Of a stretch of DNA of 64,000 nucleotides, positions 1 to 64,000 are shown one piece after another. Origin of the DNA: Hyphomonadaceae bacterium (GTDB lineage Bacteria > Pseudomonadota > Alphaproteobacteria > Caulobacterales > Aquidulcibacteraceae); the NCBI GenBank assembly GCA_019636095.1, contig JAHBYF010000003.1, forward strand, positions 1 to 64,000, read 5' to 3'. Numbering within the stretch: the stretch's first letter is position 1; every line of letters starts with the position of its first letter. A program made the position numbers and the translations under genes. The notes under the pieces are model-generated. The model saw only the letters and a program-made list of their open reading frames with translations, had not been told where the DNA came from and did no database searches.

Positions 1-858
1 GATCATCGATCCGAAAATGTCGGGATTGATCTTGGTCCAATCGAGCTTGCCGATATGGAGAAGATAGGACCGCGCAATCCGGGAAAAGCGCGGCACGTCC
101 ATGCTGCCTGAGAACAGGCCGCCGTTCACATACGGGAAGCCGTCAGCCCAGCGCGGAATTCCGGCTGCGTTCTTTTCCTCTGGCCGCGCATTCATCGAGC
201 GGAAGATCGCGCCGATCACGTCATGCGTGTTTGTGGCGTCGCTCATGCGCTCCACCGTGTCGGTGAAGCGATAGGAGGGATGCAGGATGTCGGTGTCTTC
301 TGCGAAGAAGCAGAAGATCAGCCGCGCCATGAAATGGTTCATGTCCGGGCGCCGCTCGGCGACATCCCAATCCGGATTTTCCTCCAGCAGCGTCCGGTAC
401 AGTTTGTTGAGGCGGCTCGTGGCGCGGATATCGAACGAGCTGTCGCGAACCTGCTTGACGGTGCTGATGCCTGCTAGCGGCAGGAAGAAGGCGAAGCGAT
501 TGGGGAAATCGCGGTAGTCGCAGACGACTGGGGCATCGTCCGATGTCAGATCTTCCGCCTCGAACGTGTCGCCATCGGTGGCGAGGATAAACTGCGCCTT
601 GAACCGCTTTGTCGCCGGGCTCTCTCTCAGCGCCGCGAGCGTCTTCGTGACTTCGCCTGCGGGCGCGATCGCGATGTGGATGTTGTTGGTCTGGAGCACC
701 CCGCCGATGTCGGACTTGTTGGACTCGCCCTTCCGCAGCCGCTTGATGGTCGTCTCTTTGTTTCCGAACGCCTCAAGGAAGGCGAACGGGAACTCGGCCG
801 CGTCGAACGGGCGCTCAGCGAGCGCCGAAATTGCCTCTTCGATCTCGACCGCGTTCAT
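1..858 (-). CDS. MmeI-like class I SAM-dependent DNA methyltransferase, N-terminal part (runs off left edge)
   Basis: I translated this frame directly: it is open from an ATG at 858-856 to the window edge (286 codons, no stop). The N-terminus carries FLEAFGNKETTIKRLR (residues 27-42) and GGVLQTNNIHI (52-62), and later FARLIFCFFAEDT-like and YVNGGLFSG segments. I recognise these as the N-terminal and helical spacer regions of the large (about 900-1100 aa) adenine methyltransferases related to MmeI/type IIL enzymes. In nuclease-active relatives a D...ExK site lies in the first 100 residues. I see no such site here, so a methyltransferase-only protein is likely (inference). The catalytic NPPY region lies outside the window. 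It faces away from the tRNA-Arg, as the first gene of an island would. It may modify host DNA in a restriction or DISARM-like system, but partners are not visible. Confidence 0.82.
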   Translation of the reverse strand, partial: MNAVEIEEAISALAERPFDAAEFPFAFLEAFGNKETTIKRLRKGESNKSDIGGVLQTNNIHIAIAPAGEVTKTLAALRESPATKRFKAQFILATDGDTFEAEDLTSDDAPVVCDYRDFPNRFAFFLPLAGISTVKQVRDSSFDIRATSRLNKLYRTLLEENPDWDVAERRPDMNHFMARLIFCFFAEDTDILHPSYRFTDTVERMSDATNTHDVIGAIFRSMNARPEEKNAAGIPRWADGFPYVNGGLFSGSMDVPRFSRIARSYLLHIGKLDWTKINPDIFGSMI

Positions 859-998
859 TGCTCAACCCGCCGCCCGCGCTACAGGGGCGGCCCATCCGAA
901 TCCGAAACGTCTTCTTATAGCGAGAACGGGGCGTGTCCGCGCCCAGGTTGCGCGCGGGTTTGCTTGTGCGCCGCCGATCCGGCCGTCAGATTGAACGC

Positions 999-1346
999 AT
1001 GACACAGCGTTGGGCTTATGTGGGCGATTTGGGCGCCAATGGCGCGCTCGATTGGGGCGGCGCGCATAGCGGAAACATCCCCACTAGCGGTCGGCTTAGG
1101 GACCTGGATAGCACCGCATTCTGGAAGATCATGGACCTCGCGGAGAAACGCGAGTTCGAGGGGCGGCAGGTGGATTGGGGCGCCTGGGCGCTGAAGGTGA
1201 ACGGCCCCCAGCTGCGCCAGGTTCTCGAAGCGATCTATGGCGCGGAGCGACTGACGAAGCCTTGGCCGCCGGTCGATAGCTATCTCGCCCTCGCAGACGA
1301 GCTCGGCGCCGCGCAATTCGTCGCCCTGGTCGCTGCAGAACTCTGA
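999..1346 (+). CDS. hypothetical protein, orphan between methyltransferase gene and tRNA-Arg
   Basis: This frame encodes 115 residues starting MTQRWAYVGDLGANGALDWG. An in-frame upstream start at 933 exists, but the ATG at 999 removes an arginine-rich stretch that looks like non-coding sequence. The protein is soluble, tryptophan-rich and acidic-neutral, with no signal peptide or membrane segment, and I do not recognise a family. It is divergent from the methyltransferase gene (140 bp apart) and lies on the island side of the tRNA, so it was probably acquired with that island. Codon use looks genuine: third positions are GC-rich and no better competing frame exists. Function unknown. Confidence 0.6.
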   Translation: MTQRWAYVGDLGANGALDWGGAHSGNIPTSGRLRDLDSTAFWKIMDLAEKREFEGRQVDWGAWALKVNGPQLRQVLEAIYGAERLTKPWPPVDSYLALADELGAAQFVALVAAEL

Positions 1347-1383
1347 TCGCGCGGGCCGTCGCGCAAAATGAGTTTCAGCGAAC

Positions 1384-1427
1384 TGGTAGCAAATTGGTAG
1401 CAGAGCGGCCCGTGGGGGAAAGTAGCA
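1384..1427. repeat. short direct repeats (TGGTAGCA) beside tRNA 3' end
   Basis: TGGTAGCA occurs at 1384-1391 and again at 1395-1402, an 11-bp period (about one helical turn), and a partial third copy GTAGCA lies at 1422-1427. They sit 25-70 bp from the encoded 3' CCA end of tRNA-Arg. Short direct repeats next to a tRNA attachment site resemble integrase arm-type sites; that role is inference. Confidence 0.4.
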
Positions 1428-1451
1428 GATCAGCTAAGTCATTGAAAAATA

Positions 1452-1528
1452 TGGCGCGCCCGAAGAGATTCGAACTCCTGACCCCCAGATTCGTAGTCTG
1501 GTGCTCTATCCAGCTGAGCTACGGGCGC
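1452..1528 (-). tRNA. tRNA-Arg (anticodon ACG)
   Basis: The complementary strand folds as a 77-nt tRNA. The 5' acceptor arm GCGCCCG pairs with CGGGCGC, followed by discriminator G and an encoded CCA (1454-1452). The anticodon stem CCAGA/TCTGG encloses loop CTACGAA, giving anticodon ACG, and the T loop is GTTCGAATC. In bacteria tRNA-Arg(ACG) is normally edited to ICG by TadA and reads CGU/CGC/CGA. Its 3' end points to the putative island at 1-1451, a usual orientation for integration at a tRNA. Confidence 0.97.
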
Positions 1529-1581
1529 GAAGGCGCGGTGCATAGCGCCCGGCTGGGGCGCTGGCAAGGCGGGGTTGGGGC

Positions 1582-2589
1582 CTAAAGGTCGCGCCAAGCC
1601 TTGTGGCGGCCGGCTGGGGCCGCGGCGTAAACGCCCCGCGCCACGGCGCGGGCCAGGCAGTCGGCGGCGAGCGCCCCCAAACGAGCGATCGCGAGCGCGC
1701 GCGGTTCGATCGTTTCACACGCCCCCGTCGAGAGCGCGAAGACCACGTCGCCATCGAAGGGGGCAAACACCGGACGGATGGCGCGGGCAAGACCCGCGCT
1801 CGCCATTTGCGACATGCGTTTTGCTTCGGCTGGCGTGAGCGCAGCGTCGGTGGCGACGCACGCGATCGTCGTGTTGGCGCGCGGTTGCGGGTTGAACTTG
1901 GCGCCGCCCCAGTCCTCGGCGTCGAAGCGTTCGTTGCGCGGCGCAACAGCGCCGAACTCACCATCAATCTCGAACGGATGCGCCCAGAAGGCGCGCTGGT
2001 TCGGCAGCGTCGCCGATCCCGAACTGTTGACGCAGGCGAGCGCTGCGACCGTGAAACCGTCTTGCGACACGATGCTAGCGCTGCCTTGCCCGCCTTTGAG
2101 CGCGCCTGCGACAGCGCCCATGCCGGCGCCGGCATTACCGAGCGGAACGTGCTTGCTGCGCGCTGCATAGGCTCGCCGACCGAGCGCGTTGTATGGCGGC
2201 GCATCGTTCCAACTCTTGTCGCCGCCATTGGCGAGATCATAGAGGATCGCTGCTGGGATGACCGGTGAGCGCGGCACACCCGGTACATCGACAAGTGCAA
2301 AGCCTTTGCCCTCGGCCCCCATGGCGGCGGCGACGCCATCGGCTGCGGCAAGGCCATAAACGGAGCCGCCGCTCAACACCAGCGCATCGATGGCGTCGAC
2401 CAGATTTTCAGGCGCCAGCGCATCGGTCTCGCGCGTGCCGGGACCTCCACCGCGCACGTCAACCGCACATACCGCACGCGCGTCTGGAACAACCACCGTG
2501 ACACCGGTCAGTGTACGATCATCTTCGGCGCAGCCTATGGACAAACCGGCCACATCACTCAATGAATTGCTCGGACCGGGACGCGCCAT
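1582..2589 (-). CDS. P1 family peptidase (DmpA/S58-like aminopeptidase)
   Basis: The protein has 335 residues, typical of the P1/DmpA family of self-processing N-terminal-nucleophile aminopeptidases, which remove N-terminal residues from short peptides. Recognisable features are the N-terminal SLSDVAGLSIG, the VRGGGPGTRETD loop, VLSGGSVYGLAAADGV, GNAGAGMGAVAG and the VAALACVNSSGSA segment around the presumed autocleavage site with its nucleophilic Ser. There is no signal peptide, so it should be cytosolic. The ATG at 2589 places the conserved DVAG motif near the N-terminus, as in relatives. It diverges from the gamma-glutamyltransferase gene, with start codons about 50 bp apart. Substrate unknown. 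Confidence 0.85.
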   Translation of the reverse strand: MARPGPSNSLSDVAGLSIGCAEDDRTLTGVTVVVPDARAVCAVDVRGGGPGTRETDALAPENLVDAIDALVLSGGSVYGLAAADGVAAAMGAEGKGFALVDVPGVPRSPVIPAAILYDLANGGDKSWNDAPPYNALGRRAYAARSKHVPLGNAGAGMGAVAGALKGGQGSASIVSQDGFTVAALACVNSSGSATLPNQRAFWAHPFEIDGEFGAVAPRNERFDAEDWGGAKFNPQPRANTTIACVATDAALTPAEAKRMSQMASAGLARAIRPVFAPFDGDVVFALSTGACETIEPRALAIARLGALAADCLARAVARGVYAAAPAGRHKAWRDL

Positions 2590-2639
2590 GGGCGTGCTCT
2601 TTCGCGTTAGAAATCACGCTGTTCGTAGGAAGCGTCCTG

Positions 2640-4409
2640 ATGTTTGACAAGCAATCGTTGAAGCGCATCGCCGCGCCGCTGTTTGCGCTGGCGCTAATCT
2701 CGTGCGCGTCGGGTTCGATGCCGGGCGTTTCTCAACAAGCCGCGCAACGCGGCGAGGCGATGGCGGCAGCGGCAAACCCGCACGCTGTCGATGCGGCCAT
2801 CGAAATACTAAACGCCGGCGGCAACGCGGTCGACGCGGCGATCGCAGCGGAACTCGTCCTTGGCCTAGTGGAGCCTCAATCGTCTGGGCTTGGCGGCGGC
2901 GGTTTCATGCTTTTCTACGATGCCGCCAGTGAGCGCATCGGCGGGTACGACGGCCGCGAAGTGGCGCCTGCGGGCGCGCGACCTGACATGTTCCTCGACT
3001 CACGCGGCCGTCCAATGCCGTTTCTCGACGCGCAAGCAAGCGGACGCTCGATCGGGACGCCCCTGCTCGTTTCGATGTTGAAGCTTGCGCATGACGATCA
3101 CGGGCGCTTGCCATGGGCGCGCTTGTTCGATCCAGCGATACGTCTGGCGGAGAATGGCTTTGAGGTTTCCCCACGTTTGGCCGGTTTCATCGCCGTCGCT
3201 GGCGAGCGCATGCGCTTACGCGCCGACTTCGAAGCGCGCGCCTATTTCTTCGACCGCCAAGGGCGGCCGCTCCAGGCCGGCGCACTGCTGCGCAATCCCG
3301 CGTACGCAGCCACATTGCGCGCGATCGCGGAGCGTGGTCCGCAAGCGCTGAGCGAGGGCCCGATCGCGGATGCCATTGTTGCTGCGGCACGGCGCAATCC
3401 GCGAGCGGGAACGCTGACGCTCGATGATCTGCGCACCGCACAGGCGCGCCGGTTTGAGCCGGTTTGCGGCGCCTATCGGGTCTATCGCGTGTGCTCGACC
3501 AACGCACCTGCGTCCGGCAATGCGATGATTGCGATCCTGGGCATGTACGAGCGCGCGCGACCGCACCCGGAAGGCGCGCAAAGTGTGGACGATTGGTCGG
3601 CGTTCTTGTGGGCGAGCCGCCTCGCTTACGCAGACCGCGACTATTACATGGCTGACGACACCGCCGTGCCGGTGCCGACGACGGAATTGATCGCGCCGGA
3701 ATACCTCGATGCGCGCGCTCGTCTGATCGACGTCGCGCATGCGCCATCTCAGGTAAATCCCGGCATTCCACCCGGAAGCGGCGACCTTTTCGAAAGTTGG
3801 GGGCGCGCCGTCAGCAATGACAACGGCACCACCCACCTCGTGATCGTTGATGGGTGGGGCAACGCGGTGTCGATGACGGCCACGGTCGAGAGCGTCTTCG
3901 GTTCACAGCGCATGACCAATGGCTTTCTGCTGAACAACCAGCTCACCGACTTCGCGTTCGAGCCCAATCTCAATGGCCGCCCAGTGGCGAACGCGGTGGC
4001 GCCGGGCAAGCGGCCGCGTTCGTCAATGACGCCAACCATTGTGCTCAATCGCAACGGCGACCTGGTGTTGGCGGTAGGCTCGCCTGGCGGCTCCTCCATT
4101 ATCGGCTACACGGCGCGCACGACGATCGGCATTCTCGATTGGAATTTACCGGTTCAAGAGGCGATCAATTACGGCAACGCAACCGCACGCACGGCCGAGA
4201 TTGCGACCGAGATCAACCGCTTGCCGCCGGGCATCGCCGATGGATTGACCGCGCGCGGCTGGCGCCTGCAACAGACAAGCTTGGGTGAAGTCAGCGGCCT
4301 TCATGCCATACGTGTGCGCGCCAATGGCGAACTCGAAGGCGGCGCCGATCCGCGGCGCGAAGGCGTGGTGCGCAGCATTCCCGCACAAACGGCGGCGCCA
4401 TCGCGTTAG
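2640..4409 (+). CDS. ggt: gamma-glutamyltransferase (lipoprotein form)
   Basis: The protein transfers or hydrolyses gamma-glutamyl groups of glutathione and related peptides in the periplasm. It has 589 residues from the ATG at 2640. This start gives a lipoprotein signal (MFDKQSLKRIAAPLFALAL) with lipobox L-I-S-C; longer upstream in-frame sequence lacks these features. Family motifs seen are AAANPHAVDAAIEILNAGGN, SGLGGGGFMLFYD and the autoprocessing site DNGTTHL, where Thr397 should become the new N-terminal nucleophile. SPGGSS and the small-subunit residues follow. Length fits the family (about 580). It ends convergent with the sensor kinase gene, with a 4-bp stop overlap. The lipid anchor suggests a membrane-bound periplasmic enzyme. 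Confidence 0.93.
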   Translation: MFDKQSLKRIAAPLFALALISCASGSMPGVSQQAAQRGEAMAAAANPHAVDAAIEILNAGGNAVDAAIAAELVLGLVEPQSSGLGGGGFMLFYDAASERIGGYDGREVAPAGARPDMFLDSRGRPMPFLDAQASGRSIGTPLLVSMLKLAHDDHGRLPWARLFDPAIRLAENGFEVSPRLAGFIAVAGERMRLRADFEARAYFFDRQGRPLQAGALLRNPAYAATLRAIAERGPQALSEGPIADAIVAAARRNPRAGTLTLDDLRTAQARRFEPVCGAYRVYRVCSTNAPASGNAMIAILGMYERARPHPEGAQSVDDWSAFLWASRLAYADRDYYMADDTAVPVPTTELIAPEYLDARARLIDVAHAPSQVNPGIPPGSGDLFESWGRAVSNDNGTTHLVIVDGWGNAVSMTATVESVFGSQRMTNGFLLNNQLTDFAFEPNLNGRPVANAVAPGKRPRSSMTPTIVLNRNGDLVLAVGSPGGSSIIGYTARTTIGILDWNLPVQEAINYGNATARTAEIATEINRLPPGIADGLTARGWRLQQTSLGEVSGLHAIRVRANGELEGGADPRREGVVRSIPAQTAAPSR

Positions 4410-5848
4410 GCCGCCGGCAGCGTAATCCGGAAGGTCGTCCCTTCAGCGCCGGTGCGGGTGAGTTCAAGTTCGCCGCCGATGGCGCGGGTAAGTTCACGTG
4501 CGATCGCAAGCCCCAGCCCGCTGCCGCCCGCTTCAGGCGCGGCGGAGACCCATGGTTCGAATAGGCGCCCGCGCAAATTCTCGCGCACGCCGGGCCCGTG
4601 GTCGACGACGTCGATCTCGCAACGGCCTTCGGCGCGTATGGCGCGGACCAAGAGTTCCTTGTCGCGGCGCGTGTGCTCCTTCATGGCCTGCGCGGCGTTG
4701 CGGATGAGGTTGCCGAGGATGCGGTGCAAATGGTCGGGGTCGGCAATGCAGGCGAGCCCGTTCTCGATGTCGGCTTTGTATGCGATTCCGTCGAAGCCGA
4801 TCAGAGATTCCACAGCAGCTTCTTCCGCCGCTTCAGCGACATCGACCTTCTGCAGCACCGGCGGCTCTTCGTCCGCGCGCCCATACTTGAGCGTTGAAGC
4901 CGCCAGCCCCGCCGCGCGATCGATGGTGCGCTCAAGGCGTGGCGCGAGCTGACGGACGGCGGGATCTTCCGATTGCGCCAACCGGTCAGCCACCAATTGT
5001 GCGGTCGACAGCATGTTGCGCAGATCGTGGCCGATGCGCGCGACGGCGGCGCCTAGGGCGGCGAGACGCTCGTTCTGGCGTAACGAGTTGCGTACCTGCT
5101 CTGCCATATCCGCGGCGGCGCGTTGGGCTCGTCCGATTTCGTCGCCACGCTGGCTGCGCGGGAAAGCGATCGAAACGTCTTCCGGACGATCGCGGAAGCG
5201 CTCGATCGCTTTGGTGAGCTCACGCATCGGGCGCACGAAGGCAGCGCTCAGCGCCAGATAGATGAGCGTGCCCGCCGCCAGCAGGATCGCCATGGAGATG
5301 CGGGCGAAGCGCTCGGCAAATCGCGTAACCGCAGCCTTGAGCGGCGCCTCGGACAGTACGATCTCGACGAACTCGCCGCTTTCGAAACGCGGCCGCGCCA
5401 ACACCCGCAACACACGGCCAGGCGGCGCGAAGAAGGTGTCGATCGCCCAACGAAAGCGCTGCCACGCACTCGCATGCATGTAATCGTAGAGCACCAGCTG
5501 CTCATCGTTAGGCGCGTTCGGCGATTCCAGCAGCAGGATCCGCTCTCCCTCACGCTGGATCGCGACGCGCTGCACGCCCGAATTGATCAGATCGTATTCA
5601 AGCGGCTGCGTGACCGAGGCGTCCTCTATCGACACTTCGAGCGCCAATGCGGCGATCTGCGCCAAGTTCATCCGTTCGCGGATCCAGCCCTCGTGGAATC
5701 CGGCCAGCGCCGGGGCGAAGACGAAAATCTCGCCGGCGACCACCGCCAGCGCCGTCAGCCCAAGCAACCGGCCGGCAAGGCTATCGACGAACTCGCGGGC
5801 GCGCCGCCAGGGGCCGCTTTGGCGCGCGGAATCGTCGGGAGGGCTCAT
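4406..5848 (-). CDS. sensor histidine kinase with HAMP domain
   Basis: 480 residues. A membrane segment near residues 27-50 is followed by a periplasmic sensor region (about 50-195), a second membrane segment (about 190-210) and a HAMP linker containing RPMRELTKAIERF. The dimerisation/phosphoacceptor box is ARIGHDLRNMLSTAQ with the His. The HATPase part has NLIRNAAQAM (N box), DHGPGV (G1) and GSGLGLAIAREL (G2). No response-regulator gene adjoins it, so its partner is elsewhere (orphan kinase). The sensor segment shows no family I can name. Its last codons overlap the ggt stop. The signal sensed is unknown. Confidence 0.9.
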   Translation of the reverse strand: MSPPDDSARQSGPWRRAREFVDSLAGRLLGLTALAVVAGEIFVFAPALAGFHEGWIRERMNLAQIAALALEVSIEDASVTQPLEYDLINSGVQRVAIQREGERILLLESPNAPNDEQLVLYDYMHASAWQRFRWAIDTFFAPPGRVLRVLARPRFESGEFVEIVLSEAPLKAAVTRFAERFARISMAILLAAGTLIYLALSAAFVRPMRELTKAIERFRDRPEDVSIAFPRSQRGDEIGRAQRAAADMAEQVRNSLRQNERLAALGAAVARIGHDLRNMLSTAQLVADRLAQSEDPAVRQLAPRLERTIDRAAGLAASTLKYGRADEEPPVLQKVDVAEAAEEAAVESLIGFDGIAYKADIENGLACIADPDHLHRILGNLIRNAAQAMKEHTRRDKELLVRAIRAEGRCEIDVVDHGPGVRENLRGRLFEPWVSAAPEAGGSGLGLAIARELTRAIGGELELTRTGAEGTTFRITLPAA

Positions 5849-5912
5849 GCTTGTACTGCCCTAGCGCAAAGCCTGGGTTTTTGTCAGGCGCAGCGCCCCC
5901 ATTGTGGATGTT

Positions 5913-5933
5913 ATCCGGCTTCAAACGCCGGAT
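5913..5933. promoter_or_regulatory. 7-bp perfect inverted repeat in the kinase/rpmH divergent region
   Basis: ATCCGGC (5913-5919) and GCCGGAT (5927-5933) form a perfect stem with a 7-nt loop. No T-tract follows, so it does not look like a terminator. It lies 65 bp upstream of the kinase start and 163 bp upstream of rpmH, within the 247-bp divergent intergenic region (5849-6095) that must hold both promoters. Function is not known; an operator is possible. Confidence 0.3.
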
Positions 5934-6095
5934 CGGCGGCCCATCGGCTCGGCTTTCGAACTGTCGCGCTTAGTATTTCTGATCGCTGGAGCTTCGTCCC
6001 GCCCTGATCGCCTTGACGCTCTGGTGGGGCTGGGGTAAGCCCCGCCCCTTCATTTTCCCGGCCCCGTGGGGCCCCAGAAGCATTGAGGCGTCGTC

Positions 6096-6236
6096 GTGAG
6101 CACCAAGCGGACCTACCAGCCGAGCCGGCTCGTTCGTAAGCGCCGCCACGGTTTCCGCGCCCGCATGGCGACCAAGGGCGGGCAGAAGGTGCTCTCGCGC
6201 CGCCGCGCCAAGGGCCGCAAGAAGCTCTCGGCCTAA
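6096..6236 (+). CDS. rpmH: 50S ribosomal protein L34
   Basis: A 46-codon gene with a GTG start encodes a highly basic protein beginning (M)[20 protein letters not shown] and ending GRKKLSA, the L34 signature. L34 is a small structural protein of the 50S ribosomal subunit. It starts the conserved rpmH-rnpA-yidC cluster; rnpA follows after 30 bp, so co-transcription is likely. The gene lies within an untracked short frame but the match is unambiguous. Confidence 0.97.
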
Positions 6237-6266
6237 GCGCCGCTGCCGGGCTAGAAGTCCGGCTCA

Positions 6267-6674
6267 ATGACCTCCGGTCCACACCTGCAACGTTTAACCA
6301 AACGCGCGCAATTTCTGTTTGTGCGAGCCGGTTTCCGCGCCTCACGCCCTGCCGTGATGGTGGAGGCGCGCCGGCGCGAGGCGGACGGCCCTATAGGGGT
6401 TGGATTCACTGCATCGAAGAAAGTCGGTGGGGCGGTAAAGCGGAACCGCGCGAAGCGACGCCTGCGTGAGGCTGCTCGCCGCCTTCTGCTCGAACATGGG
6501 CTACCCGGCTGCGATTACGTCTTGGTGGCGCGGCAACAGACCCCATCTGCCGCTTGGCCTGCTTTGCTTGACGATCTTGGAAACGCGCTGATAAGGCTCC
6601 GCGCCAATCTGGAAGCCTCTCGCGGGCCGGCCAAACGCGCCAAAGCTCCCGCAAAATCAACCGAAAGCGACTGA
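6267..6674 (+). CDS. rnpA: ribonuclease P protein component
   Basis: 135 residues. This is the protein subunit that assists the RNase P RNA in maturing tRNA 5' ends. The N-terminal LTKRAQFLFVRAG helix, the GFTASKKVGGAVKRNRAKRRLREA stretch containing the RNR signature (about residues 46-70) and DYVLVARQ are diagnostic. A lysine/alanine-rich tail (about 118-135) extends past the usual end. It sits between rpmH and yidC, only 5 bp before yidC. No yidD lies between them, unlike in many other bacteria. Confidence 0.96.
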   Translation: MTSGPHLQRLTKRAQFLFVRAGFRASRPAVMVEARRREADGPIGVGFTASKKVGGAVKRNRAKRRLREAARRLLLEHGLPGCDYVLVARQQTPSAAWPALLDDLGNALIRLRANLEASRGPAKRAKAPAKSTESD

Positions 6675-6679
6675 GTCAG

Positions 6680-8599
6680 ATGCAGAATCCAGGCGGCGGC
6701 ATGGGTCCAAACGAGACCCGCAACGTCATCCTAGCCATCGTGCTCTCAGCCACGATCTTCCTCGGCTTCGAGTTCTTCTACAATGGCCCGGCGCGTGAGC
6801 GCATGGCGGAGCAGCAGCGCGCGCAGGTCGAACTTCAGCAGCAGCAACAACAACCGAGTGCGGCGTCAACCGACAGCGCCGAGAGCCCGAGCGCGCCGTC
6901 CGCCCCTAGCGCATCGGGTCCAGTTCCGCGCGCCGAAGCGATCAACGCCGAGGGTAGCCGCGTCGCCATCCAAACACAGGAAGTCGACGGCTCGATCTCG
7001 CTGCAAGGTGCGCGCATCGACGATCTCAATCTGCGCCAGTATCGCGAGACGATCGAGCGCGACAGCCCTGAAGTCACACTGCTTTCGCCGATCAATACCG
7101 AGTTCGGGCACGACGCATTTTTCGGCTGGGAGACCCAGAACGGCGAGTCCTCTGCCGCGCTCTCAGATGCACGCAGCCAGTGGACAGCGCCCGAAGGCGC
7201 GCGGCTCACGACGTCAACGCCTGTCACGCTGACGTTCGACGCTGGGAATGGCCGCACGATCCGCCGCACCATCTCGATCGATGAGCACTTCATGTTCACG
7301 ATCACGGACGTCGTACACAACGGTACTAGCGCGCCAATCAGCGTGCGGCCGTTTGGAACCGTGCGCCGTGACGGCTTGCCTGAGCACTACAAGAACCTGC
7401 CGATCGTCCACCAAGGTCTGATCGGCGCCGTCGGCCCGAACAACAACACCCGTCAGGATGGCTTCCGGGCGGCTGACAAACACGCGCGCGACCGTGTTCG
7501 CGGCCGGGTCGGCGACGATGAGCGGCTGCGCGATTTCACAACCCAGGGCGGCTGGCTCGGCATCACCGAGCACTATTGGCTGACGGCGATCATTCCAGAT
7601 CAGAACGAGCGCATTTCAGGCTATTTCGACGCGCGCACACAAGACAGCCGCAACGATTATCTCGCGGCGTATCGCGGCCAGTGGCGCGACGTGCCGGCCG
7701 GTGGCGAGATCACGTACACGCAGCGTCTGTTCGCCGGCGCTAAGCGCTACGAAATGCTACGCACCTATGAGGCCGGCGACGCCGAACACAGCCAAGCGCC
7801 GATCCCGCGCTTTGATGATGCGATCGACTGGGGCCACTTCTGGTTCCTGACCCGCCCCTTCTTCGCGATGCTGCACTGGTTCGGTCAGATCTTTGCGGGT
7901 TGGGGCATCGTGTTCAATTTCGGCCTCGCGATCTTGGCGTCCACCGTCGTCATCAAGGGGCTGATGTTCCCGCTCGTCTACCAATCGTTCAAATCGATGG
8001 CGAAGATGCGCGGTCTGCAGCCGAAGATGAAGGAAATCCAGGAGCGCTACGCGGCAGACAAGCAGCGTCAGCAACAGGAAGTGCTGAAGCTCTACCAGAC
8101 CGAAAAGATCAATCCGGTCGCGGGTTGCATACCGATGCTGTTCCAGATTCCGGTGTTCTTTGCGCTCTACAAGACGCTCAGCGTCACCATCGAAATGCGC
8201 CAGGAGCCGTTCGTCGGCTGGATTCACGACCTGTCGGCGCGCGATCCGACCTCGTTGTTCAACTTGTTTGGCCTCTTGCCGTTCGACGCCTCGACGCTGC
8301 TTGGCGGCGCGCTGATGATTGGTCTGTGGCCAATTTTCTACGGCCTATCGATGTGGGCGCTGCAAGCGCTGTCGCCGCCAGCGACTGACCCAACACAAGC
8401 GCAAATCATGCGCCTAATGCCGCTTATGTTCACCGTGATGTTTGCCGCGTTTCCGGCGGGCCTTGTCATCTACTGGACCTGGTCGAACTCGCTCTCGATC
8501 TTGCAGCAATACGTGATCATGCGTCGGCAGGGCGTAGAAACGCAGCTCGACAAGTTCTTGAAGAAGCGATTTGGACAAGAGCCGACAGCGGCAGGGTAA
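6680..8599 (+). CDS. yidC: membrane protein insertase YidC
   Basis: 639 residues. YidC inserts and folds inner-membrane proteins, alone or with SecYEG. An N-terminal membrane anchor (about 12-32) precedes a Q-rich/Ser-Pro-rich linker (50-85) and a large periplasmic beta-sandwich domain (about 95-370). The conserved insertase core includes [20 protein letters not shown] and ends [22 protein letters not shown]. Cytoplasmic loop [20 protein letters not shown] is typical. Its TAA stop overlaps the engB ATG (TAATG), indicating translational coupling. Confidence 0.97.
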
Positions 8600-9237
8600 T
8601 GACGCCCGAACAAGAAGCCGAAGCAGCACGCATCGAAGCTGGCCGCCTGCTGTTCGCAGGTCCGATCGAATTCGAGCGCGGCGTGCCGAGCATGGAATTT
8701 CTGCCCGACGCTGGCGCGCCCGAGGTCGCGTTCGCGGGCCGCTCCAATGTCGGCAAGTCATCGCTGATCAACGCTCTCACTGGTCGCAACAAGCTGGCGC
8801 GCGCATCGACCGAACCTGGCCGCACGCGCGAACTCAACTTCTTCCGTGTCGGCGATGCGCTGCGTCTCGTCGACCTGCCAGGCTACGGTTACGCCAAGGC
8901 CCCCAAAAACGAGATCAGCCGCTGGACCACGCTGACGCGCGATTACCTCCGCGGTCGGTCGACGCTGCGACGCGTCATCCTGCTGATCGACGGGCGCCAC
9001 GGCCTGAAGCCGGATGACAAGGCTGTCATGGACGCCCTCGACACGGCGGCGGTTACCTATCAGCTAGTGCTCACCAAGGCCGACAAGGTGAAGCCAACTG
9101 AAATCGCCGCGCTCGCCAAAGCCACCGCAGCGGCAATCGCCAAGCGGCCCGCAGCGCACCCAGAAATCATCGCCACATCGAGCGAAACGGGCCTGGGGAT
9201 CGAAGGTCTCAGAGCTGAAATAGCGGCCTTGGCCTGA
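8599..9237 (+). CDS. engB: ribosome biogenesis GTP-binding protein EngB (YihA/YsxC)
   Basis: 212 residues. An essential GTPase for assembly of the 50S subunit. GTPase motifs in order: G1 [11 protein letters not shown]2 around [13 protein letters not shown]3 [11 protein letters not shown]4 LTKADK and G5 near IATSSETG. This ordering and the PGRT element distinguish EngB from Era or Der. The start overlaps the yidC stop, and argB follows after 26 bp, so the genes probably form one rpmH-rnpA-yidC-engB-argB operon, as in many alphaproteobacteria. Confidence 0.96.
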
Positions 9238-9263
9238 CGCGCGATACCGCTTAGGAACCGCGC

Positions 9264-10196
9264 GTGAGCAAGCTTCCCCCGAAAGACCGCATGGCGGCGC
9301 TGGAAGAAGGCATGACCGCGGCGAAGACGCTCGCGGAAGCGCTTCCCTACATCCAGATCTACGATCGCGAGATCGTTGTGGTGAAATATGGCGGCCATGC
9401 CATGGGCGATACAGAGACCGCCCGCAAATTCGCCGCAGACGTCGTTCTTTTGAAGCTTGTGGGCTTGCACCCCGTCGTCGTTCACGGCGGCGGACCGCAA
9501 ATCAGCCGCATGCTCGACCGGGCAGGCGTGAAATCGCAATTCGTGGATGGGCTCCGAGTGACCGACGCCGAGACCATGGAAGTCGCGGAAATGGTGCTGT
9601 CAGGCAGCGTCAACAAAGAGCTCGCGCACCTGATCACAGCAGCTGGCCGGGAAGCCGATGTGCGTGGTGTTGGTTTGTCCGGCAAGGATGCGCGCATCAT
9701 TACGTGCGAGAAGGCCGTGCGTACGCGTAAAGACCCCGACAGCATGATCGAGCAAGTTGTCGATCTCGGCTTTGTGGGCGAGCCCAGCGATGTCGACCCG
9801 ACCTTGATCCAGGCGTTGATCAATGCACCGGAAGACTACATCCCGGTTGTGGCGCCGATTGGCGTCGCCGAGGATGGGCGCACCTACAATATCAATGCCG
9901 ACACCGCCGCGGGCGCGATCGCCAAAGCTCTTTCGGCAAAACGGTTCTTGCTGCTCTCAGACATTCCAGGCGTGCTCGACAAAGACGGCAATCTCATCCG
10001 AGACATGACCGTCGCTGATGCGCGCAAGCTCATCGCGGATGGGACCGCCACCGGCGGCATGATCCCGAAACTTGAAACTTGCATCGCAGCGCTCGATCAG
10101 GGCGTCGAAGCTGCTGTCATCCTCGACGGGCGCACGCCGCACGTCCTGCTCATGGAATTGTTCACAGAACATGGCGCTGGCACGCTTATTCAGTAA
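9264..10196 (+). CDS. argB: acetylglutamate kinase
   Basis: 310 residues from a GTG start at 9264. It phosphorylates N-acetylglutamate in arginine biosynthesis (second step). The amino-acid-kinase fold motifs [11 protein letters not shown] and [14 protein letters not shown] are seen, along with [23 protein letters not shown] and [10 protein letters not shown] for nucleotide and effector binding, and the usual C-terminal [11 protein letters not shown]. The long N-terminal helix before the kinase core (about residues 1-35) is typical of arginine-inhibitable enzymes, so feedback inhibition is likely (inference). The next gene starts inside its 3' end. Confidence 0.96.
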
Positions 10197-11346
10197 ACGC
10201 GTCGCACTCGTCGCATTGGCGGCGGTTGCAAGCGTTGCGGCGCTCGCGTTCGCGGGCAGTGCTGTCGCGCAACAGCAGCAGCGCACGCCCAGCGGGTGGC
10301 AGATTTGCAACGAAACCACTTACGTACTTGAGGCCGCGACCGGACGGCCGGACGGGCGGTCCATTCAAGTGCAAGGCTGGACAAGGTTGCGTCCCGGCGA
10401 GTGCCGCATCGCCGTTGCCGCGCCGCTGGCGCGCGGCACCCACTATCTCTATGCGCGCACCTCTTCCGCACATCGTGGCGGGCGTCAGCAATGGACCGGC
10501 GATGCACGCCTTTGCGTCGATCCAGCGCGTCAGTTTCAAATCGAAAACCCGCCACGCTGCACTGACAGCTACGAAGAGCGTCGCTTCCGCCGTGTACAGA
10601 TCAACAAACGCGATAGCTGGCGAACCTCCTTCTCAGAAGCCAACCAATACACCATTGCGCGGGCGCGCCAGTTGGGACTGCAACGCCTGCTTGAGGACGC
10701 CGGCTACGACGTCCGCGAAGGTCGCCGCGGCGTCGATCCGCGCCGGATCGCACAAGCGATCGCGCAATTCCGCACGAGCGCGCGTCTTTCGCCAACAGCG
10801 AGCGAAGACCAATTGATCGACGCGCTTGAAACAGCCGCACGCCGCCGCGCTGGCCAAGTTGGCCTGACACTCTGCAACCGTACACGGGGACGGGTGTGGA
10901 CGGCGATTGCACGCAGGCGAGGTGAAGGCTGGGAAAGCCGCGGCTGGTGGGCGTTGGCGCCCGGCGGCTGCGTGCGCACGATCGACGAAGTCTTGATCCA
11001 GGAAGTGTATTACGTCCACGCCTCACTCGATTCACCGCAAGGTCCTCGTTATCTGGCGGCTGGCGGGGAGCCATTCTGCACCAGCCCGGCGCGCTTCGCG
11101 ATCCTGGGCCGCGAGCACTGCGATACGCGCTACTATCAAACGACACTGTTCACCCGCATCGGCGCGCGCAATCGCGAAGGCTTGGTGGTTGATTTCGAAG
11201 AGCGTGATTTTCTTGAGCCTGGCGTGCTGCCGCGACAGCTGCAGCCAGCGGCCGGCGATGCTGTCGACCAGCCCGCGAGAGACGCGCCGCATCGTGGCCT
11301 CGACCCGCCAAGCGCGCCGACGCAGGATCGCGGCAGCGGCGACTAA
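10171..11346 (+). CDS. exported DUF1036 protein with two DUF1036 copies
   Basis: 391 residues from the ATG at 10171, which lies inside argB (26-bp overlap) and gives a clean signal peptide ([20 protein letters not shown]..., cleavage probably after AVA). A first DUF1036-like unit starts at [17 protein letters not shown] and a second at [19 protein letters not shown]; each ends with paired cysteines. Between them, [20 protein letters not shown] followed by [10 protein letters not shown] resembles a peptidoglycan-binding type 1 repeat. The Pro/Asp-rich tail is probably disordered. The protein is presumably periplasmic or cell-envelope associated; its function is unknown. It is followed by the HAD gene with TAATG overlap. 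Confidence 0.8.
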
Positions 11347-11981
11347 TGTCGTTCGCCGACATCAAGTCCTGGGTGTTCGATCTCGACAACACGCTTTATC
11401 CCGCTCGCGCGCTCTACGATGAGATCGGCGAAAGGATGACGCGCTATATCGCCCGTGAGGTCGGCCTAGACACGGCCGGCGCGCTCGAAATTCGCGAGCG
11501 CTATTTTCATCAATACGGAGCGACTGTCGTCGGCCTCGTCCGCCACCACGGCATTGATGCACGCGACTTCCTGCTGAATGTGCATGATGCCGATCATTCG
11601 GTGTTGGAGCCCGACCCCGAGTTGCGCGCGTTGATCGCCGCGCTGCCAGGGAGGCGGATTGTTTTCACCAATGGCGGCGGCGGCCATGCCCAGCGCGTTC
11701 TGGCGAGCCTGGACCTTAGCGATCTGTTCGACCAAGTCTTTGACATCGAAGACGCAAAGTTGACGCCGAAGCCGCAGCAAGCCTGCTACGAGCAATTGTT
11801 GACGCATTGCGGGATCGATGCGCGCGGCGCCCTGCTTATCGAAGATACGATGCGAAACCTCGAACCTGCGCATGAGCTTGGCTTTATCACTGCCCTTGTC
11901 GGCGACGTGCACCCAGCCCCGTTGCCGCCTTACGTCGATCACTACGCCAGAGATGTGAAGGCCCTACTGCGCGGGCTTTGA
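11346..11981 (+). CDS. HAD-superfamily pyrimidine 5'-nucleotidase-like phosphatase
   Basis: 211 residues. HAD motifs: I WVFDLDNTLYPA (nucleophile Asp), II VFTNGGGGHA, III the Lys in KLTPKPQQACYE, and IV LIEDTMRNLEPA. The DLDNTLYP form and size match the SDT1/pyrimidine 5'-nucleotidase subfamily, which dephosphorylates pyrimidine monophosphates or related metabolites. It is translationally coupled to the DUF1036 gene. In alphaproteobacteria this gene commonly lies between argB and dapD, as here. Physiological substrate unproven. Confidence 0.88.
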   Translation: MSFADIKSWVFDLDNTLYPARALYDEIGERMTRYIAREVGLDTAGALEIRERYFHQYGATVVGLVRHHGIDARDFLLNVHDADHSVLEPDPELRALIAALPGRRIVFTNGGGGHAQRVLASLDLSDLFDQVFDIEDAKLTPKPQQACYEQLLTHCGIDARGALLIEDTMRNLEPAHELGFITALVGDVHPAPLPPYVDHYARDVKALLRGL

Positions 11982-12041
11982 CGCCGCCCCTTACATTCGC
12001 AATGCTTGGCTTTGTTCGCAAAAACGCGGTAGCTCATCGGC

Positions 12042-12890
12042 ATGATGAATATCGATGATCTCAAAGCGGAAATTGAAGCGGGCTGGGAAAAGCGCGCCGA
12101 GGTGTCGCCGGAGACCGGCGGCAAGCTAGGCAGCGCTGTCTACAAAACCCTCGGTCTTCTCGATAGCGGCGAAGCGCGCGTCGCCACCCGCGACTCCAAC
12201 GGCCTCTGGACAACGCACGACTGGCTGAAGAAGGCCGTCCTGCTATCGTTCCGCCTCTCGGCGAACGATATGTTTCAAGAGCGCTCGGCGACGATTGTCC
12301 CGAAGTACGCCAATCATTGGGACAAGGTACCGCTAAAGACGGCCGGCTGGGTGCGGGGCGATTTCGAAGACGCAGGCTTTCGCAGCGTGCCGGGCGCAGT
12401 GGTTCGCCGCGGCAGCTTCGTCGGCAAGAACGTGGTGCTGATGCCCTCGTTCGTGAATATTGGCGCATATGTGGACGAGGGCACGATGGTCGATACCTGG
12501 GCCACCGTCGGCTCATGTGCGCAGATCGGCAAGAACGTGCACATCTCTGGCGGCGCCGGCATTGGCGGCGTGCTGGAGCCGCTGCAAGCCAATCCTACGA
12601 TCATCGAAGACGGTTGTTTCATCGGCGCCCGCTCGGAGGTCGCCGAAGGCGTGATTGTGCGTGAAGGCGCAGTGCTTGCGATGGGCACATTCATCAGCCA
12701 GTCGACCAAAATCATCGACCGCGCCACCGGCGAACAGACGCGCGGCGAGGTGCCGGCTTACTCCGTCGTGGTGCCGGGATCGTTGCCCGATCCCAAAGGC
12801 GGCCCGAGCCTCGCGTGCGTCGTGATCGTCAAACGTGTGGATGCGCAGACGCGCGCGAAGACGGGCGTAAACGAGCTATTGCGCGACTAA
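12042..12890 (+). CDS. dapD: 2,3,4,5-tetrahydropyridine-2,6-dicarboxylate N-succinyltransferase
   Basis: 282 residues. It adds succinyl-CoA to tetrahydrodipicolinate in the succinylase branch of diaminopimelate/lysine synthesis. An N-terminal helical domain is followed by hexapeptide left-handed beta-helix repeats (about 110-235), with [40 protein letters not shown] and [16 protein letters not shown] visible. The length matches the usual about 275-285. dapE, the desuccinylase of the same branch, lies 1.7 kb downstream, separated by two genes on the opposite strand. The 3' end overlaps the convergent small gene by 4 bp. Confidence 0.96.
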
Positions 12891-13237
12891 CGCCCGGCGC
12901 GCAGCTCTACGCTGATTTGCGAACCGTCAGTGCCCGTCTGCGTCCACGTGTCGCCAACGTTCTTGTCGGCTTCGACGGAGGTACACTGAGGCGCCTCCGC
13001 ACTCGGCGTAACCATACAAAGCTGATCGCCATCGACGGTGTAATCCCCGGCCACTTGCGATCCGCCGGGCACAGTCGCCGTGAATGTGCCGTCGTTGTCG
13101 AAATAATAAAATGCCTGTGCGCCGTTGGGATAAGTGACAACGATTGTGTTGCCGAAGGTGTTGTCCATCGTACCCGCGACAGCCGGAGCGGCGATCAGCG
13201 CGACGCCGAGCGCAACTGCTACAGCAAATTTTCTCAT
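12887..13237 (-). CDS. small secreted protein, unknown function
   Basis: 116 residues from the ATG at 13237 (a longer frame exists, but this start gives a signal peptide: [22 protein letters not shown], cleavage after AVA). The mature part is acidic and rich in Gly, Thr and aromatic residues ([31 protein letters not shown]) with two cysteines, suggesting a small beta-rich periplasmic protein. It resembles small exported proteins repeated in Caulobacterales genomes, but I cannot name a family. It lies 26 bp downstream of the DUF418 gene on the same strand and so may share its transcript. Confidence 0.7.
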
Positions 13238-13263
13238 CGTTTCCTCCACCGTGTTTTGTGGGA

Positions 13264-14505
13264 CTATGCCGTCGCCCCTTTGCCGATGGCAAGCGGTCTG
13301 GCGTAGCTCAAGCGCCGCCACACCCACTCAAGCGGCCCCATCTTGAACCGCGCCAACCAAAGCGGCGACCAGATCAGCTGCAGCGCCCAAACGCCAGCGA
13401 CGATCGCCATCAGAGTGTCGCGTTCAACTTGGCCATAGAGGCCGAGTCCGCGGCCGCCATAGAAAATCCCGGTCATGATAACGCTTTGCGCAATGTAGTT
13501 GGTGAACGCCATCTGTCCGACGGGCGCCAGCGCGTTGGTCAGCATGCGTGCTGCACCCGCTTTGACGCAGAGGATCAGCGCGCTGGCGTAGCCAAGCGTG
13601 ACAACGATCGACAGCGCCGGATTGAGCAATGCGCCGCGTGTCTGCATGTGCAGGAAATCAAAGCCCGATTGGTAATTGATCAGGGCTTGATAGGCGACCA
13701 CGCCAAGCGCGACCGCGCCGACCGCGGCGCCGGCCCAATAGGCGCTAGCCGGCGCATTTCCGCTCAAAAACCCGACCTTCAGAAGCCCCATGCCGATCAG
13801 CATGAGCGCGACGGTGCGCGGAACGGTGTTGAAAATCTCGAACGGGATGAAGGTCCGCCAGGTGTGGTAGTTCGCGCGGAGCGACTCCAAGAAACCGCCT
13901 CCGAACGCAGCGATGCTGTCCTCAACGCTTTCGGCTGCCGGCGCCCAATTATGAAGGCGAATTTCTTCGAGTGAGTTTGCCGAAACGAGCGGCAGCGCTC
14001 CCGCCGCGAGGAAGCTCATCGCATGGACCAAGACATAGAAAACCGCGCCCGTAAGCAGCAGCGTCCGCGGGCGCCATGAGCGCGCGAACAGAGCGAAGAA
14101 GCCGCTCACGGCATACACAAGCAGGATGTCGCCGAACCAAATCGCGGCGCCGTGAACTAGGCCGAAAAGAAGCATCCACCCAAGGCGCCGGCGGAGCACC
14201 TTCCCTCGATCCAGATTGGCGCGTTCTCCGCCCACCAAGAAGAGGCTCGCGCCGAATAGCAGCGAAAACAGCGTGATGAACTTGGCTTCGAAGAACACGT
14301 GCGGCACGAACCAAGACCATACATCGTCATTGCTGATCGCAAGCGGCTCAAGGGTTGGGTTGACGGCTGTTTGCCAAGGCGCGGCAAAAAAGGGGGCATT
14401 GATCGGCAGGATGCCAAGGATCGCCAGCCCACGCAGAACGTCCAGGGTCTTGATCCGCAGATCGGCCTCAACCGGCGCGATGTCAGCCTGCGCGACGTCC
14501 GTCAT
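13264..14505 (-). CDS. DUF418 (YeiB-like) polytopic membrane protein
   Basis: 413 residues with about ten hydrophobic segments. The N-terminal RIKTLDVLRGLAILGILPIN, the region FITLFSLLFGASLF, QMAFTNYIAQSVIMT and the C-terminal GPLEWVWRRLSY are typical of the DUF418/YeiB family, which is related to acyltransferase-3 membrane proteins. Function is not established; transport or modification of a small molecule is possible. It diverges from dapE with 48 bp between starts, so both promoters must lie in or near that gap. Confidence 0.9.
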   Translation of the reverse strand: MTDVAQADIAPVEADLRIKTLDVLRGLAILGILPINAPFFAAPWQTAVNPTLEPLAISNDDVWSWFVPHVFFEAKFITLFSLLFGASLFLVGGERANLDRGKVLRRRLGWMLLFGLVHGAAIWFGDILLVYAVSGFFALFARSWRPRTLLLTGAVFYVLVHAMSFLAAGALPLVSANSLEEIRLHNWAPAAESVEDSIAAFGGGFLESLRANYHTWRTFIPFEIFNTVPRTVALMLIGMGLLKVGFLSGNAPASAYWAGAAVGAVALGVVAYQALINYQSGFDFLHMQTRGALLNPALSIVVTLGYASALILCVKAGAARMLTNALAPVGQMAFTNYIAQSVIMTGIFYGGRGLGLYGQVERDTLMAIVAGVWALQLIWSPLWLARFKMGPLEWVWRRLSYARPLAIGKGATA

Positions 14506-14553
14506 AGTCTTCCCTCTTTTGCCCGGCCACGCACACGGCTAGACCAGTGCGTC

Positions 14554-15699
14554 ATGGACGCCCGCACTCTTATCGATCCTGTCGACCTCTCCCAAGCTCT
14601 GATGCGCTTGCCTTCCGTAACGCCGACAGAAGCCGGCGTCATGGACTTGGCGCAGACCACACTTGAGGCGTTGGGTTTTAGAGTGAAGCGCTACAAATTC
14701 GGACTAGTCGACAATCTTTATGCCCGCATCGGCGAGGCGCGGCCCAATTTTTGTTTTGCTGGCCACCTCGACGTAGTGCCGCCAGGCGATGGCTGGAGCA
14801 GCGATCCCTTCGCGGCGCACATTCGAGACGGCATGCTCTATGGCCGCGGCGCAACGGATATGAAAACCGCAATCGCAGCCATGATCACCGCGACGGATCG
14901 ATTCCTAGGTGGCGGAAAGCCAAACGGCTCGATCTCGTTTCTCCTGACTTGCGACGAGGAAGGACCGGCCGTTGATGGCACAAAACGCGTGCTTGAGGCG
15001 CTCGCCGCGGAAGGTGAAGCAATCGATCACTGTCTTGTCGGCGAGCCGACAAGTGAGGCGCGCGTCGGCGATGTCATCAAGAACGGCCGTCGCGGCAGCC
15101 TGAACGTCGTTCTGACCATGGAGGGCAAACAAGGCCACGTCGCCTATCCGCGGCGCGCACACAATCCGGTGACGCCCCTGGTGGAAACGCTCGCGGCGCT
15201 GAAAGCGCGGCGCCTGGACGATGGCGCGCCAGGCTTCGATCCGTCCAACCTTGAGGTGACGAGCATCGATGTCGGCAACCCCGCTCACAACGTCATTCCG
15301 CAACGTGCAACCGCCAAGCTCAATATTCGCTTCAACACAAATCACACAATGGAGACGCTGCTGGCGTGGATTGATGCGACGGCCAATGCTGCAGCCGAGC
15401 GTGCGGCCGCGCGATACTCGCGAACGATCAGTTCGCAGAGTTTGGCGTTCTACACCGATCCGGGCCCATTCACCGATCTCATTCGCGCTTCAGTGAAGGA
15501 GTGCTTCGGGATTGAGCCCGCGCTTGCGACCACTGGCGGCACCTCCGACGCGCGATACCTGCGCCTCTACTGCCAAGTGGCGGAGCTTGGTCTGCGCAAC
15601 GAGACCGCGCACATGGTCGACGAACATTGCGCCGTCGAAGACGTGCGTACGCTGGCGCGCTGCTATGAGGCTGTGCTGCGGCGCTATTTCGCGTCGTAA
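14554..15699 (+). CDS. dapE: succinyl-diaminopimelate desuccinylase
   Basis: 381 residues from the ATG at 14554; a longer in-frame extension reads through the start of the divergent gene and is rejected. DapE removes succinate from N-succinyl-LL-diaminopimelate. M20 metallopeptidase ligands are seen: FAGHLDVVPPGDGW (His, Asp), GRGATDMKTAIAAM, TCDEEGPAVDGT (Glu pair), and the C-terminal HMVDEH His. Length matches DapE (about 375-385). It ends convergent with truA, overlapping by 16 bp. Confidence 0.95.
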   Translation: MDARTLIDPVDLSQALMRLPSVTPTEAGVMDLAQTTLEALGFRVKRYKFGLVDNLYARIGEARPNFCFAGHLDVVPPGDGWSSDPFAAHIRDGMLYGRGATDMKTAIAAMITATDRFLGGGKPNGSISFLLTCDEEGPAVDGTKRVLEALAAEGEAIDHCLVGEPTSEARVGDVIKNGRRGSLNVVLTMEGKQGHVAYPRRAHNPVTPLVETLAALKARRLDDGAPGFDPSNLEVTSIDVGNPAHNVIPQRATAKLNIRFNTNHTMETLLAWIDATANAAAERAAARYSRTISSQSLAFYTDPGPFTDLIRASVKECFGIEPALATTGGTSDARYLRLYCQVAELGLRNETAHMVDEHCAVEDVRTLARCYEAVLRRYFAS

Positions 15700-16427
15700 T
15701 CGACGCGGACCAAATAGAGGCCATCCGGCGGCGCGACGGGGCCGCACTGGGTGCGGTCAGCGGCGGCGAGCGCGGCAGCGACGTCTTCGACCGTCATCTT
15801 GCCAAGCCCCACTTCCACCAACGTGCCGACCATCGATCGCACCTGGCTATGCAGAAAACTACGCGCTTCGAAGTGAAAAATGACCTGCTCGCCGACGCTT
15901 TCGACCGTGGCGATGTCCAATGTCTTCACCGGACTCTTGGCTTGGCATTTGGTATCGCGGAACGTCGTAAAGTCGTGATTGCCGATCAGCACACGCGCCG
16001 CTTCATCCATCATTTCGACGTCGAGCGGACGGCCGATGCGCCAGGCGCGGCCCAGGTCAAGCGACAGCGGCGCGCGGCGATTGATAACTTCATAGGAATA
16101 AGCCCGCGCCGTCGCATCGAAACGTGCGTGAAAGTCGGGCCGAGTTTCCTCCACGCTCAACACGGAGATCGGGTGTGGCCGAAGGTGTGCGTTCAGCGCC
16201 TCGGCGATCTGCCAGGCTTGTAGAGGCTTCTCGATATCGACGTGCGCGACTTGCGCGTAAGCATGCACGCCGGAATCGGTGCGCCCGGCGCCAATCACCT
16301 CAGCGCGCGCGCCGGTGAGTTTTTCGACGGCATCCTCAAGCGCTGCCTGCACGCTTGGCGCATCAGGCAGGCGCTGCCAACCGTGGTAGGGGCCGCCATC
16401 GTACTCGATCGTGAGCTTGTAGCGCAT
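15684..16427 (-). CDS. truA: tRNA pseudouridine(38-40) synthase
   Basis: 247 residues from the ATG at 16427, where the family N-terminus MRYKLTIEYDGGPYHGWQR begins; the longer frame upstream has no homology. The catalytic Asp lies in GAGRTDSGVHAYAQ, and FHARFDATARAYSY and FLHSQVRSMVGTLVEVG are further TruA motifs. TruA isomerises U38-U40 in the anticodon stem-loop. It lies downstream of fmt on the same strand with a small lipoprotein gene between them, an arrangement derived from the common def-fmt-truA order. Confidence 0.96.
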   Translation of the reverse strand: MRYKLTIEYDGGPYHGWQRLPDAPSVQAALEDAVEKLTGARAEVIGAGRTDSGVHAYAQVAHVDIEKPLQAWQIAEALNAHLRPHPISVLSVEETRPDFHARFDATARAYSYEVINRRAPLSLDLGRAWRIGRPLDVEMMDEAARVLIGNHDFTTFRDTKCQAKSPVKTLDIATVESVGEQVIFHFEARSFLHSQVRSMVGTLVEVGLGKMTVEDVAAALAAADRTQCGPVAPPDGLYLVRVDYDAK

Positions 16428-16434
16428 CGCGCTG

Positions 16435-16989
16435 TTAGGAGCGCCGGTACTCAAGCATCGCGCAAGCGCGTGAATCGCCGGCCCCGGGGGCGCCGCCGGT
16501 GATGCCGAGAATCTTGATGGACGCGTCGCCGGGCGCTGATGGCTCCCAAACGACCACAAACGTTGGCGCGCCTCCCGCACAGAGCCCAGGCGAGCCCGCG
16601 GCTTCAGTCACGCGATAGACCAGCACCTGCGGTTCTTCGACGGCAAGTTCGAGCAGCGCGCGAAGTGTTTGGCCGCCGACCTGCGTTGCGGGCGAGATCG
16701 CTCCAGTGACGAGCGCGCTCACGTTGAGGCCATTGCCGCCGGTGAGCGAGAGACGTTCTTGAATATCGGCGTCGGCGGCGTCGGGAAATTCTTGCGTCAC
16801 CGCGACGGTGATCTCGTTCGCAACCGCGCGCGCCGCATCATTGGCGGCGGCGAAGGTACGCGACGGCTGGCTTTCGGGCGCCGGCGAGTCGAGTTGCGGC
16901 GCGTTGGTTGCGGTATCAGTGCTTGAAGATTGCTGATTGCAGCCGGCCACAACCAGCGCCAAAGCAACGAATGCAACGCGTAACATCAT
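16435..16989 (-). CDS. putative lipoprotein, unknown function
   Basis: 184 residues. A type II signal (MMLRVAFVALALVVAGC, lipobox V-A-G-C) is followed by a Ser/Thr/Pro-rich linker (about 20-45) and a conserved-looking globular part containing VSALVTGAISPATQVGGQTL and APTFVVVWEPSAPGDASIKIL. No family recognised. It begins 44 bp after fmt and ends 7 bp before truA, so it is probably co-transcribed as fmt-lipoprotein-truA, though a role in translation is unlikely given its envelope location. Confidence 0.7.
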   Translation of the reverse strand: MMLRVAFVALALVVAGCNQQSSSTDTATNAPQLDSPAPESQPSRTFAAANDAARAVANEITVAVTQEFPDAADADIQERLSLTGGNGLNVSALVTGAISPATQVGGQTLRALLELAVEEPQVLVYRVTEAAGSPGLCAGGAPTFVVVWEPSAPGDASIKILGITGGAPGAGDSRACAMLEYRRS

Positions 16990-17033
16990 ACTTCACCCTC
17001 TTGCGCGCTTCTTAACCGCCGGGGAGGCCCGGC

Positions 17034-17966
17034 TCAAGCGAGCCGCGCGCCTGCGGGAACCGGTTGGCCGCGCAGGAAAACATCTGCGGCAAGCGGGCCA
17101 CGCCCTTCGCGCTGAACTGTGAGCAACCGCACGGCGCCATCACCACAGGCGACCAGAAAATTATCATCCAGCGCCTCTCCCGGGGCGCCAGCGCCTTGGC
17201 CGATGCGCGAGAGCAACGCCTTCACGCGCACGCCGTCCAGCTCAAACCATGCGCCAGGCGCTGGCGAGAGGCCACGGATCATGAAGTCAATCTCGCGCGC
17301 CGGACGCGTCCAATCGATGCGGGCTTCGGCGGGCGTGATTTTGTGGGCGTAAGTGACGCCCTCCTCAGCTTGCGGCGTCTCGTTGACTTCGCCGCGCTCA
17401 AACGATTCCAGCGTGTCGCGCATCAGAGCAGCGCCAAGTATCGAGAGGCGATCGTGAACGGTTTGCGTCGTGTCGTCGAACGTGATTGGCGTCTTGTAGG
17501 TCGCCAGCACGGCGCCGGTGTCGAGGCCCTCTTCCATGCGCATCACTTGCACGCCAGTGATCTGATCGCCCGCCATGATCGCGCGCTGGATAGGAGCGGC
17601 GCCGCGCCAACGCGGCAACAACGAACCGTGCAGATTGAGCGCACCGCGCTTCGGCGCGTCGAGAATTGGCTTCGGCAGGATGAGGCCGTAAGCGACGACA
17701 ATCGCCAGATCGAGATTGAGTGCGGCGAACGCCTCCTGTTCAGGCGCCTTTCTTAAGCTCTTCGGAGTGCGTACCTCGATGCCGCGCGCGGCGGCAAATT
17801 CGTGGACCGGCGTCAGCCGCTCCTTCTTGCCGCGTCCGGCTGGGCGCGGCGGCTGCGAATAGACGCACGCGATATCATGACCCGCCGCGATCAACGCTTC
17901 GAGCGTCGGCAGCCCGAATGCAGGCGATCCCATGAAAGCGAGGCGCAGCGTCATCTGTCGCGACAT
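17034..17966 (-). CDS. fmt: methionyl-tRNA formyltransferase
   Basis: 310 residues (an internal ATG five codons in, at 17954, is also possible). It formylates initiator Met-tRNA using 10-formyl-tetrahydrofolate. RLAFMGSPAFGLPTLEAL opens the Rossmann-like domain, the catalytic region is LNLHGSLLPRWRGAAPIQ (Asn, His) with VMRMEEGLDTG (Asp), and an OB-fold C-terminal domain follows (about 205-310). Its usual partner def lies 1.9 kb upstream and is separated by two unrelated genes. The start is divergent from the YihY-family gene. Confidence 0.96.
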   Translation of the reverse strand: MSRQMTLRLAFMGSPAFGLPTLEALIAAGHDIACVYSQPPRPAGRGKKERLTPVHEFAAARGIEVRTPKSLRKAPEQEAFAALNLDLAIVVAYGLILPKPILDAPKRGALNLHGSLLPRWRGAAPIQRAIMAGDQITGVQVMRMEEGLDTGAVLATYKTPITFDDTTQTVHDRLSILGAALMRDTLESFERGEVNETPQAEEGVTYAHKITPAEARIDWTRPAREIDFMIRGLSPAPGAWFELDGVRVKALLSRIGQGAGAPGEALDDNFLVACGDGAVRLLTVQREGRGPLAADVFLRGQPVPAGARLA

Positions 17967-18034
17967 GCCTGATTTCGCCGTGTTTCCGCAACCGAAAGCG
18001 GGAACCTAGACCTAACAGTTCCGGTTTTTCCCGC

Positions 18035-19003
18035 ATGAGCGCCAATGCCAGCCCCGCACCGCAGACAACCGCGAAAAGCCCCTTCTCGCTGACACTGGCG
18101 CAATGGTGGTGTGTGCTGCAGGGCGTGGGCGCAACGGCGGAGCGCGCGAACCTGGCGCTGATTTCGGCAGGCGTCGCGTTCTTTGGGTTGATGGCGGTGA
18201 TCCCTGGTATTGCGGCGGTGGTGGCGCTGGTCGGCATCTTCGGCGACCCGACATGGATCGGCGACCAAATTGCAGCGTTTGGCGGCGTGGCGCCGGATGC
18301 GGTTGTAAATATCATCCACGATCAGGTCATGCGGCTACTGACGCAAAGCGAAGATACGCTGGCCTGGGGCGCATTGTTCAATTTGGTGCTGTCGCTGTGG
18401 AGCGCGTTGCAAGGCACGCGCTGGGTGTTGATGGCGCTGACGGCCGTCAACCGGCGCGCCGAAAAACGGCGGACACTGAAGCGATACATCGCGGCGGGCG
18501 TGTTCACATTGTATGGGCTCGGGCTCAGCGTGGCGGCGATTGTGCTGATGGGGGTGGCGCCGGTGGCGTTGGCTTTCATCAATGCCGACAGCGGCGTGGA
18601 GGTGCTGCTTCTCGCGCTACGCTGGCCGGTGCTGGGTGGGGCCGCCATCGCGGTGGCGCTCATCCTTTATCGATGGGGCCCAAGACGGCGGCCGCCGCCT
18701 TGGCGCTGGCTTTGGCCCGGCGCGATCATAACACCGATCTTGTGGCTGCTGGCTTCGAGCGCGCTCACTTTCGCGCTGCGCGAATTTCCAGGCTTTGGCG
18801 CAGCCTACGGCTCACTGGCAAGCGTCGTGGCGCTGCTGCTTTGGCTCTATCTTACAGCGTTAGTTTTCCTACTCGGCGGCGCGCTGAACGCGGAGCTCGA
18901 ATTTTTTGCTCTAGGGAAACCGACGGCGCCAGTTTCCCTAGAAGAAGCGATCGAACCAACCACGGCGCCGGACGGTCGCCCGAAGCGGGTCACGGCTCGC
19001 TAG
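18035..19003 (+). CDS. YihY/BrkB family inner-membrane protein
   Basis: 322 residues with six hydrophobic segments. RANLALISAGVAFFGLMAVIPG, LWSALQGTRWVLMALTAVN and the C-terminal PGFGAAYGSLASVVALLLWLYL are hallmarks of the YihY/UPF0761 family, once misannotated as ribonuclease BN. Function is uncertain (a transport or envelope role has been proposed). It interrupts the expected def-fmt neighbourhood together with the CADD-like gene, which it meets tail-to-tail with a 1-bp gap. Confidence 0.88.
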   Translation: MSANASPAPQTTAKSPFSLTLAQWWCVLQGVGATAERANLALISAGVAFFGLMAVIPGIAAVVALVGIFGDPTWIGDQIAAFGGVAPDAVVNIIHDQVMRLLTQSEDTLAWGALFNLVLSLWSALQGTRWVLMALTAVNRRAEKRRTLKRYIAAGVFTLYGLGLSVAAIVLMGVAPVALAFINADSGVEVLLLALRWPVLGGAAIAVALILYRWGPRRRPPPWRWLWPGAIITPILWLLASSALTFALREFPGFGAAYGSLASVVALLLWLYLTALVFLLGGALNAELEFFALGKPTAPVSLEEAIEPTTAPDGRPKRVTAR

Positions 19004-19004
19004 A

Positions 19005-19700
19005 TCAGCAAACCATGCCGGTTTCGCGCTCCATGCCCGTCAGGAACGTGCGGAGCGCTTCGGCGAGTTCACAGGCAGCGGCATGCGCCTCTGCGCGCTC
19101 GGCTTCCGGCAGCGCATCGAGCAGTTCGCGGCAGACGTCCGCGTGCTCGACATCAGCGTATTCGTGCACTTGGAAGAACTTCAGAGTCGCTTCTTCGCTG
19201 ACATCATAGCGCGCAACGAGGCCAGCAATCTTGGTCTTGGCGATCGCCGGCAGCTGGCTTTCGTACGCGTAGAGCGCACCGAGGCCAGAGGCGTACGACT
19301 TGCGCGAGAGAGTGCGGAAGGCGTCGATCAGCACGTGCGTTTCCGGATTTACCGAAACGGCGCGCACTTCGGCTTCGTCAGCGCCCATGCCGGCGGCGAA
19401 ATCGAGCCAAAGCTTTGCGTGATCGTCCTTGCCGGCTTCGATGCCTTCTTCTTCGGCTAGGTTCTCGGCCAGCAAGCGGCGGCCACGGGCGTCGGGGCAG
19501 TTGGCGTGCACAGCGCTGACGGCGCGCGGAAAGGCTTCGACGTGATGGAAGTATTGGCGCGCATAGGCGCGGAGCGCGTCCTTGGTCAGCGCGCCCTCTT
19601 CCCAGGCCTGATAGAATGGATGCGACAGCATCGAACGCGCGGCGATGGCCGCGTCTATTGCGGCTGATGTGCAGACGTAACCGCGAAACGCTTCAGACAT
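19005..19700 (-). CDS. CADD-family (TenA/heme-oxygenase fold) putative p-aminobenzoate synthase
   Basis: 231 residues from the ATG at 19700, the same length as Chlamydia trachomatis CADD. Compared from memory with CADD, the segments HPFYQAWEEGALTKDALRAY, YAYESQLPAIAKTKI and VHEYADVEHA align closely. Likely dimetal ligands are Glu84, His94, Glu147, His179, Asp183 and His186. Tyr30 aligns with CADD Tyr27, the residue consumed to make p-aminobenzoate, and Lys157 with Lys152. CADD and the Nitrosomonas homologue make pABA for folate by self-sacrifice, so the same role is inferred here. An upstream in-frame start adds only eight residues. There is no signal peptide, so it should be cytosolic. Confidence 0.85.
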   Translation of the reverse strand: MSEAFRGYVCTSAAIDAAIAARSMLSHPFYQAWEEGALTKDALRAYARQYFHHVEAFPRAVSAVHANCPDARGRRLLAENLAEEEGIEAGKDDHAKLWLDFAAGMGADEAEVRAVSVNPETHVLIDAFRTLSRKSYASGLGALYAYESQLPAIAKTKIAGLVARYDVSEEATLKFFQVHEYADVEHADVCRELLDALPEAERAEAHAAACELAEALRTFLTGMERETGMVC

Positions 19701-19807
19701 GGAGACCCCCGGCAAGCGGCGCATAGGACATGCGCCATCAAATTCGGGGCGGAGAATAGAGTTTTTGGGCGCTGGCGGAAGGCCCGCGAGACGAAAAACA
19801 TCGCTTC

Positions 19808-20344
19808 CTAGAGGCGGTGTTCCTTGTTTTCCTCAGCCAGCTTCTTGGCCTTCTTGAGCTTCGACAGCGCCTTTTCCTTTTTTAGCCGGGACAGGTGGTC
19901 AATGAACAATACGCCTTCGAGATGATCCATCTCGTGCTGGATACAGACCGCGTATAGGCCTTCGCAATCGTCCTCGATCTGGTTGCCGTTGTAATCAAGA
20001 TAACGAAGCTTCACGCGCGCGCGACGCTCGACATCGTCGTAGATTTCCGGGACCGAGAGGCAGCCCTCTTCGTAGGAAAACATCTCCTCGGACTTCCAGA
20101 GGATTTCCGGGTTCACGAAATAGCGCGGCGCTTTCGGTTCATCGTCGCGCGCAAGATCCATGACGATAATGCGCAGCGGCTCGCCGATCTGGATAGCGGC
20201 GAGGCCGATGCCTGGCGCGTCGTACATCGTCTCCAGCATGTCATCCATCAAACGGCGATGCTCGTCGGTGACCGGACCTTCGACGGGCTTCGATTTCTCT
20301 TTCAGGCGCGGATCGGGCGCGATGAGGATGGGACGCAGTGCCAT
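19808..20344 (-). CDS. def: peptide deformylase
   Basis: 178 residues from the ATG at 20344, preceded by an AGGAG ribosome site; the much longer upstream frame is not coding. It removes the N-formyl group from nascent proteins. The three deformylase motifs are present: [19 protein letters not shown] (metal-binding Cys) and QHEMDHLEG (HEMDH, metal His pair and catalytic Glu). A lysine-rich C-terminal helix (about 155-178) extends the core, as in many type 1 enzymes. It is followed by the CADD-like gene after 107 bp. Confidence 0.96.
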
Positions 20345-20714
20345 GGCTCCTGAGGTATGAAGAGCCGCGCGGGCCGTCAAGCAAACGCACGCGCCGGAGG
20401 CGGTCCAAACCCAGTAATCACTGGGCATTAGGCATGCAAAAGCGGCCGCCGATGCGGCGGTTCGTTTGGCGGCCTGTGCTGTGGGATAGATGGCTGAGGA
20501 GACGGCAAAGCGAGGTCGGTGATTTTGTGCCGGCGCGGCGGCGGTTTGACCCAGACCGGACTTACGCCCAGACCACATCACGTCGTTTGCTCCGGACAGA
20601 TTGGGGCCGGTTCCGGACTCTGCGCAGAAGTCCGCCTTCACCGACCTCCTCCGATATGGCAAAAAGTGCGGCCAGTCGCCCGCATGTCGCAGCGCGATCG
20701 GGGAGTCTAAACGG
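20345..20714. promoter_or_regulatory. 370-bp divergent intergenic region with two hairpins
   Basis: No convincing gene lies here. It separates def (minus) from the cyclase gene (plus), so it must contain both promoters. Two inverted repeats stand out: CCCAGT/ACTGGG (20410-20415/20420-20425, 4-nt loop) and CCGCC/GGCGG (20446-20450/20456-20460), the second flanked by AAAA on one side and TTCGTTT on the other, terminator-like. On the minus strand both would lie in an untranslated leader of def if transcription starts upstream of 20460. Confidence 0.35.
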
Positions 20715-22739
20715 ATGAGTTCGGCAGGCTTGGCGAACAACCGGCGGCTTTCGACGATCCTGGCGCTAGACGTAGTTGGCTACTCTCGTGCCGCAGAGAG
20801 GGACGACGAAACTGCAGCGATGGCCGTGCGCCAGCTTCGATCCGCAATCGTAGACGTCATAGCTCCATTCGACGGCCGCATATTTAGCTCGGCAGGCGAT
20901 GGCTTCATGTTGGAGTTCCCGTCCGCCGCCTCAGGCGTACAGGCCGCGATGGCGCTCCTTGCGGAAGCAAACGCCGGCGCGAGTCAGCTTCCAACAGTGC
21001 GCATCGGCATGCACCTTGGCGATGTCATCGTGGAGTCGAATGGGGACTTGCTGGGCCACGGGGTCAATGTCGCCGCGCGGCTCCAAGCGCTGGCCGACCC
21101 CGGCACGGCAATGGTGAGTGAGACTGTCAGGTCTCAAGTGCACACATCCGCTGACTTGCCTTTTGTGCCACGAGGCCGCGTGCAACTGGACAAGATGTCG
21201 GAACGACTCGAAGTCTTCTCGCTCGACCCGTTCGGCAAGGGACGCCTCGGAAAACTCGGCCGTCGCCGCCTGTTTCGAGTCGCCGCCCTCGCCGCAGGCC
21301 TCGTTCTGGCGACGGCCGTAGTCTGGTGGGCGTTGCGACCTCACGCCGTGACCCACGCGATGATGGTTCGCTTGGCCAAATTCGAGATCCTCTCCGCTGA
21401 TTTGCCCGCGAACCTTCAGGACACCGTGGCGGCCGAAATCACCGCAGCGTTTAACGTCGATGGCGTGGTCGGCGTGTCGAGTGCGCCGGCCGCCGCGCCT
21501 GGCGCATCCCCCTCCTACGCCCTCACCGGGTCGATCCAAAGGAATGGAGGAACGATCAGGGTCATCACCCATCTCGTGAATGAGCGCTCCGGCGCGACCC
21601 TTTGGTCGGCCACGTTCAATTATGAGGCGAACAACATCGCGAGAGTGCCGCGCCACATCGCGGTGGATGCTGGCAACGTGATCCGTTGCGGGCTCTTCGG
21701 CGCGTCCACCTACGACAGGCCGCTGCCGGATGCAGTCTTCAGGGACTATTTGCAATTTTGTCAGGGACACTGGGATCCACATGTTGAGGAGGGAGGCAGA
21801 TCGCTTGTCCCGGCGCAGCGTGTCGTTGCCGCCTTGCCGGATTTCTCTTGGGGCTGGGCGGCAGTCGCTGGCGGCTATTGGAAAGTCGCCGCGAACGCGG
21901 AGAACGAGACCATCACAGAGGAGGCGCGCGCAAATGGACGTCAGGCGGCCGACCGCGCCATTGCGCTAGACCCAAGGAACAGCGAAGCCCTTTACATCAA
22001 GGCGATGCTGCTCGCCCCGCACGACTGGATCGGTCGCGACGCCTTGTTCCGACGCGCCGTGGCAGCCCGGCGGCTCGATTGCGGATGTGAGTATCATCAA
22101 TATGGATGGATGCTGCTCAATGTGGGCAGAACTGGCGAAGCGCTCGAACAATTGCATCGAGCAAATGATATGTTGGCGCTCTACGTCTACACGCCCGAAA
22201 GTCTGGCGGAGGCGCTCGTCGTTGCTGGAAGGCCCGCGGAAGCACACACCTATTTCGATGCAGCGATCGATCTTGCTCCCGATACCGAATTCTCTCAATG
22301 GCTCACGATGCGCATGGTGACGCGAACGCCCGACATCACTCTGTTGGCCGACCCGGCTTTGCCGTTGCCAGATGATCGCCGCGCCGCCTTGCTGAGGGGG
22401 TATCGCGCCCTTGCATCACGGAGATCGGAAGATCGTGTACAGGCCGTCCGAGCCCTCCTGGCGCTCGATCAACAAAAACAGGACGACGCCGTTGCGGTGC
22501 TACTCGCGGCGCTCGGCGCTTCTCACGAGGCGTTCCAGATCGCCGCGCGCATCGCGACGACAACAAACTATCCAGGGCCATCTTTTCTCTGGGACCGGAA
22601 CATGCGCGAAGTGCTTGCTGAACCGGGCTTCCCCGCATTGGCTGAGAGGCTCGGTCTTCTTGAATACTGGCGAACTACAGGCAGCCGGCCAGATGTGTGT
22701 AGCGACAACGCGCCGCCACCGTTTTGCCAGATGATTTGA
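20715..22739 (+). CDS. class III adenylate/guanylate cyclase with membrane segment and TPR-like C-terminus
   Basis: 674 residues from the ATG at 20715. The N-terminal cyclase domain (about 8-170) has both metal-binding Asp positions ([17 protein letters not shown] and [12 protein letters not shown]) and [18 protein letters not shown] single transmembrane segment (about 180-200, [19 protein letters not shown]) follows, then a YbaS/FlgO-like region containing [12 protein letters not shown] and an alpha-helical TPR-like C-terminus. This cytosolic-cyclase/periplasmic-TPR architecture is common in Rhizobiales and related groups. It probably makes cAMP in response to an envelope signal; the product (cAMP or cGMP) and signal are unknown. 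Confidence 0.88.
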
Positions 22740-22848
22740 CGTCGCTTAGCGCCTCCACTCATGGAATATGGCGCAGAGAAAGGCCTGAAATGACATTTGT
22801 GTTCACGCCTTCCTGGCCGCTGCTCGCGACTGCGACTAAAGCGAGGCC

Positions 22849-23370
22849 ATGAACTACGCCACACTCTATCGCCTCTCCGGCGCAGCTGCGATCGCGGGCG
22901 GGCTGCTGCGCATCGTTTCTTCGTTTCCGGTCACGCAGGACGAAATCACGTTGCAATGGCTCTATGCCGGAATCGACGTGTTGTTGCTGATGGGATTGAT
23001 CGGCATCTATCTGCAGCGCGCAGAGCGGCTTGGCTTCTTGGGGCTGACGAGCTTCGCCGTCGCGGTGGCGGCGCTTTCGTTCATCGGCGGGCCGGATGCT
23101 GATCCGTTCGGCTTCAGCACCTATGAACAAGGCGCAGCGGCGCTCGCGATCGCGATGGTCGGTTTGAGCATGGCGTGGGTGCGTGTGCGGGAGAAGCCGG
23201 TCTGGCCGGCGCTAGCTTGGTTTGCGAGCGTGGTTGCGGTTGGCTTGCTCGGTACGATCCAACCGTTGGCGCACTATGGCTTGCCGGCGGCTGGCGTGCT
23301 GTTTGGGCTCGGCTTCGTGCTGGCGGGCGCGCCGCTGGTCGAACTTAGCGCAGGACGCGCCGCTCGCTGA
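22849..23370 (+). CDS. hypothetical polytopic membrane protein
   Basis: 173 residues with about five hydrophobic segments (about 8-25, 38-53, 62-78, 93-108, 120-165) and few charges. I recognise no family. The sequence starts MNYATLYRLSGAAAIAGGLL, an arrangement common in small DUF4386-like integral membrane proteins, but that assignment is weak. It follows the cyclase gene by 109 bp and its 3' end overlaps the convergent small gene by 26 bp. Function unknown. Confidence 0.7.
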   Translation: MNYATLYRLSGAAAIAGGLLRIVSSFPVTQDEITLQWLYAGIDVLLLMGLIGIYLQRAERLGFLGLTSFAVAVAALSFIGGPDADPFGFSTYEQGAAALAIAMVGLSMAWVRVREKPVWPALAWFASVVAVGLLGTIQPLAHYGLPAAGVLFGLGFVLAGAPLVELSAGRAAR

Positions 23371-23671
23371 CGCCGTTTTGGTCGCGACGGTCACGGCTTT
23401 CGCGCACGCGGATCATCAAGTCGCGCTGATCTTCAGCGATCAGATCGCGCGAGGCTGTCGGCGCGTCGCCGGGCTCCAAGCCGGGAATTTCCACGGCGAC
23501 GATCTCGCCTTCAGCGTTGCGTTCGACGGACGAGACATGACCGATGGTCGAGCCATCGTCGCCGGCCACGCGGACATCCAGCGCCGAATGCGGAAATTGC
23601 TCGGCCGCGGCCACGCCCGGCAGGGCAATCGCCAGGGCAAACAATGGGGCAAACGCCAGGGTACGCAGCAT
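23345..23671 (-). CDS. small exported protein with PRC-barrel-like segment
   Basis: 108 residues. The signal peptide is MLRTLAFAPLFALAIALPG with cleavage probably after AAA. The mature segment GSTIGHVSSVERNAEGEIVAVEI has the alternating pattern of a PRC-barrel beta unit; the C-terminus is Arg/Asp-rich. Likely periplasmic. It is upstream of and divergent from the SRP RNA gene. The overlap of its end with the convergent membrane-protein gene (26 bp) slightly lowers confidence in the exact stop context, but the signal peptide supports it being real. Confidence 0.65.
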   Translation of the reverse strand: MLRTLAFAPLFALAIALPGVAAAEQFPHSALDVRVAGDDGSTIGHVSSVERNAEGEIVAVEIPGLEPGDAPTASRDLIAEDQRDLMIRVRESRDRRDQNGVSERRVLR

Positions 23672-23780
23672 CGCGGTTCCCGCCCCTTCCGGGCGGCCTC
23701 TCCTTGTTGATGGACGAATGAGAAACGCGCTTCCGCCGCACCCGTTCCCGGTTGCCTAGCGCTTCCCCAAAGGCGATATG

Positions 23781-23885
23781 GGGCCCGCAGGCAGGCGGCG
23801 GACGGCCGCCCCGCCAACCCGGTCAGGTCCGGAAGGAAGCAGCCGTAACGGGTTGCGTACGGGTCGCCGTCCTGTCTGCACTTTC
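23781..23885 (+). ncRNA. ffs: signal recognition particle 4.5S RNA
   Basis: The conserved SRP domain IV core GGTCAGGTCCGGAAGGAAGC is present at 23821-23840, followed by AGCCGTAAC. Flanking arms pair (GCAGGCAGG.. near 23787 with ..CCTGTCTGC near 23871) to make a single long hairpin of about 100 nt. The RNA binds Ffh and targets nascent membrane proteins. Ends are approximate. As in many proteobacteria it lies just upstream of dnaX, but here a histidine kinase gene on the opposite strand sits between them. Confidence 0.93.
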
Positions 23886-23900
23886 CTCACAGGATCGATG

Positions 23901-25319
23901 TCACGCAGCTTTTGCGGGCGCTGCCGTGGTGATGTCGAGCGGCAGGTAGAGCGTGAAGGTCGACCCCTGACCCAGCTTGCTTGAGACCTGCACGTCGCCG
24001 CCCATGGCGCGCGCAAGCCGGCGCGTGATGACGAGGCCCAATCCGGCGCCGTCGTGAGCGCGCGTTTTGGTGCTGTCGATCTGGGCGAACGGACGGAAGA
24101 GGCGCGCCTGATTTTCGGCGCTGATGCCGGGACCTGTGTCTTTCACGGAGATGGCGACGCCGCGTGCGCTGCCAATCCGGCACTCGCGCAGGTCGAGCGC
24201 AATGACGCCGTTGTGCGTGAACTTGGCGGCGTTCGACAACAGGTTCAGCACGCACTGGCGAACGCGCGTTTCGTCCGAGATCATAAGTCCAATCGCGGGG
24301 GCGAGATTAAGCTGACAGGTGGTCCGCTGCTTGGAGGCAGTGGGCTTCACCGTATCGAGCGCGCCACGCAGCAGCGAGGGCAGATCGAATGACACGTGTT
24401 TGAGTTCGAGCTTGCCGGATTCAATGCGCGACAAATCTAGGATTTCGTTGATCAGAGTCAGCAAATGCGCAGCCGAGCCACGAATCTTGGCGAGATCGGC
24501 GGCGCTGGCGCTGGTATCGCCGCTTTCGAGATCTTCCTCGATAATTTCGGAGTAGCCGATGACGGCATTGAGCGGCGTGCGCAGTTCGTGGCTCATGTTC
24601 GCCAGAAACATCGATTTGGCTTTGTTTGCCGCGCGCGCCCGCTTGCTCGCAATTTCAAGCTGGGCAGTTCGTTCATTCACGCGCCGCTCCAGATCTTCGG
24701 CGGCCTCCTCCGCATGCAAACGCGCCTTGATCAGTTCGCCAAAACTCTTAGCGCCGGAGCGCGCGGCAATGATCGCGTTCGCACCGAAGAGCGCGGCCAT
24801 GACAGCGAGGATGATCGCATCCACGCCCCGACCGAGCGCCGCCGCGTTGAACACCAACACAAACATCACCGGAGCAATGGTGTAGAAGATCATGGTTCGC
24901 GTCATGACGTGGAGGTTTGCGGAAACCAGCGCCGCTCCAGCGCCAAAGAGTAAACCAACAACAGGAGCTGGTGGTGGCGCAAACGCGAGCGCAACGTATG
25001 GCGCCACGTAAAATGCAGTCGTTGTGGCAAGCGCCGCGACGTATTTGCCAATAATGGCCTTGAGCGTCGCTGCGTCCAGATCCTCAAGTTTCCGAGACAG
25101 GCGCTCAAACGCAGCCTGGGTGCGAATGTCCACCAAGGCGCCCACTATTGCGCCCAACAGACACCCCGCCCACCAATAGCCGGGGATCAAGAAGGCGACC
25201 AAAATGGGCGTGAGGACAACCGACGCGTAGCGCAACGGTGCGTGATCCGACCAGGCCATCTCGGCGAAGCGACGGATGGTCATGGTCCAGATACGGCGCG
25301 AGGTTTCCGGTGACGACAT
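23901..25319 (-). CDS. membrane sensor histidine kinase
   Basis: 472 residues from the ATG at 25319 (the longer frame upstream runs into the dnaX promoter region). Five to six hydrophobic segments lie between about residues 30 and 190, with no obvious periplasmic sensor domain, then a coiled coil (about 195-240). The phosphoacceptor box is FLANMSHELRTPLNAVIGYS, and the ATPase domain has NLLSNAAKFT, VKDTGPGIS and GAGLGLVITRRLARAMGG. There is no receiver domain. No response-regulator gene is adjacent. Signal unknown; a membrane-state or small-molecule cue is possible. It is divergent from dnaX (142 bp). Confidence 0.9.
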   Translation of the reverse strand: MSSPETSRRIWTMTIRRFAEMAWSDHAPLRYASVVLTPILVAFLIPGYWWAGCLLGAIVGALVDIRTQAAFERLSRKLEDLDAATLKAIIGKYVAALATTTAFYVAPYVALAFAPPPAPVVGLLFGAGAALVSANLHVMTRTMIFYTIAPVMFVLVFNAAALGRGVDAIILAVMAALFGANAIIAARSGAKSFGELIKARLHAEEAAEDLERRVNERTAQLEIASKRARAANKAKSMFLANMSHELRTPLNAVIGYSEIIEEDLESGDTSASAADLAKIRGSAAHLLTLINEILDLSRIESGKLELKHVSFDLPSLLRGALDTVKPTASKQRTTCQLNLAPAIGLMISDETRVRQCVLNLLSNAAKFTHNGVIALDLRECRIGSARGVAISVKDTGPGISAENQARLFRPFAQIDSTKTRAHDGAGLGLVITRRLARAMGGDVQVSSKLGQGSTFTLYLPLDITTAAPAKAA

Positions 25320-25461
25320 TGCCCCTCCCGGTTTGTTTCGCCAACGAAACCGCGCAGATTCAGAGAGTAATCGGCGCGTGGTAAACGAGGCGCGAACGGG
25401 ACTGCGGAGGGCGCCTCCCCAGGGAGTCGCAATTCCCGGCAAAACCCTTAAGTTTCAGGGC

Positions 25462-27240
25462 GTGAGCGAATCCCAATCTCCCGGTCTTTTCGGAGACGAT
25501 CCGAGCGGCGGCGGCTACGTCGTTCTGGCGCGGAAATATCGCCCGAAGACCTTCGAAGACCTGATCGGCCAGGAAGCGATGGTGCGCACCATCGCCAATT
25601 CGTTCGCGCTGGGCCGCATCCCGCACGCCACCATGCTCACGGGCGTCCGCGGGGTCGGCAAGACGACGACGGCCCGCCTCCTCGCTCGCGCGCTGAATTA
25701 CAAGCGCGGCGACATCGATCGTCCTTCAATCGAACTCGATCCGCCGGGCGAGCACTGCCAGGCGATCATGGAGAGCCGTCATCCCGACGTGTTCGAGATG
25801 GACGCCGCCTCGCGCACCGGCATCAACGACATTCGCGAAATCCTCGACAGCGTCCGCTACGCGCCTGTGATGGCGCGCTACAAGATCTACATCATCGACG
25901 AAGTGCACATGCTCTCGACGCAGGCCTTCAATGGCCTGCTGAAGACGCTGGAAGAGCCGCCGCCGCATGTGAAGTTTATGTTCGCGACGACGGAAATTCG
26001 CAAAGTGCCGGTGACGGTGCTGTCGCGCTGCCAGCGTTTCGATCTGAAGCGCATCGATAGCGAGCGGTTGGCGGAGCATCTGGGAAACATCTGCGCCAAG
26101 GAAGGCGTAAAGGTCGATGCAGACGGCTTGGCGCTGATTGCACGCGCGGCTGAAGGTTCAGCGCGCGATGGCCTCTCGTTGCTGGATCAGGCTTTGGTGC
26201 AAAAGCCAGGTGCGAACGTCACGGCGGCCGACGTGCGCGACATGCTTGGCCTCGCCGACCGCGGGCGGGTGCTCGATCTCTTTGAAGCGATTTCCAAGGG
26301 CGACGCAAAAGCGGCGATCAACGAGGCGCGCTCGCAATACGACAGCGGCGCCGATCCGACATTGATCCTGCGTGATCTGTTGGACATCGGCCACGAAGCC
26401 GCGCGGGCGCAGGCGCTCGGCGGCGAGGCGCGGATTATTGGCGGCGCCGATTGGGTGGCGCGCGTGCGCGGATTGGCGACGAGCCTCTCGCCGGCTCAGC
26501 TTTCGCGGCTGTGGCAGATGTTGCTCAAAGCGCTCGAAGAAGCCGGCAAGGCGCCCGATCCGATTGCGGCGGTTGAGATGGCGATGGTGCGGCTCTGTGC
26601 AGCGCAATCTTTGCCGCCGCCTGAAGATGCGGCGCGGATGCTGCGCGACGGCCCATCTTCTTGGAGCGCCGGCGCCCCCGCTGGCGGTGGCTCGAACGAG
26701 CCGCCCAAGAACACAACTGTCAACGCTGCGCCAAAGCAGACCGTAGGCGAGGCGCCGGCGCTCCAAGACGGACCGCTCCCAGAAACGCCGTTCGCCACGT
26801 TCGACGAAGTGATGGAGCGGATCAAGTTTGAGAACGATGTCGAACTTGAAGTGGCGCTCGATCGCTTGAAGGTCGTCCGCTTCGCCCCGCAGGGCGAACT
26901 GGTGTTCGTCGCCAGTCCCGATCATCCGCGCGATCTGGTGCGCCGGCTGAAGGCGTTCCTGGAAGAGCATACGCCGTTCGAATGGACGATCCGATCGACA
27001 GCGGAATCGGCCGCGCCAGTTGAGAGTCTAGCCGATAAACGCCGCCGCGAACACGAGCGCCAGATCGATGAACTGAAGAAGCATCCGTTTGTCGCCGAGG
27101 CGTTGAAACAGTTTCCGGGCGCCGAAATCGCCAAGGTGACGAACCCCGTGGATGAGAGCACGCAGAGCGGCGATGTTGTGCCGATGCCAGCCGCGCCAAA
27201 CGCGCCGCAAAAGCCAGCGCGCAAGAAGGAAGGCGCCTAA
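25462..27240 (+). CDS. dnaX: DNA polymerase III subunit gamma/tau
   Basis: 592 residues from a GTG at 25462, which places the conserved VLARKYRPKTFEDLIGQ near the N-terminus; the longer frame overlaps the divergent kinase gene. It is the clamp-loader ATPase organising the replisome. Walker A GVRGVGKTTTARL, Walker B IYIIDEVHML and SRC motif VLSRCQRFDLKRI are seen. Of the zinc-ligand region only part is recognisable (EHCQAI). A Pro/Ala-rich linker (about 390-440) precedes the tau C-terminal domain. I see no A-rich slippery heptamer for a gamma frameshift. It is followed by ybaB and recR. Confidence 0.96.
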   Translation: MSESQSPGLFGDDPSGGGYVVLARKYRPKTFEDLIGQEAMVRTIANSFALGRIPHATMLTGVRGVGKTTTARLLARALNYKRGDIDRPSIELDPPGEHCQAIMESRHPDVFEMDAASRTGINDIREILDSVRYAPVMARYKIYIIDEVHMLSTQAFNGLLKTLEEPPPHVKFMFATTEIRKVPVTVLSRCQRFDLKRIDSERLAEHLGNICAKEGVKVDADGLALIARAAEGSARDGLSLLDQALVQKPGANVTAADVRDMLGLADRGRVLDLFEAISKGDAKAAINEARSQYDSGADPTLILRDLLDIGHEAARAQALGGEARIIGGADWVARVRGLATSLSPAQLSRLWQMLLKALEEAGKAPDPIAAVEMAMVRLCAAQSLPPPEDAARMLRDGPSSWSAGAPAGGGSNEPPKNTTVNAAPKQTVGEAPALQDGPLPETPFATFDEVMERIKFENDVELEVALDRLKVVRFAPQGELVFVASPDHPRDLVRRLKAFLEEHTPFEWTIRSTAESAAPVESLADKRRREHERQIDELKKHPFVAEALKQFPGAEIAKVTNPVDESTQSGDVVPMPAAPNAPQKPARKKEGA

Positions 27241-27255
27241 GATGAGGTTTTGGCG

Positions 27256-27579
27256 ATGAAAGACATCTCGCAGATCATGCGCCAGGCCCAGCAGATGCAG
27301 GCCAAGATCAACGAGGCGCAAAAAAAGCTCGAAGCGATGGAAGTCGACGGCTCCTCGGGCGGCGGCATGGTGAAGCTACGGATCACCGGCAAGAACGCGC
27401 TCGTGAGCATCAGCATCGATCCTTCGCTCATGGCGGCCGACGAGCGCGAGATTTTGGAAGACCTGATCAAAGCCGCCCACGACGACGCGCGCCGCAAACT
27501 CGAGGACGCGCAGAACGAAGAGATGAAGGGCTTGAGCGGCGGGCTAGGGATTCTGCCTGGCTTTAAGATGCCGTTCTAA
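27256..27579 (+). CDS. YbaB/EbfC family nucleoid-associated protein
   Basis: 107 residues from the ATG at 27256, preceded by GAGG at 27244-27247; a TTG two codons earlier is less likely. The N-terminal helix KDISQIMRQAQQMQAKINEAQ and the GGGMVKLRITGKNALVSISIDPSL strand region define the YbaB/EbfC family of small DNA-binding dimers. It sits in the classic dnaX-ybaB-recR arrangement, 15 bp after dnaX and 6 bp before recR, so it is surely in the same operon. A role in nucleoid structure or recombination is inferred from the family. Confidence 0.95.
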   Translation: MKDISQIMRQAQQMQAKINEAQKKLEAMEVDGSSGGGMVKLRITGKNALVSISIDPSLMAADEREILEDLIKAAHDDARRKLEDAQNEEMKGLSGGLGILPGFKMPF

Positions 27580-27585
27580 GAACAG

Positions 27586-28197
27586 ATGCGATCCAAATCC
27601 ATCACTGCCGCGCCTGAGATTGAGGCGTTGATTGCGCTGCTTGCGAAAGTGCCGGGTCTCGGCCCGCGCTCGGCGCGGCGGGCAGCGTTGCAGCTGTTGA
27701 AGCGCAAGGACGCGCTGATGCTTCCGCTCGCGGGGGCGCTCTCTGAAGCGGCGGAGAAGGTGCGTGCATGCTCGAATTGCGGCGCGCTCGATACGCAGGA
27801 TCCGTGCGCGTTGTGCTCGGCCGTTGATCGCGATGATGGATTGATCTGCGTCGTGGCCGAAGTGGGGGATGTGTGGGCGCTGGAGCGCGCGAGCGCGTTC
27901 AAGGGACGCTACCATGTGCTGGGCGGCGTGCTCTCGGCGCTCGATGGCGTACGCCCCGACGATCTGCGCATCGCAAAGCTTTTGGAGCGCGCCAGCGCAC
28001 TCGGCGTTCGTGAAGTGATCCTGGCGCTATCCGCGACAGTCGATGGACAGACGACGTCGCACTATTTGGCCGAGCGGCTGCAGCCCTTGAACGTAACCGT
28101 GAGCCGGCTCTCGCATGGCGTTCCGGTTGGCGGCGAACTCGACCTGCTCGATGACGGCACGCTGTTCGCGGCGCTGCAGAGCCGCCGTCCTTCTTGA
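27586..28197 (+). CDS. recR: recombination mediator RecR
   Basis: 203 residues. RecR works with RecF/RecO in loading RecA at gaps. The helix-hairpin-helix [17 protein letters not shown], the four-cysteine zinc finger CSNCG...DPCALC (about 63-76) and the Toprim domain ([14 protein letters not shown] and [20 protein letters not shown]) are all present in order. Length matches the family (about 200). It is the last gene of the dnaX operon and ends 7 bp before the convergent lipoprotein gene. Confidence 0.96.
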
Positions 28198-28204
28198 TTC
28201 ACCG

Positions 28205-28480
28205 CTATTCGCGATTGTGCTCAAGGCACTGCGTGCGCGCGTGGGTAATGCGCTGCTCCATCAGACCCGTCTCGCTAAAACGCGCCAGCGCGGCTTCGTA
28301 ATCTTCATAGGTGATCGTGCGCGTGATCTTATCCCACGTGCAGCGGCATACGGCGCTGTCTTCAGGACATGACATCGAAAAGCGTTCGTGCGCGCTCTGC
28401 GGATACGGATACGGCTCGTGCTCGCCGCCGCAGGCCGCTAGCATGCTGAGACCCAGAAGGGCCGCAATCGCCCAACGCAT
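28205..28480 (-). CDS. small cysteine-rich lipoprotein, copy A
   Basis: 91 residues. A type II signal peptide ends LSMLAAC (lipobox A-A-C). The mature part has the pattern FSMSC...CRCTWDKI...ARTQC, four cysteines after the lipid Cys. It is a paralogue of the next gene upstream (28573-28896): both share F-x-M-x-C, C-x-CTW and a terminal Cys at similar spacing. Similar short envelope proteins with a CTW motif occur in other alphaproteobacteria, but I know no function. Probably periplasmic, anchored to a membrane. Confidence 0.75.
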   Translation of the reverse strand: MRWAIAALLGLSMLAACGGEHEPYPYPQSAHERFSMSCPEDSAVCRCTWDKITRTITYEDYEAALARFSETGLMEQRITHARTQCLEHNRE

Positions 28481-28572
28481 CGCTCAACTCTCCGACCGGC
28501 AAACTTTGCCGGGCAACGCACTCATTATGCGCCGGGCACGGTTAAGATTGAACAGCGCGAATGTCGTTAAAA

Positions 28573-28896
28573 TCAAGGTTCGGGAACAGGCTCGTCACCG
28601 CCGGGCTCGATCTGGGGCGTCAAGCTCGCGTTGCAGGCCTCGACGTAGCCGTTGATCTGCCGTGTCAGCGGATGATCTTCGCGCTGCGGGCCCGGCAATC
28701 GCTCAAGCGCGGCGAAGTCACCCGGCTTCACTTCGGCTGCGATCCTGCCCCAGGTGCAGCCACACAATGCCGCCGAGGAGCCTTGCGCCTCACACGCCAT
28801 CATGAAGTTGCGTTCAACGTCCGGCGCGTAGGTTGCGGGCTGCGGGTTACAGGCGGCGAGCGCCAGTACCACCACCAAAAATCCGATCCGCATCAA
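28573..28896 (-). CDS. small cysteine-rich lipoprotein, copy B
   Basis: 107 residues. A type II signal ends LALAAC. The mature part has FMMAC...LCGCTWGRI...GYVEAC, matching copy A downstream, then a Pro/Glu-rich C-terminal tail (GGDEPVPEP). The two genes are tandem and 92 bp apart, so they probably arose by duplication and diverged. It is also 35 bp downstream of mcd's stop end region on the same strand, so read-through from... upstream genes is not excluded. Function unknown. Confidence 0.75.
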   Translation of the reverse strand: MMRIGFLVVVLALAACNPQPATYAPDVERNFMMACEAQGSSAALCGCTWGRIAAEVKPGDFAALERLPGPQREDHPLTRQINGYVEACNASLTPQIEPGGDEPVPEP

Positions 28897-28930
28897 GCAA
28901 ACTCCAAGTACCGCGTCGTCTCAGATAGAC

Positions 28931-30550
28931 CTAGTTCACGCCCTCTTCCAACAATCTTCGGCCAATGACCATGGCCTGGATCTCGCCGGCGCCTTCGAAA
29001 ATGTTGAGAATACGCGCGTCGGCAAGCACGCGGCTGATCGGGTATTCAACGGCAAAGCCGTTGCCGCCATGAATTTGCAAGGCGTTGTCGGCGGCGGCCC
29101 AAGCGACGCGCGCGCCGAGCAATTTCGCCATTCCCGCTTCCAGATCGCAGCGTTTGCCGCTGTCCTTGCGGCGCGCTGCGAAGTAGGTGATTTGGCGCGC
29201 CGCCATGAGTTCGGCGGCGATCATCACCAGCTTGTTCGACACACGCGGGAAGTGGAATATCTCCTGACCGAACTGCTTGCGGTCGATCGCGTATTTCAGC
29301 CCGAGTTCAAGCGCACTTTGCGCAACGCCAACGGCGCGCGCGGCGGTCTGAATGCGGGCGCTTTCGAACGTCGCCATCAATTGCTTGAAGCCTTGGCCTT
29401 CGACACCGCCAAGCAGATTGGCTGCCGGGACTTTGAAGCCGTCGAAGCCGAGTTCGTACTCCTTCATGCCGCGATAGCCGATGACTTCGATCTCACCGCC
29501 AGTCATGCCGGGTGTCGGGAACGGGTCAGCGTCGTCACCGCGCTGCTTTGGTGCGAGCAGCATGGAAAGGCCGTTGAAACCGCTCGTGTTTGGATCGGTG
29601 CGCACCAGCAGCGTCATGACATCAGCGCGCGCGGCGTGTGTGATCCAGGTTTTGTTGCCGGTGACGATGTAGGCGTCGCCCTCCTTCGCGGCGCGCGTGC
29701 GGAGCGAGCCCAGATCGCTGCCGGTGTTCGGTTCGGTGAACACCGCGGTCGGGAGAATTTCGGCGCTGGCGATCTTCGGCAACCATTCGGCCTTCTGCTC
29801 GTCTGTGCCGCCGATCAGGATCAGCTCCGCCGCGATCTCGCTGCGGGTGCCGAGAGAGCCTGTGCCGATCCAAGCGCGCGAAAGCTCTTCGGAGACGACG
29901 CACATCGCAGTCTTGCCGAGACCGGAGCCGCCATATTCTTCCGGGATGGTGAGGCCGAAGACGCCGAGCGCGCCCATCTCTTCGACGATGCTCATCGGAA
30001 TGAACTCGTCCTGGCAGTGCCAGTCATGCGCGTGCGGCACGATCTTATCGTCGGCGAACTTGCGGAACTGATCGCGGATCATTTCGAAGTCCGCATCCAA
30101 GTTCGTGTTCTCAAAAGTCGCGCGGCCTTGGGCGTCGTGCAGCAGCGCGGCGAGACGCGTCTTCTCAGCTTGTGTCACGCGCAACGGCACGGGCGGCGCA
30201 TCGATACCGAAATCCGCCGGGCGAATGGTTTCGACCTGCGTCATCGGCACGCCGCCGGCGAGCTGTGCGGCGTATTCGGCCACCAGCAGCTTTGCCAGCA
30301 ATTGTTCTGTTTCGCCGAACTTGCCGACCTCGCTCAGCGCCCGCGCCCAATCGGATACTTCGCGCAACGTTTCGGCGTAGGTCGCGACCCAGGCGAGCCC
30401 ATGAACGAGATGTTGCTCGCGATCGAGCGCGACGCGATCCAGCTTTCCATTCTTACTCACAAGCGGACGCACGGCGGCTTTTGCGGCGTCCGCGTAGGCG
30501 CTGGCGGCGCCAGCAGCGATTTCCAGTTGCGTTATCAGCTCAGCGCCCAT
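28931..30550 (-). CDS. mcd: (2S)-methylsuccinyl-CoA dehydrogenase-like acyl-CoA dehydrogenase
   Basis: 539 residues, long for an acyl-CoA dehydrogenase (about 380-400) because of an N-terminal helical extension of about 145 residues. The same length and arrangement are found in Mcd of the ethylmalonyl-CoA pathway, which oxidises methylsuccinyl-CoA to mesaconyl-CoA with FAD. Core motifs: FGLTIPEEYGGSGLGKTAMC, TEPNTGSDLGSLRTRA, KTWITHAARAD and the C-terminal LQIHGGNGFAVEYPISRVLADARI. The presence of ccr and ecm within 14 kb strongly supports Mcd. It diverges from the CPA2 antiporter gene. Confidence 0.88.
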   Translation of the reverse strand: MGAELITQLEIAAGAASAYADAAKAAVRPLVSKNGKLDRVALDREQHLVHGLAWVATYAETLREVSDWARALSEVGKFGETEQLLAKLLVAEYAAQLAGGVPMTQVETIRPADFGIDAPPVPLRVTQAEKTRLAALLHDAQGRATFENTNLDADFEMIRDQFRKFADDKIVPHAHDWHCQDEFIPMSIVEEMGALGVFGLTIPEEYGGSGLGKTAMCVVSEELSRAWIGTGSLGTRSEIAAELILIGGTDEQKAEWLPKIASAEILPTAVFTEPNTGSDLGSLRTRAAKEGDAYIVTGNKTWITHAARADVMTLLVRTDPNTSGFNGLSMLLAPKQRGDDADPFPTPGMTGGEIEVIGYRGMKEYELGFDGFKVPAANLLGGVEGQGFKQLMATFESARIQTAARAVGVAQSALELGLKYAIDRKQFGQEIFHFPRVSNKLVMIAAELMAARQITYFAARRKDSGKRCDLEAGMAKLLGARVAWAAADNALQIHGGNGFAVEYPISRVLADARILNIFEGAGEIQAMVIGRRLLEEGVN

Positions 30551-30653
30551 GCAATCCCTCGCGAGTCAGGCCAGTTAAACCGTCTTTCTCGCAGTTGCGA
30601 AAGAGGCGACGCCACGCCAACCGGCGCTGTGCCGCACCTTGGGAGCGAAACGA

Positions 30654-32387
30654 ATGGAGCACGCGAGCGGCGGAGGCGAAGTCCTGACGCAGGTGCTCGT
30701 ATTCTTGGGCGCCACCTGCGTGCTGATCCCGGCGCTGAAGAAGGCACGGATCAGCACGGTGATGGGCTTCTTGATCATCGGCGTCGCCATGGGCCCGCAT
30801 GTGCTGGGACGCCTGGCGCAGACTTGGCCTTGGCTAGCGGCGTTCGAGTTCGAGCAGAGCGAGCCGACACAATTGCTGGCGGAGCTTGGCGTCGTGTTCC
30901 TGCTGTTCGTGATTGGCCTCGAAGTTTCGCTTGAGCGGCTGTGGTCGCTCAGGCGCTACGTCTTTGGCTTGGGGTTCTTGCAAGTCGTTGTCTCAAGCGC
31001 GGCGATCGCGGCTGCTGCAAAGATGTTCGGCAACAGCTTCACCGTGTCGGCTGTCGTCGGGCTCGCCTTTGCGCTCTCCTCGACTGCGCTTGTGCTGCAG
31101 CTCTTGCGTGAACGCAGTCAGATTGCGACGCCAGTCGGCCGCGCGAGCTTTTCCATCCTGCTTATGCAGGACTTGGTGGTGGTGCCGATCCTGTTCCTGG
31201 TCGCCGCCTTAAGCCCAGGTGCTGGAGCGTTTGGCGATCAAGTGGCGGTGGCGTTGGCGACTTCGCTGTTCTCGCTAGCGGCGATCGTTGTGGTCGGACG
31301 CTTGTTGTTGCGGCCGCTATTTCGCTGGGTGGCCGCTGCCGACAGCCGCGAAATTTTCATCGCCGCCGCTCTTCTGGCGGCGATCGGGATGGCGGGCGCG
31401 GCGCAACTGGCCGGACTGTCAGCAGCGCTCGGCGCATTCCTCGCCGGGCTCTTGCTCGCTGAAACGGAATTTCGTCATCAGATCGAAGCGGACCTGGAGC
31501 CATTCAAGGATCTGCTGCTCGGCTTGTTCTTCGTCACCGTCGGGATGCAAATCGACATCTCGCTGCTGATGCAAAAGCCGGTGCTGATCTTGATCGGTGT
31601 TGGCGGACTTTTTCTTGTAAAGGGCGCGATCGTTGCGGGACTGGGGCGCATCTTTGGCTTGGCGTGGCGGCGTGCGCTGCAAATGGGGCTGTTGCTCGGG
31701 CAAGCGGGCGAATTCTCTTTCGTGGTGATCGCCGCGGCGCACGCTGGCGGCGCAATCCCGAACGATACCGCCGCCTACATGCTCATCGTAACAGCGCTGT
31801 CGATCTTCCTTACGCCCGTTGTAGCCGGTGCTGGCGCGCGTGTAGCAAACCGCCTTGCCGGCCCCGCCGAAGCGGGGCCGCCGCCGCCGGACGTGGCGAC
31901 CGAGAGCGGCCACGTGGTGATTGCCGGATTTGGCCGGGTCGGACAGACACTCGCCGACATTCTCGCCGCACAGGAAATTTCGCACTTCGCCATCGAGGGC
32001 GACGCAGCAGCCGTGGCCCAGTTGCGCGATCAAGGGCGGCCGGTTCACTTTGGCGATGCGAGCAACGCGAAAGTGCTGGAGAGCGTTGGCGCCGCCAATG
32101 CAGCGGCCATTGTCGTAACAATCAACGATCCCGAAGGCGTGGAGCGCATCGTCACCGAAGCGCGGCGCGCGTGGCCGCACATTCCGATCTACGCCCGCGC
32201 CCGCGACGGCGAGCACGCGCGCCGCCTCCATGCCGCAGGCGCCGCCTTGGCAAGCCCCGACTCGATCGAGACGGCGCTTCAGCTTGGCGAAGCGCTCCTC
32301 AATGGCGTCGGTGTTCCTGACGAAATATCGCGCCGGATCATCGCCGACCGCCGCGAAGAGGAGGTCGCGAAGGCGATCTATCGTTGA
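30654..32387 (+). CDS. CPA2 monovalent cation:proton antiporter with TrkA-N domain (KefB/KefC type)
   Basis: 577 residues from the ATG at 30654, preceded by GGGAG; a TTG five codons upstream is less likely. The membrane part (about 10-395) has 12-13 segments with VLIPALKKARISTVMGFLII, LFVIGLEVSLERLW, FALSSTALVLQLL and LLLGQAGEFSFVVIAAA. A cytosolic RCK/TrkA-N nucleotide-binding domain follows (GHVVIAGFGRVGQTLADILA). It probably exchanges K+ or Na+ for H+, gated by NAD(H) or a related ligand. It is divergent from mcd; no ancillary KefF/G protein is adjacent. Confidence 0.9.
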   Translation: MEHASGGGEVLTQVLVFLGATCVLIPALKKARISTVMGFLIIGVAMGPHVLGRLAQTWPWLAAFEFEQSEPTQLLAELGVVFLLFVIGLEVSLERLWSLRRYVFGLGFLQVVVSSAAIAAAAKMFGNSFTVSAVVGLAFALSSTALVLQLLRERSQIATPVGRASFSILLMQDLVVVPILFLVAALSPGAGAFGDQVAVALATSLFSLAAIVVVGRLLLRPLFRWVAAADSREIFIAAALLAAIGMAGAAQLAGLSAALGAFLAGLLLAETEFRHQIEADLEPFKDLLLGLFFVTVGMQIDISLLMQKPVLILIGVGGLFLVKGAIVAGLGRIFGLAWRRALQMGLLLGQAGEFSFVVIAAAHAGGAIPNDTAAYMLIVTALSIFLTPVVAGAGARVANRLAGPAEAGPPPPDVATESGHVVIAGFGRVGQTLADILAAQEISHFAIEGDAAAVAQLRDQGRPVHFGDASNAKVLESVGAANAAAIVVTINDPEGVERIVTEARRAWPHIPIYARARDGEHARRLHAAGAALASPDSIETALQLGEALLNGVGVPDEISRRIIADRREEEVAKAIYR

Positions 32388-32440
32388 CGCTCGAGCGACG
32401 CCTTGTTGCCGCCACGGCCGGAGCCGATAGAAAGTCCGCC

Positions 32441-32881
32441 ATGATCATGCTTCGCGCGCCACACGTACTGATTGCCGCAATGGGTTTGGCGCTCCTTGCC
32501 TGCTCACCACCGCAGGCGCCAACCGAAGCCCCGGCCACCACCGCGGAAACAAGCGCAGCGCCGAACGTCGTCATCGAGACGCCGGCCTCCGGCGCGCGGG
32601 TAACGAGCCCGCTGGTTGTGGAAGGCACAGCGACCGGCGATTGGTATTTTGAAGCACAATTTCCGGCAAAACTGGTCGGCGCCGATGGCGCAGTGATCGC
32701 TGAAGCGCCAGCGATGGCGCAAAGCGATTGGATGACGGAAGCGCCGGTCCAATACCGCGCCACGTTCACCTTCGCCGTGACAGAGGAAACGCCAGCGACG
32801 CTGGTGCTGGAAGAAGACATGCCCGCTGACAACGCCGCGCCGCGTGAGGTGACTATTCCGGTCGTGCTGGTTCCGCGCTAA
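32441..32881 (+). CDS. lipoprotein with Gmad2 immunoglobulin-like domain
   Basis: 146 residues from the ATG at 32441, which gives a type II signal (MGLALLAC lipobox). After a Thr/Ala-rich linker the domain NVVIETPASGARVTSPLVVEG...TGDWYFEAQFPAKL...MTEAPVQYRATFTF matches the Gmad2 (bacterial sporulation/germination-like) beta-sandwich, which occurs in many envelope proteins of non-spore-formers too. Probably an outer- or inner-membrane anchored periplasmic protein. It follows the antiporter by 53 bp and overlaps the convergent Rieske gene by 4 bp. Confidence 0.8.
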   Translation: MIMLRAPHVLIAAMGLALLACSPPQAPTEAPATTAETSAAPNVVIETPASGARVTSPLVVEGTATGDWYFEAQFPAKLVGADGAVIAEAPAMAQSDWMTEAPVQYRATFTFAVTEETPATLVLEEDMPADNAAPREVTIPVVLVPR

Positions 32882-33936
32882 CTCATCCAGCGCAGTGTCG
32901 TCGGCTCGATTGGATTGACGAAGGCGCGCTTTTCTTCGCGGCTCTTGGTCCATTCTCGCTTGAGTTTGAGATACCACTTCGCCTGCACGTCGATGTCGTC
33001 GATCCAAAGCATGCCGGGCGCGTAGCGCAGACCTGTATTCTGCAAATCCACCATGCGGCCGTCCTGGTCGAGGAATTCGCGGCCAGCCGGCACAAGGATC
33101 GGTTTCATCACATCCAAGAGCGGCGCGTTTTTCCAATACGTCACTTGGGTGATGCGCGTGGAATTTTCGTTTTCGGGGGTGAGGCAGGTCAGCGTGAAGA
33201 GGCGCGCTTTTTCGTTCTCGACCACCTCCCAGCGGAAACCTGGCAGCATGAACGAAATTTCCGTGGTGACGCCGCCGCCGAAGAGCATGCGATAGGCTAG
33301 CGAATTGCCGCTCGGCGCATGACGTTCGATGGCCCAGCCGCGCTCGCGCGGGACGAAGAGTTTTTGCTTGAGCTTTCTTCCCGAACTCGGCGGACGCCAC
33401 CACCATTGGTTATGGACATATGGCACATGCGCCGGGTCCATGAGACCGACGACGGCATTGTCCATGTTGGCGGCGAAGATGCGATGGATCACGAATTTGG
33501 GTGCGCGAAAATCGCCGAGATCAAACTGAGGCGCCGGCGGCGGATCTTCAGTCGAGCGCGGATCGGATGAAACGAAGGCAAAGACGATGCCGTTGGCTTC
33601 ATGCGTCGGGAAGCGGCGCACGCGGATGCGATCGACCGGGTAAGCTTGCCCCTCGACGAGACTTGGGATCAGTTTGCAGGCGCCGTCCTGCGTTCCATAG
33701 CGCCAGCCATGATACGGACACTCGACAGTCTGTACGCCGTTCTCCGCGACGATGCGGCCGGCCGACAGCGGAACGGCGCGGTGCGGGCAGATATCGCGCA
33801 ACGCGAAGGCCTTACCCTCCTCGTCGCGTCCAAGCAGCACCGGCTCGCCGAGAATCTCGCGGCGAAACATCTGCCCGCGCTTCAGCTCACGCGAAGTCGC
33901 GGCGAAGTACCAAAGGTCCCGAAGCAGGTCACTCAT
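32878..33936 (-). CDS. Rieske non-heme iron oxygenase, alpha-subunit type
   Basis: 352 residues. The N-terminal Rieske [2Fe-2S] domain has CPHRAVPL and CPYHGWRYG (about residues 50-77). The catalytic domain has NMDNAVVGLMDPAHVPYVH, with the Asn/Asp/His/His set for mononuclear iron. The size and spacing resemble vanillate O-demethylase-type and related single-component oxygenase subunits. It would need a ferredoxin/reductase partner, which is not adjacent. Substrate is unknown; neighbours give no pathway clue. Start at the MSDLLRDLWYFAATSREL N-terminus is typical. Confidence 0.9.
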   Translation of the reverse strand: MSDLLRDLWYFAATSRELKRGQMFRREILGEPVLLGRDEEGKAFALRDICPHRAVPLSAGRIVAENGVQTVECPYHGWRYGTQDGACKLIPSLVEGQAYPVDRIRVRRFPTHEANGIVFAFVSSDPRSTEDPPPAPQFDLGDFRAPKFVIHRIFAANMDNAVVGLMDPAHVPYVHNQWWWRPPSSGRKLKQKLFVPRERGWAIERHAPSGNSLAYRMLFGGGVTTEISFMLPGFRWEVVENEKARLFTLTCLTPENENSTRITQVTYWKNAPLLDVMKPILVPAGREFLDQDGRMVDLQNTGLRYAPGMLWIDDIDVQAKWYLKLKREWTKSREEKRAFVNPIEPTTLRWMS

Positions 33937-34013
33937 TGCGATGCGGGATACAGGATCATGGGCGCTGCGACAAAGCCTAGCGGCTCCGATGCGACAATCC
34001 TGCGCTCACCGGC

Positions 34014-34466
34014 TCATTGGGCGTGTATCGTAACCCGGAAGGTTTGGCTCGCGGGCTCATTGGTTTCCCAAGGGCGGCGCTGCTCCATGACAATCTCACC
34101 CGTGCCGGCGGCGGTCGCTGAGAACATGGTGACCTCCCAGTGATTGCCGCCGGTGAAGCCAGGCTGGCTTTGGTCCCGCGTGGTGTTGCCCGTCGCTTCT
34201 CCGGAGCGTGCGATGAACGCGGGCACTTGCGCAGGCGCCCACACATAACCAGCCGTCGGCACGCCGACGAGTTCGATGGCGAAGCGCTGATTGACGGCGA
34301 CGTTCACGGTCTGCCCGTCCTGCTCCTGAGTGATACGGATGGTGACATCGTCCGGCGTCGGCGCCGCCACCGCATTGCTGGCCACGGTCGTCTCCTGCTT
34401 AGTTTCCTGTCCAGCCGTGCACGCGGCAAGCGCGATTGCTGCTACGAATAAGACTGGCCGGATCAT
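34014..34466 (-). CDS. chagasin-family (I42) cysteine peptidase inhibitor, lipoprotein
   Basis: 150 residues with a type II signal (VAAIALAAC). The mature domain has the three chagasin loops in degenerate form: VPTAGYVWAP (for NPTTGYxW), GGNHWEV (for the GxGG loop) and EQRRPWE (RPW loop), supporting a chagasin-like Ig fold that inhibits papain-type cysteine peptidases. Its start overlaps the stop of the upstream M20 peptidase gene (ATGA, 4 bp), so the two are translationally coupled. The anchored position suggests protection of the envelope against host or own peptidases (inference). Confidence 0.85.
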   Translation of the reverse strand: MIRPVLFVAAIALAACTAGQETKQETTVASNAVAAPTPDDVTIRITQEQDGQTVNVAVNQRFAIELVGVPTAGYVWAPAQVPAFIARSGEATGNTTRDQSQPGFTGGNHWEVTMFSATAAGTGEIVMEQRRPWETNEPASQTFRVTIHAQ

Positions 34467-35941
34467 TGCATCGCTCCTGCTTCCATCAGTCCGATATAGA
34501 ACCGGACGGTGCGCTCAATGTTTTCGAGACTGACATGCTCGTTCGTGCCATGGATGCCGGTGAGGTCTTCCGCGGAGAACATCATCGGCTGGAAGCGATA
34601 AACGTTCTCGGCCACCGCTGAATAGTGGCGCGAATCCGTCCCTGCCAGCACCAGACCAGGTGCGACCGGCACATCGGGCAAGACGCTGCGCGAAAGTGCT
34701 GCGAGCAGCGCGTAGCTGGTGCTGGTGGTGCTCGAAGTCGTGGTGGCGTCGCGGGGCGGTTCGGCCCAATCGACGTCGACGCCGTCCATGTCGGCAACTT
34801 CAGCACGGGCGCGTTCGAGAATGTCGGCGGCGGTGTCGCGCGGGTGGAAACGATAATTGATCATCGCCGTCGCCTCGGCCGGCAGTACGTTCGGGCGGAT
34901 GCCGCCATTGATCATCGTGGGGGCCACAGTCGTGCCCATCAGCGCGCGAGCGGTGCGATCCTGCGCCATGCGCTGACGCAGCAGCGGGCCAAATAGCCAC
35001 TCATTCGCGACCGCCATTCGATTGGTCAGCGAAATCTCCGGCGCGAGTGCACGCATCATGTCGATGGCAGGCCCGCCTTCGAGGCGTTGCTCGATCGGCA
35101 TGTCGTGAATGCGCACGACCGCTTCGGACACCAGCGAAACCGCCGTTTCCGGCGGCGGCATTGATGAATGGCCGGGCACGCCGGTGGCATGAACGCGCAA
35201 CGTGCCAAAGCCGCGTTCGGAAATGCCGATCATCGAGGCTGGCCCGCCTGTCAGCGGATGATTGGTGATCGCGGCCATGCCTTCGTCGAGCGCAAACCAG
35301 GCGCGGACACCGCGTTGCTGCAACAAGGCCGCGGCGGCGACAGCGCCATGTTCGCCACCGATCTCTTCGTCGTGACCGAAAGCGAAAATGATCGTGCGCG
35401 CGGGCCTCTTGCCCTGCCGCGCCAGATACTCGGCTGCTTCCAGCAGCATGACGAGGGAGCCCTTATCGTCGATCGAGCCACGTCCCCAAACGGCGTCGTC
35501 GCGCAGCTCGCCGGCAAAGGGATCAACCGTCCACGCCTGACGCGTATCATCCGGCACGGGCACGACATCTTGGTGCGCCAGAAGCAGTAGCGGCGGCTGC
35601 GCCGGATCGCTGCCTTCCCAGGTGTAGATTACGGTGAGGTCGTTGACGGTTTCGCGGCGCGCAGCGGCGTTGAAAGCCGGATAGGTCGCGATCATCCAGG
35701 CTTGCAGATCAGTGAAGGGCTTGCGGTCTTCATCCGGCGAAACAAGCGAGACGGTGCGAAAGCGGACAGCCTCGCGCAAATGCGATGCGGCTGAGGCGAC
35801 ATCGATTGTGTAGCTTGAGGTATCGGGCACGCTCACGTCAGCCGGGGGCGGCGGCGCCGTGAACGACATCGTGCGATAGCCGACGAACCCCGCCAACGCG
35901 AGGAGCAACAAGGCCACTCCGCCAAGTATTAGCCGCACCAT
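34463..35941 (-). CDS. membrane-anchored M20 family metallopeptidase (CPS1-like carboxypeptidase)
   Basis: 492 residues. An N-terminal hydrophobic segment (about 4-22) anchors or exports it. M20 motifs: LLLAHQDVVPVPDDTRQAW (His, Asp), WGRGSIDDKGSLVMLLEAAE (catalytic Asp), FGHDEEIGGEHGA (Glu pair) and the C-terminal IHGTNEHVS His. The size (about 490) and DDK form match the carboxypeptidase S-like subgroup rather than DapE. It likely hydrolyses peptides or N-acyl-amino acids in the periplasm. It is followed without a gap by the chagasin-like gene. Regions 35942-36102 (161 bp) show nothing recognisable. Confidence 0.9.
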   Translation of the reverse strand: MVRLILGGVALLLLALAGFVGYRTMSFTAPPPPADVSVPDTSSYTIDVASAASHLREAVRFRTVSLVSPDEDRKPFTDLQAWMIATYPAFNAAARRETVNDLTVIYTWEGSDPAQPPLLLLAHQDVVPVPDDTRQAWTVDPFAGELRDDAVWGRGSIDDKGSLVMLLEAAEYLARQGKRPARTIIFAFGHDEEIGGEHGAVAAAALLQQRGVRAWFALDEGMAAITNHPLTGGPASMIGISERGFGTLRVHATGVPGHSSMPPPETAVSLVSEAVVRIHDMPIEQRLEGGPAIDMMRALAPEISLTNRMAVANEWLFGPLLRQRMAQDRTARALMGTTVAPTMINGGIRPNVLPAEATAMINYRFHPRDTAADILERARAEVADMDGVDVDWAEPPRDATTTSSTTSTSYALLAALSRSVLPDVPVAPGLVLAGTDSRHYSAVAENVYRFQPMMFSAEDLTGIHGTNEHVSLENIERTVRFYIGLMEAGAMQ

Positions 35942-36102
35942 GCCGTTTCCCCTTAAGGCGCTTCCCCGGCGCTTGCCGAATTGGAGCGCCGCACGGGCAT
36001 CAGGTCAATTGCGAACAGCCGCCCGACGGCGAAGATTGTGCGCGAGGCGCCGACGCGACACCTCTACGGACTTCCGCCACGACGTGCGCCCCGATCAGGG
36101 AA

Positions 36103-36633
36103 TCATGCGCCAAGCATTTTCTCAAGCGTTTGGCCAAGCTGTGCCGACCTGACTTCCACGGCGCCCCGTTGCTTCAATACGCTCAGCCGTATCCTCTTTT
36201 GGCCCGTCGGCAGCGACCTAGCGCCTAATAGAAAGAATGACCACTGGTCCAGACGACGGTGGTCCGCCAGCACTCGATCGGTGACGCCATGCCACGCAAA
36301 GACATAGATGTGCGCGTGACGTCCAGGTTGCTCTGTGAACGCACCTCCCGCCCAGAAACCGCGCTTCTCTGCAATACTGAATTCCGGCGAACGAACCTTG
36401 CCGCTTTCGTTCCAGCTCTGCGCGGCTGTAGATTGTTTCAGTTCGAGACGTTCGCCGGTCGTGCGCTCAAAGTCCCACGAACCCCAATCGTCGCCGCAGT
36501 GTGCCCATCCAAACGGCGCAAGCAGTGGCGAAACCAGTTCTTCAACGAAAGCGCCGCGAAACGAGTTTTGTATGAGCGGGCGATCGAACAGACGTCGCGC
36601 CAACCGCGTCGCGATGTCGTTCTCGTTCGTCAT
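36103..36633 (-). CDS. hypothetical protein with PD-(D/E)XK-like core
   Basis: 176 residues, Trp-rich and soluble. I recognise no named family, but the segment with Glu31/Glu32 in FVEELV, then Asp54, then Glu64-Leu-Lys66 (in ERLELKQS) has the alpha-helix/D/ExK order of PD-(D/E)XK nuclease-fold proteins. This is pattern-based inference. Its ATG is one nucleotide after the ccr stop (TAG, one base, ATG), so it is surely translated from the ccr transcript. A nuclease-like gene coupled to a central-carbon enzyme is unexpected. Confidence 0.65.
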   Translation of the reverse strand: MTNENDIATRLARRLFDRPLIQNSFRGAFVEELVSPLLAPFGWAHCGDDWGSWDFERTTGERLELKQSTAAQSWNESGKVRSPEFSIAEKRGFWAGGAFTEQPGRHAHIYVFAWHGVTDRVLADHRRLDQWSFFLLGARSLPTGQKRIRLSVLKQRGAVEVRSAQLGQTLEKMLGA

Positions 36634-36634
36634 G

Positions 36635-37906
36635 CTAGCCCCGCGTACCGCTCAACTCCAGCACGTCCTCATAGGTGCGCAGACCGCTGCGTTGGGCGTT
36701 CACGAGCACGGCCATGTTTCCGGGGGCATGCTTGTTATCGAGCATCTTCTCGTGCGCGTCGGGGATTTTGTCCCATGGCAGCACTTCCGACATCGCCGGA
36801 TCAATGCGGCGATCGATGACGAGCTGGTTGGCCTGGCTGGCGTGATAAAGATGCGCGAAGTGTGAACCCTGCACGCGCTTTTGGCGCATCCAGAGGAAGC
36901 GCGCATCCATGGTGAGATTGTAGCCGGTGGTGCCCGCACAGATTACGACCATGCCGCCGCGCTTGCAGACAAGCACCGAGACCGGGAACGTCGCTTCGCC
37001 TGGATGTTCAAAGACGATGTCGACGTCTTTGCCGCCGGTGATTTCCCAGATGGCTTTGCCGAACTTGCGGCTCTCTTTCATATATTCCGCGAAGCCGGGG
37101 CCGTTGACGGTCGGCAACTGGCCCCAACAATTAAAGTCATTGCGGTTCAAAACCGCCTTCGCGCCCATTGAGAGCACGTAGTCCTTCTTGTCCTCGCTGG
37201 AGACGACGCCGATCGCATGCGCGCCGCTGACGGCGCAGAGTTGCGTGGCGAACACGCCGAGACCACCGCTGGCGCCCCATACCAGCACATTCTGGCCTGG
37301 CCGCAGCACGTTCGGGCGCCAGCCGAAGAGCATGCGATAGGCGGTTGCAAGCGTCAGCGTGTAACAGGCCGCCTCTTCCCAGGTGAGATGCTGCGGACGC
37401 GACATGAGCTGGCGCGCCTGCACCTTGCAGAACTGCGCGAAAGACCCATCGCTCGTCTCGTAGCCCCAGATTTTCTGAGAGGGCGAAAACATCGGGTCGC
37501 CGCCGTTGCACTCTTCGTCGTCGCCGTCGTCCTGGTTGCAATGGATGACGACTTCGTCGCCCGGCTTCCAACGCTTCACCTTGGAGCCAACCGCCCAAAC
37601 GATGCCGGACGCATCAGAGCCCGCGACGTGATAGGGCTGCTTGTGCCCATCGAGCGGCGAGATCGGCTCGCCGAGCGCGGCCCACACGCCATTATAGTTC
37701 ACTCCAGCCGCCATCACGAGGATAAGCGCTTCGTCTTCGCCAATCTGCGGCACCGGCACTTGCTCAAGCTGCATCGCTTTAGCTGGGCGCCCGTGGCGCT
37801 CCTTGCGGATCGCCCACGCCCACATCTTTTCCGGCACGTGGAACTGCGGCGGGATTTCGCCAATTTCGTAGATGTCCTTCACGGACTTCAAACTCGCCTG
37901 CGCCAT
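36635..37906 (-). CDS. ccr: crotonyl-CoA carboxylase/reductase
   Basis: 423 residues from the ATG at 37906 (the longer frame adds 13 unrelated residues). It reductively carboxylates crotonyl-CoA to ethylmalonyl-CoA with NADPH and CO2, the key step of the ethylmalonyl-CoA pathway. The medium-chain dehydrogenase fold has VAGSDASGIVWAVGSKVKRW, HCNQDDGDDEECNGGDPMFS (a Ccr-specific insert), YRMLFGWRPNVLRPGQNVLVWG and the Rossmann ASGGLGVFATQL. The catalytic-site region matches Ccr rather than quinone reductase. It leads a two-gene unit with the PD-(D/E)XK-like gene. Confidence 0.95.
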   Translation of the reverse strand: MAQASLKSVKDIYEIGEIPPQFHVPEKMWAWAIRKERHGRPAKAMQLEQVPVPQIGEDEALILVMAAGVNYNGVWAALGEPISPLDGHKQPYHVAGSDASGIVWAVGSKVKRWKPGDEVVIHCNQDDGDDEECNGGDPMFSPSQKIWGYETSDGSFAQFCKVQARQLMSRPQHLTWEEAACYTLTLATAYRMLFGWRPNVLRPGQNVLVWGASGGLGVFATQLCAVSGAHAIGVVSSEDKKDYVLSMGAKAVLNRNDFNCWGQLPTVNGPGFAEYMKESRKFGKAIWEITGGKDVDIVFEHPGEATFPVSVLVCKRGGMVVICAGTTGYNLTMDARFLWMRQKRVQGSHFAHLYHASQANQLVIDRRIDPAMSEVLPWDKIPDAHEKMLDNKHAPGNMAVLVNAQRSGLRTYEDVLELSGTRG

Positions 37907-38017
37907 TGCGACCCTCAAAAATGCTGCAACGCACCATGCCAGCATTCAGCTTGAGGTCAATGCTGCGACAGGCTTAACGCACTGTCTTCGGAAGACGAAA
38001 CTGCCGTTAGGGGATCC

Positions 38018-39244
38018 ATGACGGGCAACATTGTCGCAATCGCTGCGCTCATCGTTACGGCGATCATCGTGCTCCATCCGCGGCTCCGCGGCCAAGAGGC
38101 TTGGCGGGCGACGATTACGCCGCTTGCGTCGATTATCGGATCGGGCTTTCTCGTCTCTTTGCCGCTGTTGGCGCGCGATGTGGGCGTCTACGCGATCGCC
38201 GCCATCGGCTTTCTCATCATGCTCGCCTACTTCCTCGGCGGCGCGCTGCGCTTCAACATCAAACACGGCGAGCCGCTGTTTGATGGCGATGGTCATGTGT
38301 GGGTTACGCGATTTGACATCGCTTCACGCATCGGGCTGGCGCTCGCCTATCTGGTTTCTGTCACTTATTACCTCTCTCTGTTGGCGGCTTTTTCACTCAA
38401 GGCATTCGGCCTGGGGGGCGAAGAGCTGATCGCTCGTTGCATTACGACAGCACTGCTGGCGCTGCTCGGCGGTTGGGGGTTTCTGCACGGGTTGCGGGGC
38501 CTCGAAGCGATTGAAGAATATGCCGTCGGCCTCAAGCTCGCGGTCATCGCTGCGGCGCTGGCCGCGCTTGCCTGGTTGAACATCGACCTCTTCGCGAAGA
38601 ACGAATGGCGTATCTTAGCGCCGGCGCCGCCACTCGATTTTCACCACCTACGCATGGTTCTAGGCCTGCTGATCGTTGTTCAGGGATTTGAGACGTCGCG
38701 ATTCTTGAAAGGCGCATACCCGCCGCAGCTTCGCATAGACTCGATGCGCTGGGCGCAACTCATATCGGCGGTCGTCTATCTCGCCTTCTTTCTGCTGGCG
38801 CTACCCATCCTCCACACGGCGCCGCACAACGCGGACGTCGCCGGCGTCACCGACATGGTTGCGCCGGCCGCTTCATTTCTTCCGCTCATATTGATCGCCG
38901 GCGCTGTATTCGCGCAGCTTTCCGCGGCCGTCGCCGACGCCATCGGCGGCGCGGGCCTCATCCACGAAACCAGTGGCGCGCGCATCGCTCGCAAATGGTG
39001 CTACCCGGCCATTGCAGCAGCCGGATGCGCCATTGTCTGGAGCTTTGACGTGTTCCGCGTGATCCAACTGGCTTCGAGTGTTTTTGCGATTTTCTACGCG
39101 ATGCAAGCCATCGGCGCGATTTTCGTCGCCCGACGCACTGAGAAGATCCGTCATCGCGCTGCGCGCATGGCGGGCTTTGGACTTCTGGCTTTGATTGCGC
39201 TCGGCGCGGCGTTTCTGGGCATTCCCGCGGAAGCTGCCGGATGA
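38018..39244 (+). CDS. APC-superfamily-like membrane permease, substrate unknown
   Basis: 408 residues with about eleven hydrophobic segments. The layout (TPLASIIGSGFLVSLPLLARD near the start, VVQGFETSRFLKGAYPPQLR in the middle) resembles Nramp/APC or amino-acid-type permeases of the LeuT fold, but I cannot assign a named family with certainty. It lies divergent to ccr with 111 bp between them. It could import a substrate feeding the adjacent pathway, but nothing visible shows this. Confidence 0.7.
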   Translation: MTGNIVAIAALIVTAIIVLHPRLRGQEAWRATITPLASIIGSGFLVSLPLLARDVGVYAIAAIGFLIMLAYFLGGALRFNIKHGEPLFDGDGHVWVTRFDIASRIGLALAYLVSVTYYLSLLAAFSLKAFGLGGEELIARCITTALLALLGGWGFLHGLRGLEAIEEYAVGLKLAVIAAALAALAWLNIDLFAKNEWRILAPAPPLDFHHLRMVLGLLIVVQGFETSRFLKGAYPPQLRIDSMRWAQLISAVVYLAFFLLALPILHTAPHNADVAGVTDMVAPAASFLPLILIAGAVFAQLSAAVADAIGGAGLIHETSGARIARKWCYPAIAAAGCAIVWSFDVFRVIQLASSVFAIFYAMQAIGAIFVARRTEKIRHRAARMAGFGLLALIALGAAFLGIPAEAAG

Positions 39245-39278
39245 GGCGCGACCCTTGATAGGCTGACGCCCTCATGAG

Positions 39279-39902
39279 ATGGAGGCGTTGCAGAATCTCA
39301 CGCCGACTTGGCGCTTGGCTGCTTCGACAGGGCCGGGGCACACCATGGGCGCCGCGTTTTCAATGCACCGGGGTCGAGCTTGGCTCGGTGTTCTGGTCTG
39401 CAGCGCTTTTGGTGTGATTTGTCTGGCCAGCGCTCTTGGCGCATCTGGCCTTTGGCAGATGTTCGGACTCGCGTTTGGCGTCGTCTGCCTAGCGCTCGTA
39501 GTCAACATTGCGCGTTGGCTGCTGCACAAGGGGCCCTATTTGGTCGTTTCCGCTGAGGGGCTCTTGTACGCGCCATTCGCGGATAGACCGGTCCCTTGGA
39601 ACGAGATCACCGCCATGACGCGAATTCTGGCGTTCGGTCGCTCGCAGTTTTTGAACAAGACGACCTGGACGCGCGCGCCCCGCAGCGACCAGCTCAACTT
39701 TGACGTCGGCGACTTGACGGCTTATCCGAACAGCATTCTTCGGCAGATATCGCGCGGTCTACAGCGCCTCGGCGGCCTCCCTCCGATCTCAATCCAGCTT
39801 GGGGTGTTCGACGCCGAACCAGATGCAATCGTCGCCGAGATCAAGAAATATTGGACCGGCTTGATCGCCGAATTTGATCCGCGACCAATCAGTCGACGAT
39901 GA
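39279..39902 (+). CDS. STM3941-like two-helix membrane protein, copy 1
   Basis: 207 residues (downstream starts at 39345 or 39363 are also possible, since the first 22-28 residues look unstructured). Two hydrophobic segments (about 35-60 and 62-80) precede a PH-like cytosolic domain with YLVVSAEGLLYAPFADRPVPWNEIT. This layout matches the STM3941-family proteins of unknown function. The next gene, overlapping by ATGA, is a paralogue. It is probably an inner-membrane protein. Function unknown. Confidence 0.7.
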   Translation: MEALQNLTPTWRLAASTGPGHTMGAAFSMHRGRAWLGVLVCSAFGVICLASALGASGLWQMFGLAFGVVCLALVVNIARWLLHKGPYLVVSAEGLLYAPFADRPVPWNEITAMTRILAFGRSQFLNKTTWTRAPRSDQLNFDVGDLTAYPNSILRQISRGLQRLGGLPPISIQLGVFDAEPDAIVAEIKKYWTGLIAEFDPRPISRR

Positions 39903-40450
39903 TCTACGCATTCCAACGCCGACGCATCGTTCAAGGTTGCTTCGCGCTGTTTGCGCTAAGCTTCATCATCTGTTTTGTCGCCGTTGCCTGGCTCGCTATT
40001 CCCGCCGAGGCTTGGCCGCTGAAAGCTCTATTCATCGTTGGGGGCCTAGCTTTGTCGCTCGCGCTCCCCGGCATTCTTGCGGACACATTTGCGCCTGGCC
40101 CCATCCTGACCATAAGCGCGGACGGCATCTGCTATCTGCCGTTTTCACGTCAGACAGTGCCCTGGCCTGCCGTGCGAACCGTCACCTTGACCCGCGGCTA
40201 TTCCCACGCACAGGGCTCCAACGACTACTACCGGTTCAAGCTCATGGATGGAGTGAGCTTCGTCGTGGATGACCCGAAGCGATTTCCTGCGCCACCCGGC
40301 GGACTGCGAGCCAACACTGTCGCTATCAGCATTGTGCCGATGACGGTGGACGCCTCCCCCGACGCCATCGTTGCCGCCATACGCGCCAGTTGGCCGAGCG
40401 GTGATATCCGCGAAGTGAGCGCGGCGCCTGCTGACGCGACGTTGCATTAA
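39899..40450 (+). CDS. STM3941-like two-helix membrane protein, copy 2
   Basis: 183 residues. As in copy 1, two N-terminal hydrophobic segments (about 13-35 and 42-60) are followed by ILTISADGICYLPFSRQTVPW and a C-terminal helix with DASPDAIVAAIRASW (compare DAEPDAIVAEIKKYW in copy 1). The shared layout and 4-bp overlap point to tandem duplication. The two proteins might pair in the membrane (inference). It ends 73 bp before ecm, so the two may share a transcript. Confidence 0.72.
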   Translation: MIYAFQRRRIVQGCFALFALSFIICFVAVAWLAIPAEAWPLKALFIVGGLALSLALPGILADTFAPGPILTISADGICYLPFSRQTVPWPAVRTVTLTRGYSHAQGSNDYYRFKLMDGVSFVVDDPKRFPAPPGGLRANTVAISIVPMTVDASPDAIVAAIRASWPSGDIREVSAAPADATLH

Positions 40451-40523
40451 GGCGGCGGCGTTCGCCGGGGGGTATGTGCTCTGTTGCACCGCAGCAATCC
40501 TCCGCGCATGATCGGAGTCGCGC

Positions 40524-42488
40524 ATGTCCTTCCAGCACGCCCCCGATCCGCCGTGGATTTTCCGGACCTACGCCGGCCACTCGACGCCGGCTGAATCCAA
40601 CAAGCTTTACCGCGCCAATTTGGCCAAGGGACAGACGGGGCTTTCCGTAGCGTTCGATCTGCCGACGCAGACCGGCTACGACAGCGACCACATTCTCGCG
40701 CGCGGCGAGGTCGGCAAAGTCGGCGTGCCGGTTGGTCACCTCGGCGACATGCGCGCACTGTTCGACGGAATCCCGCTTGAGCAGATGAACACCTCGATGA
40801 CGATCAACGCGCCGGCCGCGTGGTTGCTCGCGCTCTATGTGGCGCTCGCGGAAGAGCAAGGCGCCGATCCGAAGAAGCTCACCGGCACGACGCAGAACGA
40901 CATCCTCAAAGAATACCTCTCGCGCGGCACCTATATCTTCCCGCCTGCGCCTTCACTGAAACTCACCGCCGACACCATCGCCTGGAGTCTGGACGCGATC
41001 CCAAAGTGGAACGCGATGAATGTGTGCTCGTATCACCTGCAGGAAGCCGGAGCGACGCCGGAACAGGAACTTGCGTTTGCGCTGGCAGCAGCGATTGCCG
41101 TGCTTGACGAAGTGAAAGCGCGCGGCGAAGTGGCGCCGGAGCGGTTCGCGGCGGTGTTTTCGCGCATTTCGTTCTTCGTAAACGCCGGCATGCGCTTCGT
41201 CACCGAAACCTGCAAGATGCGCGCGTTTGTGCAGCTCTGGGAAGAGATCGGACGTGACCGCTACGGCGTCGATGACCCGAAAGCGCGACGCTTCCGTTAT
41301 GGCGTGCAGGTCAACTCACTAGGCCTGACCGAGCAACAAGCCGAGAACAACGTCTATCGCATCTTGCTTGAGACGCTGGCGGTGACGCTCTCAAAGGACG
41401 CGCGCGCGCGCGCCGTGCAATTGCCGGCATGGAATGAAGCGCTCGGCCTGCCGCGACCCTGGGATCAACAATGGTCGCTGCGGATGCAGCAGGTGCTGGC
41501 GTACGAGACGGATCTGCTGGAGTTCGAAGATATCTTTGACGGTTCGACGGTGGTCGCCGCAAAGGTTGCGCAATTGAGCGATGGCGCGCGGGCGGAGCTG
41601 GCAAAACTGGAAAGCAGTGGCGGCGCAGTCGCAAACGTCGAGTACATGAAAGCGGAGCTGGTGAATTCAAACCGCCGCCGCATCGAGCGGATCGAAGCTG
41701 GCGGGCAGAAGGTTGTCGGCGTCAACGCCTTCACCGAAGGCGAGCCCTCGCCGCTCGAAGCCGGCGAGAAGAACATTCACGTCGTCGATCTCTCGGTGGA
41801 AGCAGAACAGATCGCGCGACTAAAGGCCTGGCGGGCGCAGCGCGACGGCGGCGCGGCAGAGGCAGCGATCGCGCGCCTCGAAGCGGATGCACGCGCGGAC
41901 AAGAACGTGATGCCCGCCTCCATCGCCGCCGCGAAGGCTGGCGTAACGACGGGAGAATGGGCGGCGGCGTTGCGGCGCGTATACGGCGAGTATCGCGGCC
42001 CCACCGGCGTCGCGCTCGTGATCGAGAGCGGCGGCGATGACATCGAGGCGGTGAAGCAGGATGTCAGCGCGCTAAGCGAGAAGCTTGGCCGCCAGCTGAC
42101 GTTCTTGGTTGGGAAGCCGGGCCTGGACGGTCACTCCAACGGCGCCGAGCAAATTGCGGCGCGCGCGCGCGCTGTTGGGATGGATGCGATCTACGAAGGC
42201 ATTCGCCTGACTCCGGCTGAAATCGTCGCTGCGGCAAAGGAAAAGAAGGCGCACGCAGTGGGCCTCTCTATTCTCTCCGGCTCGCATTTGGATCTTGTGC
42301 AGGAAGTCGTGCGTCTGATGCGCGCCGAAGGTTTGGACAACGTACCGCTGGTTGTCGGCGGCATCATTCCACCGGCGGACGCACTAGCGTTGAAGCAGAT
42401 GGGCGTCGCTGGCGTATACACGCCGAAGGATTTCAAGATTACCGGCATCATGAGCGACGTGGTGAAGCTCGTAGCGGCGCGCGCGTGA
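40524..42488 (+). CDS. ecm: ethylmalonyl-CoA mutase
   Basis: 654 residues. It is an adenosylcobalamin-dependent mutase that converts ethylmalonyl-CoA to methylsuccinyl-CoA. The N-terminal segment WIFRTYAGHSTPAESNKLYR and VAFDLPTQTGYDSDHILARG match Ecm, as distinct from methylmalonyl-CoA mutase. The C-terminal B12 domain has DGHSNGA (the D-x-H-x-x-G motif), SILSGSH and LVVGGIIP. The length suits Ecm (about 650-660). With ccr and mcd nearby it forms the unique core of the pathway. A GNAT gene follows with a 4-bp overlap (GTGA). Confidence 0.95.
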   Translation: MSFQHAPDPPWIFRTYAGHSTPAESNKLYRANLAKGQTGLSVAFDLPTQTGYDSDHILARGEVGKVGVPVGHLGDMRALFDGIPLEQMNTSMTINAPAAWLLALYVALAEEQGADPKKLTGTTQNDILKEYLSRGTYIFPPAPSLKLTADTIAWSLDAIPKWNAMNVCSYHLQEAGATPEQELAFALAAAIAVLDEVKARGEVAPERFAAVFSRISFFVNAGMRFVTETCKMRAFVQLWEEIGRDRYGVDDPKARRFRYGVQVNSLGLTEQQAENNVYRILLETLAVTLSKDARARAVQLPAWNEALGLPRPWDQQWSLRMQQVLAYETDLLEFEDIFDGSTVVAAKVAQLSDGARAELAKLESSGGAVANVEYMKAELVNSNRRRIERIEAGGQKVVGVNAFTEGEPSPLEAGEKNIHVVDLSVEAEQIARLKAWRAQRDGGAAEAAIARLEADARADKNVMPASIAAAKAGVTTGEWAAALRRVYGEYRGPTGVALVIESGGDDIEAVKQDVSALSEKLGRQLTFLVGKPGLDGHSNGAEQIAARARAVGMDAIYEGIRLTPAEIVAAAKEKKAHAVGLSILSGSHLDLVQEVVRLMRAEGLDNVPLVVGGIIPPADALALKQMGVAGVYTPKDFKITGIMSDVVKLVAARA

Positions 42489-43216
42489 ACGCACGCGACA
42501 TCGATCTGGCGACAATCAAGACCTGGCCTGCCGCGGTCACCGAAGAGCACGACGGCTGGTTCTATCTCGCCGCTGGCGGCGTCACGGGCCGTGTGAACGC
42601 CGTCTGGCCGCTTAACTGGACCGGCACGGACGTTGAAGCCGCGATCAACGACGCCGAGACGTGGTACGCAGCGCGCGGATTGCCGCCTCGCTTCAAATTG
42701 ACGGACGGCGCCTTTGCTCCCCCCGATCTTCCCGCTCGCCTTGAGCGGCGCGGCTATGCGTGCGTCATGCCCACCTTGATTATGACAGCCGCCGTTCGGG
42801 CCGGCGCCGCGCCAGGCGAAGTCTCAATGCATGACACGCTCCCAGCGGCCTTCGACGCCGTCATTCGCGAAACCTCGAAAGACGCCGCCGAATACGATGA
42901 GCGCCTAAGTATCGCACTGCGTGCGCCGCGGCCCGCCGGGTTCGCCACCATCGAGCACAACGCGCGCACTGTTGCGATTGGCATGTGCGCGGCCACTGGC
43001 GATCTCGCCGGCATATTCCTCATGCGCACCGCGCCTGAAGCACGCCGGCAAGGACTGGCGCGCCTCATCTTCCGCGCACTCATGACACGCTGCGCCGCGT
43101 GGGGTGCAAAGACTGCATTTCTGCAGGTGGACGAACACAACGCGCCGGCGATTGCGCTCTACAGAAGCGAAGGCTTTGCGCCGCTTGCAACCTATCGCTT
43201 CTGGCGCAAAGCCTAG
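42485..43216 (+). CDS. GNAT family N-acetyltransferase
   Basis: 243 residues from a GTG that overlaps the ecm stop. The C-terminal half (about 120-243) has the acetyl-CoA binding signature in FLMRTAPEARRQGLARLIFRALM and the strand/helix LQVDEHNAPAIALYRSEGFAPLATYRFWRKA. The N-terminal half also looks GNAT-like (LPARLERRGYACVMPTLIM), so this may be a fused pseudo-tandem. Substrate is unknown. Coupling to ecm suggests expression in the same conditions, but a direct role in the pathway is not implied. The 3' end overlaps the EI24 gene. Confidence 0.85.
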   Translation: MNARDIDLATIKTWPAAVTEEHDGWFYLAAGGVTGRVNAVWPLNWTGTDVEAAINDAETWYAARGLPPRFKLTDGAFAPPDLPARLERRGYACVMPTLIMTAAVRAGAAPGEVSMHDTLPAAFDAVIRETSKDAAEYDERLSIALRAPRPAGFATIEHNARTVAIGMCAATGDLAGIFLMRTAPEARRQGLARLIFRALMTRCAAWGAKTAFLQVDEHNAPAIALYRSEGFAPLATYRFWRKA

Positions 43217-43848
43217 CGCAGCGTTTGAATGAGCCGCGTCATGGCGCTTGCCCCCACGAGCGGCGCAAGGAACGGCACAAGCGAGCACGCCAAGCCAACC
43301 AAGAACACGCTCATGCCGTGACGCTTTCGGAATGAAACGGCGTCCTTGTAGCTCATGTGACGCGTGGCGGTGACCGTCGCGTACTCGCGCCCCATCAGGA
43401 AACCGTTGAGCGTGTAGAACGTCACCGCGTTTACGACCGGAATGAAGTAGAGCGGGATCGCGATCAAATTGAGCGCGAGCGCCGGCAGTGCGATACGCAC
43501 GCCATTGAGCAAGCCTTCTTGGATTGGGACTGCACGCGCCTTGGGGGCGCCAATCGTGTTCTCGACGCGCTCGGCGGCGATGTCGAACAACGCACCACCG
43601 ACCATCATCGAGATCGCGGGAGACAGCGCAATCGCCAGCACCACCACTGCAAGCGTCGCCATGAACGATCCCGCCATGGTGACATAGCCGAACCAGCCGT
43701 GGCCATCGGGGATGAGCGGCACAAGGTAACGCAGGCCCGCTTGCGCTGCGAGAACGGTGATCGTCGCTGCGACGACGAGGTTAAGCAACGCCAACCACGT
43801 CAGCCGGCCGAAAATGACATCCTTCAGGCCGCCCATGATTGCGGTCAT
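43213..43848 (-). CDS. EI24 domain (CysZ-like) membrane protein
   Basis: 211 residues from the ATG at 43848; the longer frame upstream reads into lepB and is rejected. Four or more hydrophobic segments and the central region FDIAAERVENTIGAPKAR, then LIAIPLYFIPVVNAVTFYTLNGFLMGREY, match the EI24/CysZ family (PF07264). CysZ proteins transport sulfate in enterobacteria, but the alphaproteobacterial members are not characterised. It overlaps the GNAT stop by 4 bp and is divergent to lepB (84 bp). Confidence 0.88.
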   Translation of the reverse strand: MTAIMGGLKDVIFGRLTWLALLNLVVAATITVLAAQAGLRYLVPLIPDGHGWFGYVTMAGSFMATLAVVVLAIALSPAISMMVGGALFDIAAERVENTIGAPKARAVPIQEGLLNGVRIALPALALNLIAIPLYFIPVVNAVTFYTLNGFLMGREYATVTATRHMSYKDAVSFRKRHGMSVFLVGLACSLVPFLAPLVGASAMTRLIQTLR

Positions 43849-43932
43849 TGCGCGCGTCAACAGCACCTCCGCCGCTTCCAGCTTGACGGCAGATAGATCG
43901 CTTCCCACCCTTGCGCCAGCAGGAGTAGCGGG

Positions 43933-44679
43933 ATGAACGAACGGCAAGAACGTTTGCGCGGCGAAACGGGGGAATGGGCAAAGACGATCGCGGCGGCGTT
44001 TCTCGCCTATGTCGCCTTTACCACCGTCGCCTTCGCGCAATATCGGATTCCCTCTGAGAGCATGGCGCCGCACATAGAGGTCGGCGACCGGGTCACCGTG
44101 TCGAAGTTCGCCTACGGCTACAGCCGCTTCTCGCTGCCATTCGACGTCGGCTTTGCATTGCCGCGTTCAGAGCATCGCCTCTTCGAAAGCATGCCGCACC
44201 GCGGTGACGTCGTCGTGTTCATCCATCCGGTCTCCAACGAAGTGATGATCAAGCGCGCCATCGGCCTGCCCGGTGATGTGATCGAGATGCGCGATGGCGT
44301 GTTGCTAATCGACGGCCGCGCGGTTGAGACAACCGAGCCGCATTTGCTGCTGCGACAGGTTTATCCGCGTGGGCGTGAGTGGGCCGAGCGCTACGAAGAA
44401 ACACTGCCGGGCGGCGTTACCCACGCCGTGTACAATCTCACCAACAGCGCGCCGCTCGACAATTTCGGGCCATACACCGTCCCCGAAGGTCACATCTTCT
44501 TCATGGGCGACAACCGCGACAATTCTCTGGATAGCCGCTGGAGTGGCATGGGGCCGGTGCCCATCGAAAATTTGATTGGCCGCGCCGAGATCATTTACGC
44601 GACGGCGATTTCGTCATGCGGGCGCGACCATACTGTCGCGTGCCCAATGGATCGCTGGATGCGGCCACTGCACCACTAA
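43933..44679 (+). CDS. lepB: signal peptidase I
   Basis: 248 residues. It cleaves signal peptides of exported proteins at the periplasmic face. One membrane segment (about 16-35) precedes the catalytic domain. The nucleophile is Ser43 (IPSESMAPHIEVGDRV) and the general base Lys107 (VMIKRAIGLPGDVIEM); the further box GDNRDNSLDSR is present. Length fits type I SPases. No rnc or era follows, unlike the common lepB-rnc-era order; the next gene is a convergent DMT transporter overlapping by 4 bp. Confidence 0.95.
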   Translation: MNERQERLRGETGEWAKTIAAAFLAYVAFTTVAFAQYRIPSESMAPHIEVGDRVTVSKFAYGYSRFSLPFDVGFALPRSEHRLFESMPHRGDVVVFIHPVSNEVMIKRAIGLPGDVIEMRDGVLLIDGRAVETTEPHLLLRQVYPRGREWAERYEETLPGGVTHAVYNLTNSAPLDNFGPYTVPEGHIFFMGDNRDNSLDSRWSGMGPVPIENLIGRAEIIYATAISSCGRDHTVACPMDRWMRPLHH

Positions 44680-45560
44680 GCACGCGCGCGTTGAACCAGA
44701 AAGATGCCGGCAAGCACGAGCGCCGCGCCAAGGAGCGCGACCGCGCTCAGAGCTTCGCCGAATAATATCCATGAGAGCACGGCGGCGACGACAGGCTGCA
44801 TCCAAAGCAACACTGTTGAGATCACGATCGGCAGACGACCGACACCGTAGGCGATGAGCCCCTGCCCGCAAATTTGCACGAGCAAACCGAGACTAATGAC
44901 AAGCGCCCAACCGAACCAGGTCTGCGGCATCATCGCCTCGCCGAGCGAGAAACTGAGAACCGCAGATACAACGGTCGCCCCGAGCGTCGCCCAGAACATC
45001 ACCGCGCCGACGCTGACATTCTTGCCCATCGCGCGGACGATCATCAGGTAGCCGGCATAGAAGATCGCGCCGAGCAACGCGATCGAATCGCCGATCCAGC
45101 CGTGCGCCGCCGCTGCTGCGGGGCCGTGTCCGGATTGGGCGCGCGCCAGCGCCAAAGTGACAGCGCCAACAAGCGCCAGCGCTCCACCGCCTAAAATGGG
45201 AAGGCTGAGGCGCTCCTTGAGCCAGAGCCAACCGAAAATGGCCGCGAAAACCGGCGTCAGGTTCACCAGCAGCGTGGCGTTGGTGATGGTGGTCAGGTTG
45301 AGCGCCATGGCCCAGAGCGAAATCTCGAGGCCGAACAGCAGTCCCCCGCCCACCAGCCATAGTGTCTGCCGCGCCGATGGAATCGGCCTGCTGTTGGCCG
45401 CCCAAGCGGCGAGAATCGGCAGCGCGAACAAGAATCGCCAAAGGTTGGTGGCGTGCGGCCCGACCTCCGAGAGCCGGATCGCGATCGGTGCGACGCCGAT
45501 CAAGGACGCTCCTGTTAACGCCGCGAGCGCCGCTTTTCCCTGTCCCGAATGATCCGCCAT
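44676..45560 (-). CDS. DMT superfamily (EamA) transporter
   Basis: 294 residues with ten hydrophobic segments in two EamA repeats (about 10-140 and 155-290). Markers are ASLIGVAPIAIRLSEVGPHATNLWRF near the start and FAAIFGWLWLKERLSLPILGGGALALVG at the end of repeat one. Such proteins export or import amino acids and other metabolites. Substrate unknown. It lies convergent to lepB and divergent to nrdA, whose leader region begins just beyond. Confidence 0.88.
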   Translation of the reverse strand: MADHSGQGKAALAALTGASLIGVAPIAIRLSEVGPHATNLWRFLFALPILAAWAANSRPIPSARQTLWLVGGGLLFGLEISLWAMALNLTTITNATLLVNLTPVFAAIFGWLWLKERLSLPILGGGALALVGAVTLALARAQSGHGPAAAAAHGWIGDSIALLGAIFYAGYLMIVRAMGKNVSVGAVMFWATLGATVVSAVLSFSLGEAMMPQTWFGWALVISLGLLVQICGQGLIAYGVGRLPIVISTVLLWMQPVVAAVLSWILFGEALSAVALLGAALVLAGIFLVQRARA

Positions 45561-45731
45561 TTGCCTGAAAAACGCCGGATTTTGTTAAGGTGCAAGGTGA
45601 GATTTTACGGCATCTGAGAACCGCCATTGCGTTAACCTTCGAACCGGTATCGGCCCCTGTGTTCACAGATTCGACACCCTAAAATTCGCCCTCAGGGGCT
45701 TCTCCCATTGACCCTGAATTAACGGATGGCA

Positions 45732-45747
45732 TCACTATATATAGCGG
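45732..45747. promoter_or_regulatory. NrdR-box-like palindrome upstream of nrdA
   Basis: TCACTATATATAGCGG at 45732-45747 contains the perfect palindrome CTATATATAG and resembles the NrdR consensus ACACTATATATAGTGT (the right arm is imperfect). It lies about 90 bp upstream of the nrdA start, a usual place for repression of ribonucleotide reductase by NrdR. A clear second box at the usual spacing of about 31 bp was not found. Two GANTC sites flank it (45668-45672 and 45794-45798). Confidence 0.65.
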
Positions 45748-45833
45748 TACGGTTCAGTCAGGCACGCAAGGACGTGTGGTTTGGCCCAGAACCGAGTCGG
45801 ATTAACACAGAGCTAAATTCGGGGGCTGGAAAC

Positions 45834-47708
45834 ATGCAGGCACGAGCGGAAAAAGCGGGGGTCCACCGCATGGGCGAAGTCCATCGCGGCAAACCCAAAC
45901 CCCTGCGTCCGCTGAAGGTAGTTGAGAAGGTCGTTACAGATCCGAGCCGCGATGCGTTGCTGACGGAATTCGGCAAGACGACTCTCACCGATCGCTACTT
46001 GCTGCCCGGCGAGTCCTATCAAGACATGTTCGCGCGCGTCGCCACCGCGTTCGCGGATGACATTGGGCATGCGCAACGAATCTACGATTACATCTCCAAG
46101 CTTTGGTTCATGCCAGCGACCCCGGTTCTATCGAATGGCGGCGCCGAACGCGGGCTCCCAATTTCGTGCTTCTTGAATGCTGTCGGCGATTCACTCGACG
46201 GCATTATGGACACGTGGAACGAGAACGTGTGGCTCGCCTCGAACGGCGGCGGCATCGGGACCTATTGGGGTGGCGTTCGTTCCATCGGCGAAAAGGTCGG
46301 CCAGAACGGTCAGACGTCAGGCATCATTCCATTCATTCGCGTCATGGACTCGCTGACGCTCGCGATCAGCCAAGGCTCGCTGCGCCGCGGCTCGGCGGCT
46401 GTCTACCTCGACATCCATCACCCGGAGATCGAGGAATTTCTCGAAATCCGTAAGCCGGCCGGTGACTTCAACCGCAAGAGCTTGAACCTGCACCACGGGC
46501 TCAACCTCACCGACGAATTCATGATCGCCGTACGTGATGATCTGCCGTTCGCGCTACGCTCACCGAAAAACCAAGAGCCGCTGAAGCATGTCAACGCGCG
46601 CAAGCTCTGGCAGAAGATTCTTGAACTCCGCCTGCAAACCGGCGAGCCCTACATCATCTTCTCCGACACCGTGAACAAGCAGATGCCGAGCCACCAGAAG
46701 AAGCTTGGCCTGAAGGTGCGCCAATCGAACCTGTGCTCGGAAATCATGTTGCACACAGGTCTCGATCACAATGGCCGCGAGCGCACGGCGGTTTGCTGCC
46801 TCTCTTCGCTCAACGCGGAAACCTTCCTCGACTGGCAAAACGAGCCGCAATTCATGGAAGATGTCTTCCGCTTCCTCGACAATGTGCTGGAAGACTTCAT
46901 CCAGCGCGCGCCGCCGGAAATGGAACGCGCTGTCTATGCAGCGATGCGCGAACGTTCCGTTGGTTTGGGACTGATGGGCTTCCACTCCTTCCTGCAGAAG
47001 CAAGGCGTGTCGATGGAATCGGCGATGGCGAAGGTTTGGAACAACAAGCTCTTCAAGCACATCCGCCGCGGCGCCGACGCTGCCTCGGTAAAGCTCGCGC
47101 AAGAACGCGGCGCTTGCCCGGATGCGGCCGAGAACAACGTAATGGCCCGCTTCTCGCACAAACTCGCGATTGCGCCGACCGCCTCGATCTCGATCATCTG
47201 CGGCGGCACTTCAGCCGGCATCGAGCCGATCCCGGCCAACATCTACACGCACAAGACGCTCTCGGGCTCGTTTGCGGTGAAGAACCCCTATCTCGAGCAG
47301 CTGCTCGAAGAGAAAGGCAAGAACACCGAGAGCGTGTGGAGTTCGATCCTGAAGAACGAAGGCTCGGTGCAGCATCTCGATTTCCTCAGCGAAGACGAGA
47401 AAGGCATCTTCAAGACCGCCTTCGAAATCGACCAGCGTTGGATCATCGAACTCGCCGCCGACCGCACGCCACTCATCTGCCAAGCGCAGTCGCTCAACAT
47501 CTTCATTCCCGGCGATGTCGATAAGTGGGATCTGCACATGCTCCACTGGATGGCCTGGGAGCGCGGTGTGAAGAGCCTCTATTATTGCCGCTCGAAGTCA
47601 GTGCAACGCGCAGGCTTCGCTGGCGACGAAGACAAAGGCGACACGGTCGAAGCGCCCGTTCTGGAAACAGCCCGCACCAATTACGAGGAATGCCTCGCGT
47701 GCCAATAG
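45834..47708 (+). CDS. nrdA: ribonucleoside-diphosphate reductase class I, large subunit
   Basis: 624 residues from the ATG at 45834; the 45726 frame adds 36 unsupported residues. It reduces ribonucleotides to deoxyribonucleotides using a small radical-bearing subunit. Substrate-site residues: PISCFL (Cys), NLCSE (Cys-x-Glu), TAVCCLSSLN, the radical-transfer pair YY in SLYYCRSKS and the C-terminal redox tail EECLACQ. No N-terminal ATP-cone is visible, so activity regulation by dATP through a cone is unlikely. nrdB is not adjacent. A terminator follows. Confidence 0.94.
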   Translation: MQARAEKAGVHRMGEVHRGKPKPLRPLKVVEKVVTDPSRDALLTEFGKTTLTDRYLLPGESYQDMFARVATAFADDIGHAQRIYDYISKLWFMPATPVLSNGGAERGLPISCFLNAVGDSLDGIMDTWNENVWLASNGGGIGTYWGGVRSIGEKVGQNGQTSGIIPFIRVMDSLTLAISQGSLRRGSAAVYLDIHHPEIEEFLEIRKPAGDFNRKSLNLHHGLNLTDEFMIAVRDDLPFALRSPKNQEPLKHVNARKLWQKILELRLQTGEPYIIFSDTVNKQMPSHQKKLGLKVRQSNLCSEIMLHTGLDHNGRERTAVCCLSSLNAETFLDWQNEPQFMEDVFRFLDNVLEDFIQRAPPEMERAVYAAMRERSVGLGLMGFHSFLQKQGVSMESAMAKVWNNKLFKHIRRGADAASVKLAQERGACPDAAENNVMARFSHKLAIAPTASISIICGGTSAGIEPIPANIYTHKTLSGSFAVKNPYLEQLLEEKGKNTESVWSSILKNEGSVQHLDFLSEDEKGIFKTAFEIDQRWIIELAADRTPLICQAQSLNIFIPGDVDKWDLHMLHWMAWERGVKSLYYCRSKSVQRAGFAGDEDKGDTVEAPVLETARTNYEECLACQ

Positions 47709-47736
47709 CACGCTGAGTTTGGTTGATTGGACGACT

Positions 47737-47769
47737 GGGCGCTGAGAGCCATCTCAGCGCCCTTCTCTT
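47737..47769 (+). terminator. rho-independent terminator after nrdA
   Basis: GGGCGCTGAG (47737-47746) pairs perfectly with CTCAGCGCCC (47753-47762) over a 6-nt loop, followed by a TTCTCTT tract. It lies 29 bp after the nrdA stop and before the convergent gene, so it mainly ends nrdA transcripts. Confidence 0.85.
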
Positions 47770-47776
47770 ATGGCGC

Positions 47777-48595
47777 CTAGCTTGCCCGTCGCACGGTGCG
47801 GGCGGAGGGCGGTTCGACGCCGCGATGGCCGACCTGAGCTGGCGTTTCGGGGGTAAGGTCTTCTACGCCAATCGCATCGGCCGTAGCGGACGTTAGACTG
47901 ACGCCGCCCCCGATCTCGACCTTCGCTTGCCCCGCATCATTGAAATACGAGGCCGCGTCTGTCGCGACGCTGGCGACGCTGGCGACGAACGCGCCGCCGC
48001 CAAGGATTGCGATGACCGCAAACACCAAAGCGGCGTGGGCCCGGCCCTGTTGCCGGCGCGCGCCGGCGCGGCGGAAGTCGCGGCGCGGATTGGGGGCGCC
48101 CAATTTTGGCGCCGCCGCTGGCGGCTCGCGCACGGCGCGCGGCGTCGCGGTGGGCAGCGGCGCTTCCCATGCGTTGCTGGCAATAAGCAGTGGCGCGTCG
48201 GTGAACTCCGCATCCTCGTAAACGGGCCGCGACGGAAGCACGATAACATTGGCCTCAATCGGGTGAAGGATGTCATGCGCCGCTTCCAGCAATGGCGCCA
48301 GAGCGTCCAGTTCGACGCCATCCCACTGACTGAGGTCGATGATCGGGGCGCCGGACGCTTCTTCGCGCGTCGGCGGCGCAAACAGCGCCGCGACAACCGC
48401 ACGGCCCGTGCGCAAAACGTCCTGCGCAGCAGCGCGCAAAATTTCAGAACGAAGCGCGCTGCGCGACCAAACCACAACATAAAGGTCTGCGCGGTTCCCG
48501 CTCGTTATCGAATATCCCGCGTCTTCAAACGCCTCGGCCAGAGCTTCCACTTCGCTCGAATCTTCGCGCACGAAGACAAAGACCACGCCTGCCAT
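47777..48595 (-). CDS. membrane protein with degenerate TIR-like N-terminal domain
   Basis: 272 residues from the ATG at 48595 (the longer frame is not supported). The first 110 residues (VVFVFVREDSSEVEALAEAF, then ADLYVVVWSRSALRSEIL, then PIIDLSQWDG) follow the strand/helix order of bacterial TIR-domain proteins, but the usual catalytic Glu in the helix after the WS motif is replaced by Ala in my alignment, so NADase activity is doubtful. A Pro/Arg-rich linker precedes one membrane segment (about 205-228) and a periplasmic tail. Function unknown. Confidence 0.6.
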   Translation of the reverse strand: MAGVVFVFVREDSSEVEALAEAFEDAGYSITSGNRADLYVVVWSRSALRSEILRAAAQDVLRTGRAVVAALFAPPTREEASGAPIIDLSQWDGVELDALAPLLEAAHDILHPIEANVIVLPSRPVYEDAEFTDAPLLIASNAWEAPLPTATPRAVREPPAAAPKLGAPNPRRDFRRAGARRQQGRAHAALVFAVIAILGGGAFVASVASVATDAASYFNDAGQAKVEIGGGVSLTSATADAIGVEDLTPETPAQVGHRGVEPPSARTVRRAS

Positions 48596-48851
48596 GACGC
48601 GTCGCCCCTTTATTTGGGATGCAAGAAATTGAGCAACGCGCAAACGGCGCCTCAGATCAAAATAACCTTGAGCCACGCTTTCGGTTCCTTTCCCCGCCTG
48701 CGAAATTTGCGACCGTCCGGGGCGCCAGTTCAACGCTTTGTGATTGAACCAATTTCCTGTCGTGACTGGCGTCACGCACCGCATCTTTTGGACGCCCTAC
48801 ATTTATTCTGTGCTCAGGAAACCATCGTCTGAGTTTGTGTGTTGGGGAGAT

Positions 48852-49316
48852 ATGACCAAGCTAGCCGCCTCCGGTGTCGCCACAGCGTTCGCGCTGGTGA
48901 TGCTCGGCGGCTCCGCCGTCGCCACGCTCCAGGTCAATCGCGTCGACGCTGCGACCCCGATGTCGCAGCACACGTCAGCGCGTGTTGATCCGATGCGCGT
49001 TGGCCAGTGCCGTATTGAATACGACGGGCTTGCCGCCGATCAGCAACCAGCGCCGATGGAATGCGAACACGCACAATGGGTGGCGCAACGATGGGGCGGC
49101 CGCGTGATCGAGAAGACAGCGACGGGCCCGGTTCAGCGCGCGGTGTACCAAGGCCGCAACAACTTCGCTGGCGTGCCTGCGAGCGATGTGCCGCGCGCAG
49201 GCTATTGCCGCGCGTGGATTGAAGGCGCCGATGAGCAGCCGGCTGAAAGCGACTGCCGCACCGCCGAGCGCATAGCGGCCGCCCTTGGCGGTCGCGTCCT
49301 GTTCATGCCGCTCTAG
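48852..49316 (+). CDS. exported protein with internal duplication
   Basis: 154 residues from the ATG at 48852, with a signal peptide or anchor (about 6-25, TAFALVMLGGSAVATL). The mature part holds two related units of about 35-40 residues: GQCRIEYDGLAADQQPAPMEC...WVAQRWGGRVIE and GYCRAWIEGADEQPAESDC...RIAAALGGRVLF, each with two Cys at about 20-residue spacing. Two disulfide-stabilised small domains in the periplasm are likely. No family recognised. It is convergent with the permuted-oxidase gene, overlapping by 4 bp. Confidence 0.72.
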   Translation: MTKLAASGVATAFALVMLGGSAVATLQVNRVDAATPMSQHTSARVDPMRVGQCRIEYDGLAADQQPAPMECEHAQWVAQRWGGRVIEKTATGPVQRAVYQGRNNFAGVPASDVPRAGYCRAWIEGADEQPAESDCRTAERIAAALGGRVLFMPL

Positions 49317-50443
49317 ACGCGCATGGCGCCAAAGATGGCCCTGTGCCGTTCGAGGATGTTCGCGGTCGTTTGCGGGTCCGGCGCCAATGACCAATTTCCG
49401 TGCTCGAAAGTGCCGCCAAGCACGATGCCGTCGCGGCGGCCGAACATGTAGCCGCGCCCGATGACGTTGTAGTCGATCTCCGGTTGCGGCAGCAGGATCA
49501 CGAGTTGCCCGCGCACGGGCTCGATTTCGGCGTCGCCAAACAAATGGCCCGCGCCGAGCCCAGTGCAGTTGAAGATGGTCTGCTCCGGCAATGCTTGCAC
49601 CTGCGAGACGTCAGAAAACTCGCGCACGTGAATCTCACCGCCAGCCTGACGCACATCCAGTTCCATGCGCCGCAAGTAAAGCGGCGTCTCAATCATCATC
49701 GTATCGAACTGACGCACGAACGGGCTGGCGAAATTGTGCTCGTCGGGACCGAGCCTGCGCAGGTTGACGATAAGCGCATGCATCGGATCGTCGGGCGGGG
49801 CGGGATAGGTTGAGTTTGGATTGTTGGACAGCGAGTAATTCGTCTCCCAGCTCACGCCATAGGCGTCGCCCACCAGCGTCTGGTAACGGCGGAACGCAAA
49901 TTGCGCGGCTTCGAATTGGCGTTGGTGAATATCCGGCGTTGCTGTGCCGCCATCGAAGGTCGATGACGGCCACCATTGAGCGCCGGCCACATTCGAAGTC
50001 GTGTTCGGCGGCAAGTCCTTGGCATAGATGCGCACGTTCGCGCCGCGCTCCTGCAGCAAACGCGCCGTCGCCATGCCTACAGCACCACAGCCGAGCACAG
50101 CCACATCCGGTTTGGCGGCATCGTAACCAAGATCGACCGCCATCTTCGCCGTGCCCCAGGAAAGCGTAATGCCGCCGCCGCCGTGGCCGTAATTATGCAC
50201 GAGCACCTTGTCGCCGAACGTCTCGCGCTCAACACGAAAGCCGCTTGGCCGATAGGGCCGCAGCCCAACATCGACGCGAATGATCCGTTCTTCTGAGACC
50301 AGCACCGGCGGCAATCGCACAGGACGCGTGCCGGGCGCCATTCGGAGATCGCGCATCAGCCCGCCGCCGAGACCGCGCGCCGTGGCGCAGGATGAAGCCA
50401 ACCCAGCAGCGCCGATCGCCATCAAAGTGCGGCGTGTGTGCAT
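49313..50443 (-). CDS. D-amino-acid-oxidase-like flavoprotein with circularly permuted domain order, Tat signal
   Basis: 376 residues. The N-terminus has a twin-arginine motif (TRRTLM, 4-8) and a lipobox-like LASSC. Residues about 54-106 (VDVGLRPYRPSGFRVERE, HNYGHGGGGITLSWG) match the C-terminal end of canonical D-amino-acid oxidases. The FAD-binding GCGAVG comes afterwards (118-123), followed by the canonical N-terminal to middle part: NTTSNVAGAQWWPSSTF, IFNCTGLGAG and the end GIVLGGTFEHGNW. This order suggests circular permutation (inference by alignment from memory). Activity on D-amino acids is plausible, in the periplasm; the substrate is unknown. Confidence 0.78.
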   Translation of the reverse strand: MHTRRTLMAIGAAGLASSCATARGLGGGLMRDLRMAPGTRPVRLPPVLVSEERIIRVDVGLRPYRPSGFRVERETFGDKVLVHNYGHGGGGITLSWGTAKMAVDLGYDAAKPDVAVLGCGAVGMATARLLQERGANVRIYAKDLPPNTTSNVAGAQWWPSSTFDGGTATPDIHQRQFEAAQFAFRRYQTLVGDAYGVSWETNYSLSNNPNSTYPAPPDDPMHALIVNLRRLGPDEHNFASPFVRQFDTMMIETPLYLRRMELDVRQAGGEIHVREFSDVSQVQALPEQTIFNCTGLGAGHLFGDAEIEPVRGQLVILLPQPEIDYNVIGRGYMFGRRDGIVLGGTFEHGNWSLAPDPQTTANILERHRAIFGAMRV

Positions 50444-50539
50444 GACGTTATCTTATCCCCTCGCCAGCCATGAGAAAGCAGTTCGCCCACCTGTCAATGC
50501 CGCCTTGCTGTTCGCGCGATTCTGAACCACATCGGCACC

Positions 50540-51451
50540 ATGCATGGGCATCATGGGCACGCGCACGATCACCACGATCACGCCCATCACCACCCCGCGC
50601 CCACCGATAAACGTTATACCGTCGCAATCACGCTGAACCTCGGATTTGTCGCGATCGAGGGTGCGGCTGGTTTCATGGCGAATTCCACCGCGCTGCTCTC
50701 GGATGCGACGCACAATCTTTCGGACGTGCTGGGTTTGGCGCTCGCCGGCGGCGCGGCCTGGCTGGCCAAGCAGCAGGCTGGATCGCAGCGCACCTACGGC
50801 TTCTCGAAAGCAACCGTGCTTGCGGCGCTGGCAAATGCGCTCGTGCTTGTGGTCGCATGCGGTGGGTTGTTGTGGGAAGCGTCAACGCGCCTGTTCGCGC
50901 CGGAGCCGACGCAGCCGCTTTCCATCATGATGGTCGCCGCACTCGGCGTCATCATTAACGGCGCAACCGCTCTGCTCTTCCTCGCAGGCCGCAAGGAAGA
51001 CGTGAATGTGCGCGGCGCCTACTTGCACATGCTTGCTGACGCCGGTGTTTCTGCAGCCGTGATCGTCGCAGGCGGCTTGATATTTTTGACCGGGCAGAAC
51101 TGGATCGATCCCGCGATCTCGATCGCAGTGGTCTTGCTCATTCTATGGGGAACCTGGGGTTTGTTGCGGGAGTCGCTCGATCTTACCCTCGATGCCGCGC
51201 CCGCTCACATCGATGTCGCTAAGGTACGAGATTATCTGGCGGCGCAACCCGGCGTCATCGCTGTACACGATCTCCACGTGTGGGCGATGGGCGCGACAAA
51301 GCCCGCGCTCACCGCCCATCTCGTCCGTCCGGAAGGCAGCGACGATGATTTTTTGGCAAAAGTCGCCGAAGGCATCACGCACAAATTCGGTATTTCACAC
51401 GTGACACTGCAGATTGAACGCACCCAACGCGACGATTGCGAGCACTGCTAG
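50540..51451 (+). CDS. cation diffusion facilitator (zinc-type) exporter
   Basis: 303 residues. A His/Asp-rich N-terminus (residues 2-19, HGHHGHAHDHHDHAHHHP) is typical of Zn2+ exporters such as ZitB/CzcD. Six membrane segments follow. The transport-site motifs SDATHNLSDV (segment 2) and HMLADAG (segment 5) each carry the H-x3-D pair. The cytosolic C-terminal domain (about 225-303) ends with DDCEHC. It exports Zn2+ (possibly Co2+ or Cd2+) using the proton gradient. It diverges from the oxidase gene. Confidence 0.94.
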   Translation: MHGHHGHAHDHHDHAHHHPAPTDKRYTVAITLNLGFVAIEGAAGFMANSTALLSDATHNLSDVLGLALAGGAAWLAKQQAGSQRTYGFSKATVLAALANALVLVVACGGLLWEASTRLFAPEPTQPLSIMMVAALGVIINGATALLFLAGRKEDVNVRGAYLHMLADAGVSAAVIVAGGLIFLTGQNWIDPAISIAVVLLILWGTWGLLRESLDLTLDAAPAHIDVAKVRDYLAAQPGVIAVHDLHVWAMGATKPALTAHLVRPEGSDDDFLAKVAEGITHKFGISHVTLQIERTQRDDCEHC

Positions 51452-52356
51452 CGTTCAGACCATGTCTTCAAGAGCTGATGCGCAATGGCGAAAGGCGGCG
51501 GCGCCCAACACTCACCATGCTTGCCGGCGATCAGAAGCTTTGCCTCTTCGCGTGTGAACCAGCGGCCGCTCTCAAGTTCTGAGGTGTCGACTTTGTCGTG
51601 ATCGTTTTCGACCTCGCAGAGCACGCCAATCATCAGCGAGTGTGGAAACGGCCAAGGCTGCGTCGAATGCATCTCGACGTGACGAACCTTAAGTCCCGCC
51701 TCTTCCAGCGTCTCCCGCGCCACCGCCTCTTCAATCGCCTCACCCGGCTCGATGAAGCCAGCGAGCGCCGAATGCATGCCGCGCGGCCATGCCTTTTGGC
51801 GGCCGAGGAAACACTTGTCGGCCAATGTTGGCACCATAATGCAAACCGGGTCGACACGCGGATAGTGCTCGGCGCTACAGGCATCGCATTTGCGCACCCA
51901 ACCGGCCTCCACCACGCGCGAAGGCGTGCCACAATTGGCGCAGAAGCGATTGCGGCTGTGCCATTCGAACACGGCCCGCGCCGCGCCGATGATGGCGAGC
52001 TTGTCGCCCGGCAAACGCGCCGCTGCCGGACGCAATTCTTCAAAGATGCCAAGTTCGCCGAGGGCCTCCGCGTCGGCGATCTCGCAAGCGAAATGTGGCG
52101 CTCGGTTCTCATCCAGCCCAAGGAACAAGAGCGGCTGCTCACGAGCGCCAAGCTGCGCATGCACATGTGGCGCAAGCCAGCGCACCGCCAAACCACCGTT
52201 TTCCTCGCAAAGAAACGGCCGGCCTTTGTTGAATATCAGTAGCGATGTCTGGTCACTCTCCATTGCCGCCTTCAGCCAGGCCTCATCCTTGCGGTGGTGA
52301 CCGGCGCGGTCGAGCGGCGAGCGCGTAAAGGCGTTCGGGTTGTGCGGGAGGAGCAC
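51448..52356 (-). CDS. nudC: NAD+ diphosphatase / NADH pyrophosphatase
   Basis: 302 residues. It hydrolyses NAD(H) to NMN(H) and AMP and can remove NAD caps from RNA. The zinc finger CANCG...CDACS (about 140-158) is present, and the Nudix box GFIEPGEAIEEAVARETLEEAGL follows. The SQPWPFPHSLM motif is specific to NudC; here it is STQPWPFPHSLM. An N-terminal NUDIX-like domain precedes these (about 1-130). It overlaps the CDF stop by 4 bp and is followed 11 bp later by an exported methyltransferase-like gene on the same strand. Confidence 0.95.
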   Translation of the reverse strand: MLLPHNPNAFTRSPLDRAGHHRKDEAWLKAAMESDQTSLLIFNKGRPFLCEENGGLAVRWLAPHVHAQLGAREQPLLFLGLDENRAPHFACEIADAEALGELGIFEELRPAAARLPGDKLAIIGAARAVFEWHSRNRFCANCGTPSRVVEAGWVRKCDACSAEHYPRVDPVCIMVPTLADKCFLGRQKAWPRGMHSALAGFIEPGEAIEEAVARETLEEAGLKVRHVEMHSTQPWPFPHSLMIGVLCEVENDHDKVDTSELESGRWFTREEAKLLIAGKHGECWAPPPFAIAHQLLKTWSER

Positions 52357-52367
52357 TGGTCGAACGC

Positions 52368-53156
52368 CTAGTTCGCGGGCTTGCGGAAGCGCAGTGCGAA
52401 CTGATCGGTGTGGCCGCGAATGTCGCCCTCGAACACGCGTTCGGTCCGGTTGTCGGCGGGATTGCGCAGCACTTGCGTTTCCGCTTCCAACACAAACCCT
52501 GCCGCTGTGACTTCGCGGATCACTTGCGCTTGGTCGATCCGGTGCAGGTCGGTTTGCGGATTGAGATCGATGGTGTGACCAGGCTCGGCCGAGTGATCGA
52601 TGATCACCAAGACGCCGCCGGGCTTCAGCGCATCAAACACAGCCCGGTTGAACGCCGGCACATCGATGTTGAGCTGCGGATAGAAGAAGTCGTGATAGAT
52701 TTGCGAAATGAAGACCGCGTCAAGCGGTTCGGAAATCGTCCAGCCCGTGTAGCCGGCCTGTAGCTCGGTGATGTTCTGATATTGCGGAACAACAGCCAGC
52801 ATGGCGCGCGGCCGATCAGGCGCCGCGTTTGGCCGGTCGATCCCATAAACGCGGCCACTGTCACCAACCGCAACGGCAAACAGCCGAGAATAGTAACCGC
52901 CGCCGGGGCCTACATCGGCGATACGCCAGCCGGGCTGAACGCCGGTGAACGCCATGATGTCGGCGGGATGGCGTAGCGCGTCCCGCGTGGTGTCCGCCTC
53001 GGGGCGGCGCGGGTCCGCAACGGCGGCAAGGATGTGCGGCGAAGTTGCGGTGGGCGCCGCCGGGCCGGGCGCCGCCATCATAATTCCGGGGATCGCGCCT
53101 CCGGCGCACGCGCCGATGAACAGCGCAATTCCCAGTCCGGCCAACAGCTTCCGCAT
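52368..53156 (-). CDS. exported class I methyltransferase-like lipoprotein, copy 1
   Basis: 262 residues from the ATG at 53156, preceded by GGAGG. A signal with lipobox-like FIGAC exports it. The class I methyltransferase fold is recognisable: motif I IADVGPGGGYYSRLFAVAVG, FDALKPGGVLVIIDHS (motif near strand 5) and a C-terminal RGHTDQFALRFRKP. Paralogue of the gene at 53692-54477. An exported SAM-dependent enzyme is odd, since SAM is not expected in the periplasm; it may bind another ligand. It could be anchored with its active site outside the cytosol. Function unknown. Confidence 0.78.
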   Translation of the reverse strand: MRKLLAGLGIALFIGACAGGAIPGIMMAAPGPAAPTATSPHILAAVADPRRPEADTTRDALRHPADIMAFTGVQPGWRIADVGPGGGYYSRLFAVAVGDSGRVYGIDRPNAAPDRPRAMLAVVPQYQNITELQAGYTGWTISEPLDAVFISQIYHDFFYPQLNIDVPAFNRAVFDALKPGGVLVIIDHSAEPGHTIDLNPQTDLHRIDQAQVIREVTAAGFVLEAETQVLRNPADNRTERVFEGDIRGHTDQFALRFRKPAN

Positions 53157-53265
53157 CGCGTCCTCCCTCATCTAGTGGCGGTTTACCCCAGGCGAGGCGG
53201 CCTTGTCTCCCGCTTCCCAGCGAAGTGAACGATTGGAAACCGCCCCGCGTTACACTGGGGCCGCC

Positions 53266-53688
53266 ATGATTCCCGTGACGCCCTCCCTCGCCCTCGATGA
53301 GCGCGACCTCGAAGAACGCTTCATCCGTGCGTCCGGCCCTGGCGGGCAGAACGTCAACAAAGTTTCCACCGCGGTTGAGCTGCGCTTCAACATGAACGGC
53401 TTTACTGAGATGCCGGAGGACGTGCGCGCGCGTTTGCAGCGGCTCGCCGGGCGCAGATTGACACTCCACGGCGAGATCGTGATCCGTGCCGATGAGCATC
53501 GCACGCAAGACCGCAATCGCGCGGAAGCGCTGACGCGCCTCGTTAGCTTGATCGAACAAGCCACGCATCGCCCAAAGCCGCGCAAAATCACAAAAGTGCC
53601 AAAAGCTTCGAAACAAAAGCGCCTCGATAACAAGGCAAAGCGCGGCAGCATCAAAGCCAACCGCGCCCGCCCGCGTCACGACGACTAG
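53266..53688 (+). CDS. arfB: alternative ribosome-rescue factor ArfB
   Basis: 140 residues from the ATG at 53266 (a longer frame has no support). A peptidyl-tRNA hydrolase of the release-factor family that frees stalled ribosomes. The catalytic motif is ASGPGGQNVNKVST with GGQ, and the C-terminal basic tail (HRPKPRKITKVPKASKQKRLD onward) should enter the empty mRNA channel. Length matches ArfB (about 140). It sits between two paralogous exported methyltransferase-like genes on the other strand, 109 bp from one and 3 bp from the other. Confidence 0.94.
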   Translation: MIPVTPSLALDERDLEERFIRASGPGGQNVNKVSTAVELRFNMNGFTEMPEDVRARLQRLAGRRLTLHGEIVIRADEHRTQDRNRAEALTRLVSLIEQATHRPKPRKITKVPKASKQKRLDNKAKRGSIKANRARPRHDD

Positions 53689-53691
53689 CCC

Positions 53692-54477
53692 CTATTCCGG
53701 CTTGCGGAACCGCATCATGAATTGATCGGTGTGACCGCGGATAGAGGGATCAAACACGCTCGTCGTGTGCGTATCTGCAGCGTTGCGCAGAACGTCACTC
53801 TCGCCATCGAACACAAAGCCCGCAGCTTCCACCTCAGCTCGCACCAATGCCGGATCGATCCGATGCAGAGCGGTTTGCGCATCAGTCTCGACCGCAGCGC
53901 CCGCATTGGCGGCGTGATCAATGATGACGTAGACGCCGCCAGGCTTCAGCGCAGCAAATGCCGTCGCGTTCATGCGCGTGCGATCTCCGAGTTCGTACGC
54001 GGTCAGCGGCATGTCGTGATAATTCTGCGCCGTGAACACGACGTCGAGCGGCTCCGGATAAGCAAGCGCATCGTAGGGCGTGCGCGCCATCACTGCATTC
54101 GGGTACTCAGCAGCGATAGGCAGGATCGGCAATTCATACTCACCAGCGACGCCGTCCGCGCGTATCGTCGGATAGATGCGGCCATTTTCACCAACAGCGA
54201 CGGCGAAGAGACGCGTGAAATAGCCGCCGCCCGGGAAGATCTCGCCGACCTTGTCGCCTTCTTCAATGCCGGCAAAGGCGAGCGTTTCCGCCGGATGGCG
54301 TGCGGCGTCGCGTTCCCTATCTGCATCAGGGCGACGTGGGTCGGCGACGGCTGCGACGATGTTCGCAGCGTCCGGCGATACCGCGACCTGCGCTGGCGGC
54401 GGCGTATCTTGCTGCGCTGGCGGATTGCACCCGGCCAGCGCCAGGGTCGCCGCGGCGGCGATCAATAGGTGTCTCAT
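53692..54477 (-). CDS. exported class I methyltransferase-like lipoprotein, copy 2
   Basis: 261 residues with a type II signal (ATLALAGC). Same layout as the copy at 52368-53156: VAAVADPRRPDADRERDA near the start, VGEIFPGGGYFTRLFAVAVG in place of motif I, FAALKPGGVYVIIDHAAN, then IRGHTDQFMMRFRKPE. Motif I has lost its acidic residue pattern (EIF for ADV) but keeps GGGY. Both copies are predicted lipoproteins, so location is conserved. SAM binding is uncertain. Function unknown. It is convergent with arfB, 3 bp apart. Confidence 0.78.
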   Translation of the reverse strand: MRHLLIAAAATLALAGCNPPAQQDTPPPAQVAVSPDAANIVAAVADPRRPDADRERDAARHPAETLAFAGIEEGDKVGEIFPGGGYFTRLFAVAVGENGRIYPTIRADGVAGEYELPILPIAAEYPNAVMARTPYDALAYPEPLDVVFTAQNYHDMPLTAYELGDRTRMNATAFAALKPGGVYVIIDHAANAGAAVETDAQTALHRIDPALVRAEVEAAGFVFDGESDVLRNAADTHTTSVFDPSIRGHTDQFMMRFRKPE

Positions 54478-54548
54478 GAGCGTCTCCCTCTATCGCGCGT
54501 GGTAGCGTGGCGAGGATCGCACTTCATCCAAAACGCGACGAACGGCGT

Positions 54549-55865
54549 CTAACGCGCGCGCTTCGGCGGCGGAGGCATGAGTTCCAATTGCTCAGGAGGC
54601 GCGAGCGTGCGCGGTGCGGATTCGATCGCGGGCGCCGCCGCGATCTCTATCCCCGCATCGCCGGCGCCCAGTTCTTTGAACTTGCGCGCTTGCGGCAAAA
54701 CGCGGCTTTCGACCGAGCCAACCAGCTCGTTGTAGCTCTTCACCGACTTCTCGATGCTGTCGCCGACCTTGGCCATCTTGTCGACCATGATCGCCATGCG
54801 CGCATGCATCTCCCGGCCTAGCTCGGCGATTTTCTGCGTGTTCTTGGCGCTATCTTCCTGGCGCCAGCCATAGGCGATGGATTTCGCCAGCGCGACCATC
54901 GTCGTCGGCGTGGTGAGGATCACCTTTTGAGAGAACGCATCATCGAACAGATTGGGGTCGCGCTCTGCGGCGGCGGCGAGGAAGTTTTCACCCGGCACGA
55001 AGAGCACCACGAATTCGGCCGTATCCGGCACGTGCTTTTGGTATTCCTTCGAAGCGAGGTTTTTCACGTGACTCTTCACCTCGGCCACGTGCTTTTTCAG
55101 ATGCAATTCGCGCGTCGCATCATCGGTCGCCTCGACCGCATCAAGATAGCCCGAAAGCGCGACCTTCGAGTCAACGACAATGCAGCGTCCTCCAGGGAGA
55201 TTGATCACAACATCGGGGCGCAGCCGTGAACCTTCGCCATCCGTGGTCGAGAATTGCTCTTTGAAGTCGACATGCGCGGAAAGACCCGAAAGCTCCAGCA
55301 CGTTGCGCAATGTCTGCTCGCCCCAGCGGCCGCGCATTTTGGGCGAGGCGCGGAGTGCTGAGAGCAATTGCGTCGTTGTTTTGTTGGTCGTGCCGACGGC
55401 GTCGACGATCTGCCGGACCTGCTCGCCCAGCGCCGACTTGTCTTGCAGACGCGCCTTTTCCAGCGCTTCGACGGAGAGTGCGAGTTTCCCGAGCGCTTCC
55501 TGCGCCGGCGCCAGCACTTCCTTGACGCCGCCAGCGGCCGCGTTCCGGTGTTTTTCGAAAGTTTCGTTCGCAAGCGCCATGAAGCTCGCCTGCGTTTGTT
55601 GCAGCGCCTTGGCGGCGATGTCAGCAAACCGCGCTTCTTCAGACTCTGAGCGCTCCGCCTTTTGCGCCTGAGTCGCCGCCAGTTCAGCTGTCAGGCGCGT
55701 GTTCTCCTCGCGCAAAAGCTTCAGGTCCGCCAAGGCGCGGTCCCGCTCGCCCTTGATCAGTTCAGCGCCGCCGGCCAATGACTGCGCCTGCATGGCCCGC
55801 CAGGCGAAAAACGCCGCCGCGCCAATCGCTGCCAGCGCCAGCAAGAGAGGAAGTGATTCGATCAT
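54549..55865 (-). CDS. rmuC: DNA recombination protein RmuC
   Basis: 438 residues. One membrane segment (about 2-18) is followed by a coiled coil (about 40-150, ADLKLLREENTRLTAELAATQ and so on) and the RmuC core (about 170-360) with WGEQTLRNVLELSGL, LPGGRCIVVDSKVALSGYLDAV and FVLFVPGENFLAAA. RmuC limits rearrangements between inverted repeats and is nuclease-like. The C-terminal ~50 residues are Pro/Ala-rich. It lies divergent to the HIG1-like gene. Confidence 0.93.
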   Translation of the reverse strand: MIESLPLLLALAAIGAAAFFAWRAMQAQSLAGGAELIKGERDRALADLKLLREENTRLTAELAATQAQKAERSESEEARFADIAAKALQQTQASFMALANETFEKHRNAAAGGVKEVLAPAQEALGKLALSVEALEKARLQDKSALGEQVRQIVDAVGTTNKTTTQLLSALRASPKMRGRWGEQTLRNVLELSGLSAHVDFKEQFSTTDGEGSRLRPDVVINLPGGRCIVVDSKVALSGYLDAVEATDDATRELHLKKHVAEVKSHVKNLASKEYQKHVPDTAEFVVLFVPGENFLAAAAERDPNLFDDAFSQKVILTTPTTMVALAKSIAYGWRQEDSAKNTQKIAELGREMHARMAIMVDKMAKVGDSIEKSVKSYNELVGSVESRVLPQARKFKELGAGDAGIEIAAAPAIESAPRTLAPPEQLELMPPPPKRAR

Positions 55866-55966
55866 TTCGGAAGCCTAGCAGTCCGCTGGCCCCGACCACA
55901 TGCCCCGCCAGCATAAGCTTGATTTGGCGCATGGCGAAAGCCCGCCCACAGGCGTAGGTTTCGGCC

Positions 55967-56170
55967 ATGAACCCTTTTGCCTACGCTATCCCCGTCGGCC
56001 TCGGCGTCGTTTTTCTGACTCTCTGCTTCGGGATTTACACATTGTTCCGCGGCGGTGATTTCTCCCGCTCGTGGTCGAACAAGGCGATGCGCTTGCGGGT
56101 TGTGGCGCAGTTTGTCGTTATCCTGATCTTGGTCGGCGCGATGCTGTGGAGCCGAAGCCAGCATGGTTAG
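55967..56170 (+). CDS. small twin-transmembrane (HIG1-like) protein
   Basis: 67 residues with two membrane segments (about 6-26 and 44-61) joined by the polar loop FRGGDFSRSWSNKAMRLRVVAQ. The pattern SNKAMRLRVVAQ is characteristic of HIG1/twin-TM proteins, known in alphaproteobacteria and mitochondria, where HIG1 proteins aid cytochrome oxidase assembly. Function here is inferred only. It overlaps the cobalamin adenosyltransferase start by 8 bp, an arrangement often seen in related bacteria. Confidence 0.8.
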   Translation: MNPFAYAIPVGLGVVFLTLCFGIYTLFRGGDFSRSWSNKAMRLRVVAQFVVILILVGAMLWSRSQHG

Positions 56171-56735
56171 GCTGGACAAAATCGTCACTAAAGCCGGCGA
56201 TGGCGGCAGGACACGCCTCGCTACTGGCGAGCCCGTTTCAAAGGCCAGCGCGCGCGTGGAAGCGTATGGCGCGGTGGATGAAGCGAACTCCGCGATTGGC
56301 GTCGCGAGACTCCATACAACGTCGGACCCAGTCCTCGATCCCATCCTCGATCGCGTGCAAAATGATTTGTTCGATCTCGGCGCCGATCTCGCGACACCGC
56401 ATGCGGATAATCTGAAGTTCGAGCCCCTGCGCATTCAGGCCAGCCAAACCGACCGGCTGGAGCGCGAGGTCGAGCAGCTCAACGAAAAGCTACCGCCACT
56501 CACCTCTTTCATTTTGCCTGGCGGTACGCCTGCAGCGGCGCATCTGCATTTGGCGCGTGCAATTGCCCGGCGTGCTGAGCGAGCGATTGTCGCGCTCCGC
56601 GAGGTTGACGACACTGTCTCAGCGGAAGCTGTGAAGTACGCTAACCGGTTGTCGGACTTGCTGTTCGTCGCCGCCCGATACGCGAACGACGAAGGCCGTG
56701 CCGATCTCATGTGGAAGCCAGGCGCGAACCGCTGA
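56163..56735 (+). CDS. PduO-type cob(I)alamin adenosyltransferase
   Basis: 190 residues. It makes adenosylcobalamin from cob(I)alamin and ATP. The motif DKIVTKAGDGGRTRLATGE (ATP site) and AYGAVDEANSAIG are typical, as are RRAERA and YANRLSDLLFVAARY near the end. This gene would supply the coenzyme for ethylmalonyl-CoA mutase (ecm at 40524-42488), a functional link across 14 kb. It overlaps the upstream twin-TM gene and its TGA shares bases with the next ATG (TGATG), so it is in an operon of three. Confidence 0.93.
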   Translation: MVRLDKIVTKAGDGGRTRLATGEPVSKASARVEAYGAVDEANSAIGVARLHTTSDPVLDPILDRVQNDLFDLGADLATPHADNLKFEPLRIQASQTDRLEREVEQLNEKLPPLTSFILPGGTPAAAHLHLARAIARRAERAIVALREVDDTVSAEAVKYANRLSDLLFVAARYANDEGRADLMWKPGANR

Positions 56736-57142
56736 TGCGCGGCGGCGTCCATCACATCGACCTCACGGTGAAAGATGCTGCCCGTTCGCGCCCGTTTTAC
56801 GAGGCGGTGCTAGGCCATATGGGCTACGTGCTCGCCACCGAATACCCCGATGGCTATTGTGATTTCGACCTCAACGGCGCGCGTTTTTGTTCGATTGGCA
56901 TTCGTGGTGAGAGCGGCCCGAATGCGGGCCGCATGCATGATCGCTATACGCCGGGCCTCCATCATCTCGCGTGGGAGGCGGAGAGCCGCGCCGACGTCGA
57001 CGCGCTTCATGCGCTGCTACAAAAGCTTGGCGCGACAATTCTCGACGCGCCGGCAGCGTATCCGCAATATGGTCCGACTTATTACGCCGTATTCTTCGCC
57101 GATCCGGACGGCTTGAAGCTGGAATACGTGCACAAGCCTTGA
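56735..57142 (+). CDS. VOC superfamily (glyoxalase-type) protein
   Basis: 135 residues from the ATG at 56735, which overlaps the previous stop. One VOC fold: GVHHIDLTVKDAARSRPFYEAVLG with the first His, then GLHHLAWEAESRADVDALHALL, and the ending FFADPDGLKLEYVH with Glu. A metal-binding His/Glu set is present. It is not the methylmalonyl-CoA epimerase type, whose N-terminal pattern differs. It may act in detoxification or metal-dependent catalysis; substrate unknown. Co-transcription with the adenosyltransferase is probable. Confidence 0.85.
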   Translation: MRGGVHHIDLTVKDAARSRPFYEAVLGHMGYVLATEYPDGYCDFDLNGARFCSIGIRGESGPNAGRMHDRYTPGLHHLAWEAESRADVDALHALLQKLGATILDAPAAYPQYGPTYYAVFFADPDGLKLEYVHKP

Positions 57143-57148
57143 ACGCCG

Positions 57149-57673
57149 TTATTCCTGGCGCCTAGTGTAATGAATGACCCAAGAGTCGGTCCAGGTTGCG
57201 CCCTGATCCGCACTTCTTTGCCAACGCCAGGTGAACGCATTCGCCGTGATGTCTTCGTAGACCATTCGCAGGTACGGCGCGCTTTCACTCAGTCTTGTGT
57301 TTTCCAGAACAAAGCCCTGACCAACGGGACCGCCCGTCAGCGCAAAGTAGCCACCCTGATTATCGACCCATGTCTGGCGCCAGCGCTGGAGTGGCGCGTG
57401 ATACATCGACATTGACCGGCCGATCAGATTGCCAGTGGCGGGACCACCATCGAAATCTTCCTGGATCACGCATCCATCTAGCGTGCGGGTGATGGTGTTC
57501 GTGCCGTTCCCAGCGGGCGTGCTGGGCGATGCATCCCAACGCGCATCCCAGACGCCGACCCAGAAATCCATTTGCCGGTACTCTGGCCCGGCGCATGCTG
57601 CTTGTGGCTGTTGCGCCGCCACATTTGCGCACCCCATCAACATCACCGCCGCAATTACGAATATCGTCCGCAT
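57149..57673 (-). CDS. exported DUF1579-like protein
   Basis: 174 residues from the ATG at 57673; the signal peptide is MRTIFVIAAVMLMGC, with a possible lipobox (L-M-G-C). The start of the mature domain, QMDFWVGVWDARW, is a signature of DUF1579 and lipocalin-like proteins; later parts TITRTLDGCVIQEDF and TWVDNQGGYFALTGG fit a beta-barrel. Predicted periplasmic or membrane-anchored. Function unknown. It is convergent with the VOC gene (6-bp gap). Confidence 0.8.
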   Translation of the reverse strand: MRTIFVIAAVMLMGCANVAAQQPQAACAGPEYRQMDFWVGVWDARWDASPSTPAGNGTNTITRTLDGCVIQEDFDGGPATGNLIGRSMSMYHAPLQRWRQTWVDNQGGYFALTGGPVGQGFVLENTRLSESAPYLRMVYEDITANAFTWRWQRSADQGATWTDSWVIHYTRRQE

Positions 57674-57800
57674 CGCACCACTGTGTGACGGTGCGACGCC
57701 CTTCCAACGGGCGTTCGATAAAACGACACTTTTGCGTGTCGAACGCAGCAAAATGGCCCGCAGCTTTCGCGCGGGCCAATCTTGCGTACGCAATCGACCT

Positions 57801-57980
57801 TTAGTTCGGCTTCTTCTTCATTGCATCCTTGGCGTCGCCAAGAGCTTCACGGGCCTCGCCCTTCGCCTTGTCGATCTTGCCCTTCGCTTCGAGCGACGCG
57901 TCGCCCGTTGCTTTGCCGATGCCTTCCTTCACGCTGCCGGAAACCTTATCGGCCGCGCCTTTGACGTGTTCTTTGTCCAT
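57801..57980 (-). CDS. CsbD family stress-response protein
   Basis: 59 residues from the ATG at 57980. The lysine/alanine/glycine-rich sequence MDKEHVKGAADKVSGSVKEG with repeats of the form KAKG/DAKGKIDKAKG matches CsbD. These small, probably partly disordered, proteins are abundant under stress (general stress regulons). It lies 57 bp downstream of phaB on the same strand, so it may be read with it. It lacks membrane or catalytic features. Confidence 0.9.
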   Translation of the reverse strand: MDKEHVKGAADKVSGSVKEGIGKATGDASLEAKGKIDKAKGEAREALGDAKDAMKKKPN

Positions 57981-58037
57981 GAATTCATTCTCCCTTGGAA
58001 TGGAGATGAAACGCGAACACCACACACGCGGTTCCGA

Positions 58038-58763
58038 TTAGGTGATGTATTGCGCGCCATTCATGGTGAGCGTGGAACCGGTCATGAAACCCGAACCTTC
58101 CGACGCCAAGAACGATACGGTGCTCGCAATTTCCTCAGCTTTGCCGAGGCGCCCGACAGGAATGGTCGAGATGATTTTTTTCAACACCTCTTCAGGCACC
58201 GCGGCGACCATGTCGGTATCGATGTAGCCGGGGCACACGCAATTCACGGTGATGCCTTTGCTCGCGCCTTCCTGCGCCAAGGCTTTGGTGAAGCCGATCA
58301 TGCCTGCCTTCGCAGCGGAGTAATTCACCTGGCCGGCCTGGCCCTTCTGTCCGTTGATCGAGCTGATATTGATGATGCGGCCCCAGGCGCGCGCACGCAT
58401 GCCTTCGATGACCTGGCGCGTCATGTTGAAACAAGAATCCATGTTCACACGGATCACTTCCGACCATTGCTCGTGGCTCATCTTGTGGAAGAAGCCGTCG
58501 CGGGTGATGCCGGCATTGTTCACCAGCACATCGATCGGGCCGAGCTGTTCCTCGACCGCCTTCGCCGCTTTCACGCAATCGTCAAAATTCCCGACATTGC
58601 CCTTCACCACCATGATGCCGAGTTCCTTGGCGGCGGCATCGGCGGCAGCGTCGTTGCCGGAATAGCCGGCGGCGACCTTCATCCCGTCCGCCTTGAGGCG
58701 CGCCGAAATCGCTTTGCCGATCCCCCGGGTGCCACCGGTCACAAAAGCCACGCGCGTCGTCAT
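58038..58763 (-). CDS. phaB: acetoacetyl-CoA reductase
   Basis: 241 residues. An NADPH-dependent short-chain dehydrogenase that converts acetoacetyl-CoA to (R)-3-hydroxybutyryl-CoA. The cofactor site is VTGGTRGIGKAI, the catalytic Tyr/Lys are in VNYSAAKAG, the Ser in INISSINGQKGQ. SSINGQKGQAGQ and NAGITRDGFFHKM fit PhaB rather than FabG. Length 241 is typical. phaA is 2 kb upstream on the same strand, separated by a hydrolase gene and two genes on the opposite strand. Confidence 0.94.
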   Translation of the reverse strand: MTTRVAFVTGGTRGIGKAISARLKADGMKVAAGYSGNDAAADAAAKELGIMVVKGNVGNFDDCVKAAKAVEEQLGPIDVLVNNAGITRDGFFHKMSHEQWSEVIRVNMDSCFNMTRQVIEGMRARAWGRIINISSINGQKGQAGQVNYSAAKAGMIGFTKALAQEGASKGITVNCVCPGYIDTDMVAAVPEEVLKKIISTIPVGRLGKAEEIASTVSFLASEGSGFMTGSTLTMNGAQYIT

Positions 58764-58892
58764 GAAGTCCTCCCAAGGCTCGTTTCGTTCAATGCGAAAT
58801 CTCTGGGATCACATTGCGCGAGTTCTGAGCGCTGTCCATACGCGCGAGCCCGCTTTCGGGCCTGCCGGTGGATTTGCTACTCATCGTGGCGA

Positions 58893-59306
58893 ATGAAGCG
58901 GGTTGTGATCCTCTACGCGCTGGGCTTAGCAGCCGGAGCATTCGTGCTGCAGTGGCTGCAGTACAATTACCTCGTTCGTGCGTTCTCGACGGAGATCTAC
59001 GTTGGCCTGATCGCGCTTGCCTTTGCTGGCCTCGGCGTCTGGGCCGGAATGCGGCTGGCGCGCCGTCCCGCCTCCGCAACGTTTGAGAGGAATACCGCCG
59101 CCATCGCTTCGCTCGGCATCACGCTAAGGGAACAAGAGGTGCTGGCGCTCCTCGCGGCAGGCAAATCCAACAAAGAGATCGCCCAGAAGCTCGGCGTATC
59201 GCCCAACACGGTGAAGACCCAGGTCGCCAGCCTCTACCAGAAGCTCCAAGTCCAGCGCCGCACCCAAGCCGTGCAGAAGGCGCGCGAACTGGCGCTTATC
59301 CCCTGA
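58893..59306 (+). CDS. LuxR-type HTH protein with two membrane segments
   Basis: 137 residues from the ATG at 58893; the much longer upstream frame overlaps phaB on the other strand and is not coding. Two hydrophobic segments (about 5-22 and 35-52) precede a LuxR-type helix-turn-helix: LTLREQEVLALLAAGKSNKEIA, then LGVSPNTVKTQVASLYQKL. It lacks a receiver or sensor domain, so it is a membrane-tethered DNA-binding protein. It lies just before the DUF4199 gene (108 bp); the two probably act together, as LuxR-DUF4199 pairs occur elsewhere (from memory). Target genes unknown. Confidence 0.82.
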   Translation: MKRVVILYALGLAAGAFVLQWLQYNYLVRAFSTEIYVGLIALAFAGLGVWAGMRLARRPASATFERNTAAIASLGITLREQEVLALLAAGKSNKEIAQKLGVSPNTVKTQVASLYQKLQVQRRTQAVQKARELALIP

Positions 59307-59414
59307 GATTGCTCTGCCGAACGGCCGATCTGGACGATTTCATCCTTTCGGGTGATGGAAATTGTCGCCGCGGCGCGGGCTAGCTCCGCCAACACGACAC
59401 AGGGAGCTCGTTTC

Positions 59415-59954
59415 ATGTTTGCAATCGCACTTCGCTACGGCGCCATTTCCGGCGCGGTTGTCATTGCCGTCATCATTGCCGGGATGTTCTACGCCGAGGG
59501 TCAGGGCCACGGACACGCCACCTCCTCGCTCTGGTTCGGCTACCTCATCATGATCCTGGCGCTGTCCACCATCTTCTTGGCCATTCGCGAATACCGGAAC
59601 AAAAACCTCGGCGGCGTGATCAAGTTCTTCCCCGCCTTCGGCGTCGGGCTCCTGGTCGCGGCGATCGCGGGCGTGGTCTACGTCGCCGCCTGGGAGACAT
59701 TCCTGCAGGTCAGCCACTACCCGTTCATGGAAAACTACACGGCCGCCATGATCCAAGCGCAGCGAGACGCCGGCGTCAGTGGCGCTGAACTCGACGCATT
59801 CATCGCCGAAATGAACAAGGCCAAAGCCGACTACGCCAACCCGCTCTACCGCCTGCCGATGACCTTCATCGAAATCTTCCCGGTCGGCTTCCTGATCGCG
59901 CTCATCTCAGCCGCGATCCTGCGCAATCCCAAAGTTCTGCCAGCGCGCGGTTAG
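59415..59954 (+). CDS. DUF4199 membrane protein
   Basis: 179 residues from the ATG at 59415. Four hydrophobic segments (about 5-25, 35-55, 70-92, 152-170) and the loop EYRNKNLGGVIKFFPAFGVG match DUF4199. Polar helix TAAMIQAQRDAGVSGAELDAF faces the periplasm or cytosol. Function unknown. Following the tethered LuxR protein, it could be its sensor or target. It is preceded by an AGGGAG ribosome site (59401-59406) about 9 bp from the start. Confidence 0.85.
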   Translation: MFAIALRYGAISGAVVIAVIIAGMFYAEGQGHGHATSSLWFGYLIMILALSTIFLAIREYRNKNLGGVIKFFPAFGVGLLVAAIAGVVYVAAWETFLQVSHYPFMENYTAAMIQAQRDAGVSGAELDAFIAEMNKAKADYANPLYRLPMTFIEIFPVGFLIALISAAILRNPKVLPARG

Positions 59955-59989
59955 AAGCAGAATGGCGGCGCACATCGAGCCGCCGTTGC

Positions 59990-60685
59990 TCAAGTTGCCA
60001 AAAAATCGGCGAGCAGAGCTGTCACCTCAGCCGGTCTCTCGACCATACACATGTGGCCGCATTCGCTTAGCTCCTCCAGGCTGGCGCCAACAATGCCAGC
60101 AGCGATCTCATGATCTTCGCTTGGCGGAATGAGTGCGTCATTTGCGCCGACGATGACAAGCGTTGGCACATCGACGACAGCCAACGTCGGGCGATAATCC
60201 GCGCGGCCGATGATGGCGTCGATCTCGCGCGCGAACGCCTCCACGCCCAGCTCTTCGGCCATGTCGATGAACAATTGCTTCAACTTGGTGTCGCCGTGTC
60301 GAGAAGGATGGACGAGCATCGGATACAACATCTCTGTGCCCACCTGCATGCCCATCGATCGTGCCGCCATGACTTGCTGACGCCGCATAGCGCTGCGTTC
60401 GGTGGCATCGGGTTTCGCGCTGGTGCCGATCAACACAAGCTTTGCAACCCGTTCCGGCGCTTGTCGCATAATCTCGAACGAGACGTAGCCGCCCATGGAC
60501 GAGCCCACGAGCGCGAAGCGACCCGGCGCGCGTGCCAGAATACGAGCCGCGATCTCTTGCATCGACGCGTCGTGCCAAGTCTCGGCAAACGTAATCGCGT
60601 GACTTGAACTAAGCGCGGCAGCTTGATGGTCGTACACCCGCCCCGTGCACATCAATCCCGGGACGAAGACGATTGGCAGGCCCAA
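59990..60685 (-). CDS. alpha/beta hydrolase
   Basis: 231 residues. The nucleophile motif is VGSSMGGYVSFE (Ser in GSSMGG), with a later Asp in VGANDALIPP and the His in CGHMCMVERP, giving a full catalytic triad. The N-terminus PIVFVPGLMCTGRVYD has the oxyanion-hole pattern. It is 4 bp downstream of phaA, so it is co-transcribed with it; a link with PHB (for example a thioesterase or depolymerase-like role) is possible but not shown by the sequence. Confidence 0.88.
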   Translation of the reverse strand: MGLPIVFVPGLMCTGRVYDHQAAALSSSHAITFAETWHDASMQEIAARILARAPGRFALVGSSMGGYVSFEIMRQAPERVAKLVLIGTSAKPDATERSAMRRQQVMAARSMGMQVGTEMLYPMLVHPSRHGDTKLKQLFIDMAEELGVEAFAREIDAIIGRADYRPTLAVVDVPTLVIVGANDALIPPSEDHEIAAGIVGASLEELSECGHMCMVERPAEVTALLADFLAT

Positions 60686-60689
60686 CCGC

Positions 60690-61862
60690 TTACCGCTCCA
60701 CGCACACCGCGATGCCCATGCCGCCGCCGATGCAGAGTGTGGCGAGACCTTTGTTCTTGCCTCGGCGTTGCAGTTCGAACAGCAGCGTCGTCAGCACGCG
60801 CGCGCCTGAGGCGCCGATCGGGTGGCCGATGGCGATCGCGCCGCCATTCACGTTCACGATATCGGTGTCCCAGCCCATGTCCTTGTTCACCGCGCAGGCT
60901 TGCGCAGCGAAGGCTTCATTGGACTCGACCAGATCGAGATCGCCAACCTTCCAGCCAGCGCGCTGAAGTGCCGCTTGCGAAGACGGGATCGGCCCAGTGC
61001 CCATCACGCTCGGGTCAACACCGCGCGAGGCCCAAGAGGCGATCCGCGCCAAAGGTGTGAGGCCACGCTTTGCAGCTTCATCCGCAGTCATAAGGACCAG
61101 CGCGGCGGCGCCGTCATTAATGCCTGACGCATTCGCCGCCGTAACCGTGCCGTCCTTCTTGAACGCAGCGCGCAGCTTGGCCGCGCCTTCGACCGTGGCG
61201 TCGTGTTTGATGTATTCGTCATTCTCAACGATGGTGTCGCCCTTTCGGCCCGACACTGTCACCGCAACGATCTCATCTTTGAACTTGCCGGCCTTCTGCG
61301 CCGCGCTCGCCTTCTGTTGGCTGAGCGTCGCGAACTGATCCTGTTGCTCGCGCGTGATCTGCCATTTCTCGGCGACGTTCTCGGCGGTGATCCCCATGTG
61401 ATACTGATTGAAGACGTCGGTCAGGCCGTCTTTGATCATCGTGTCGCTGAACGAAAGATCACCCATCTTCTGGCCGGCACGCAGATGCGCAGCATGCGGC
61501 GCGAGCGACATATTCTCTTGGCCGCCGGCAACGACGACCTTCGCATCGCCCGCCTTCAGTTGCTGGTAGCCAACAACGACCGCGCGCAGGCCCGAGCCGC
61601 AAACCTGGTTCAGCGACCAAGCCGGCGCATCATCCGTGATGCCGGCGGCGCGGCTAGCCTGACGGGCCGGGTTCATGCCCTGATTGGCTGTAAGCACCTG
61701 CCCCAGCACCACTTCCGACACCTCTTTTGGGTCTACCTTTGCGCGCTGCAGCGCGCCTGTGATCGCCGTCTTCCCCAACTCGTGAGCGGGCACTGCAGCA
61801 AAGGAGCCATTGAACGAGCCGACCGGCGTGCGGGCGGCAGAGACGATGACGATGTCTGTCAT
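60690..61862 (-). CDS. phaA: acetyl-CoA acetyltransferase (beta-ketothiolase)
   Basis: 390 residues from the ATG at 61862. It condenses two acetyl-CoA to acetoacetyl-CoA. The thiolase signatures are SLNQVCGSGLRAV (nucleophilic Cys), VNVNGGAIAIGHPIGASGARVL (His) and the C-terminal TLCIGGGMGIA (Cys). The start MTDIVIVSAARTPVGSF is typical; a 17-residue longer frame is not. It diverges from phaR, so the 199-bp region between them must hold both promoters. phaB is about 2 kb downstream. Confidence 0.95.
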   Translation of the reverse strand: MTDIVIVSAARTPVGSFNGSFAAVPAHELGKTAITGALQRAKVDPKEVSEVVLGQVLTANQGMNPARQASRAAGITDDAPAWSLNQVCGSGLRAVVVGYQQLKAGDAKVVVAGGQENMSLAPHAAHLRAGQKMGDLSFSDTMIKDGLTDVFNQYHMGITAENVAEKWQITREQQDQFATLSQQKASAAQKAGKFKDEIVAVTVSGRKGDTIVENDEYIKHDATVEGAAKLRAAFKKDGTVTAANASGINDGAAALVLMTADEAAKRGLTPLARIASWASRGVDPSVMGTGPIPSSQAALQRAGWKVGDLDLVESNEAFAAQACAVNKDMGWDTDIVNVNGGAIAIGHPIGASGARVLTTLLFELQRRGKNKGLATLCIGGGMGIAVCVER

Positions 61863-62061
61863 GGGTCGGGGCTCCTCAAAGCCTTGGGCGAAAAGAGAGA
61901 GTTCTTGGGGCACCTATCGCACAAGCGGCGCGCGAAATCCACGCGCACCGACTGCCATCGCCACACCTAAACGGCGGCTCTCTCTTGCATTGCGGCGAAG
62001 GACGCGGGAATTTGGGTCAAAGCCCCGCCTTCGCGGGCGCCAAAATCAAAGGGACACGCAC
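61863..62061. promoter_or_regulatory. phaA/phaR divergent promoter region
   Basis: 199 bp between the phaA and phaR starts. A TGC-rich element TTGCATTGCGG lies at 61985-61995, of the general kind that PhaR-type regulators bind (TGC-rich repeats); this match is weak. No convincing -10/-35 pairs could be defined by eye. The phaR start has a modest GGGAC ribosome site 8-10 bp before its GTG. Confidence 0.4.
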
Positions 62062-62706
62062 GTGGCGGATTCAAGTGGTGGCCCGGCAGCGGGGGAAGCC
62101 GGTGGCGCTGAAGCTCAGCAAGGCGAGCCGATCGTCATCAAAAAATACGCCAACCGGCGGCTCTACAACACCGGCGAGAGTAAGTACGTCACGCTCGACG
62201 ACCTCTCCGAGATGGTGCGCGAGAATACCGACTTCATCGTGCTCGACGCCAAGAGCGGCGAAGACATCACTCGCTCGGTGCTGACGCAGATCATCTTCGA
62301 ACAGGAGAGCAAGGGGCAGAGCATGCTGCCGGTGCAGTTCCTGCGCCGTCTCATCCGCTTCTACGGCGATCAGATGCAAGGTTTCCTGCCGCCCTACCTC
62401 GAAATGAGCATGGAAAGCTTCGCCAAAGCGCAAGAGCAAATGCGCGAGAACATGTCGCGCACCTTCGGCGCGGCGACGCCGATGGCGGCGTTCGAAGAGC
62501 AAACGCAGCGCAACATGGCGCTCTTCCAGCAGGCCATGAAAGTCTGGGCTCCCTTCGCAGCCGCGGGGGGCGTACCTGGAATTCCTGGCATGACGCCACC
62601 CAAAGCGGGAGCGGCGGATGACGAGGACAAGGACGAACAGCTCGCAGAACTGCGCCGTCAAATGGAGCAGATGCAAAAGCAGCTCGACCAAATGGCGAAA
62701 CGCTAG
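62062..62706 (+). CDS. phaR: polyhydroxyalkanoate synthesis regulator PhaR
   Basis: 214 residues from a GTG at 62062; the 61810 frame overlaps phaA and lacks homology before VIKKYANRRLYNT. The N-terminal PHB/PHA accumulation DNA-binding domain (KKYANRRLYNTGESKYVTLDD, TDFIVLDAKSGEDITRSVL) precedes a PHB-binding-like region (SMLPVQFLRRLIRFYG) and a glutamine/aspartate-rich coiled coil (LRRQMEQMQKQLDQM). PhaR represses phasin and other pha genes and is released by PHB. It may autoregulate through the 199-bp upstream region (inference). Confidence 0.93.
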   Translation: MADSSGGPAAGEAGGAEAQQGEPIVIKKYANRRLYNTGESKYVTLDDLSEMVRENTDFIVLDAKSGEDITRSVLTQIIFEQESKGQSMLPVQFLRRLIRFYGDQMQGFLPPYLEMSMESFAKAQEQMRENMSRTFGAATPMAAFEEQTQRNMALFQQAMKVWAPFAAAGGVPGIPGMTPPKAGAADDEDKDEQLAELRRQMEQMQKQLDQMAKR

Positions 62707-62778
62707 GGCGTCACCGCCAGAACGCGCCAAGCGAAGACATTTGGGATATGCTGGCCGCTCCAGTGCAGGAGCGCGTCC

Positions 62779-63594
62779 ATGTCCTCGCTAGCAGCCGCCC
62801 AGTTCACGGGCGACATCCCTCGCTTCTACGACCAACACCTCGGCCCAGTCATCTTCGAGCCCTACGCGGCAGATCTCGCGCGGCGCGCCGCAGCGCTGAA
62901 GCCGAGCGCTGTTCTTGAGATTGCAGGCGGCACCGGCGTTTCAACCGTGGCGCTGCGCGCGGCGCTGCCCGCCGCCGCGCGCATCGTCGCGACCGATCTC
63001 AACCAAGCCATGCTCGACATTTCGCAAGCCAAGTTCGGCGCGACCACGAACATAGAGTTTAGGCAAGCCGACGCGATGGCGTTGCCGTTCGAGAATGAAG
63101 CGTTTGATCTCATCGCCATCCAGTTCGGCGTCATGTTCTTCCCCGATCGTCCGGCGGCCTATGCCGAGGCCCGGCGGGTGCTGAAGCGCGGCGGCACGCT
63201 GCTCTTCAATGTTTGGGGCGCAATGGCCGCCAACGCATTTGCGGAGATCGCCAATGCGACCGCGATCAAGTTCTTCCCGGAGAACCCGCCGAAATTCTAC
63301 CTGGTGCCGTTCGGCTATGCCGATAATCAGCAGGTGTACGCCGATCTTAAGGCCGGCGGATTTAGCGAGGTTTCGCATGAGGTCGTGCGCGTGGCCCAGA
63401 CCACGCAGGATTGGCGTCACTTCGCCCAGGGACTGATCTACGGCAATCCGATGATCGCCGACATCCAAGCGAGCAAGACAGTGAAAGCCGACGACATGGT
63501 CGATGCGATCGCCGCGCAGATCGAGGCACGGCTCGGCCCCGCGCCAGCGAAACTGCCCCTCGAAGCGACCGTGTACGCCGCGCGCAAGACCTGA
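62779..63594 (+). CDS. class I SAM-dependent methyltransferase
   Basis: 271 residues, cytosolic. Motif I VLEIAGGTGVSTVALRAALP, the acidic loop ATDLNQAMLDI and FRQADAMALPFENEAFDLI, then RVLKRGGTLLFNVWG fit a UbiE/Methyltransf_11-type enzyme acting on small molecules. Substrate unknown. It follows phaR by 72 bp on the same strand and could be co-transcribed. Convergent with the amidase gene at the right edge (30 bp). Confidence 0.88.
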   Translation: MSSLAAAQFTGDIPRFYDQHLGPVIFEPYAADLARRAAALKPSAVLEIAGGTGVSTVALRAALPAAARIVATDLNQAMLDISQAKFGATTNIEFRQADAMALPFENEAFDLIAIQFGVMFFPDRPAAYAEARRVLKRGGTLLFNVWGAMAANAFAEIANATAIKFFPENPPKFYLVPFGYADNQQVYADLKAGGFSEVSHEVVRVAQTTQDWRHFAQGLIYGNPMIADIQASKTVKADDMVDAIAAQIEARLGPAPAKLPLEATVYAARKT

Positions 63595-63624
63595 GGCTGC
63601 CTTCGCGCAGTGACGTCGAGCGCG

Positions 63625-64000
63625 CTAGTTCCAGATTGGCGGCTTGCGGCCTAGCCACGGCATCTCTTTTTCAAGCTGACCCGCAAGGCGGAAGAGCGTG
63701 CCTTCATCGCCATAACGCGCGGTCAGCATCATGCCGATAGGCAAGCCGCTTTCGCTTTGCTGCAGTGGTAATGACATCGACGGCTGACCAGTCATGTTGA
63801 ACGGTGGCGTGAAACCGAACGTCGCGGCTTGCCGGCGATCGAACTCTTTCAGGTCGTCGGTCAGGGTATCGAGATAGTCCACGCGCGGCACGTTGGTGCT
63901 GAGCACCGGCGTCAGCCACACATCCCAGGTTTCGAACTTCTGTAAGATCTGACGGTTCATGAGACGCAATTGCTGCCAGCCCCAGCCCGCATCCTGCGCG
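63625..64000 (-). CDS. amidase-signature family protein, C-terminal part (runs off right edge)
   Basis: The frame is open to the right window edge: translation upstream of 63969 continues in frame (ending AQDAGWGWQQLRLMNRQ from the edge inward), so the short start proposed at 63969 is only apparent. The last 125 residues contain WLTPVLS, the segment FNMTGQPSMSLPL and SGLPIGMMLTA, which are typical of the C-terminal part of amidases (GatA-type and related hydrolases); the catalytic Ser-Ser-Lys lies outside. Substrate unknown. Confidence 0.85.
   Translation of the reverse strand, partial: AQDAGWGWQQLRLMNRQILQKFETWDVWLTPVLSTNVPRVDYLDTLTDDLKEFDRRQAATFGFTPPFNMTGQPSMSLPLQQSESGLPIGMMLTARYGDEGTLFRLAGQLEKEMPWLGRKPPIWN

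Follow-up and report, generated by a model that had tools for sequence, protein, structure and literature searches.

DnmA (YeeA) of Bacillus subtilis is an MmeI homologue without an endonuclease motif, and its gene is flanked by yeeB, which encodes a helicase, and yeeC, which encodes an endonuclease (T5orf172/GIY-YIG) (PMC7261158). The order DnmA-YeeB-YeeC has been described as conserved across bacteria (PMC9973331). A Type I-like system has been suggested for these three proteins (PMC7261158; Morgan 2009 as cited there). In published tests the B. subtilis operon restricted neither transformation nor phage (PMC9973331, PMC7261158). Vibrio crassostreae became more sensitive to phage when its homologues of dnmA and yeeB were deleted, according to the citation in PMC9973331.

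The window (the whole stretch of 64,000 nucleotides analysed here) begins within a gene of this kind. Our main reading, to which we give a probability of about 0.75 as one joint statement, is that the gene opens an operon of the DnmA-YeeB-YeeC type and that this operon lies on an integrative element at tRNA-Arg(ACG).

The methyltransferase fragment and its nuclease site

The frame at 1..858 on the minus strand is the 5' third (286 of about 925 codons) of a DnmA/MmeI-like N6-adenine methyltransferase gene. Its product has an MmeI_N domain and an MmeI_hel spacer (PF20464, PF20465; 1.3e-34 and 2.4e-22 in Pfam), and matches REase_MTase_IIG in PADLOC (3.8e-58) and the crystal structure of MmeI (5HR4, 5.9e-18). 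Full-length relatives are proteins of 925 amino acids with MmeI_Mtase, TRD (target recognition domain) and C domains besides. Contig C5 (591,704 bases) physically ends at position 1 of the window; the frame is open up to this point, nothing is assembled to the left, and the contig break cuts the gene at codon 286. Contigs also break inside the same gene in three other genomes of the family (the end of C269 in G015, the end of C2 in G025 and the start of C74 in G003). A possible reason is variation of the locus within the populations sampled.

An earlier note, made from the window alone, had described an MmeI-like methyltransferase lacking an N-terminal nuclease site, and this was borne out. 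The window and its operon-bearing relatives were compared with solitary MmeI-type proteins from sister genomes (L163, L164 and L165), which are more distant, stand alone and have no YeeB- or YeeC-type gene nearby. The solitary proteins have an intact motif, IDLFxPxxLxxExK (D-x9-E-x-K). In the block that aligns to them without gaps, the window protein reads LQTNNIHIAIAPAG, with Q56, P66 and G68 in the catalytic columns, so that all three D-x9-ExK positions are replaced. Residues 56 to 59 (QTNN) are encoded by 682..693 on the minus strand, and Q56 occupies the column of the catalytic aspartate of the ancestral PD-(D/E)xK site. That column holds Q in all 81 operon-type sequences and the lysine column (68) holds G in 79 of the 81, while the glutamate column (66) is unconserved across them. 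Two remoter operon members (L161 and L162, about 35% identical) also lack the D-x9-ExK motif. As judged from the alignment, the N-terminal nuclease of the window methyltransferase is dead, and the missing D...ExK is real and not a reading error.

These columns bear on the interpretation of the gene as an ordinary Type IIL (MmeI-like) restriction-modification fusion, which would both cut and methylate alone. The PADLOC assignment to REase_MTase_IIG is what such an enzyme would give. However, the three catalytic positions are replaced in all or nearly all members of the family, whereas true solitary MmeI relatives keep them, and we regard a self-sufficient enzyme as scarcely credible.

Partner genes and an accessory slot in relatives

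A scan of genome contigs found 80 loci with the methyltransferase (71 to 92% identity), whose open reading frames were then clustered. Two neighbours recur: an SF2 helicase of 685 amino acids (DEAD/ResIII) and a T5orf172/MUG113 protein of 400 amino acids with a GIY-YIG C-terminus. The gene order is methyltransferase, SF2 helicase, T5orf172/GIY-YIG protein. Both partners lie on the same strand in all 58 loci whose sequence reaches 8 kb or more past the methyltransferase start, and each locus without one or both of them is cut short by the end of its own contig. The earlier suggestion that the methyltransferase comes from a system with separate effector genes is thus supported. Within the family, the whole operon is on one contig in G029, G007 and G047 and is split over two contigs in G003. 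A helicase encoded on a Niallia (Bacillaceae) plasmid gave a 44% match over 96% and has the same three-gene order. By sequence, this plasmid operon, which stood for the Bacillus side in the comparison, appears to bridge the proteobacterial and Bacillus forms. Phage records gave distant N-terminal matches only.

The partner motifs are intact in the relatives. Near-invariant motifs in the helicase include Walker A (PPASGKSRA), DEFHH and QIIGRATRD, and those of the GIY-YIG domain are YVL, HKIGVT, R and LE. The least conserved part of the methyltransferase is the target recognition domain (mean pairwise identity 0.42), with 0.49 at the end of the methyltransferase domain and 0.75 to 0.89 elsewhere. 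Low identity there is what a system with a diversifying recognition site should show. In all cases tested, motif loss in the methyltransferase went together with the two partner genes, and so strict a linkage speaks for a replacement of the lost nuclease by these partners.

The earlier note gave DISARM-like systems as an example of such systems with separate effectors, and this was not upheld. Under that explanation the gene would be drmMI, the methyltransferase gene of DISARM class 1, and drm genes would lie to its left; full-length relatives do give secondary matches to the DrmMI model (1.2e-25). The IIG model is the best by far for the same proteins (9e-277), however, and the conserved neighbourhood consists of a YeeB-type SF2 helicase and a YeeC-type T5orf172/GIY-YIG protein, which match no DrmA, DrmB or DrmC model. 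PADLOC recognised the methyltransferase of the relatives' operon, gave weak matches only for the helicase and gave none for the GIY-YIG protein. A DISARM system is therefore very improbable.

By analogy with DnmA, the methyltransferase would recognise a short non-palindromic site via its variable target recognition domain and methylate one adenine, marking host DNA. It may then recruit the SF2 helicase/translocase and the T5orf172/GIY-YIG nuclease, which would cleave unmarked DNA in trans in a Type I-like manner. We infer such a restriction mechanism for the DnmA-YeeB-YeeC family, in which restriction is unproven since the B. subtilis operon showed none against transformation or phage.

The same published tests (PMC9973331, PMC7261158) favour the main rival explanation, in which the window gene functions as an orphan methyltransferase with a gene-regulatory role, or is a relic, and its partners are lost or inactive; this has been proposed for B. 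subtilis DnmA. A search of the G000 assembly, to which the window belongs, for the missing part of the operon found no MmeI_Mtase domain above the cut-off and no match to the helicase or GIY-YIG partner, which might also seem to favour an orphan. However, absence of the partners is expected and means nothing here, since the assembly breaks inside the methyltransferase gene. Against an orphan are also the 58 of 58 relatives with an intact operon and intact helicase and GIY-YIG motifs, and the raised phage sensitivity of the V. crassostreae deletion (as cited in PMC9973331). We consider an orphan or relic unlikely and prefer a complete DnmA-YeeB-YeeC-type operon. G000 would then carry both partner genes within the assembly gap between contigs C5 and C7. 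As only 286 of about 925 residues are assembled, the G000 copy could be truncated or partner-less.

Many relatives carry additional genes between the methyltransferase stop and the helicase start (relatives L003-L082; for example, L005:12775-13557). In 69 relatives this slot was empty (gap < 100 nt) in 29 and held an insertion of 0.4 to 4.3 kb in 40. In most of the cases that could be resolved, there is a 4-nt overlap between the first slot gene and the methyltransferase stop. The inserted genes are mutually unrelated. They encode YhcG/PDC-S02 and PDDEXK_4/PDC-S26 (PD-(D/E)XK nucleases being among them), GmrSD_N, SLFN_AlbA_2, RhuM/PDC-S05 and PLD-like proteins, HepT with a nucleotidyltransferase (MNT), BrnT, CcdB, HicA-HicB and several families without a Pfam match. 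When slot labels were placed on a 59-row helicase tree, 30 changes were counted against a shuffled mean of 32.3, and the commonest insert, present in eight rows of the tree, accounted for eight changes. In addition, L006 and L010 have near-identical helicases and different slot content. The tree and this pair indicate that the slot is exchanged largely independently of the backbone.

A limited search of the literature found no description of such a slot for DnmA-YeeB-YeeC. Tentatively, the operon may combine a fixed sensing and modifying chassis with an exchangeable effector, a second line that comes into play once restriction has failed; the G000 copy may have such an effector in the gap. The slot offers a starting point in the search for embedded defence effectors.

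The tRNA-Arg integration site

The methyltransferase gene lies beyond the 3' end of a tRNA-Arg(ACG) gene (1452..1528, minus strand; ARAGORN) and is transcribed away from it. The tRNA is the integration target, with the island to the left (its 3' side) and the chromosome to the right. From 1444 rightwards the window is collinear with the complete genome G032; to the left of this point it is not. Where the assemblies of sister genomes continue past tRNA-Arg, none of them matches the island part of C5 at that place.

A whole-genome search with the tRNA gave one strong extra match, at C7:9069-9122 on the plus strand (96% over 54 nt, E 3.7e-19). This copy starts at the anticodon loop and there is no tRNA gene at it. 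Its first 46 nt (C7:9069-9114) repeat exactly the 3' half of tRNA-Arg at 1451..1496 (minus strand), the att core. The copy is adjoined by a gene for a tyrosine integrase with Phage_integrase (PF00589) and Arm-DNA-bind_3 (PF13356) domains (C7:7619-8863, minus strand); it is this partial copy, not the intact tRNA, that the integrase adjoins. Left of the att copy, the order outward is tyrosine integrase, SF1 helicase (MkoA-like match), HipA-type kinase, MobA/VirD2-type relaxase and signal-peptidase-like TraF (S26 peptidase), and this stretch (C7:1-9068, L149) forms the far end of the island. The relaxase and TraF-like peptidase are encoded at C7:1-2242; TrbE-like genes are on C1, C6 and C11, unlinked to the island.

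The flank on C7 is homologous to sequence about 0.2 kb after tRNA-Arg in the complete sister genome G033 (82% DNA identity over 491 nt) and 11.7 kb after it in G032 (78% over 3.5 kb). The orientation fits the order tRNA, island, copy, chromosome. From the tRNA copy, the synteny of the C7 flank, the collinearity of the window with G032 and the lack of a match to the C5 island part in sister genomes, it follows that the left ends of C5 and C7 bracket one integration site. The element would span the tRNA on C5, the assembly gap and then, on the left end of C7, the tRNA copy with its integrase, with synteny as the link between the two contigs. It is probably an integrative and conjugative element (ICE) or its remnant, and the tyrosine integrase would have placed it in the 3' half of tRNA-Arg(ACG). 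Alternatively, two islands in tandem between C5 and C7 are possible.

An island at tRNA-Arg with the gene pointing away from the tRNA 3' end was also what the earlier note had proposed, and it had advised looking for an integrase and, on the far side, for a repeat of the tRNA 3' end. Both are present on C7 and, with the flank synteny, support the island. The note had also pointed to short direct repeats near the tRNA. These do exist (9 to 20 nt, 75 to 100% identical); they are trivial and were treated as chance, the meaningful repeat being the tRNA 3' half on C7. The orphan gene that it placed between methyltransferase and tRNA is present at about 999..1346 on the plus strand, encoding 115 amino acids from an ATG at 999 in a frame open from a GTG at 933. 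It is specific to the island and without a family; it has no Pfam or PADLOC match, and the 59 remaining genomes of the family lack a homologue.

No contig-end overlap with C5-left or C7-left closes the gap. The small contig C3 was rejected as the missing piece, since the genes at its start are, by sequence, of TonB-receptor and sulfotransferase type. The island does not stand out in GC content (0.617 versus 0.624). The glycosyltransferase gene adjoining the att copy on C7 was unhelpful as a synteny marker since it has many homologues.

Other species of the genus also have partial copies of the tRNA-Arg 3' half, next to the same peptidase gene (L125 1347-1393 and L136 1393-1440; G056 and G059). 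They suggest that tRNA-Arg is a recurrent integration site with rearrangements.

Comparison with known systems

The window locus is a new example of the already described DnmA-YeeB-YeeC arrangement, and is not DISARM. Through it, a methyltransferase-helicase-GIY-YIG operon that is widespread but poorly understood is connected with an integrative element, and the question of whether DnmA-YeeB-YeeC restricts becomes testable in families with intact partners. YprA/ARMADA, for which a preprint mentions a YeeA-related ArmB, was set aside as a different system.

With DISARM class 1 (drmMI) the operon shares an N6-adenine methyltransferase and an SF2 helicase within a defence operon. However, the relatives' operon has no DrmA, DrmB or DrmC, its helicase is different and it has a GIY-YIG nuclease instead. 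MmeI and the Type IIL/IIG enzymes (PDB 5HR4) share the MmeI_N and MmeI_hel layout, and in relatives also the Mtase, TRD and C domains, but the window gene is without nuclease catalytic residues and relatives have a helicase and nuclease in trans. The proposed logic, in which a methyltransferase-specificity protein would recruit an ATP-driven translocase with a nuclease, resembles Type I restriction-modification. In contrast to Type I, the specificity domain of the relatives is fused to the methyltransferase and the GIY-YIG nuclease is on its own polypeptide.

Accessory genes embedded in defence operons are exemplified by prrC in hsd loci. These, and the HEC/PDC candidates of PADLOC, resemble the slot genes as extra toxin or nuclease genes nested in a restriction-type operon; unlike prrC in hsd, the slot of the relatives is in a DnmA-YeeB-YeeC-type operon, at a single precise site.

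The closest likeness is to DnmA-YeeB-YeeC of B. subtilis, where genes for an SF2 helicase and a T5orf172/GIY-YIG protein likewise come, in this order, after that of a nuclease-motif-less MmeI-like methyltransferase in a mobile-looking region. The window locus differs in that the contig end leaves only the N-terminus of its methyltransferase visible, in that it lies on a tRNA-Arg integrative element, and in that many relatives of its gene have an extra gene between methyltransferase and helicase.
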